Shown: positions 1 through 32,998 of the stretch, piece by piece
Position numbering within the stretch: the stretch's first letter is position 1
Layout of the letters: every line of letters begins with the position of its first letter
Source of the DNA: Thiotrichaceae bacterium
GTDB lineage: Bacteria; Pseudomonadota; Gammaproteobacteria; Beggiatoales; Beggiatoaceae
Direction: 5' to 3'
Length of the DNA stretch: 32,998 nt
Assembly (NCBI GenBank): GCA_016745055.1
Contig: JADGDF010000034.1
Coordinates: 1 to 32,998 of the forward strand
Notes under the pieces: generated by a model
Told to the model about the DNA's origin: nothing
The model's database searches: none
Seen by the model: the letters and a program-made list of their open reading frames with translations, nothing else
Position numbers and translations under genes: made by a program

Positions 1-97
1 CTTCGTGTGTCAGTTCGTCATTGCTTGCCAGAAATATATTATAAACCAATTACCTAAAAAATCTGTATTTAACGACTTTTCAATGGCGATGACTATA

Positions 98-131
98 ACA
101 ACGTTGGGAACTACACTCACCCAACTTAGAT
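98..131. repeat. partial copy of a dispersed intergenic repeat
   Basis: The stretch contains CAACGTTGGG followed 12 bases later by CCCAAC. This is the same palindromic core seen at about 1650-1682 (CAACGTTGGG ... AAGCCCAACC). I read it as a degenerate copy of the tail of the longer repeat at 1557-1685. It is too short to be certain. Confidence 0.35.
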
Positions 132-140
132 TCAATTTAT

Positions 141-542
141 TCAAGAATAAACTAAAAGCTCTAACTCTTCAATAAACTGATAATCTTTTTGATTTTTAGA
201 AATCAGTGGATAACTAAATGAAATAGCTGTTGCTGCAATCAATGCATCAGGAATCAATAAACCATGACTTAAACGATACTTTAATAACAATTCATCCGCT
301 TTGTTTGAAATTAAATGATCTAACTGTAACAATTGAAAATCAGAAACAAACCCTTCCATATTGCGTAGTTCTATTTTATTTCTACACCCAACAACAAATT
401 CCATTTTTGTGATAATGCTCATTGCTAATGTTGCCTGCTGTTCAAGTTGTTTCAAACAAGTCAGTGTTTGTTCAATATGATGCCCATAATCAATCAAAAC
501 ATCAGTATCAACAACGATAGTAGCTGAGACATTTAACCCCAC
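141..542 (-). CDS. PIN-domain ribonuclease toxin, VapC-like
   Basis: A 133-residue PIN-domain protein, predicted to act as a Mg-dependent RNase toxin of a type II TA module in the cytoplasm. The PIN acidic residues are visible: VVDTDVLIDY near the N-terminus, the Glu in TKMEFVVG mid-protein, and the Asp in PDALIAATA. A late polar motif, SKNQKDYQFI, stands where the last acidic residues normally are. Length fits the family (about 130 aa). The ATG at 540-542 overlaps the last 10 bases of the upstream antitoxin gene, the usual translational coupling of such modules. The RNA target cannot be told from sequence. No lesion is visible, so this module looks functional. Confidence 0.85.
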   Translation of the reverse strand: MGLNVSATIVVDTDVLIDYGHHIEQTLTCLKQLEQQATLAMSIITKMEFVVGCRNKIELRNMEGFVSDFQLLQLDHLISNKADELLLKYRLSHGLLIPDALIAATAISFSYPLISKNQKDYQFIEELELLVYS

Positions 543-769
543 TCTTTCTCACGCAAGCTTCTAACCCAAGCACTACTATCTACCATATCAGTTCTATTTT
601 TCCACATGCCAAAAAACGGATTATTATCCCAGTCATGCTGCGTGTTTTTATGCAGTCTAGATGCAGATTTTTCATAACGCTGCTTAAGACGCATCATAAA
701 ATCAATAAGTTCTTGCTGCGCATTAGGTGGCAATGCTTCAAAATCTTCAAAAAATTGCGTTTGATTCAT
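533..769 (-). CDS. antitoxin of the adjacent PIN toxin
   Basis: A 78-residue acidic-and-basic small protein directly upstream of, and overlapping, the PIN toxin gene. Its C-terminus (NPFFGMWKNRTDM ... SAWVRSLREKEW) matches the toxin-binding tail of many VapB-type antitoxins, which end in a GMW-R-D-M-D-S motif followed by an R-x-L-R-x-x-EW helix. The N-terminal part (FFEDFEALPPNAQQELIDFM) resembles the small DUF2281-like antitoxin head. It should neutralise the toxin and autoregulate the pair, as known for the family. The DNA-binding part is not obvious. Confidence 0.8.
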   Translation of the reverse strand: MNQTQFFEDFEALPPNAQQELIDFMMRLKQRYEKSASRLHKNTQHDWDNNPFFGMWKNRTDMVDSSAWVRSLREKEWG

Positions 770-800
770 TTCCTATCCTACAAACGGTTAGATAAAGCAC

Positions 801-832
801 TGTTTCAGTGGATGACGCTTCGTTTATCCCCC
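801..832 (+). repeat. REP-like palindromic repeat, copy 1
   Basis: Contains GTGGATGACGCTTCGTTTATCC, matching the core GGTGGATGACGCTTTGCTTAACCACC at 2572-2598 with a few changes. It lies in the gap between two TA modules. Confidence 0.6.
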
Positions 833-845
833 GGACTAAAACAGA

Positions 846-1247
846 TTAGTTTTCCCAATCTTCTATTTTCAAACCTTCAATTCGGCTAAATTCACGGGTA
901 TTGTGTGTCACTAAAATTAAATCACTCACTAATGCAATTGCAGCAATTTGCAGATCATAAGGGCCAATAGGTGTGCCTTTGTTTGCTAGTTGAGCACGGA
1001 TTTGGGCACATTTTATGACGGCTTGATCATCAAAAGGTAAACTAATAAATTCACTAAAGAATTCTTTCAACACGTTCAAATTCTGTGTTCTGCGAGAACT
1101 TTTGTATGCTCCATAATACAGTTCAAATTTGACAATATCACACAAGACAATATCTTGACATGAGATGATGGCAAATTTCTGTAAAATGGCAGAATCTTTT
1201 TGATTAATGTACTTTATACAAGCATTCGTATCCGGTAAATAAATCAC
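846..1247 (-). CDS. vapC: VapC-type PIN-domain toxin
   Basis: A 133-residue PIN-domain RNase of the VapC/FitB type. Motifs in order: MIYLPDTNACIKYI (first Asp), DIVKFELYYGA (conserved Glu), PIGPYDLQIAAIAL (third acidic site), and THNTREFSRIEGL (the T-x-N-x-R/E-F closing motif typical of VapC). Length is normal and there is no visible lesion. The ATG overlaps the stop of the upstream antitoxin by 4 bases, so the two are translationally coupled. VapC toxins usually cut tRNAs or rRNA; the target here is unknown. Confidence 0.9.
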   Translation of the reverse strand: MIYLPDTNACIKYINQKDSAILQKFAIISCQDIVLCDIVKFELYYGAYKSSRRTQNLNVLKEFFSEFISLPFDDQAVIKCAQIRAQLANKGTPIGPYDLQIAAIALVSDLILVTHNTREFSRIEGLKIEDWEN

Positions 1248-1492
1248 AACAATGCTTCTCGTTGCTCATATTCTCCTTGCTCGTCGCGGGTTAATGGTTC
1301 GCCTTGCCAAGCACCAGCAGTCTTTTCAAAAAAACCAGGCGACCAACCTAATTTCTCTGACGCTTGTGAATTAGAAATAATTGGTTGAAGCATTACAGTT
1401 ACTTTAAATTCAGTATTAACCAAATCAACCGGCACATTTAAATGCAAAATACCGTCTGAATCCGTTTGAGATTGTAAGGTGACTGTTTGCAT
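1244..1492 (-). CDS. VapB-type antitoxin
   Basis: An 82-residue antitoxin upstream of vapC with a 4-base overlap. The N-terminal half (QTDSDGILHLNVPVDLVNTEF) looks like the small beta domain of a DNA-binding antitoxin. The C-terminal half (GWSPGFFEKTAGAWQGEPL) is the conserved toxin-wrapping tail found in this VapB group. It should both neutralise VapC and repress its own promoter, as is general for VapB. There is a long gap upstream (1493-1733), so the promoter should sit just 5' of base 1492. Confidence 0.82.
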   Translation of the reverse strand: MQTVTLQSQTDSDGILHLNVPVDLVNTEFKVTVMLQPIISNSQASEKLGWSPGFFEKTAGAWQGEPLTRDEQGEYEQREALL

Positions 1493-1556
1493 AATTTTTC
1501 CTTACTTTTAAAAAAACATAAATTAAACGATTAATCAAATTAATTCACCATCTCAA

Positions 1557-1685
1557 AAAAATGGCACAACCCTGAATCATTCTGCACCATTTTGGTGGAT
1601 GATGCTTTGCTTATTCACCCTACAGAAAAATAGGGCACAATACCACCTAACAACGTTGGGCTTCGTACCTAAGCCCAACCTACAT
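1557..1685. repeat. dispersed intergenic repeat, long copy A
   Basis: About 129 bases that align with 2534-2664 over the full length. Shared blocks include ATGGCACAAC, TTCTGCACC, GGTGGATGA, GCACAAT, CCACCTAACAACGT and the tail CCTACAT. It contains the REP-like core at 1594-1620 and a second palindrome, GTTGGGCTT ... AAGCCCAAC, at 1656-1679. It fills the gap between the vapBC pair and the decayed PIN gene. Confidence 0.75.
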
Positions 1686-1733
1686 TTTAAAAAAAGCAAA
1701 ACAAATAATTAATTATAATTTTTGGCACTATCA

Positions 1734-2144
1734 TTAACTTATTAATTCAATAAAATCAATAGATTTTATCGCAGAATAAGTTTCTCTTAAAACTAATAAA
1801 TCTTGATCACAACTTACAAGATAGTCAGCTTGAGAAGCTACCAAACTAGCAAGAATAGGCTCATCTGCTGAATCATTCGGTACATTCACATGAATATTTG
1901 TAATGTCTACCCACTAGCACCGTTCCCCTAACAAACACGCATATTCATTAATCTGTGCTTCATCCCATTTTAAAATATTACGAATTTTTGGATAATGCAA
2001 AACCCTAATTACTTCATTCCATTGAAATTCACATAGTACCAACACAAAATGATTTTTTCTCCATCCCTGTACGATTCTACCTGGTACACTATGTGAAGAA
2101 AGTAAACCCGATATTAAAACGTTGGTATCTAAAACAACTTTCAT
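1734..2144 (-). pseudogene. PIN-family toxin (COG1569 type) with an in-frame stop
   Basis: The first 76 codons encode the N-terminal half of a PIN toxin of the 'putative TA system toxin component' family (MKVVLDTNVLISGLLS ... VLHYPKIRNIL). The frame then hits TAG at 1914-1916. It continues in the same frame to a TAA at 1734 and encodes the expected second half: NVPNDSADEPILASLV, then ADYLVSCDQDLL, which carry the late PIN acidic residues. Without the stop the product would be 136 residues, a normal length. CAG to TAG (Gln to stop) is the simplest explanation. The start ATG overlaps the stop of the upstream Phd-like gene. A sequencing error is possible but the partner gene is also broken. Confidence 0.8.
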
Positions 2145-2413
2145 CTATTCATACGTCCTGTGCAAATAGCTTCATCAACCAAAGAATTAATAGTTTCTTC
2201 AGACAAATCACTAAATGCTTGACTTAATGAATCTGATAATTGTTGAAATCAAGCTTCATTGCGATTAATTTTTTCAAATAAAGTAAAATCAATAAGTGCT
2301 GCAACAGGTTTACCTGCATGAGTAATAACAATTTGATCTCCCTGTTTTTGCACACTATTAAGTAACTCTTCAAATTGACTCATCATAGTTAAGTCGGCAG
2401 CTTCCCGAATCAT
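2141..2413 (-). pseudogene. Phd/YefM-family antitoxin with an in-frame stop
   Basis: Starting at the ATG at 2411-2413, the frame reads MIREAADLTMMSQFEELLNS, then VQKQGDQIVITHAGKPVAAL, which is a Phd/YefM N-terminal DNA-binding fold. It meets TGA after IDFTLFEKINRNEA. The same frame then continues FQQLSDSLSQAFSDLSEET and on to a TGA at 2141-2143, giving a 90-residue gene with one internal stop. CGA to TGA (Arg to stop) would explain it. It overlaps the PIN pseudogene, so both halves of this module carry nonsense lesions. Confidence 0.75.
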
Positions 2414-2501
2414 ATTTATTTCCTAATAATACCAAATATTTTCTCAATCAAATTGCTCCACAACGTATTTTATCTAAACATACGTAACCCGTAACCCGTA
2501 A

Positions 2502-2528
2502 GGCGGATAAGTGGTAACGTCATTTGCC
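2502..2528 (-). repeat. REP-like palindromic repeat, inverted copy
   Basis: GGCGGATAAGTGGTAACGTC followed by ATTTGCC. Its reverse complement matches the core GGTGGATGACGCTTTGCTTAACC of the copies at 1594 and 2572. It sits immediately before long copy B, in the opposite orientation. Confidence 0.6.
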
Positions 2529-2533
2529 ATATC

Positions 2534-2664
2534 GAAAAATGGCACAACATTAAAGCATTCTGCACCGTTTCGGTGGATGACGCTTTGCTTAACCACCCTA
2601 TGCGAAAAATATGGCACAATGCCACCTAACAACGTAGGGCTTCATACCTCACCTAACCTACATA
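2534..2664. repeat. dispersed intergenic repeat, long copy B
   Basis: The second long copy of the repeat at 1557-1685, alignable end to end with small changes. It contains the core GGTGGATGACGCTTTGCTTA at 2573-2592 and CACCTAACAACGTAGGGCTT near its end. It separates the broken Phd/PIN module from higA. Confidence 0.75.
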
Positions 2665-2690
2665 TATTCTTTCACCACAAAACAGGCGAA

Positions 2691-2996
2691 TTAATGTGCC
2701 GTCATTAGCGGTGCTATTTCATGGATAATTTGCTCACCAATTTTTCGTTCAGCAACTTTCAAATCATACGATGATTGCAAACTTAACCAAAATTGTGCTG
2801 TTGTACTGAAATAACGTGCAAGCCGCAAAGCAATCTCTACATTAACCGCTTTTTCTTCCTCAAGTAGCTTGATTATATCTTCATCAGCAATATGTAATGC
2901 TGACGCAAGCTTATTAGAACTTATTTGTAACGGTTCCAAAAACTCCTCACGTAATACTTCTCCTGGATGCACAGGACGCATACGATTGACAGCCAT
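2691..2996 (-). CDS. higA: HigA-type antitoxin (HTH, addiction module)
   Basis: A 101-residue XRE-type helix-turn-helix protein. It opens with the hallmark of the HigA family, RMRPVHPGEVLREEFLEPL. The HTH region (SSNKLASALHIADEDIIKLL) and the typical RLARYFSTTAQFWLSLQSSYDL follow. It binds and neutralises HigB and represses the higBA promoter. It lies 20 bases downstream of higB, in the reversed toxin-first order that is normal for this family. Length is usual and no lesion is seen. Confidence 0.92.
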   Translation of the reverse strand: MAVNRMRPVHPGEVLREEFLEPLQISSNKLASALHIADEDIIKLLEEEKAVNVEIALRLARYFSTTAQFWLSLQSSYDLKVAERKIGEQIIHEIAPLMTAH

Positions 2997-3016
2997 AATA
3001 AAACCCCTATAACTAA

Positions 3017-3295
3017 TTAATGGTAATCAACGATCTCCACATCCCAAGGTATATTATTTTCCCATCTGAAACAAATACGCCATTGACTATTAATACGAAT
3101 ACTCCATTGTCCTACGCGGTCTCCAATTAATTTCTCCAAACGATTACCAGGTGGTGCGCGTAAATCAGTAATATCTTCAGCCATATCCAACATTTGTAAC
3201 TTACGTTCAGCTTGTGATTTGATTGCCCTAAATTTCTTTGGTATCCCACCTTCATACAGACTTTCTGTATCTTTACAGGCAAAAGTTTTAATCAC
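3017..3295 (-). CDS. higB: HigB-type mRNA interferase toxin
   Basis: A 92-residue RelE-superfamily toxin of the HigB group, a ribosome-dependent mRNA endonuclease in known members. Family signatures are MIKTFACKDTESLYEGG at the N-terminus, KAQAERKL-like ligand helix (IKSQAERKLQMLDMA), LRAPPGNRLEKLIGDRVGQW, and the catalytic-core strand SIRINSQWRICFRW. The likely start is GTG at 3293-3295, because family members begin with this MI(K)-S/T-F motif and no ATG is better placed. It forms an operon with higA directly downstream. Confidence 0.92.
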   Translation of the reverse strand: MIKTFACKDTESLYEGGIPKKFRAIKSQAERKLQMLDMAEDITDLRAPPGNRLEKLIGDRVGQWSIRINSQWRICFRWENNIPWDVEIVDYH

Positions 3296-3405
3296 GCTTG
3301 CTTTTTCCTCACTGAGAAACAGAATTGAAAAATAGAAATATTATAGCCTTCTACAAAAATTCTAAGAAAAACTTCTAAATGAGGGGACACAAACTTGGTT
3401 ACACA

Positions 3406-3676
3406 TTAATTCTCACCAGTATTTGGTTTATCCATTTCTTGTAATAGTTTAGCAATGATGGGTTGAAAGATTTGTAATTCTTTTTCCATCAAAACATTAA
3501 TACGACGCGACCAACAACCACTTAATTCATGCTTTAACGGTTCATTTACCAATGCCATTAAAAGGGTCGCGCTGTGTTTCAACGATGAGCCTTGATATGC
3601 GCTGGAAAACTTTCTTATCAGTCCGCGCCCACTCGCTATACTCTTCAAATGCTTCTATTTCAAAGAGAATTTGCAT
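3406..3676 (-). pseudogene. YoeB/Txe-like RelE-superfamily toxin, frameshifted
   Basis: From the ATG at 3674-3676 the frame reads MQILFEIEAFEEYSEWARTD, then KKVFQRISRLIVETQRDPF, and NGIGK followed by TGA (3542-3544). This is the N-terminal half of a YoeB/Txe toxin. The next block, EPLKHELSGCWSRRIN, which should follow GIGKP directly, is in another frame that stays open to 3406. After RRIN the expected DEHRLVY catalytic tail is absent, so the C-terminus is also altered. At least one indel plus further damage to the active site is implied. The start overlaps the stop of the upstream antitoxin by 17 bases. Confidence 0.8.
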
Positions 3677-3911
3677 TTTTTTCTATAGTTGCCAGATCAA
3701 TTTCGACCACATTGCCTTTTCTTACATTATCTAATGCTTTTAATAATTTGGTACGATTAGCAGAATTGTTCAATAAATACGTTGTCTCATCACTTATTTG
3801 CTCGGTATCAATAACAGTAATATTTATAGCCAATCCTTTGTGTAGCTCTTTGAGTTTGCCTATGAAATCGTGTGTTAATTCCTCTGCTTTTAAGCTGTAA
3901 TTCGCTATCAT
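3660..3911 (-). CDS. antitoxin partner of the broken YoeB-like toxin
   Basis: An 83-residue intact ORF directly upstream of, and overlapping, the frameshifted toxin. The middle reads ITVIDTEQISDETTYLLNNS, and the end NRTKLLKALDNVRKGNVVEI is a common antitoxin tail (NRxxLLKAI-N-x-G-x-x-VEVD). Such proteins pair with Txe/YoeB-type toxins. With its toxin dead it is an orphan antitoxin; whether it still protects against related toxins is unknown. Confidence 0.7.
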   Translation of the reverse strand: MIANYSLKAEELTHDFIGKLKELHKGLAINITVIDTEQISDETTYLLNNSANRTKLLKALDNVRKGNVVEIDLATIEKNANSL

Positions 3912-4045
3912 AGCATGCTCCGATAACCTTCTATTTTTAAAGTCTGAGTAATCTGAAGTATTGTATCATTACTTTTCATAGACAGAATATTGCCCAATAA
4001 TTCTACTTACCATGAAGATTTGGAAACAAATCACGTAGGTCCGGG

Positions 4046-4123
4046 TTAGCGGCAGCGTAATATGTTGCGAATTTTTGGGTAATTTAAAACTCTAATAATT
4101 TCATACCACTCTGGTTTACATAA
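4046..4123 (-). pseudogene. orphan fragment of a PIN toxin
   Basis: This 26-codon stretch encodes LCKPEWYEIIRVLNYPKIRN plus ILRCR before a stop. It closely matches LCEFQWNEVIRVLHYPKIRN in the PIN pseudogene at 1734-2144. No start, catalytic N-terminus or second half is visible next to it. It is a remnant of a second COG1569-type gene. Confidence 0.6.
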
Positions 4124-4130
4124 CTCGTAA

Positions 4131-4157
4131 GGCGGATAAGCGATAGCGTCATCCGTC
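4131..4157 (-). repeat. REP-like palindromic repeat, inverted copy
   Basis: GGCGGATAAGCGATAGCGTC followed by ATCCGTC. It is nearly identical to 2502-2528 and has self-complementary ends (GGCGGAT / ATCCGTC). It abuts the orphan PIN fragment. Confidence 0.65.
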
Positions 4158-4199
4158 ATTCTTAGAATTTACACGGTTCTTAACTATCATGATTTTTTC

Positions 4200-4574
4200 T
4201 AAAATGTAAACCTCAATTTCCCCTGAGAGTTTACCTAATGACTTATCGCCAGTGATAAACTTGTTTGCATTACCATTGCACTGGCAACCTTAATGCATCA
4301 GGTGTTTTAATTGTATAGTCCATTCTCAATTGAGTAGCTATGTCAACCACCTCTTTCGTCAATTCAACAACAATCAATTCAGGTGAATGAAAAAAGTTCA
4401 TGTAATATTGCAAAATAAAATTGTTACGTTTTTTTAATGGAATAACGCGACACCATCAATTTATCACCTTGAATTAAATGTGTTTTAATTAGCTTTTTGG
4501 TCTTTTCTCCCAAACTACCTTCAGTTTCAATCAAATAAATAACAATGCAAGCACCTAAAAATATATTCACTCAT
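4200..4574 (-). pseudogene. decayed VapC-like PIN toxin
   Basis: From the ATG at 4572-4574 the frame reads MSEYILGACIVIYLIETEGS ... LMVSRYSIKKT and then stops. The position of the first catalytic Asp (YILDAC in relatives) is Gly here. Further along, in shifting frames, come ELTKEVVDIATQLRMDYTIK, TPDALRL, and NANKFITGDKSLGKLSGEIE. These are recognisable PIN C-terminal motifs (PDALHLA, FLTGDKSL). At least two frameshifts separate them. The start overlaps the stop of the antitoxin fragment just upstream. The gene is dead by several independent lesions. Confidence 0.7.
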
Positions 4575-4665
4575 CATCCCATTCATTACGTAAACGACTT
4601 AATGCAGTATTCATTTCTTCACTTGAATAAGTACCCTCAGGTAATGTTTCTATATGGGCAATCAC
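4567..4665 (-). pseudogene. C-terminal remnant of an antitoxin gene
   Basis: A 32-codon frame opens at GTG (4663-4665), reads IAHIETLPEGTYSSEEMNTA then LSRLRNEWDDE, and stops at 4567. The E-T-L-P and L-x-R-L-R-x-EWDDE pattern is the tail of small VapB-type antitoxins. It overlaps the start of the decayed VapC. Its upstream side runs straight into the stop codon of the 832-aa gene (GTGA overlap), so the N-terminal part appears to have been lost. Confidence 0.5.
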
Positions 4666-7160
4666 TGTACGTCAATAAAGAGATTAATAGGTTCTGAATT
4701 ATAAACAATCACACCGTCTTCCAAGCGATAGCCAAAGTAAATGTTGAGTTTGCCTACAATATTTAGTGATGGAGGGGGAATTTCCACTTCTTGAAATTGT
4801 TTTAGAGTAACACCTTGTTCAAATGCTTCAAGATTACTCATCTCACCATCCCACTCAAGCATTTGCTTCTCTGTATCTAACATGTAGAATTGCGATTGTT
4901 TTACAGCATGTATCACCACTAGAATGTCGGCTACCTTATCAATATCATTGATATCTATTGTCATATGACCAAGAATGTCAATGGGTACAAATAGGTTTGG
5001 TTTAGCGCTAGACTGATATGAACTACCGTTAAGTGAGATACCCCCACTAAATGCAGTACTGGAATCAGCTAGTTTTCCTGAAGGATTAACCGCAATAGCT
5101 GATTCTAAACTAGGTAGCGTTTTGGGAAATACAACATTGATCAGTTCAACATTGCCACCCAATTGCACATCCTGGCCAATAACAGAATTTTCAAGAATCA
5201 CATTTTCCAGATGACTGCCAGATTTAATGGTGACAAACTCCAAGTAAGCTCTATTTTCAGCTTTACCCACAATTTTTCCCCTCAAAATGCCACCAGTGAT
5301 ATGGGCGCCAGCATCTAAATGTACATCTTGGAAGTAACCACCAACATCACTATCATTAATAACTCTACCACCTAAAGTACCTCCAGTAAGTGACCACCCA
5401 ACGAATATAAAGTCTTTGAGTATTCCTTCGTTTTCAATGTCACCGCTTAAAATGCCACCTACTAGCTTGGCTGAGAAGAGAAAGAGTGAGTTGTAAATCC
5501 AACCATGATTTTCAATGTTTCCATCAAAAGCAGCATTAGCCACATGTCCTGTTTCACCAATTGTAACGTTGGTTAGTGTTTGTTTTTCTTTAAAACGACA
5601 GGTGCCGTGAATTTCATTGTTTTCTATCAAGCATTCCTGTGGAACAATTGGAATATCATTGTTACCAGAGTTTTCCCCCAGATTATCAGGTTCACTTCTT
5701 GGTGGTTTTGGATTAGAAATTGGTTCCACTGGAGGTGGTTCCTTTGGAGGAGCAGGAATAACAATTGTTGGAGCAGATGTTGATGGTGTACTAGGTACCT
5801 CAATAACAATTGGCTTCGTTCCATCTTGAGTATTTCCTCCATTATTAGGGCTAGAGGGAGGAGTATCTCCTTGCGTTGGTGTACTTGATGGAGGATTACC
5901 ATCATTCTTTTCCGGCTCATCCCCAGGAGGGATTTCTTGTTTTTCTTTATCTTCACTATTGATAGTGACTGTCGTGGTACCTAAACTTTCATTGCTTTCA
6001 GAATTTGCCAGAGAAATAGTAAATCGTTCGTCTTTTTCTACTTCATTATCATTAATCAACTTGACACTGATTGTTTTGGAACTATCGTCACCATCTTCCC
6101 AAATTAACTCACCACTTGTTGCTACAAAATATTGTCCAGCTAAAGCAGTACCATCATACATGGTATATTTCACTGAAATTCGCCCATAACTACCACCAAC
6201 ACGTTTTACATTAACAGAGTAATCACCAACATTATTTTCGGCAACACGATATTCAGAGGCAGAAAATTGGATAGTCCCTGGATTCTTTTCCGCTTGATCC
6301 TCGTTTTTATCTTCGCTGTTAATTGTAATGATTGCTACATCTAAAACTGACACACCAACTATATCTGTTAATGTAACAGTAAGTTTTTCTGGTTCTTCTA
6401 TTTTTTCATCATTGATTAAATTAAAATTTATTGTACGGTCACTGCTATCACCATCAAGCCAAGTAAAACGACCTGTTATTGGCGCTTCAAAGTCCTCTCC
6501 AGCGGTAGCTGTACCGGGGGTTATACCGTACTTGACCATTACCAAACCATCATTGCCATTAATTCGTTGAACTTTTAAAGAGTAAGCACCATCGGTTTCA
6601 TTAACAATATGTGGTGCTTGGGCAAATTGAATTTTTCCTGGCTGTCTTATTTTTTGGTCATCATTCTCTCCTGAGGATGAAGATAACACTTCAAAAGCAT
6701 TATCAAGATTTCCACTCATATGGTTTTCTACAAAAACACTTGAATTTCCTAACTCAGCATCCTCGGCGATTTGTATTTCTGCGGTAATTTTTGTTACATC
6801 CGTTGCTGCGGGAAGATGATTAAGAATCTGAATACCTTCTCTAAACTTTAGTTTCATGTCCTGCTGAAAATTTTCTCCAGTCACAATGACAATGACTGTG
6901 TCGCCTTGCTTTCCTTGATTGGGTTCAACCGATATAATTTTTATATCTAATGGAGCAGCAATGGCATCAAAACTACTGCCAAGTGCAGCATCAAATTTAT
7001 TTCTTTTTGTTTCTTCTGAATCATTTTGGCTAATCACTGTGCAAGTTGCATTGACATGACTACCTAAACTGCACCAAAAATTACTCACTTCATTTGCCTT
7101 AACTAGAATAGGCAAACACATCAAAAAAATAATCTGAATAAAACGTTTAGAAACTAACAT
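4662..7160 (-). CDS. exported IPT / Calx-beta protein with proline-rich linker
   Basis: An 832-residue exported protein and the third gene of the surface operon. A signal peptide spans about residues 1-22 (RFIQIIFLMCLPILVKA). An IPT/TIG-like domain follows at about 72-160 (ISVEPNQGKQGDTVIVIVTG). Two Calx-beta domains sit at about 174-283 and 295-403, each with the GTATAGEDF or GTALAGQYF motif, a W-x-DGD-S turn and an ENDEKIEEPE-like strand. A Pro/Ser/Thr linker lies at about 408-505. A stretch at about 510-680 is rich in GG-I-L-x-G-x-I-x-N turns and probably forms a repetitive beta solenoid. A 150-residue tail follows. Calx-beta and IPT domains are extracellular adhesion or Ca-binding modules. 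No anchor is visible, so secreted or outer-surface placement is inferred. An AAGAGA ribosome site precedes the ATG. Confidence 0.8.
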   Translation of the reverse strand: MLVSKRFIQIIFLMCLPILVKANEVSNFWCSLGSHVNATCTVISQNDSEETKRNKFDAALGSSFDAIAAPLDIKIISVEPNQGKQGDTVIVIVTGENFQQDMKLKFREGIQILNHLPAATDVTKITAEIQIAEDAELGNSSVFVENHMSGNLDNAFEVLSSSSGENDDQKIRQPGKIQFAQAPHIVNETDGAYSLKVQRINGNDGLVMVKYGITPGTATAGEDFEAPITGRFTWLDGDSSDRTINFNLINDEKIEEPEKLTVTLTDIVGVSVLDVAIITINSEDKNEDQAEKNPGTIQFSASEYRVAENNVGDYSVNVKRVGGSYGRISVKYTMYDGTALAGQYFVATSGELIWEDGDDSSKTISVKLINDNEVEKDERFTISLANSESNESLGTTTVTINSEDKEKQEIPPGDEPEKNDGNPPSSTPTQGDTPPSSPNNGGNTQDGTKPIVIEVPSTPSTSAPTIVIPAPPKEPPPVEPISNPKPPRSEPDNLGENSGNNDIPIVPQECLIENNEIHGTCRFKEKQTLTNVTIGETGHVANAAFDGNIENHGWIYNSLFLFSAKLVGGILSGDIENEGILKDFIFVGWSLTGGTLGGRVINDSDVGGYFQDVHLDAGAHITGGILRGKIVGKAENRAYLEFVTIKSGSHLENVILENSVIGQDVQLGGNVELINVVFPKTLPSLESAIAVNPSGKLADSSTAFSGGISLNGSSYQSSAKPNLFVPIDILGHMTIDINDIDKVADILVVIHAVKQSQFYMLDTEKQMLEWDGEMSNLEAFEQGVTLKQFQEVEIPPPSLNIVGKLNIYFGYRLEDGVIVYNSEPINLFIDVQ

Positions 7161-7186
7161 TGTGATTTCTCTTGTCGAATGAAAGG

Positions 7187-7244
7187 CATTGCCAGAGTTA
7201 AGATGTTTGTTTGTTGGGAAAACGACTTTCTTAATCTGGCAATG
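7187..7244 (-). promoter_or_regulatory. long stem-loop upstream of the 832-aa gene
   Basis: CATTGCCAGA at 7187-7196 pairs perfectly with TCTGGCAATG at 7235-7244. Inside it, TTAAGA pairs with TCTTAA after a one-base bulge, giving about 16 paired positions. It lies 26 bases before the start codon in the mRNA, with no T-run after it. It may be an RNA-stability, processing or translation-control element of the operon message rather than a terminator. Confidence 0.55.
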
Positions 7245-7268
7245 TAAACAAGATTATTTAATATTACA

Positions 7269-7294
7269 ATGGGTAGGGAATATATCCTACCCAT
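7269..7294. terminator. stem-loop after the 1624-aa gene
   Basis: ATGGGTAGG and CCTACCCAT form a perfect 9-bp stem around an 8-base loop, 25 bases past the stop at 7320. On the minus strand the stem is followed by TGTAATATT, not a run of T. It could be a weak terminator or an mRNA 3'-end protector inside the operon. Confidence 0.45.
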
Positions 7295-7319
7295 TTTCCT
7301 ACTCATTCAAACTTACACG

Positions 7320-10300
7320 CTACTCAATGAAGTTTGAACTTCCTTCACCGCAGTCCATCTCACTGATAATCGGCCTAAAATCGACTTCTTTTTCAGACAA
7401 TATTGCTTTGATTTTTTCAACAGTGACTAGGGTTTCTGCATCATCATACACGGGTGCGTCTGTGATAAAGATCAGCGTACCTTGAGATTTCAAATGATTG
7501 AGTCCCAACACTAATGCATCTGCAGAAGCTTCAGGGCACATCCCACCATCTTTTGCTTCCAAACCGTTTAGAGCTTGCAATAAGATTTCAAGGTCACGAG
7601 TCGCAGTTACCACTTTAATATCATCGTCATCTCTAAAGCTCACGATAGCGATAAGTGGTTTAGTGCCATTAGCAAAACCTTCTTCGGCGTATTGCTTGAC
7701 TTGTCGGATAACTCCTTCCAACTCGTCATTCATACTCCAAGTCAAGTCAATAACAATAATACCATCAACCACAATGTTTTGAGTGTTTACTTCAGCGCGT
7801 ACTCTGGAAGTATGTCCTTCTGAATATTCCACTGACGTTACCTTGGCTTTGGCAACAAGTTTGATGAGACCTGGGTCTGTCAACTTCGTATCCAAACTGA
7901 TTGTGGTGTAACTGACATCACCTGGGTTAACAATACTCAAATCTTGAATATCGCAAATAATTGCAGTTGATGTATCCCCAACACGACAGCCACTAGACAT
8001 GGATGAAATATCTAAGCCTTTAGGTAATTGAACTTCCAATTGAATACCCGTTACATTGGTTTGAGGTGCATTATCATTCAACTCAACATCAAACTCATAA
8101 TGTAAATCACCACCCATCACGACAGGACTTGGGGTTGCACTACCAAAGACAGACAAGTAAGGTTTCACCTTTGTTGCTGTTTTTGCAACATCTGGGGTGT
8201 ACTCATTAGATGTCAAAGTAACTACGTTAGCAATCGAAGAACCTGCTTGGCCGACGCTCAACTCAACATCAATGGCGGTAAGTGAACCAACAGACAAATC
8301 AGATAAAGTACAAGTCGTTGTATTGTTTTCAACCACACCATCACAGTTAACACCTTCCAACCCTTGAATGCTGACCAAACTTGTACCGTTTGGAATTTCA
8401 TAGGTAATGAGGCCATTGGTTGCTGTTTTATCTCCGCCGTTGACAGCGCTGATGGTATAGGCAATGTTTTTACCTTGTTCAGCTTTTTGTTGGCGATCTT
8501 TAGGAGAAATTTTGGCTTTCAACTCAGTCAGTGGTTTTAACACAATTTCAGTCAACAACTGTTCATTGCCCACTTCAAAATCCACAGGCATGAAGGTTGT
8601 GCCATCGTCACTACTTACCATTGCAGTGTAAGCACCTTCAAGCAAGCTACCAATTTTCCAGCCTCCGTTTTCATCAGTGGTGATAGTTTTGCCATCGACT
8701 TCAATGGTTACACCCACAACCGGCTCACCTACTTCATTATGAATGGTGCCAAACACGCTGTAATCACCGGTGACATTTACTGAGCCTGTTAACGTGATAT
8801 TTGAAGTTTCATCTTCACCTAACTCCACTTGCTCACTTTCAAAGGTATAACCTTCTTTGCTAGCAGAGATTGTGTAACTTCCTACAGGCAAGTCAATTGT
8901 CACTTCACCATTAACATCCGTCGTTACAGTTTGATTCCCTACTTGGACACTCACACCTTCTAAAGGTTGGCCATCACCAGTAACGGTTACATTAAGGGTG
9001 CCTTGTGGTATTGGAAGAGTATTTCCTCCTAGTCTAACTTCCACTTCCTTAACCACTTCAATACCACTAAGCTCGACTTTGGGTTGCTCAAATTCATGGA
9101 CTTTATGGCTAGCAGCGATAGTATAAGTACCTGCTTCAAGACCATAAACATACCAGAATCCATTGGCATCCGTTTTTGCTAACTTATCTCCAACTGTGAG
9201 TTGAACACCTTCAATGGGTTGACCATTTTCATCCACAATGGTGCCCAACACAGCATAAAGATTAGCTCTTTCTAATTCTCCAAGTAAATTTGGTTGAGTC
9301 GGAGCTATTTCAGCAAAAATTTCAAGGCCTTGACGTAAAGCAGCAACTTCTTCTGTATCAATAGATACATTACGCATACCCATTGTTGCAGATTCATCAA
9401 TTTGGATCGTTGTTATCAACTGAGATAATCCTTGAACTGCGGTAGAAAGTACAGAAACTCCCATGCTTTCTAAATCTACAAGGATATTTTCCATTTCCGA
9501 GAAATCAACATATTGCCCAATCATTTCAATATCCAATGTTTGATCTTGGAAGGCATAACTTGGATTAATTTGAGTGATTTTAGGTATATCTTTCGCGATT
9601 TCGAAACCATTCAAAAGTGCAGCTGTTTCATCGCCGGTTGTGATAAATACATCGCGATAGCCAAACTCTGCATCGTCAGCAATTCCAATCGTTGCAACTG
9701 CATTTGTCGCATCAATCACGTTAAGTGTCAGGATCTTAATACCGCTTCCACTGAATTCTAAGAAACTTTCTTCGTCAACAAAATGAGTTGTTTGTCCGGA
9801 AAGTTTAATATTAACGGTAGAATCAACGCCAGCACGTGATGGTGTGATTTCAGTAATTTTGGCAACAGAACTGTTGTTGACAACTGAAGATAAGACTAAA
9901 AAGCTATTTGCTTTTGCAACACGTTCGTTACCAGTTTCCACAACCACACTGTGTAAGCCTACTTTAGTAGAAGTAGTCACATCCACAGTTGCTGTCATCA
10001 ACTCAGAACTATGAACAGTTAAGTTTTGAACTGTAATGCCATTACCAAAATTGACGGTGGTGGTTTCGTCAAAGTTTGTCGCTAACCCAGAAATATTGAC
10101 GTTAGTACCTGTACCCACAATGCCAATGTAAGGTGTAACACCCACAAGTTCTGGATTGCCCGTAGCTTCTGCTACGAATAAAGGCCCTGCACCTTCAGCC
10201 ACTTCAACGTCATTACCTACTGTGGTTGTAACTGTCACATCATAAAAATCAGACGTGATATTGGCAGGAACAGTAACATTGGCGATAATTTGTGTGGCAG

Positions 10301-12194
10301 ATAGTACTTTGAAATTATTGACTGTAATACTATTACCAAAATTAACGGTTGAAGACTCATTAAAATTAGTACTCGCAGCTGTCAATACTAAATCTGAAGT
10401 TGCTCCTTGTAGTACAGTGGAAGGATTCACATCAACAATAGCAGGCTCATCAGTTCCCATCATGGTGTTGTAAATACTATTTTCGTATCGTGTACCACTA
10501 ATATCTGTGCCATCATTGACTTCAGGAATATATGCAAATGAACCGTTTGTTTCAAAAGCAATGCGAGAATAAACTTCGATAGCACCATCATCCGTTCTAC
10601 CATCACGAGTCATCCGATTACCACCTCGGACTCTTGGTGAACCACTGCGCGTATCTTCACACTCGCCAGTCAATTTGACATGAACACGGATTCCTTTCTT
10701 TTTCAAGTCAGCAATCAATCCATCAATATCCAAATCAGGATGAGGATCAGCGTCGGTATACAACATGATTTGTCCACCTTGTCGGGTGTTCAATGAAGCG
10801 GCTTGTATTGCTTCAACAGAGCCTTCGGGACATTCACCGCCACCTGCTGCATAAAGGCCATCAATACGTTTTTGTACTGCAGCTAAGTCATTTGTAATGC
10901 CACGTTCGTAAAAGCCATCTCTAAATTCAACAAAATTGATAGCAGGGGCACTTTTGCGTTTGCCACTTTCCAATCGCTTAACAATGTTTTGCGTATATCG
11001 AGTTAAACTATTAGCTGTACGAACAATTTCTCCTTTTTCTGATACACCATCGTCATCAAACCCCATACTGCCAGTCACATCAATCACATAAGAAGTATCT
11101 GCACCGTCATTGTCTTTAATGATGATTCGATGCGTCTTTTGTTTACCTCGCGTGGCACCACCTTCTAAAGTTGCACCCAACAGAGCAAATTGCACATGTT
11201 CCGACGATGGATATTCCATGCGAGTATCGTCAATAATTTGAACAGTAATGGTGCGTGGACTATCATCCCAATCTTCCCAAACTGGGTTTAAAGAGGAAGT
11301 AATTTTGTAGTCTTCATTCAATTTTGCGGTTGTTCTGGTATCAGAAACAGCTATTTCTATTGAAACTCGGCCATTTTTTCCACCTACACGAACAACATCA
11401 AAAGTGACAGTACCCACATCCTCATTCACGCTTTGGGAAGCTGCAGAAAATTGAATTTTGCCTGGTTGGGGGGAGCGGAATTTTGCAACAGTTTCAGCGG
11501 TCTTGTTAAGAATATTGGCACAAACCTTTGACCAGTTATTAGTTTGAAAACCAAAACTATCATTCATAATGACATTATTGCCATTGATTGTTTTATCATT
11601 GTTTTTGCATCCCATCAAATGCCCAAGCTGATGAGAGAAGCTATAACCTCCAAGATCACTCCCTGCCGCACAACCGACAGTGACAACAGCAAATGCAGAC
11701 TCAGCAAATCCATTTGGTTTATTAGGATTTAACTGATGTGCGTTACCACACCCCCCTGCATCATTGCCAACTAACAGGACGGTGACATCTGCCATGTTTT
11801 TACCGCGTAAATCATGGACATTAGGTATTTGATTTGTCGTCAGTTGTACTAAGATATCTTCTGTGGAGAGTTTATCTTTATCGCCTTCATAAGCTATCTG
11901 GGCACGATGTACTTCGTTCAATTGCTGTGTAACACTACTATTGGTGTAACTGGTGTTGGTTTCTTTGATGAGATCATTAATCATGGAATTAATGTCACCA
12001 CCTGATGCACTTTTTGCGTGTAATTCCGCTTGAGGCGTATATACTACAAGCAAGTCGATGACTTCATCAGCAGCGAAGCTGGTCAATGGCGTTACACTTA
12101 ATGAAAATAAAACAAGTAAACTGCTTACCCATCTAGCAAAATGACTTTGCCTTTTGGGAATAGCAGGATCATGTTTTCTCGAATAGGGAATCAT
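7320..12194 (-). CDS. giant exported multidomain protein: reprolysin-like, Calx-beta, vWA, IPT, CNA-B, DUF11, vWA
   Basis: A 1624-residue exported protein. Signal peptide to about 42 (VTPLTSFAA). A reprolysin/M12-like domain spans about 44-240 (IDLLVVYTPQAELHA; GGYSFSHQLGHLMGC). The canonical HExxHxxGxxH is HQLGHLMGCKN here: the catalytic Glu is Gln189 and the third His is Asn198, so peptidase activity is unlikely. Then come Calx-beta (about 244-362) and vWA-1 (about 366-580, MIDAS D372-T374-S376). Four IPT/TIG-like repeats run about 583-960, three carboxypeptidase-regulatory/CNA-B-like domains about 978-1220, and two DUF11-like domains about 1224-1455. vWA-2 occupies about 1478-1624 (D1483, T1485, S1487) and ends earlier than vWA-1. 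Both vWA domains share a GGxCPE ... C pair, suggesting a disulfide. The architecture suggests a metal-dependent adhesin or matrix protein; its ligand is unknown. It is the middle gene of the operon. Confidence 0.85.
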   Translation of the reverse strand: MIPYSRKHDPAIPKRQSHFARWVSSLLVLFSLSVTPLTSFAADEVIDLLVVYTPQAELHAKSASGGDINSMINDLIKETNTSYTNSSVTQQLNEVHRAQIAYEGDKDKLSTEDILVQLTTNQIPNVHDLRGKNMADVTVLLVGNDAGGCGNAHQLNPNKPNGFAESAFAVVTVGCAAGSDLGGYSFSHQLGHLMGCKNNDKTINGNNVIMNDSFGFQTNNWSKVCANILNKTAETVAKFRSPQPGKIQFSAASQSVNEDVGTVTFDVVRVGGKNGRVSIEIAVSDTRTTAKLNEDYKITSSLNPVWEDWDDSPRTITVQIIDDTRMEYPSSEHVQFALLGATLEGGATRGKQKTHRIIIKDNDGADTSYVIDVTGSMGFDDDGVSEKGEIVRTANSLTRYTQNIVKRLESGKRKSAPAINFVEFRDGFYERGITNDLAAVQKRIDGLYAAGGGECPEGSVEAIQAASLNTRQGGQIMLYTDADPHPDLDIDGLIADLKKKGIRVHVKLTGECEDTRSGSPRVRGGNRMTRDGRTDDGAIEVYSRIAFETNGSFAYIPEVNDGTDISGTRYENSIYNTMMGTDEPAIVDVNPSTVLQGATSDLVLTAASTNFNESSTVNFGNSITVNNFKVLSATQIIANVTVPANITSDFYDVTVTTTVGNDVEVAEGAGPLFVAEATGNPELVGVTPYIGIVGTGTNVNISGLATNFDETTTVNFGNGITVQNLTVHSSELMTATVDVTTSTKVGLHSVVVETGNERVAKANSFLVLSSVVNNSSVAKITEITPSRAGVDSTVNIKLSGQTTHFVDEESFLEFSGSGIKILTLNVIDATNAVATIGIADDAEFGYRDVFITTGDETAALLNGFEIAKDIPKITQINPSYAFQDQTLDIEMIGQYVDFSEMENILVDLESMGVSVLSTAVQGLSQLITTIQIDESATMGMRNVSIDTEEVAALRQGLEIFAEIAPTQPNLLGELERANLYAVLGTIVDENGQPIEGVQLTVGDKLAKTDANGFWYVYGLEAGTYTIAASHKVHEFEQPKVELSGIEVVKEVEVRLGGNTLPIPQGTLNVTVTGDGQPLEGVSVQVGNQTVTTDVNGEVTIDLPVGSYTISASKEGYTFESEQVELGEDETSNITLTGSVNVTGDYSVFGTIHNEVGEPVVGVTIEVDGKTITTDENGGWKIGSLLEGAYTAMVSSDDGTTFMPVDFEVGNEQLLTEIVLKPLTELKAKISPKDRQQKAEQGKNIAYTISAVNGGDKTATNGLITYEIPNGTSLVSIQGLEGVNCDGVVENNTTTCTLSDLSVGSLTAIDVELSVGQAGSSIANVVTLTSNEYTPDVAKTATKVKPYLSVFGSATPSPVVMGGDLHYEFDVELNDNAPQTNVTGIQLEVQLPKGLDISSMSSGCRVGDTSTAIICDIQDLSIVNPGDVSYTTISLDTKLTDPGLIKLVAKAKVTSVEYSEGHTSRVRAEVNTQNIVVDGIIVIDLTWSMNDELEGVIRQVKQYAEEGFANGTKPLIAIVSFRDDDDIKVVTATRDLEILLQALNGLEAKDGGMCPEASADALVLGLNHLKSQGTLIFITDAPVYDDAETLVTVEKIKAILSEKEVDFRPIISEMDCGEGSSNFIE

Positions 12195-12218
12195 TATTAT
12201 TTCCTCATGAATGAATAT

Positions 12219-12253
12219 GTGAGTTTGTCATCGTTGTAAAATGACAAACTCAC
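12219..12253. promoter_or_regulatory. perfect 13-bp stem-loop between operon genes
   Basis: GTGAGTTTGTCAT and ATGACAAACTCAC are exact reverse complements around a 9-base loop. The element lies 25 bases before the start of the 1624-aa gene. A perfect 13-bp stem is unlikely by chance. No T-run follows in the direction of transcription, so I favour an RNA processing/stability or partial attenuation role over full termination. Confidence 0.6.
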
Positions 12254-12329
12254 CTAATTAAATAATTAAAACGATTGGTGTGCAGAGTTTTTCATTCAGC
12301 TAATTCATAAAAAATGTTCTGCATGTTGA

Positions 12330-13760
12330 TTACTTCACGGTTGCTGATGGAATGAGTTCCATGTGAATTTTGCTCTTTCCACGAATATCAACATCTTCAA
12401 TACCGTAGTAATAGGTATTACCGGATTCAACGCTAGAATCCACATAGGAATAGGAAATACCGTTGTGTGAAACACCCTGAGCTGGAATCAATTCATTGGT
12501 GAGTTTCACGACATTTGTGTACGCTCCGGCTTCATCTTTTTGAGCACGCCAGACAAAGAAACCTGCATTATCAATTTCAGAAGTAGTTGCCCATGAAACT
12601 GCAACACTATTTTTAACAGGGACTGCGGTGACAAATTCCAAATCAACAGACTCTATGCAAGCGGGATCTTTTGGATCACAGAAGGGAATATCTTCCTCTG
12701 TAGGAATAGGCATCATTGGTAAGCTATTAAAATATCTGGTCATACATTCTTCATCTACTTCACCTTCTTGACATTGATCAGGCGTTTTACCATCTCGAAC
12801 GCCTTTAACACTTCTCGTAATGCCATTTTCTGGGCCAAAGCTGATACCGTGAGTGGCAATTCTTAGCCAACCAATATGGCCATTTTGCGTATCTGCTTCA
12901 CACTTTGTTGGATCAGTAGACTTTCTCGTAAATAGCTTAGGCGCCATTTTGCTGCCAGAACGTCCGGTATGAGAATAAATGACTTTAGGTGGAAAGCTTG
13001 TTAAACCTGTGGATTCGATAATCAGTGGATCGCCATTGACAATAGTTCCTCTCGTACCTGCTTCGTTGAATAAAACCATATCAACTTTTCCATCATTATT
13101 CATGTCCACGTCTACATCTACATACATTTGGAAAAAGCTTTCTGCGGGAAAACCATCTCCATTGAGAGATTCCACTTCACCCAAACTACGTGCTTGACAA
13201 GGTGCTTTATCTCCTGCTCTGACCGCATTAGCTCCCCCACCACCACGTAATGGTGTTAACTTAAAGGAAACAGCTTGAGTGTGTATCTCTTCTCTACCAC
13301 TTGGACCTTCATCAAAGGGATGTCCATCGGCTTGGTATGCACCTTTTTTCCATTGGAAATGTTTATCAGTGATGGGTTCGTCGGTTGCAGAAAAATAGGT
13401 ACTACAAGAACTTGAGCTACCTGTTTTACAAATATGGGCACCATTTTTTTCATCTGTGCTATCACCATCACGATGAGGGTTACTTCTCCCTACTTTGGTT
13501 CTCGCTTCGTATAACATTGGGCTTGTATAAGTTCTAGCCCCTGTTGGACAGTCCGCAGGAGAATCATAACCTTGACAAAAGGGTGCCCCCATTTCGTCTC
13601 TTAAATAAAAAGCAAATCCTTTAGTGAAAGTGACTTTGAATTGTGCCAAAGATTGCACATCATCGACACCTGCGTTTGGAAAAGCAGCCCAGGTCGTAGG
13701 AGAAATAGCAATGCCTGACAAAGCTAATGACATTGCAGCAACATATTTTTTCATTTTCAT
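12330..13760 (-). CDS. exported protein with C-terminal Fn3-like domain
   Basis: A 476-residue exported protein and the first gene of the surface operon. The signal peptide is clear: KK at positions 4-5, then a hydrophobic stretch to TTWA|AF near residue 25. The body is Cys-containing (about a dozen Cys, consistent with periplasmic or extracellular disulfides) and is not a family I can name. An EF-hand/dockerin-like loop, DMNNDGKVD, sits at about 219-227 and could bind calcium. The last 90 residues (VAVSWATTSEIDNAGFFVWR ... YYYGIEDVDIRGK) form a fibronectin-III-like domain of the type common in secreted gammaproteobacterial proteins. A GAAAGGTGAG ribosome site precedes the ATG. The long divergent gap to recQ should hold the operon promoter. 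Confidence 0.8.
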   Translation of the reverse strand: MKMKKYVAAMSLALSGIAISPTTWAAFPNAGVDDVQSLAQFKVTFTKGFAFYLRDEMGAPFCQGYDSPADCPTGARTYTSPMLYEARTKVGRSNPHRDGDSTDEKNGAHICKTGSSSSCSTYFSATDEPITDKHFQWKKGAYQADGHPFDEGPSGREEIHTQAVSFKLTPLRGGGGANAVRAGDKAPCQARSLGEVESLNGDGFPAESFFQMYVDVDVDMNNDGKVDMVLFNEAGTRGTIVNGDPLIIESTGLTSFPPKVIYSHTGRSGSKMAPKLFTRKSTDPTKCEADTQNGHIGWLRIATHGISFGPENGITRSVKGVRDGKTPDQCQEGEVDEECMTRYFNSLPMMPIPTEEDIPFCDPKDPACIESVDLEFVTAVPVKNSVAVSWATTSEIDNAGFFVWRAQKDEAGAYTNVVKLTNELIPAQGVSHNGISYSYVDSSVESGNTYYYGIEDVDIRGKSKIHMELIPSATVK

Positions 13761-13824
13761 CTTAAACTCACCTTTCAGTAGTTAAATTAATAAGTTATCC
13801 GTACTTGGTAAAATTAAATCACCG

Positions 13825-13848
13825 TTAAAACGCTAAATAACGTTTTAA
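13825..13848. promoter_or_regulatory. 8-bp inverted repeat in the surface-operon leader
   Basis: TTAAAACG and CGTTTTAA are exact reverse complements around an 8-base centre (CTAAATAA on the plus strand). It lies 65 bases before the first start codon of the operon. It could be an operator for a dimeric regulator or a leader hairpin. Confidence 0.4.
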
Positions 13849-13861
13849 ATTGATGTTGTTT

Positions 13862-13920
13862 GGCTATCTTTGATACTCGACTCTCGTAGCTATAGCAAAT
13901 GAAGGTTTCATCTTTTCCTT
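13862..13920 (-). ncRNA. candidate structured leader RNA of the surface operon
   Basis: Read on the minus strand, this part contains GATGAAACCTTCAT (a short hairpin). GCTAT then pairs with ATAGC across a loop that holds a GAGA tetraloop-like hairpin and the string ATCAAAG. The arrangement (AAACC, GNRA-capped hairpin, CAAAG, closing stem) is loosely reminiscent of the c-di-GMP-I (GEMM) riboswitch core. The diagnostic GACGCAAAGC is not present, however. I call it only as a structured leader candidate. Confidence 0.22.
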
Positions 13921-14566
13921 AGCGTACTTAAGAAAATTACGCATAAACATATTAAACATAACTAACATTAAATTAAATACGTAGTGTAATTTCTTTTATA
14001 GGATTAATTTTTTTCATGAAATAGACAAGCTTAAGAATCAATAACTTAAACTCATACTTTGAATGGATTAATAATTTAATTTATTAGTGGTTATTTGGGT
14101 GAGTGAATTTAAAATAATAAAAATCAGTTAGTTAAGATATTTTTTAAAAAAATACAAAATAAAGCCAAATAATTATAAATATGGCCTTTATTTTTTAAAA
14201 ATTATTAAAAACATTTAGTTACTCTATTTAAAAGTAAGATCGATATTTTTGTAGATAATATAAGGGATATTAGCACGACACCATTAAAAATATTTGTAAA
14301 ATATAAGATTAGTGGATTATTAGTGTTATTAAGTCTGGATTCCTAAAGTTTTATCAAAGCTATAGTGTTGAAAATCCTTTTTCTTAAAAGTGAACAATAT
14401 TTCAAATAAAAGTTTCTTTTGCCACTTCAGGTTATCATTTAGACTTAAAAATTGATGATTAACACTATGAGATTGGAATTTTATGTGCGTTGAGTAGATT
14501 TTTTTGTGGAAAAATGAAAAAATAGGTTTTACTTTATACAGTGAAGTCACTCGGTCGTCCTTTTAG

Positions 14567-16810
14567 ATGTCAATAACACCCCTTGAATTACTCCGTCAAA
14601 CCTTTGGTTATCAAGACTTTCGTGGCGAGCAAGCACAAATTATCCAACATGTACTTGAAGGAAAAAATGCGCTTGTGCTCATGCCCACAGGTGGCGGAAA
14701 ATCGCTTTGTTATCAAATACCTGCTCTTATCCGGCCTGGTTTAGGTATCGTTGTTTCACCTTTGATTGCATTAATGCAGGACCAGGTGACAGCTTTGCAG
14801 CAACTAGGTATTCGTGCAGCTTCCCTCAATTCCCAACAAAATTATGATCAGGCTTATCAAGTTTCAACTCAACTGCGTCATGGTGAATTGGATTTACTCT
14901 ACGTTTCTCCCGAAAAAATAGTGACACCACGTTTTTTAGATTTTTTGGAACAAACTGAAATTGCTTTATTTGCGGTTGACGAGGCACATTGTTTGTCTCA
15001 ATGGGGACATGATTTTCGCCCTGAATATGCCCAACTTTCTGTTTTAGCTGAACAGTTTCCTGGTATTCCGCGTATTGCGCTGACTGCAACGGCAGATCAT
15101 ATTACGCGCCAGGAAATTATTGAACAATTGCAATTACATGATGCTAAACCATTTGTTACAGGCTTTAATCGACCAAATATATACTATCGTATTGTGCATG
15201 GGCAAAAGAATACAAGGTTGAATGAGGTTTTATTAAATTTTATTCGCCAAGAACATTCAGGCGATACGGGCATCGTTTATTGCCTAACTCGTAAAAAAGT
15301 AGAGGAAACAGCAACTTGGCTGACGCGAGAAGGACTAGTTGCTTTACCTTATCATGCTGGTTTGGATAAAAATATACGCGAACATCATCAAACCCGCTTT
15401 TTAAGAGAAGAAAATATTATTATTGTTGCTACGATTGCTTTTGGATTAGGTATTGATAAACCTGATGTGCGTTTTGTGGCTCATTTAGGGTTACCCAAAA
15501 GTATAGAAGCCTATTATCAGGAAACAGGGCGGGCTGGACGTGATGGACTCCCAGCCAATGCTTGGTTGGGCTATAGTAACTATGATATTGTAATGCTGCG
15601 ACGTATTTTGGAAGGTTCAGCGTGCGAAAATCCGCAGGTTAGAAAAATAGAGCTTGCCAAATTGCAGGATATGATTAGATATTGTGAATGGACTCGTTGC
15701 CGTCGTCAAAAGTTGCTCACTTATTTAGGCGAACCAACGCATCAACCTTGTGGGTATTGCGACAACTGTGGTGGATTGATTGAAACTTGGGATGCTACTG
15801 AAATTGTGCAAAAAGCACTTTCCTGTGTTTATCGAACTGGAGAACAATTTGGTATTGGTCACGTCACTGAGGTACTTTTGGGAAAAAAGAGTGATAAAGT
15901 TTTGCAACATACCCATCATGAAATTAGCACATTTAGTATTGGTCAAGAATTAACGGCAGGTGAATGGCATTCACTGTTCCAGCAGTTATTGGCTATTGGT
16001 TATATTAAAACTGAAAATGAAGACTATAGGCTGCAAATTATATGGGAAAAAGCGCGGCCTTTATTGCGCAGTGAAAAACGGCTGCGTTTACGCAAAAATG
16101 GCGTTTCAGTCTCACAACTTCCTAAAAAAACAGTTAATTTCAGTGATACTGATAAAATTTTATTAAATAATTTACGCCAGAAACGTAGAGAGCTAGCGCA
16201 AGCTGATAATAAAGCACCTTATATGGTATTTCATGATACAACCTTGGAAGAAATGGTCAGGTATCGCCCCAGCAATTTAGCTACTTTTTACAAATTAAAG
16301 GGGGTGGGAAAATCTAAAAAACATTATGCTCAGACTTTTATTGGCGTGATGGACGAACATGCGATGAAATATCATGATGATACAGGTTTGGAAGATGAAT
16401 TATTAGCGCTATCAGCACCAACAGTAAAACCAAAAAAAACAGCTACAACTAAAATTTTGCCACACACAAAATCAGAATTATCACCTACAGCTATTCAAAG
16501 TATTGAATTATGCCAAACAGGCTTATCTCCTGAACAAGTTGCAACGCAACGTGGTTTAAAAACAACGACTATCTATGGACATTTAGTGGATGGCATTCAC
16601 TGCGGCGAATTAACATTAAACACTGTCATTACCTTAGATAATAATGAAATTAATGACATTAAAGAGGCTATTCAAGCACTCACTGAAGGCAATAATGCAT
16701 TAAAACCTGTGTACGAAGCCTTTGAAGGTGTTTACGAATACGATACTTTAAGGTGTGTTAAGGCTCATGTATTAAAAGAAAATAGGGAACCTGATGTTCC
16801 TAATAATTAA
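14567..16810 (+). CDS. recQ: ATP-dependent DNA helicase RecQ
   Basis: A 747-residue 3'-5' superfamily 2 DNA helicase acting in recombination and fork repair. Walker A is TGGGKS (41-46) and the DEAH box is at 138-141. Motif [12 protein letters not shown], is at about 318-327. The zinc-binding Cys are C378, C395, C398 and C401, spaced as in E. coli RecQ. A winged-helix domain and an HRDC domain (about 530-610, including [12 protein letters not shown]) follow. The extra C-terminus (about 635-735) carries a helix-turn-helix-like block ([20 protein letters not shown]) found in longer RecQ proteins, making it some 140 residues longer than the E. coli enzyme. The next gene starts 15 bases on, so the two are probably co-transcribed. 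Confidence 0.96.
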
Positions 16811-16825
16811 TTAGAGGAAAGAGAT

Positions 16826-17182
16826 ATGTCACAAAATACTTTGGAAACTTTGCGTCAACAATTAAGTGAGTTTGCTAGCGTACGTAATTGGGAGCAGTTT
16901 CATTCGCCAAAAAATCTTTCAATGGCACTAAGCGCTGAAGTTGCAGAACTCATTGAACATTTTCAGTGGCTCACTGAAAAACAAAGCAGTGATTTGTCCC
17001 CTGATAAATTGGAAGAGGTAGGTTACGAATTGGCAGATATATTAATTTATTTAGTACGTATTGCAGATAAATTGGATGTTGATCTTTTGGAAGTTGCTTA
17101 TAAAAAAATGGCAATTAATGAAAAGCGATATCCAGTAGAAAAAGTCAAAGGAGATGCTCGTCGAGCTTCAGAATATGAATAA
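16826..17182 (+). CDS. MazG-like nucleotide pyrophosphohydrolase
   Basis: A 118-residue all-alpha NTP pyrophosphatase of the MazG/RS21-C6 (dCTPase-like) type, which hydrolyses (d)NTPs to monophosphates plus pyrophosphate and cleans the nucleotide pool. Diagnostic motifs are LSAEVAELIEHFQW (first Mg-binding helix with E-x-x-E), KLEEVGYELADILIYLVRIA (E-x-x-x-x-E-x-A-D helix) and the tail NEKRYPVEKVKGDARRASEY. Full length for the family. It lies 15 bases after recQ with a strong AGAGGAAAGAG ribosome site, which fits a small genome-maintenance operon. Exact substrate cannot be assigned. Confidence 0.9.
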   Translation: MSQNTLETLRQQLSEFASVRNWEQFHSPKNLSMALSAEVAELIEHFQWLTEKQSSDLSPDKLEEVGYELADILIYLVRIADKLDVDLLEVAYKKMAINEKRYPVEKVKGDARRASEYE

Positions 17183-17585
17183 TTTAATATGAGTAGACAT
17201 AATAAAATGTAAGTAAGCTCAGGACTAAAAACTTAGTATTTGTAATGCCTAAATTTTATGCACTGCATCATAATGCCATTTTATAAGCAACTTAATAATT
17301 AAATTTTGACAGCAGCAGTATTCTCAATTGTTTGAAAGTATAGTTAATATTATTTAATGATAAAAAACATAATGTTATTAAAAAATATTTCACCTATTTT
17401 TTATATCAATTAATTAGTCAATGTTACATAAAAATTTAATTAAAAGGGATTGCACTCTATTTTAAAAAGTTTTATTCTTATGTCCAAACTATTGTGGAGT
17501 AATTATTTAAGCCTAAATTCATAATCCATAGTAATTAACTAGCATTTTTTGCAGTTCTTATTATATACAGGCTTAATTTAAGTAT

Positions 17586-17627
17586 AAAAAAAGAATTTCC
17601 TGTTAAACTCACAGGAAAGGCTTTTTG
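17586..17627 (+). terminator. terminator/attenuator-like stem-loop
   Basis: TTTCCTGT (17596-17603) and ACAGGAAA (17611-17618) form a perfect 8-bp stem. It is flanked by a run of A on the left and CTTTTTG on the right, the layout of an intrinsic (possibly two-way) terminator. It sits about 95 bases before the Met-rich gene. It either ends transcription from upstream or acts as an attenuator in that gene's leader. Confidence 0.5.
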
Positions 17628-17658
17628 TCCAAAGATATTATTAAAAGTTTAGGACAAA
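17622..17658 (+). promoter_or_regulatory. inverted repeat overlapping the terminator T-run
   Basis: TTTGTCC (17624-17630) is the exact reverse complement of GGACAAA (17652-17658). It shares its left arm with the T-run of the preceding stem-loop, so the two could form mutually exclusive structures. It lies 64 bases before the Met-rich gene. Confidence 0.35.
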
Positions 17659-17722
17659 GAGTTAAGTTTATTTTTCCATAAAATTACAAACACATTATAT
17701 TAAACTGTAGGAGTATTGCATA

Positions 17723-18184
17723 ATGAAAATCAGAACCTCTCTTGCTTTAGCTTTAAGCGCTGTCTTTGGTTTAGCTGTTGCTGCTGGTCCTGTTATGGCT
17801 GGTATGGACGGTGGCATGGAAGGCATGAGCGGCATGGACAACATGGCTGGTGGCATGGAAGGCATGAGCGGCATGGACAACATGGACGGTGGCATGGAAG
17901 GCATGAGCGGCATGGACAACATGGACGGTGGCATGGAAGGCATGAGCGGCATGGACAACATGGACGGCGGCATGGAAGGCATGAGCGGCATGGACAACAT
18001 GGACGGCGGCATGGAAGGCATGAGCGGTATGGACAACATGGACGGTGGCATGGAAGGCATGAGCGGCATGGATAAAATGGATGGCGGCATGGAAGGCATG
18101 AGTGGTATGGACAACATGGACGGCGGCATGGAAGGCATGAGCGGCATGGATAAAATGGATGGCGGCATGGATAGCATGAAATAA
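17723..18184 (+). CDS. exported methionine-rich 13-residue-repeat protein
   Basis: A 153-residue precursor. The signal peptide is clear (MKIRTSLALALSAVFGLAVA, cleavage near VMA|GM at 26). The mature 127 residues are almost only nine tandem copies of GGMEGMSGMD(N/K)M(D/A), closed by GGMDSMK. By my count 39 of the 127 mature residues are Met, regularly every third position within a unit, with acidic residues between. No Cys, His or aromatic residue occurs in the repeats. M-x-x-M ladders bind Cu(I)/Ag(I) in known periplasmic copper proteins, so copper sequestration is one hypothesis. An oxidisable methionine buffer is another. TAGGAG precedes the ATG by 9 bases. It stands alone with no copper genes adjacent. 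I do not recognise a named family. Confidence 0.85.
   Translation: MKIRTSLALALSAVFGLAVAAGPVMAGMDGGMEGMSGMDNMAGGMEGMSGMDNMDGGMEGMSGMDNMDGGMEGMSGMDNMDGGMEGMSGMDNMDGGMEGMSGMDNMDGGMEGMSGMDKMDGGMEGMSGMDNMDGGMEGMSGMDKMDGGMDSMK
17810..18160 (+). repeat. nine tandem 39-bp coding repeats
   Basis: Nine head-to-tail 39-bp units, each starting GG(T/C)GGCATGGAAGGCATGAG and encoding 13 residues. Units differ mainly at synonymous positions (GGT/GGC, GGC/GGT). Units 7 and 9 replace the AAC codon with AAA (Asn to Lys). High identity points to recent expansion or homogenisation, and copy number probably varies between strains. Confidence 0.95.
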
Positions 18185-18582
18185 TATTTCAGCTAATCTT
18201 TCGCCTTAAAAACTTCTAGCAGTGAAAAATTTTACTGCTAGAGGTAAACAGATTTAAATCTTTCTAAAATTTTATTTCAAATCAAATTTCTATCACTTAA
18301 TGTATCCAATCATTCTTGTAAAATATCCTTTGTCCTTTCTTTAGTTTCTATTAACAATCAGCACGATTCTCGTCATAAGGTTTAGCACAGAGTGGTTTTT
18401 ATTCTGCTAGAAGTTTTTCATTTTGTATGTATACTCAACATGCACCAATTTGATTTAGCAGGCATAAAAAACATTTTGCAAAATAAATCTTGCTTTCATT
18501 CAAACACTGACTTGTCTTAAATATTCTCCTTCTAAACCAATTAATTCAAAAATGGCTAAAATTTCAAGGAAAAACAATAAAA
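18185..18582. other. intergenic region between the Met-rich gene and thyX
   Basis: About 400 AT-rich bases. Apart from the stem-loop at 18215-18242, I see no gene, repeat or RNA. The thyX promoter should lie here. Confidence 0.5.
18215..18242 (+). terminator. stem-loop 3' of the Met-rich gene
   Basis: TCTAGCAGT and ACTGCTAGA form a perfect 9-bp stem. The centre GAAAAATTTT is itself nearly self-complementary, so the palindrome spans almost all 28 bases. It starts 31 bases past the stop. There is no strong T-run, so termination strength is uncertain. Confidence 0.55.
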
Positions 18583-19266
18583 ATGGATAAACAATTACCA
18601 ATTCACATTGATTTATTAGATAAAGGGTTTATTGAATTACAAGATATAATGGGAGATGATAACGCCATTGTGGCGGCTGCCCGTGTTTCATTTCTTGGAG
18701 AAAGCAAAGGTGATATTCAAGATAGAAAATTAATTGATTATTTACTGCGTAATCGTCATACCTCCCCGTTTGAGCAAGTTGTTTTTAAATTTAGAGTCAA
18801 ATGTCCACTTTTTGTTGCAAGGCAATGGATGCGTCATAGGACTTGGCATCTGAACGAAATTTCAAGAAGATATACTTCAGAAGCTTTGGATTTTCACTTT
18901 CCTGATGATTGGCGTTTACAATCTTCAAATAATAAACAATGTAGTGAAGGTAGTGCTGAAAGTGTAATTCAACAACAATTTAATCAACAAACTCAGAGCA
19001 TTGTAGACACTGCATTACAAACCTATGAACAGATGGTGGAAGCTGGAATTGCGCGTGAACAGGCAAGGATGATTTTACCTCAAAATATGTATACCACATT
19101 TATTGGCAGTGTTGATTTACATAATTTACTCCACTTTTTAGCACTGAGGCGAGAACATCATGCTCAGCACGAAATTCGAGTATATGCCGATGCTATTTAT
19201 GAAAATTTTGTAAAACCTTTCTTACCCTGGACGGCTGAAGCGGCAGAAAAATACCTATTTAGTTAA
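18583..19266 (+). CDS. thyX: FAD-dependent thymidylate synthase ThyX
   Basis: A 227-residue flavin-dependent thymidylate synthase, converting dUMP to dTMP with methylene-THF, NADPH and FAD. The signature RHRx7S is present (R84-H85-R86 ... S94 in RHRTWHLNEISRRYT). The C-terminal block (ARMILPQNMYTTFIGSVDLH, then LLHFLALRREHHAQHEIR) is typical for substrate and FAD binding. Length is in the usual range. AAGGA precedes the ATG by 11 bases. It is a single-gene unit; no thyA is in this window. Confidence 0.95.
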   Translation: MDKQLPIHIDLLDKGFIELQDIMGDDNAIVAAARVSFLGESKGDIQDRKLIDYLLRNRHTSPFEQVVFKFRVKCPLFVARQWMRHRTWHLNEISRRYTSEALDFHFPDDWRLQSSNNKQCSEGSAESVIQQQFNQQTQSIVDTALQTYEQMVEAGIAREQARMILPQNMYTTFIGSVDLHNLLHFLALRREHHAQHEIRVYADAIYENFVKPFLPWTAEAAEKYLFS

Positions 19267-19408
19267 TGTCTTAGCACAAAATCCTACCGTTCCTAGTATA
19301 AGCTTGCTGATTTTATAAGTGTAATGTTGTAAAATAATAACACATGTTGCGTTTTTGCCAGTTAATTTAAAGCGCATAATAATAACTTAGGGACAGACCA
19401 TAACCTGC

Positions 19409-21205
19409 ATGAAGCACATTCGTAATTTTTCTATTATTGCCCATATTGATCATGGCAAATCAACACTTGCAGATCGATTTATTCAAGTTTGCGGGGGATT
19501 ATCAGACCGTGAAATGTCTGAGCAGGTGCTTGATTCAATGGATTTGGAGAAAGAACGCGGCATTACCATTAAAGCTCAAAGTGTTACTCTAGACTATAAA
19601 GCGCAAGATGGCCAAACCTACCAGTTAAATTTCATTGATACGCCAGGTCATGTCGATTTTTCTTACGAAGTTTCCCGTTCTCTATCAGCCTGCGAAGGGG
19701 CCTTACTTGTTGTTGATGCGGCACAAGGTGTTGAAGCACAAAGTGTAGCAAATTGCTATACAGCCATTGAACAAGGTTTAGAAGTTGTACCTGTTTTAAA
19801 CAAAATTGATTTACCTTCAGCAGAACCTGATAAAGTCATTCATCAAATTGAAGAAATTATTGGTATTGAAGCCCATGATGCAGTGCGCGTCAGTGCTAAA
19901 ACAGGCATTGGAGTGGATGAATTGCTCGAATCATTGATTCAACGAGTGCCGCCACCAACTGGTGATGCTGACCTACCCTTGCAAGCTTTAATTATTGATT
20001 CCTGGTTTGATAATTATTTAGGGGTTGTTTCGCTTGTGCGCGTTATGCAAGGAAAATTAGAGAAGCGGCAAAAAATTCAGGTTATGTCTACAGGACGCCG
20101 TTTTCAGGTAGAAAAAATGGGTATTTTTACGCCCAAACCTGTTGATAGAGACGTACTTGGAACGGGTGAAGTTGGATTTGTTGTTGCTAGCATTAAGGAA
20201 ATTGATGGTGCGCCTGTTGGAGATACATTAACTTCTGCAGATCATCCTACAGATAAACCTTTACCTGGTTTTCAACAGATTCAACCGCGTGTATTTGCAG
20301 GCATGTTTCCTATTGATTCCTCAGATTATGAATCGTTTCGAGAAGCCTTGTCAAAACTAAGATTAAATGATGCTGCATTATTTTATGAGCCAGAAAACTC
20401 ACAGGCATTAGGTTTCGGGTTTCGCTGTGGTTTCTTGGGTATGCTGCACATGGAAATTGTGCAAGAGCGGCTAGAACGTGAATATGAAATCGATCTCATC
20501 ACTACCGCCCCGACAGTCATATACGAGGTCTTGACCACAAAGGGAGAAACCCTTAAAGTGGATAATCCTGCTGACTTACCTCCGACAGGGCAAATTACTG
20601 AAATTTGTGAACCTATCGTTGAAGCCAACATGTTAATGCCACAAGAACATGTGGGGAATGTGATTAGCTTATGTATTGAAAAACGAGGTGTGCAGAAGAA
20701 GTTGCTTTATTTGGGGGCACAGGTTTCTTTAAGTTATGAGTTACCTCTAAGTGAAATGGTATTAGATTTCTTTGACCGTTTAAAATCAGTTAGCCGGGGT
20801 TATGCATCCTTAGATTATACGTTTTTAAGATTTCAAACGGCAGATTTAGTCAAACTAGATATTTTGATTAATGGAGAACGAGTTGATGCGTTATCTACCA
20901 TTGTTCACCGCTTACAATGTACATCGCGTGGTCGTGGGTTGGCAGAACGGATGAAAAAAGTCATTCCTAGACAAATGTTTGATGTTGCAATTCAAGCTGC
21001 GTTAGGCGGCCAAATTATTGCGCGTCAAACAGTTAAAGCTTTACGTAAAGATGTTACGGCAAAATGTTATGGCGGGGATGTAACCCGTAAACGTAAGCTG
21101 TTAGAAAAACAAAAAGAAGGTAAAAAACGAATGAAGCAAGTGGGGTCTGTCACCATTCCTCAAGATGCTTTTTTGGCAGTATTACACGTTGGAAAAGATA
21201 AATGA
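19409..21205 (+). CDS. lepA: elongation factor 4 (LepA), translational GTPase
   Basis: A 598-residue ribosome-associated GTPase. G1 is AHIDHGKS (11-18), then the switch region with [19 protein letters not shown] (G3) and NKIDLPSA (G4). The LepA-specific C-terminal domain is present, with [20 protein letters not shown] near the end. Length equals the family norm (about 598). It overlaps lepB by 4 bases (ATGA), the conserved lepA-lepB operon of gammaproteobacteria. Confidence 0.98.
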
Positions 21206-22041
21206 ACTGGGATTTAGCAACAATATTAGTCTTACTAGTGTTTATTACGGGTTTAATATCATTATATGATATAGTATTACTTGCACCGCAGCGCCATCGT
21301 AGCAAATCAAGATTATCGGCACAATATGCGACTCATGAAGATAAACAAGCCGTTGATCATGTGCCCTTTTGGATTGACTTATCACGTTCTTTATTTCCTG
21401 TATTCGTGATAGTTTTATTACTACGCTCATTTCTTGTCGAACCGTTTCGAATTCCTTCCAATTCAATGATGCCCTCTTTGCTAACTGGAGACTTTATTCT
21501 AGTCAATAAGTTTAGTTATGGCATCCGGTTACCTGTGCTGAATAATAAAGTCATGGAAGTTAGCAGTCCTCAACGTGGGGATGTGATAGTATTTCGGTAT
21601 CCTGAAAACCCTTCAATTCCTTTTATTAAACGAGTAGTGGGATTGCCAGGAGATAAGATTACTTATCATAATACAAATAAAATGCTATACATTAATGATG
21701 AACCGGTGTTTAAAACTAAAGTAGGGGTTTATCAAGGCCAAGGTTCTGGCAGTGGTATGACAGGTACCGAAAAATTTATTGAACATTTACCTGGTGCCGA
21801 TCACGATATTTTGGTCTATCAACGCAATCTTTTTCAGCAATTATCTACTCAAGAAATCACCATCCCCCCTGGAGAATACTTTGTTTTGGGTGACAACCGC
21901 GATAATAGTAAAGATAGCCGTTTTTGGGGGACAGTGCCTGAAGAAAATTTAATTGGTAAAGCATTTTTAATTTGGATGCATTGGGATAACAATATGAATT
22001 GGCCAATTAATTGGGGACGTTTGGGCATGAAAATCCAGTAA
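21202..22041 (+). CDS. lepB: signal peptidase I (LepB)
   Basis: A 279-residue inner-membrane Ser-Lys protease that removes signal peptides after Sec/Tat export, including those of the surface proteins of this window. Two membrane segments lie at about 5-27 and 62-80. Box B with the catalytic Ser88 is PSNSMMPSL, and the general base Lys143 is in [11 protein letters not shown]. Box E is [14 protein letters not shown]. It is translationally coupled to lepA. The rnc-era genes that commonly follow in gammaproteobacteria are not here; a 536-base gap follows instead. Confidence 0.96.
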
Positions 22042-22577
22042 ATTTTTAATGTATGGTAGATACACCCATTCAAATTATAGGAAACTTGAGTATTTATTTT
22101 GAGTAATATATATTTTTAAGCGACTGACGAAATTAGTGCTCACTTTTAAATAAATATAATTTTGGTACTACATTTAAGTTTGAATGTCTTTAAAAAGGCT
22201 ACTATTCAATCTTTTAGTATGTACCATAACTCAGTTTCTTTTCTAGTCAGTTTTCCGACAAAACTATTAGGATAAACCAACAAATAATAGAGGAAAGATG
22301 TCACGAACATCCTATTATGGTTTACTATAAGCGTTAACTGTTTTACGTGGTACCATCTTATGGCCAACCCTATTTATATCCTTGTTGCCAGTAACTCCCG
22401 CTTCCCTCATTTGATGGTTATTTTGCCAACTATCGCCTTGATTTCATTCTATTATCAGTCCATATTATATTTAGAGTGGCAAAATATATATTTTACACGT
22501 ATTGTAATATAATCAATATATTTGCCTTACAGTTTTAACCTGAGCGTTAGAGTGAGATTACCCTAAGAGAAAATTTT
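22042..22577. other. intergenic region between lepB and phaR
   Basis: 536 bases without an intact gene. It contains the bulged stem-loop at 22274-22325. On the minus strand, a 42-codon open stretch (22316-22443) carries GDSWQNN ... RVGHKMVPRKT, loosely like the tail of a LysM module (GD ... VGQKLVVPRK). This could be a gene remnant. The phaR promoter should be near the right end. Confidence 0.35.
22274..22325 (+). ncRNA. candidate structured RNA: bulged stem-loop
   Basis: One continuous right arm (ACATC-CTATTAT-GGTTTA) pairs completely with a left arm made of TAAACC, ATAATAG and GATGT, separated by bulges aacaa and aggaaa. This gives 18 pairs around a 5-base loop (CACGA). One-sided bulges on a fully paired strand are more like a selected RNA fold or an old mobile-element end than chance. 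Direction is unknown. Confidence 0.3.
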
Positions 22578-23045
22578 ATGAATCAGAATACGATGAGAAT
22601 TATAAAAAAATACCCTAATCGCCGTTTATACGACACAGAAGTGAGTAGTTATATTACTTTAGTCGATGTGAGAAATTTAGTGGTTGAAGGTGTCCCCTTC
22701 CGTATATTGGATGCCAAAACGGAAGATGATATTACTCGTAACATTTTATTACAAATTATTTTAGAGCAAGAGGAAAAAGGTGAGCCTATTTTTACCAGTG
22801 AAACCTTGATGCAACTTATTCGTTGTTACGGTGATACATTTCAAGATATGCTTGCCAACTATTTTGAGAGAAGTTTAGAACTGTTTTCAAAACAACAAGT
22901 GGAATTTCATAATAAAATGTATAACCCCCTTGCTTTTATGTCAACGATTGCAGAACAAAATATAAAGTTATGGAATGATGTCCAAGATAATTTTCTAAGA
23001 ACCGCTAATCCCCTGAATGGTCAAAATTCTCAGAAAGATAAGTGA
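22578..23045 (+). CDS. phaR: polyhydroxyalkanoate synthesis repressor PhaR
   Basis: A 155-residue cytoplasmic regulator of PHB/PHA granule metabolism. The N-terminal DNA-binding domain is unmistakable (RIIKKYPNRRLYDTEVSSYI, then TLVDVRNLV). The accumulation-regulator part follows (GEPIFTSETLMQLIRCYGDT, FQDMLANYFERSLELF). Members bind PHA and DNA and repress phasin and their own gene. No phaC, phaA or phaB lies in the window, so the regulator is separated from its usual targets. AAGAGA precedes the ATG. Confidence 0.93.
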   Translation: MNQNTMRIIKKYPNRRLYDTEVSSYITLVDVRNLVVEGVPFRILDAKTEDDITRNILLQIILEQEEKGEPIFTSETLMQLIRCYGDTFQDMLANYFERSLELFSKQQVEFHNKMYNPLAFMSTIAEQNIKLWNDVQDNFLRTANPLNGQNSQKDK

Positions 23046-23404
23046 ATAAGTTACAATAAATGGGGTAAATAAATTTGGCTAGTCAACATTAGTGGGTGAA
23101 CAAGAAAATTTTTGCTCACTCACTTGATTAAAAAATACCATTCTCATTAGGTAATTTTAAATACATGATGTCAGATTGGAATCAAATTTCTCCAGCTATT
23201 TTTGTAAGAATATTCAATGGTATGTCAGCACTGGCAGCGATAAAGGAAGAGACATTATTGCAGAAAAAATCAATTCACTAGTTCCAGATTTAGAACACTG
23301 TTGTGATAAACAAATATTTTTTTCGTTTGCCTACTAGCTGGTTGATTTATAAGATATCGTAAATATTAAGTAACAAATGAGAAATATGATTTTTTTGTGG
23401 ATGT
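23046..23404. other. gap with gene remnants, upstream of the MNT/HEPN pair
   Basis: No intact gene. One plus-strand frame at about 23168-23280 begins SDWNQISPAIF, like the DWSxISPAIFG motif of some adenine DNA methyltransferases, but soon stops. A different plus frame at about 23155-23337 reads NIQWYVSTGSDKGRDIIAEK, resembling the GSDKGRDI core of restriction-like nucleases. The two overlap, so they cannot both be real. At best this is a decayed defence gene. Confidence 0.25.
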
Positions 23405-23434
23405 TTGTCCATTTTAGAATCAAGTGAGATAGCT

Positions 23435-23737
23435 ATGATAACCAAATCATTTGCAATGAAATTAATCCAAGAACAATATGTCTATCTTTCAAATGAGTTT
23501 GGCGTTGAAAAAATAGGCATTTTTGGCTCTGTCGCAAAACAAATTGAGACAAAACATAGCAACATAGATATAGTTGTTACATTTAGAAAACCAATAGGTT
23601 TTAAATTTATAGAACTTGTGGAATATTTAGAGCAACTTTTAGGTACAAAAGTAGATGTGTTAACGCAAGAAGGCATTAAAAATATTAGAATTCAGGAAAT
23701 ATCTGACGATATAAAAAACAATATTATTTATGTCTAA
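23435..23737 (+). CDS. mntA: MNT-type nucleotidyltransferase antitoxin, first Asp replaced
   Basis: A 100-residue minimal nucleotidyltransferase. In MNT/HEPN modules this protein AMPylates and silences the HEPN RNase. The motif GSx10DxD is present as G31-S32 ... N43-I44-D45 (IFGSVAKQIE ... SNIDIVV), so the first metal-binding Asp is Asn. The rest of the fold (KVDVLTQEGIK) is normal. I chose ATG 23435; a TTG at 23405 in frame would add 10 residues. The end overlaps the HEPN start by 8 bases, the standard coupling. Catalysis may be lost, leaving only binding; relatives would need checking. Confidence 0.85.
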   Translation: MITKSFAMKLIQEQYVYLSNEFGVEKIGIFGSVAKQIETKHSNIDIVVTFRKPIGFKFIELVEYLEQLLGTKVDVLTQEGIKNIRIQEISDDIKNNIIYV

Positions 23738-24026
23738 GCGAAAAGATATTGATTTTATCCAAGATATTAAAGAAAGTATCGAAAGGATTATTTCCTATAC
23801 TTGTAATGTGGAGTATGAAAGCTTTATCTTAGATAACAAAATACAAAATACAAAATACAAAATACAAAATACAGTGATCAGAAATATTGAAATCATAGGA
23901 GAAGCCACAAAGGCTCTATCTGAAGAAATGAAAATGAATAATTCTGATATACTCTGGAAAAATATTGCTGGAACAAGAGATAAACTGATACATGATTATT
24001 TTGGTGTAAATATTGATATTATATGA
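23730..24026 (+). CDS. hepT: HEPN (HepT/DUF86) RNase toxin, C-terminally truncated
   Basis: A 98-residue HEPN-domain protein with the RNase motif Rx4HxY intact (R83 ... H88-D-Y90 in RDKLIHDYFG). It is helical throughout, as expected. The frame stops at TGA after FGVNIDII, where relatives continue with W-x-x-V and a final helix. The lost part is still readable: NVVKIDLLGLE in the same frame, then KINGILQNIKNENS one frame over to TAA at 24104-24106. A TGG to TGA change plus a 1-base indel would explain this. Residues 36-48 include a 7-residue duplication from a 7-bp DNA repeat. It overlaps the MNT gene by 8 bases. It may be inactive or weakened. Confidence 0.8.
   Translation: MSKRKDIDFIQDIKESIERIISYTCNVEYESFILDNKIQNTKYKIQNTVIRNIEIIGEATKALSEEMKMNNSDILWKNIAGTRDKLIHDYFGVNIDII
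23836..23873 (+). repeat. 7-bp tandem repeat (ACAAAAT, five full copies)
   Basis: Five exact copies of ACAAAAT plus ACA, inside the HEPN gene, encoding the peptide KIQNTKYKIQNT. Relatives have a single KIQNT-like segment before VIRN, so three extra units (21 bp) explain the in-frame 7-residue insertion. A 7-bp unit changes frame when one copy is gained or lost. Confidence 0.9.
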
Positions 24027-24183
24027 AATGTTGTAAAGATTGATTTACTGGGCTTAGAATAAAAATCAATGGTATTCTTCAAAATATAAAAAATGAGAAT
24101 AGTTAACCCTTTAATTTATAATGATGAGAAAACAATAAAATCATTTGTTTACCCTACCTTAATTCATTGAACAAGGCTAAAAT

Positions 24184-25029
24184 GTGTTTAATAATCATGC
24201 TTACTTAGCCCCCGCAAAAATTAACCTGTTTTTACACATTACCTCGCGACGAGCTGATGGTTACCATAATTTGCAGACAATTTTCCAATTTTTAGATTAC
24301 TGTGATGAACTTAAATTAACAGTCCGTCAAGATGGAAAAATTACCTGTAATTCAAATATAGATTTACCTACAAAACAAAATTTAGCTTTTCGTGCCGCTA
24401 AGTCCCTGCAACAAGCTACAAATACTGATTTAGGCGTTGATATTCAAATTGAAAAAAAAATCCCGCTAGGTGGAGGTTTAGGGGGGGGCAGCTCTGATGC
24501 AGCAACTAGCTTACTTGCATTGAACCAATTATGGCAACTAAATTTACCAACATCTAAACTTGTAACGCTAGGATTAAAATTGGGCGCTGATATCCCCATT
24601 TTTATTGAAGGTCACGCAGCTTGGGCAGAAGGTGTGGGAGAAATTTTAACGCCCGTGACTTTAGATGAATCGTGGTATCTTGTGATTCACCCTGGATGTC
24701 ATGTTGCAACGCAAGCAATTTTCGCGACACCCCACTTGACAAGAAATATGCCAGCCATTACAATGCTCAACTTTCTTGAGGGACAAGCTGTCAACGTGTT
24801 TGAAAAGATTGTAAGTGAACATTATACTCAAGTAAAACAAGCATTGAACTGGCTAACACAATATAGTCCGGCAAGAATGACAGGCACAGGTGGGTGTATT
24901 TTTGCAAAGTTTACATGTGAAAACGATGCAAAAAGGGTGCTTCATCAGTTGCCAAGTGAATGGCAGGGATTTGTTGCACAAAGTAAAAATGTTTCTCCTG
25001 CAATAAAAACTTCACAGATTGGTAGCTAA
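24184..25029 (+). CDS. ispE: 4-diphosphocytidyl-2-C-methyl-D-erythritol kinase (IspE)
   Basis: A 281-residue GHMP kinase that phosphorylates CDP-ME in the MEP isoprenoid pathway. Motifs: APAKINLFLHI (catalytic Lys12 region), the ATP loop PLGGGLGGGSSDAAT (94-108), LGADIPIF, and the C-terminal RMTGTGGCIFA glycine motif. It begins at GTG, since the PAKINL motif sits at the family-normal distance from it and no ATG is nearby in frame. tRNA-Gln and prs follow directly, the conserved ispE-tRNA-prs arrangement of beta/gammaproteobacteria. Confidence 0.96.
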   Translation: MFNNHAYLAPAKINLFLHITSRRADGYHNLQTIFQFLDYCDELKLTVRQDGKITCNSNIDLPTKQNLAFRAAKSLQQATNTDLGVDIQIEKKIPLGGGLGGGSSDAATSLLALNQLWQLNLPTSKLVTLGLKLGADIPIFIEGHAAWAEGVGEILTPVTLDESWYLVIHPGCHVATQAIFATPHLTRNMPAITMLNFLEGQAVNVFEKIVSEHYTQVKQALNWLTQYSPARMTGTGGCIFAKFTCENDAKRVLHQLPSEWQGFVAQSKNVSPAIKTSQIGS

Positions 25030-25057
25030 TTACTACAATTTTACTCTCTCGCACAAT

Positions 25058-25132
25058 TGGGGTATAGCCAAGCGGTAAGGCAGCGGGTTTTGATCCCGTC
25101 ATTCCCAGGTTCGAATCCTGGTACCCCAGCCA
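25058..25132 (+). tRNA. tRNA-Gln(UUG)
   Basis: A 75-base cloverleaf. The acceptor stem TGGGGTA/TACCCCA is perfect, with discriminator G and encoded CCA. The D-arm (AGCCAAGCGGTAAGGC) and T-arm (CCAGG TTCGAAT CCTGG) are intact. Anticodon loop TTTTGAT gives anticodon TTG, reading CAA. It sits 28 bases after ispE and 42 before prs, probably released from the shared transcript. Confidence 0.97.
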
Positions 25133-25174
25133 TTTTCTGTCTTTTCAATACACTAAGTGAAAACAGGAGCTCGG

Positions 25175-26128
25175 GTGTCTACTAGCCGAATGGTTGTGTT
25201 TACGGGTAATGCCAACCCGAATTTAGCAAAATCTGTCGTAGGTTACCTTAATTTACCTCTTGGTAATGCGGTCGTTGGCTGTTTTAGCGATGGCGAAATC
25301 ATGGTTGAAATCCGTGAAAACATCCGAGGTAAAGACGTCTTTATTCTCCAACCAACTTGTGCACCAACCAATGATAACCTAATGGAATTATTAGTGCTCA
25401 TTGATGCGGTCAAACGTGCTTCTGCAGGTAGAATTACTGCCGTCATTCCCTACTTTGGTTATTCCCGCCAAGATAGACGTCCTCGCTCAAGTCGAGTCCC
25501 CATCACGGCCAAAGTTGTTGCTAATATGATTACCAGTGTGGGCGTTAATCGGGTATTGACTGTCGATTTACACGCTGATCAAATTCAGGGTTATTTTGAT
25601 TTACCTGTCGATAATATTTATGCTTCCCCTATTTTACTCGGTGATATTTGGCGTCACGAATATGATAACGTTATTGTTGTTTCTCCAGATGTTGGGGGAG
25701 TAGTACGTGCCAGAGCGCTAGCAAAACAGTTAGATGACGCAGATTTAGCCATTATCGACAAAAGGCGACCTCGTCCTAATGAAGCAAAAGTCATGAACAT
25801 CATTGGGGATGTTAAAAATCGTACCTGTGTTTTAGTTGATGACATGGTAGATACAGCAGGCACTTTATGTGAAGCAGCCAGTGCACTCAAGATGCGTGGC
25901 GCTGCCAGGGTAGTTGCCTACTGCACACATCCTGTTCTTTCTGGCAAAGCTGTCAATAATATTGAAGCGTCTCTACTAGACGAATTAATTGTCACGGATA
26001 CCATTCCTTTGAGGCATGATGCTGAACTTTGTTCTCGTATACGCCAATTGAGTATTGGCGAGATGTTAGCAGAAACTATGCGACGAGTCAGTGAAGAAGA
26101 ATCTGTCAGCTCACTGTTTATTGATTAA
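25175..26128 (+). CDS. prs: ribose-phosphate pyrophosphokinase (PRPP synthase)
   Basis: A 317-residue enzyme making PRPP from ribose-5-phosphate and ATP for nucleotide, His and Trp synthesis. Motifs: [37 protein letters not shown], and the PRPP loop [13 protein letters not shown]. The frame is open from GTG 25157, but GTG 25175 is preceded by AGGAG at 25165-25169 with 5-base spacing. It also gives the usual family length, so I start there. The rplY-pth genes that often follow are absent; the next gene points the other way. Confidence 0.96.
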
Positions 26129-26178
26129 TTTTTTCTGGAAGCGGTTGGTAAATTTCATAACAGTTTGCGCAAAAATTC

Positions 26179-26204
26179 ACAATAACTCTCAGGTTATTAT
26201 TGGA
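26179..26204. terminator. weak stem-loop between convergent genes
   Basis: AATAAC and GTTATT form a perfect 6-bp stem around TCTCAG, between the 3' ends of prs and the minus-strand membrane gene. It is AT-rich and lacks a clear T-run, so its strength is doubtful. Confidence 0.3.
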
Positions 26205-26294
26205 GTGTATTGTCCCTGTATTAGCCTATAATCTATCAAAGTTGATATGCCTCGCCAATTTTTTCATCTTTCTTCCTCAATTGCCATTATAAGG

Positions 26295-26675
26295 TTATCT
26301 GACTAATACAACCCAAATAAACAGTGGTAATAATGCCCCATGAATGAAAAATGCCGCAAATTTATCCATTGAATGGTTTTTCCTCACAATGCTTGTTACA
26401 ACAATTAATTCACTGGATTCAGTAACCATTTGATAAATTTCTTTAGCAGTGATACGTAAAGAATGACTGGTAACAAGTAGACCATAAATATTCATAAAAA
26501 CAAAAAGCAGATAACCACAAATTAAAATTATTTTTTCTGCTGATCCAAGTGCTTGCGCATTTTCAGATAATAAATAGCTCCCTAATGCTAAGATAAAAAC
26601 AGCATAAAAATTCCATAAAAAATCAAACCGGTCATTGAGTTTAAAGTAAATTTCTAATAAATCTTTGGTCGTCAT
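26295..26675 (-). CDS. small three-helix membrane protein of unknown function
   Basis: 126 residues from ATG 26673-26675, chosen because GAGGG precedes it and the longer frame (to 26762) would overlap dxr leader sequence. Three hydrophobic segments are visible: [38 protein letters not shown], and [21 protein letters not shown] short acidic, helical N-terminus ([14 protein letters not shown]) precedes them. I do not recognise a family. It is transcribed divergently from dxr with a gap of about 117 bases and convergently with prs. Confidence 0.65.
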
Positions 26676-26792
26676 TGTTATTTTCCCTCTGTTTTGCAGA
26701 ATAAAGTAACTAAGAAAGACATAAAGTTGTTGTCTATCTGTGTTTTGGTTGGTAGGATTCAAGAATTCCTAGTTACTGACTTTTTAATTAAC

Positions 26793-28007
26793 ATGACAAC
26801 AAAAAAAATTACAATTCTTGGTTCAACAGGTTCTATTGGTAAAAACACCCTAGATGTTATCCACCAACACCTCAATCTCTTTGAGGTTATTGCGTTAACG
26901 GCGAATAACAGTGTCGATAACTTTGTTGCCCAATGTCAGCAATGGCAACCACGTTATGCTGTCATGGTCGATGCTAATGCGGCTGAACAATGCCAACAAC
27001 GTTTAAAAACACTCGCACCTCAAACGGAAGTTTTAAGTGGTTCAGAAGCGCTAACGCAAGTTGCAAGTTTACCAGAAGTGGATATAGTCATGGCAGCCAT
27101 TGTGGGTGGTGCTGGTCTGTTACCAACATTAGCCGCAGCCAAGTCAGGTAAGCGTGTGCTCTTAGCTAATAAAGAAGCGTTGGTCATGTCAGGACAACTT
27201 TTTATGGAAGCCATTGTTCAAAACGGGGCTGAATTGTTACCTATAGACAGCGAACATAATGCTATTTTTCAATGTATGCCTTATACTGCTTTTCAAGGTG
27301 CAGGGGTACAAGCACTTCAAAATACAGCTTTAAATAGTATTGGTGTTAACCGCATTTTATTAACCGCATCTGGTGGCCCTTTTTGGAATACGCCGCTTGA
27401 ACAGCTTGAAAATATAACCCCCGATCAAGCATGTGCCCATCCTAATTGGAAAATGGGCCGAAAAATTTCTGTAGATTCTGCAACCATGATGAACAAAGGG
27501 CTTGAAATTATTGAAGCTTGCTGGTTATTTGCAACGACGCCTGATAATATTGAAGTTGTATTACATCCACAAAGTATAATTCACTCGCTTGTTGAATATG
27601 CCGATGGCTCAGTGCTAGCCCAGTTGGGCAATCCCGATATGCGTACGCCAATTGCGCATGCCTTAACTTTCCCAGAACGAATTACTTCTGGGGTTGCCCG
27701 TTTAAATTTAATTGAAATTGCCAAATTGGAATTCTTTGAAGCAGATTTTTCGCGCTTTCCTTGTTTACGCCTAGCTTATGAAGTTATGAAGGTTGGAGGA
27801 ACGGCTACAACGGTTTTAAACGCTGCCAATGAAGTAGCAGTACAAGCCTTTTTAGAAGAACGTTTACCTTTTACGCAAATTTCAAAGATTATTGAAACGG
27901 CATTGGCACAAACAACGATAGTTGAAGCAAAACAATTAGACGTTATTTTGCAAGCAGATTCAGATTCACGCATATTAGCTAGTGAAATCATTCAAAAGTG
28001 TACTTAG
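26793..28007 (+). CDS. dxr: 1-deoxy-D-xylulose 5-phosphate reductoisomerase (Dxr)
   Basis: A 404-residue NADPH- and Mn/Mg-dependent enzyme converting DXP to MEP, the first committed MEP-pathway step, upstream of IspE. Motifs: [16 protein letters not shown] (NADPH loop), [24 protein letters not shown] (metal-binding Asp/Glu), TASGGPF and [20 protein letters not shown]. The frame is open further upstream, but the ATG at 26793 places the nucleotide loop at the family position. The TAG stop overlaps the first bases of a downstream repeat. The usual neighbours (cdsA, rseP) are absent. Confidence 0.97.
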
Positions 28008-28068
28008 GAACGGGAACTAAACAAAATCAGAAACAGACCTGACAAGTTTTAAAAACCTGCCAGGTCTG
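28004..28068 (+). repeat. hairpin repeat, copy 1
   Basis: Starts TTAGGAACGGGAACTAAACA and ends in a long hairpin: CAGACCTG ... CAGGTCTG with a nearly complementary centre (GTTTT/AAAAC). Copy 2 at 28118-28183 is almost identical. Its first bases include the dxr stop codon. Confidence 0.85.
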
Positions 28069-28076
28069 TCTTTGAA

Positions 28077-28116
28077 GGAGTGCAAGATTTATCTTGCAAA
28101 ACAAGTTTTGCACTCC
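28077..28116. repeat. hairpin between the two repeat copies
   Basis: GGAGTGCAA and TTGCACTCC are exact reverse complements, with a second small inverted repeat (TGCAAGA ... TCTTGCA) sharing the left arm. Together with the two flanking copies it makes three consecutive hairpins directly after dxr. Confidence 0.7.
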
Positions 28117-28117
28117 A

Positions 28118-28183
28118 TTAGGAACGGGAACTAAACAAAATCAGAAATCAGACCTGGCAAGTTTTAAAAACCTGCCAGGTCTG
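28118..28183 (+). repeat. hairpin repeat, copy 2
   Basis: A near-identical second copy of 28004-28068: TTAGGAACGGGAACTAAACA, then CAGACCTGGCAAG ... CTGCCAGGTCTG. It differs from copy 1 by a 1-base insertion and a base change that extends the stem to CAGACCTGGCA/TGCCAGGTCTG. Confidence 0.85.
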
Positions 28184-28335
28184 ATTAAAAACTTATGGAA
28201 ATTATTTAATTCCTATTCCTTCGATTTGGAATTTATGGCCACTTTAAGGTTTTCATGATTTTTGATTATGAGTGAGTATTTGAGCTACCTAATATATAAT
28301 AAAATAATTATCCACACAGATTTTTGCCATTCCTC

Positions 28336-29574
28336 ATGTCAAAATTAAAAATTGCTTACCTTATTAGCCAGTATCCTGCTATTTCTCATACATTTATTTT
28401 GCGAGAAATTCTCAGTTTAAAAGCGCTTGGTTTGGATATTCATGTTGCCTCAATTAATAGAGCAGACCGATGCTTTGAAAAATTGACTGATGCAGAACAA
28501 AAAGAAGTTCAAACCACTTTTTATATCAAACCTACTGGCGTGTTAGGGGCAATAAAAGCCCATGCTTATACATTTTTCCGCCATCCAATTGGTTACTTTA
28601 GAGGTCTATTTTTTGCGTTAAGTTTAGGTCGCACAGACTTGGGAAAGTTACTATACCGTTTCTTCTATTTTGTAGAAGCTGTGATGGTTGGACGTTGGAT
28701 GCAACAACAGCAACTCAACCATTTACACGTTCATTTTGCAATGGCTGCTTCAACAGTGGGTATGATAACGACCAAAGTTTTTCCAATACAATTTTCACTA
28801 ACCGTGCACGGCCCAGATGAGTTTTATGATGTGTACACCTATCATCTCTCTGAAAAAGTACTGACTGCCGATTTTATTTGTTGTATCAGTGATTTTGCAC
28901 GCAGCCAACTTATGGCTATGTCACCACCTAGTGAATGGTCAAAACTAGAAATATGTCCTTTAGGAGTTAATCCAACTGTTTTTACACCTCATATTCGGCA
29001 AGAGTACTCTACCTATTTTGAAATTTTATGCGTAGGTCGTCTCGTACCAGTTAAAGGTCAGTCTATTTTACTTGAGGCAGTTGCACAACTCATTGCACAG
29101 GGACAACAAATCAAATTAAATTTTGTCGGTGATGGCCCTGATCGTCAAATATTAGAGAACATTGTGATAGATAAACAGTTGACAGAATATGTGCATTTTG
29201 CAGGGGCGATTAATCAAGATAAAATTTTAGCTTTTTATCAACAAGCAGATGTTTTTATTTTGGCCAGTTTTGCAGAAGGTGTACCTGTTGTGCTCATGGA
29301 AGCGATGGCAATGGAAATTCCTTGCATTAGTACTCATATTACGGGCATTCCTGAACTCATCAAAAAACAGGCAGGAATTTTAGTACCGCCAGGGAATGCC
29401 AAAGAATTAACAAAAGCCATTGAACAATTGATTAATGACCCAAATTTAAGAATAAGCTTAGGTAAAGCTGCAAGAGAATGGGTCATTCAACATTATCATT
29501 TAGAAAAAAATACTCAAGCATTGTTGAAAATATTTCAACGAAAATTGTTGAAAAAAACGGAAAAAAACACTTAA
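28336..29574 (+). CDS. family 4 glycosyltransferase (GT-B)
   Basis: A 412-residue cytoplasmic or membrane-associated sugar transferase using a nucleotide-activated donor. The N-terminal fold begins KIAYLISQYPAISHTFILRE, a motif common in colanic-acid/exopolysaccharide WcaL-type transferases. The donor half has CVGRLVPVKGQ, NFVGDGPDR and the EX7E motif (E-GVPVVLM-E) of GT4 retaining enzymes. I use ATG 28336; the TTG at 28324 is in frame but has no ribosome site. The methyltransferase follows 19 bases on, so the two are probably co-transcribed. Acceptor and donor sugars are unknown. Confidence 0.9.
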   Translation: MSKLKIAYLISQYPAISHTFILREILSLKALGLDIHVASINRADRCFEKLTDAEQKEVQTTFYIKPTGVLGAIKAHAYTFFRHPIGYFRGLFFALSLGRTDLGKLLYRFFYFVEAVMVGRWMQQQQLNHLHVHFAMAASTVGMITTKVFPIQFSLTVHGPDEFYDVYTYHLSEKVLTADFICCISDFARSQLMAMSPPSEWSKLEICPLGVNPTVFTPHIRQEYSTYFEILCVGRLVPVKGQSILLEAVAQLIAQGQQIKLNFVGDGPDRQILENIVIDKQLTEYVHFAGAINQDKILAFYQQADVFILASFAEGVPVVLMEAMAMEIPCISTHITGIPELIKKQAGILVPPGNAKELTKAIEQLINDPNLRISLGKAAREWVIQHYHLEKNTQALLKIFQRKLLKKTEKNT

Positions 29575-29593
29575 CCTGAGAGAAAATGTAGTT

Positions 29594-30469
29594 TTGCCAG
29601 ATATACAGCCTAAATACACACTTAGTACAATTTATGAACATTGTAAGTTGCATCAAGATACATCATTTTTGAATGGACAGTTATTTGACTATCAAAAAGA
29701 TTTACTTGACCGCTTACCCATTTATATCGACGTTCAAAATAAAATTATCCTTGAAATTGGTGCTGAAAATGCGAATACTTTATACGAACTTGAAAAACAA
29801 GGTATGCAGTATGGCATTGGCATCAATAACTGGTTGTGGGAACATAAGGCTGACAACGTTAGCAAAGTCACAGACCGTATTGTGCTTGCCCACGGAGATA
29901 TTAACGCGTTACCTATTGAAGATGAAAGTTTTGATTTAATTATCAGTATTGCTTCCTTTGAACATATTTTAAATTTAGAAAATGCATTGCAGGAAATGTA
30001 TCGATTATTAAAACCTGGTGGCTTCATTTTCACCATTTTTGCGCCTATTTGGTCCAATCCAGAGGTAGGACATCATTTGTGGTTTGAAAACCAAAACAAT
30101 TGGTATCGTTTTAACGAAGAGGAAACTTATCGCCACTTGGTCAAACCAGGAGAGCATTTACTCTACGAAAAAGAAGAAATGCGGGTACATTTAAAACAAC
30201 GTTGCGATGATAAGTTGGCAGAACAACTCCTTTATGAGTTATACGAGAGGGATATTATTAATCGTTACACTTATGCTGATTATCGACGTTTTGTTGTAGA
30301 AACTGGCTTTAACATTATCCGTTTGAGAAAAAGTTGGGAAATTCCAGTGGCACAAGATACGTTGCAAAAATTGCAACAAAAATATGGTTACCAAATTGAT
30401 TTCAATTGTGCAGGATTGGAATTAATGCTGCAAAAACCATTAAATTTACAAGGTAGTATGTTGAGCTAA
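29594..30469 (+). CDS. class I SAM-dependent methyltransferase
   Basis: A 291-residue methyltransferase with the Rossmann motif I ILEIGAENANTLYEL, an acidic post-motif (HGDINALPIEDESFDLIIS), then ASFEHI and LLKPGGFIFTIFAP. The C-terminal part is all-alpha and probably gives acceptor specificity. The start is TTG at 29594: no ATG is in frame nearby, and the ATG at 29586 is followed at once by TAG in another frame. A GAGAG sequence lies about 13 bases upstream. Its place between a glycosyltransferase and a glycosyltransferase-like membrane protein suggests that it modifies a glycan, but that is an inference. Confidence 0.85.
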   Translation: MPDIQPKYTLSTIYEHCKLHQDTSFLNGQLFDYQKDLLDRLPIYIDVQNKIILEIGAENANTLYELEKQGMQYGIGINNWLWEHKADNVSKVTDRIVLAHGDINALPIEDESFDLIISIASFEHILNLENALQEMYRLLKPGGFIFTIFAPIWSNPEVGHHLWFENQNNWYRFNEEETYRHLVKPGEHLLYEKEEMRVHLKQRCDDKLAEQLLYELYERDIINRYTYADYRRFVVETGFNIIRLRKSWEIPVAQDTLQKLQQKYGYQIDFNCAGLELMLQKPLNLQGSMLS

Positions 30470-30572
30470 GAAAAAACTACCAGAGTATTTTTAATACAAG
30501 AAGTTACTAGACAAATCAACCTTGTCTGTTTATTCTCTTACCTATATCCATTTCTAAAATGTGTTCCATCCT

Positions 30573-32351
30573 ATGCAAGCTCAACTCTCAATACTAAAAA
30601 GTAGCTATATCCAATTATTCCTCATTATTTCAGGTATTTTGCTCACTTACGGCTTTACTTTAGATGTCCCTTTCTATCTGGATGATTTTTCTTCAATTCA
30701 AGAAAATCCAATTATTTACGAATGGGATGGTTCACTTGCCCAACTTTGGTATTATGCGCCTCTGCGGATTGTTGGTTATTTAAGTTTTGCCTTAAATTAT
30801 CATTTTCACCATTTTGAAGTGAGTAGTTATCATATTGTTAATATTATTATTCACATTTTGGCCGGTTTTGCAGTATTTGGGCTGATTCGAGGATTAATAC
30901 ATACACCCGTGTTGAAAAAAAAGTTAACGCCAGAAGCAAAAGCTTGGTTACCCATTGTTGTCGCCTTAATTTTTGTGCTTCATCCTTTACAAATTCAAGC
31001 AGTTACTTATATTGTCCAGCGTTTAGCTTCTTTAGCTGCTCTATTTTATTTGGCCAGCTTAGCCTGCTATTTGCAAGCAAGGTTGGCAAAATCTTGGCAA
31101 ACAATCAGTTTGTGGGCAACAGCAAGTTTTTTACTTGCCTTACTGGCATTTTTTACCAAACAAAATACAGCCACTTTACCTATCGCCATTTTATTAATTG
31201 AATTTATATTTTTCCCTGGCCGTGCTTTACGTTTAGTTCTTTCGGCAAGTATCACTCTCATTGCTTTAGGCGGTGCTTGGGTTATTGCGGCTTACATGTT
31301 TAACTATGATCCTTTTTCATTGCAGGCTATGCTAAACCTGACACAAGAAACAAAAAGTATCTCTCGTGAATCTTATTTGGCAACGCAGTTTAGCGTGATT
31401 TGGCATTATATTCGTCTATTTTTTGTGCCGACAAGTTTGCATATTGATTACGCTTATCCTATTACCAATAATCTTCTCATCGCGCCTGCATTAATTGGAT
31501 TATGGGGACATATTTTACTGTTAGGCATTGCTATTTATGTTAGGAGACTTTTTCCGCTGGTTGCGTTTGGCATTTTATTCTATTATTTGGCACATGCTGT
31601 AGAATCAAGTGTTATTCCTATCCGAGATGTCATTTTTGAGCATCGCACCTATTTGCCTAATTTAGGATTAATTACTTTGTGTGCATGGCTATTAATTACC
31701 TATATCCCACGTTGGTTAGATCAAACAACTATGCGCGTAGTAGTGATTATTTTATTGGTAGGTATGTCAGTCGCTACTTGGCAACGCAATGAAATTTGGC
31801 GTGATCCTATTGCTCTATGGTCAGATAATGTTGAAAAATCTCCAGAAAAAAAACGAGGTTGGGTGATTTTAGGCAAACATTTAATTCAATTTGGTAAGAC
31901 ACAAGCAGGTTTAAAAGCCTTAGAACGTTCAGCAGAAATCACTCGTAATCTTGATGGTTCAGAGTTAAAAACTTACACGGTTGAAACTATCTTAAATATG
32001 GTTGTTGCGTATAAAAAATTGCAGCAATATGACTTGGCATTACATTGGATTGAACGTTCCTTGAAAAACCCTGAATTGCGTCCTTTTGATCGCGCCAAAT
32101 TTTATGTTAACCAGGGCAATGTATTTTTTGAGCTCCATCGTTATGCGGATGCGGAAACTTCTTATCGTCAAGCAATCCAATTTTATCCACAAAGTTTAAG
32201 CGCTCGTGCAAACCTGGCTAGTATTCTTGCAGCTACAGGTCGAGAAAATGAAGCAGAGCAAATGTATTTGGAAATCCTTGCCATTAATCCAAATCACGCC
32301 ATTGTGAAACAAAATTTGGAAAAACTGCGCGCAAGAACACATATAAATTGA
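30573..32351 (+). CDS. polytopic membrane protein with C-terminal TPRs (GT-C-like)
   Basis: 592 residues. About ten membrane segments fill the first 400. An early loop with YLDDFSSIQENPIIY matches the acidic loop of GT-C/TMTC-like transferases, where paired acidic residues bind the lipid-linked sugar. A second conserved loop, HPLQIQAVTYIVQRL, is a hallmark of this bacterial family. The last 170 residues form tetratricopeptide repeats (RFDRAKFYVNQGNVFFELHR-like units). I chose ATG 30573; GTG 30561 in frame is possible. Known relatives are annotated only as TPR or O-linked glycosyltransferase-like proteins; transfer to protein or lipid is not proven. It probably works with the two preceding genes. 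Confidence 0.82.
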   Translation: MQAQLSILKSSYIQLFLIISGILLTYGFTLDVPFYLDDFSSIQENPIIYEWDGSLAQLWYYAPLRIVGYLSFALNYHFHHFEVSSYHIVNIIIHILAGFAVFGLIRGLIHTPVLKKKLTPEAKAWLPIVVALIFVLHPLQIQAVTYIVQRLASLAALFYLASLACYLQARLAKSWQTISLWATASFLLALLAFFTKQNTATLPIAILLIEFIFFPGRALRLVLSASITLIALGGAWVIAAYMFNYDPFSLQAMLNLTQETKSISRESYLATQFSVIWHYIRLFFVPTSLHIDYAYPITNNLLIAPALIGLWGHILLLGIAIYVRRLFPLVAFGILFYYLAHAVESSVIPIRDVIFEHRTYLPNLGLITLCAWLLITYIPRWLDQTTMRVVVIILLVGMSVATWQRNEIWRDPIALWSDNVEKSPEKKRGWVILGKHLIQFGKTQAGLKALERSAEITRNLDGSELKTYTVETILNMVVAYKKLQQYDLALHWIERSLKNPELRPFDRAKFYVNQGNVFFELHRYADAETSYRQAIQFYPQSLSARANLASILAATGRENEAEQMYLEILAINPNHAIVKQNLEKLRARTHIN

Positions 32352-32521
32352 TAAAACAGAAGTAATGCTAATATTATGTAGCTATAGGCCCCATGTCAAG
32401 CATGTATACTAATGAAAGCTAAAGGTAGTTTAGTAACTTTATCTATAAGATAGTATTTATAGAATTACTTCTGGTACAGTACCTCAAATTTTAGTTCTTA
32501 ATTCGCATTAAAGGTTGCCTA

Positions 32522-32656
32522 ATGCCATTAATCAATAAATATGCTTTTGTATTGCTACTGACTATATTAATTATCGTATGCAATGTTTTTCTATACTTTG
32601 GGAAAATGGAATCTCTTTATATTGATGCACCTTATATTAGACCTCTTGCGAAATAA
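32522..32656 (+). pseudogene. small membrane-protein ORF cut by an insertion sequence
   Basis: A 44-codon ORF with AAAGG before its ATG. Residues 8-27 are a membrane segment (FVLLLTILIIVCNVFLYF). Its last codons (RPLAK, stop at 32654) lie inside the terminal repeat of the insertion sequence that starts near 32638. The natural C-terminus is therefore missing; what it encoded cannot be told. Confidence 0.5.
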
Positions 32657-32998
32657 GTTGTTAACAAGCTTAAATAATTAGTTTATTATATATAGCAGCA
32701 ATAAGGTTAAACCGTAGAGCAAAATGCTTACGACGATTTCGGTAACGAAGCGCAAGCATTTTGAAGATTTTAAGAGCTCGTATTACATGTTCGACAGTAA
32801 TACGGATTTTATCCAGTTGGCGGTTAGCCTGTTTTTGTTCCTCAGTCAAAGGGCAAAGCTTAGTTTTTTTAAATGGGATTTGGCAACAAGTATGATATTT
32901 TCCCATTCCTTGATAACCGCTATCAGCTAATACTCGTATAGAGACATCAAGTTGAGCTTTCTTGAGACTTTGTTTGAATAAGGTAAAATCATGAACAC
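32638..32998 (-). mobile_element. IS5-family insertion sequence, 3' end only
   Basis: The element end is marked by TAGACCTCTTGCGAAATAAG, typical of IS5-type terminal repeats, about 30 bases beyond the transposase stop. The rest of the element runs off the right edge of the window. Confidence 0.75.
32670..32998 (-). CDS. IS5-family DDE transposase, C-terminal part
   Basis: The minus frame is open from the right edge to the stop at 32670 (109 codons, N-terminus outside). It shows HDFTLFKQSLKKAQ (around the first catalytic Asp region), ADSGYQGMGKYH (second Asp) and ITVEHVIRALKIFKML (catalytic Glu), ending RYRNRRKHFALRFNLIAAIY. This is the DDE_Tnp_4 group of IS5-like elements. ATG 32906 is an internal Met, not the start. 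No lesion is visible in this part. Confidence 0.85.
   Translation of the reverse strand, partial: VHDFTLFKQSLKKAQLDVSIRVLADSGYQGMGKYHTCCQIPFKKTKLCPLTEEQKQANRQLDKIRITVEHVIRALKIFKMLALRYRNRRKHFALRFNLIAAIYNKLII

Follow-up and report, generated by a model that had tools for sequence, protein, structure and literature searches.

The methionine-ladder gene

The DNA analysed here, a stretch of 32,998 nucleotides referred to as the window, carries an open reading frame on the plus strand (17723..18184) that encodes 153 amino acids followed by a stop codon and is preceded by a ribosome-binding site (AGGAG, 17709..17713, plus strand) located 9 nt 5′ of the ATG. The translation begins with a 26-residue signal peptide (MKIRTSLALALSAVFGLAVAAGPVMA, 17723..17800, plus strand), for which the peptide and the cleavage site, predicted after VMA, were judged by eye, and of which residues 6-20 form a helix in the AF2 model. 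The reading frame described in the initial annotation was thus borne out at exactly these coordinates. The mature part of 127 residues is composed of 39 Met, 39 Gly, 19 Asp, 10 Ser, 9 Glu, 7 Asn, 3 Lys and 1 Ala; Cys, His and Pro do not occur. This agrees with the earlier count of 39 Met in 127 residues and with the lack of Cys and His reported there. With 28 acidic residues, the mature protein has a computed pI of 4.05 and a charge of approximately -25.

Nine tandem units of 39 bp or 13 residues, GGMEGMSGMD(N/K)M(D/A), make up the array (17810..18160, plus strand), which TRF resolved into a 39-bp unit with 9.6 copies and 92% match. The units had been described as perfect repeats; their number holds, but only six are identical (GGMEGMSGMDNMD), one ends with A, and in two K replaces N, each of these three carrying one change. 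The claim that Met occupies every third residue likewise needs refinement. Gaps of three residues account for 28 of the 38 Met-Met distances, far beyond chance (expected mean 5.7, maximum 14, in 2000 permutations), but the real spacing is a repeated 3,3,3,4, so that the ladder breaks at each DGG. Compared to the consensus unit, the codon differences are 11 silent and 3 replacing, although random single-base changes in that unit would be silent in only 14.5% of cases. Moreover, 14 of the 15 base differences among units fall on third positions, and Met is retained at 36 of 36 unit positions. Since the units differ mostly silently, the array is, as judged from its codons, under selection as a coding protein and goes beyond a mere minisatellite. 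An antisense ORF of 160 aa (17695-18177) was rejected as a by-product of the repeat. AF2 modelled the signal helix alone (mean pLDDT 51), and the mature chain is probably disordered, the low model confidence fitting disorder but being no proof of it.

Genomic setting and flanking elements

Named from their translations, the neighbouring genes are recQ (14567-16810), a MazG-like gene (16826-17182), thyX (18583-19266), lepA and lepB. Copper, msr and molybdoenzyme genes were not found nearby, nor an MNIO maturase gene among the ORFs of the window. Because intergenic sequences of 540 bp and 398 bp lie before and after the window gene, respectively, it is probably transcribed alone, giving a single-gene transcript. 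Upstream, a putative terminator-like hairpin for both strands (TTTCCTGT-N7-ACAGGAAA) is located at 17596..17618 (plus strand), the underlying search having found 2 sites versus 0.7 expected in shuffles. The inverted repeat TTTGTCC-N21-GGACAAA (17624..17658), 65-99 bp 5′ of the ATG, was considered as an operator or regulon motif and rejected, as its sole two other genomic copies sit within genes. A sigma-54 promoter was sought 5′ of the window gene without success. Downstream, a hairpin with 16-nt arms, 88% complementary and without a T-run, is situated 28 nt 3′ of the stop codon (18212..18245, plus strand) and possibly represents the 3′ end of the single-gene mRNA.

Two further features of the window were noted. 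On the minus strand, the region 4662-12194 encodes two large proteins of 832 and 1624 aa, both exported, in which repeats resembling Calx-beta and VWA were recognised by eye. At 23836-23873 on the plus strand, a perfect 7-bp tandem repeat (ACAAAAT, 5.4 copies) lies at or inside ORF 23730-24026; this tract is possibly phase-variable.

Related ladders in the same genome and beyond

The window protein had no match in Pfam, NCBIfam or PDB, and its earlier description as unlike any composition that could be named was fair. A plasmid search with the protein returned no match either, and tblastn of the genome contigs yielded no confirmed relatives, since the low-complexity sequence probably defeats this program. 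Relatives were sought by DNA patterns of spaced ATG codons. As such patterns also catch repeats in other frames as well as the tails of GroEL, Ffh and CCT/thermosome proteins, the matches were read as proteins.

In the source genome (G000, 4.65 Mb), for which the count of ladders rests on pattern and protein searches, further Met-ladder proteins were found on contigs C21, C95 and C4. The one on contig C21 comprises approximately 400 aa with GMYGMRGMGGM units. The paralogue on contig C95 combines MDGMSGMDSMAG units with an Ala-rich coil and is identical to the window protein at 20 of 39 positions over the signal peptide and first unit. At this locus (L203, 8804-10525, minus strand), exported Ala-rich coil proteins are encoded in tandem; one begins with the Met ladder and the other with an HvfA-like leader (PFELSNLSSGYMVA, by eye), with no Cys. 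Contig C4 (L204, 9492-10948, plus strand) encodes an HvfA-type RiPP precursor with KCGEGKCG repeats and Met-rich spacers (GMDGMSSMDGKGMEGK), followed by an HvfB-family MNIO maturase; the alignment of this precursor with the window protein is weak (32%). No clear orthologue of the window gene was found outside its own genome, the nearest being located on contig C4 of genome G023.

Within the family Beggiatoaceae, true exported ladders were present in 15 of 43 genomes once off-frame DNA matches had been removed via their translations. One locus (G023:C59, L212, 14128-15102, minus strand) encodes an exported fusion of a Met ladder with an FKBP-type peptidyl-prolyl isomerase. Beyond the family, ladders recur in other Proteobacteria, mostly sulfur oxidisers. 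Among the matches listed by a pattern scan of species genomes, exported proteins of the (GMSGMGGM)n type belong to Thiodiazotropha, Sedimenticola, Thiothrix caldifontis, Hyphomicrobium, a Lamellibrachia symbiont, a Chromatiaceae MAG, Rhodobacterales and others, many of the non-family ladders bearing inserts such as YFRITPQGQIYFYP or WVCTQWTR. Ladders across many families conserve Met while their remaining residues drift. A collagen-like nature of the cluster ladders was rejected, as the model matches are below cut-off and reflect Gly at every third residue.

By its signal peptide and its long M-x-x-M array with Gly between the Met residues, the window protein can be assigned on sequence to this class of exported Met ladders. 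Nevertheless, its unit is an acidic 13-residue one, whereas the cluster ladders described below are built of neutral GMSGMGG units. As the window gene is in addition unlinked to such a cluster, we infer a shared function from the common architecture, and a role for the window gene would follow from its class.

A conserved cluster of ladder and molybdoenzyme genes

Many ladder genes were found in a recurring arrangement consisting of the Met ladder, a cytochrome c with five CXXCH motifs, a Tat-exported molybdopterin oxidoreductase of approximately 850 aa, a four-cluster ferredoxin (DmsB-like) and a TorD-like chaperone. In many copies the cluster also includes an exported partner of approximately 100 aa and a divergent or adjacent pair of histidine kinase and sigma-54 response regulator. 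The source genome carries such a cluster, with a ladder of its own, on contig C21 (L201, 13415-20000), where ladder, cytochrome, enzyme, ferredoxin and chaperone follow in this order; the window gene lies outside it. Further ladder clusters are located at loci L206, L207, L208, L209, L210, L214, L219, L117, L074, L042 and L292. The order is conserved in Beggiatoaceae, Thiothrix caldifontis, Thiodiazotropha, Hyphomicrobium, a Rhodobacter plasmid and a Chromatiaceae MAG, for which the ladder, the partner and the two-component part were read. The initial annotation had suggested testing whether homologues adjoin copA/cusA or msr genes. Neither copper nor msr genes were found in the ladder clusters read; the neighbour is a DmsA-like S-oxide reductase instead.

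The small partner, exemplified at L206 (8921-9244, minus strand) by 'VAG..P..RPA.AP.I...WY..ALTGV..PYPASL.FLD.QGNWYTPFTRPGMTGPYDIRGWH', shows 23 invariant positions in an alignment of 12 sequences, has no match in Pfam or NCBIfam and gave a poor AF2 model (pLDDT 59.5). In Rhodobacter xanthinilyticus, the full ladder cluster is located on the conjugative plasmid pEJ01 (L292, 6215-17197, NZ_CP017782.1), where all of it carries generic annotation only. Its presence on a conjugative plasmid indicates that the cluster is probably horizontally mobile. A literature search that covered few subscription papers found nothing on GMSGM ladders or Met-rich sulfur globule proteins, nor on sulfur symbionts having Met-rich proteins together with molybdopterin enzymes; within the literature searched, the system of ladder and DmsA-like clade appears to be undescribed.

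The cluster enzyme forms a distinct clade

Profile searches with the cluster enzyme yielded 592.1 bits for TIGR02166, 406 for bisC_fam and 227 for PhsA, the first value being under the curated DmsA cut-off of 777.7 bits, and the best PDB match was the DMSO reductase of R. sphaeroides (1eu1, E 1e-79). By these scores, the enzyme appears nearest to the DmsA/YnfE and BisC-type S/N-oxide reductases. Residues aligned with Ser147 and Tyr114 of 1eu1, which we take to be the Mo ligand and the active-site Tyr, respectively, are invariant in 40 of 40 clade sequences, and a Tat motif is present in every one with an intact N-terminus. The N-terminal Fe-S site reads C-x3-C-x3-H instead of the C-x3-C-x3-C of DmsA, with His in 39 of 39 sequences at what is presumably the position of the third cluster Cys of DmsA. 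The clade is sharply bounded, with 65-77% identity within it and approximately 34% to E. coli DmsA. It has SYAG, and thus Gly for Trp, where DorA has SYGW, a motif described as necessary to reduce sulfoxides (PMC7402097).

The source genome contains two genes of the clade, on contigs C21 and C194. In addition, it encodes MsrP, the canonical periplasmic methionine sulfoxide (MetO) reductase, on contig C231, unlinked to the window gene; MsrP was found in 17 of the 43 family genomes, the source genome included.

Co-occurrence of ladders and the enzyme clade

Within the family, the clade was detected in 14 of 15 ladder genomes compared to 3 of the 28 others (Fisher p 1e-7, phylogeny ignored). The same association was obtained for 369 sampled genomes of the class: at least five GxM-ladder matches were present in 16 of 16 clade genomes, representing 11 families, versus 3 of 353 non-clade genomes (p 2e-25, phylogeny ignored). 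One of these three is 55% complete and another (G077) encodes an exported GGM ladder; lone GxM matches in other genomes of the class were mostly GroEL tails. Exceptions are three clade genomes without an 8-Met ladder, one of them 52% complete, and the ladders of G006, G077 and G313, which occur without the clade. A Met-rich ladder ORF was located inside the 1.5-kb flanks of 24 out of 37 clade genes, several of these flanks ending at contig ends, and in G044 the ladder lies on the contig of the clade gene, 1.7 kb upstream. SoxB was found in 12 of 16 clade genomes and in 144 of 353 others (p 0.009, phylogeny ignored), which ties the genomes with ladders and the DmsA-like clade modestly to sulfur oxidation. 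The SoxB search gave no match in the source genome.

A possible rechargeable methionine buffer in the periplasm

Our reading of the window protein, which we consider about equally probable to be right or wrong, is that of an exported Met/MetO buffer against oxidants that is recharged by periplasmic molybdoenzymes. The gene product would be an exported, probably disordered, acidic polythioether whose 39 Met are separated by Gly, Ser, Asp and Glu. In the periplasm, these residues might react with peroxide, hypohalous acids, peroxynitrite or reactive sulfur and oxygen products encountered at oxic-sulfidic interfaces, and would be converted to MetO, thereby sparing other proteins of the envelope. 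Periplasmic molybdoenzymes fed by the respiratory chain would then reduce the MetO back to Met. For most ladders this would be performed by the DmsAB-like enzyme of the same cluster together with the five-haem cytochrome c, and for the unlinked window protein it might occur in trans by the two DmsA-clade enzymes of the genome or by MsrP. Gly-Met-x with approximately three residues per turn could adopt an extended chain resembling polyproline/polyglycine II, in which the thioethers would line one exposed face accessible to both oxidant and enzyme. The initial annotation had offered an oxidisable Met shield as an alternative. For the ladder class this idea gained ground from the clusters, from the co-occurrence with a DMSO-reductase-type enzyme and from the presence of MsrP in the genome, but the window gene itself is unlinked to such enzymes.

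Several published findings bear on this reading. DorA, which belongs to the superfamily of the clade, reduces both free and protein-bound MetO (PMC7402097), and the hypochlorite-induced DmsABC of H. influenzae reduces MetSO (PMC11024254). Brucella co-transcribes the MsrPQ genes with that of an exported Met-rich protein, which the authors proposed to serve as a sacrificial sink and as the substrate of MsrPQ (PMC8315932). Against the reading count the score of the cluster enzyme below the DmsA cut-off, its SYAG in place of SYGW, the exceptions to the co-occurrence and the remark of a review that action of DmsA itself on protein-bound MetO is still to be demonstrated (PMC8076862). For ladders that are nearly pure thioether and associated with an S-oxide reductase to which a multihaem cytochrome delivers electrons, a rechargeable Met/MetO buffer is the simplest account. 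A wider proposal, somewhat more likely to fail than to hold, sees in the ladders the dedicated polymeric substrates of a new clade of DMSO-reductase-type protein-MetO reductases. Sulfur-oxidising Proteobacteria would then possess in their periplasm a thioether redox buffer that can be recharged, or a stored electron acceptor, and the window protein would be an acidic member acting in trans.

Binding of Cu(I) or Ag(I), the lead idea of the initial annotation, gained no support. M-x-x-M spacing, known as a way of arranging Cu(I) ligands, is found in the window protein, which might act as a periplasmic sponge with M-x-x-M pairs binding soft metal ions and acidic residues maintaining solubility. 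The same genome, moreover, contains the HvfA-type metallophore precursor with its Met-rich spacer beside an MNIO maturase, weakly alignable to the window protein, and the C95 paralogue adjoins the protein with the HvfA-like leader. We nevertheless regard a copper sponge as unlikely, given that neither copA, cusA nor any other copper gene lies next to the window gene or in the ladder clusters read, that the protein has no Cys or His and that the constant partner is a DmsA-type enzyme rather than a copper exporter or oxidase. That partner is also left unexplained by a structural role, for instance as part of the periplasmic sulfur-globule envelope with Met thioethers facing elemental sulfur. Beggiatoaceae do keep sulfur in periplasmic invaginations within an envelope of exported repetitive proteins (PMC7356093), ladder genes are found in Thiothrix, Thiodiazotropha, the tubeworm symbiont, Sedimenticola and Chromatiaceae, SoxB is enriched among clade genomes, and the Gly-x-y pattern of cluster ladders is matched, below cut-off, by collagen-like adhesin models. 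However, the known Beggiatoa envelope protein is patterned by proline (PMC7356093), SgpA-D of A. vinosum are described by regularly spaced prolines and not by Met (PMC10386293), no SoxB match was obtained in the source genome and ladders are missing from many sulfur oxidisers, so that a matrix protein appears rather improbable.

Improbable to much the same degree is that the DmsA-like cluster reduces another S- or N-oxide or an oxyanion, with the ladder scavenging reactive by-products of the enzyme instead of being its substrate. This would fit the position of the clade nearest to reductases of the DMSO/selenate family, and PMC8315932 cites MrpX of Azospira as a precedent for hypochlorite scavenging, but the oxidised ladder would still need MetO reduction, for which the cluster holds no other reductase, and by-product scavenging alone leaves the unlinked window gene unexplained. 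A minisatellite free of selection, lying in an exported protein of little importance, or a store of sulfur amino acids, might account for a gene whose nearest relative outside its own genome is no clear orthologue. This appears very improbable in view of the ratio of silent to replacing differences, the full retention of Met in the units and the conservation of Met in the ladders of many families.

If the buffer reading is true, periplasmic Met would be a bulk, enzymatically recharged redox material in many sulfur oxidisers, including symbionts of bivalves and tubeworms, and a physiological substrate would be at hand for a DMSO-reductase-like clade. The unnamed ladder cluster sits in databases as 'hypothetical protein' and 'molybdopterin-dependent oxidoreductase'.

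Comparison with known systems

DorA, DmsABC, MtsZ and BisA, S-oxide reductases of MetO repair, share their molybdoenzyme superfamily with the cluster enzyme, which differs from them by the C-x3-C-x3-H motif, SYAG, the five-haem cytochrome c and the ladder gene. HvfA/bufferin copper RiPPs resemble the window protein in being small, exported and repetitive, and one with a similar Met-rich spacer is encoded in the same genome. HvfA, however, needs the Cys residues of KCGEGKCG and an MNIO maturase, and the window protein has no Cys, no neighbouring maturase gene and no NCBIfam match. The copper-gene neighbourhood expected of Met-rich copper proteins (SilE/PcoE/CueO type) was seen neither at the window gene nor in the ladder clusters read. 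Sulfur globule proteins (SgpA-D and the 15-kDa protein of Beggiatoa) are likewise exported, repetitive and found in sulfur-storing bacteria, but carry proline patterns (PMC7356093, PMC10386293), whereas the exported mature part of the window protein is devoid of Pro.

The closest parallel is provided by MrpX of Azospira suillum and BcrX of Brucella with MsrPQ (YedYZ). As described in PMC8315932, these are exported Met-rich repeat proteins without a domain that, like the ladders, are genetically tied to a periplasmic molybdoenzyme, in their case a MetO-reducing one, and they were proposed to act as sacrificial hypochlorite sinks. They differ in their M-x-K-D-x pentads, their linkage to MsrP, an enzyme of the sulfite-oxidase type, and their control by an ECF sigma factor, compared to (G-M-x)n repeats associated mostly with a DMSO-reductase-type enzyme and a sigma-54 two-component system. 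MXKDX-type models of NCBIfam did not match the window protein (unit GGMEGMSGMDNMD) at E<=10, nor in a second search at E<=1, and neither msrP nor msrQ is among its neighbours. Judged from its sequence and surroundings, the window protein is thus neither an HvfA nor a recognised Sgp and has neither the repeat nor the linkage of MrpX/BcrX. By analogy, the best reading is that the ladders work like MrpX/BcrX with MsrPQ without being homologous to them and with a mostly different class of enzyme; if true, they would represent a solution independent of, and parallel to, MrpX-MsrPQ.
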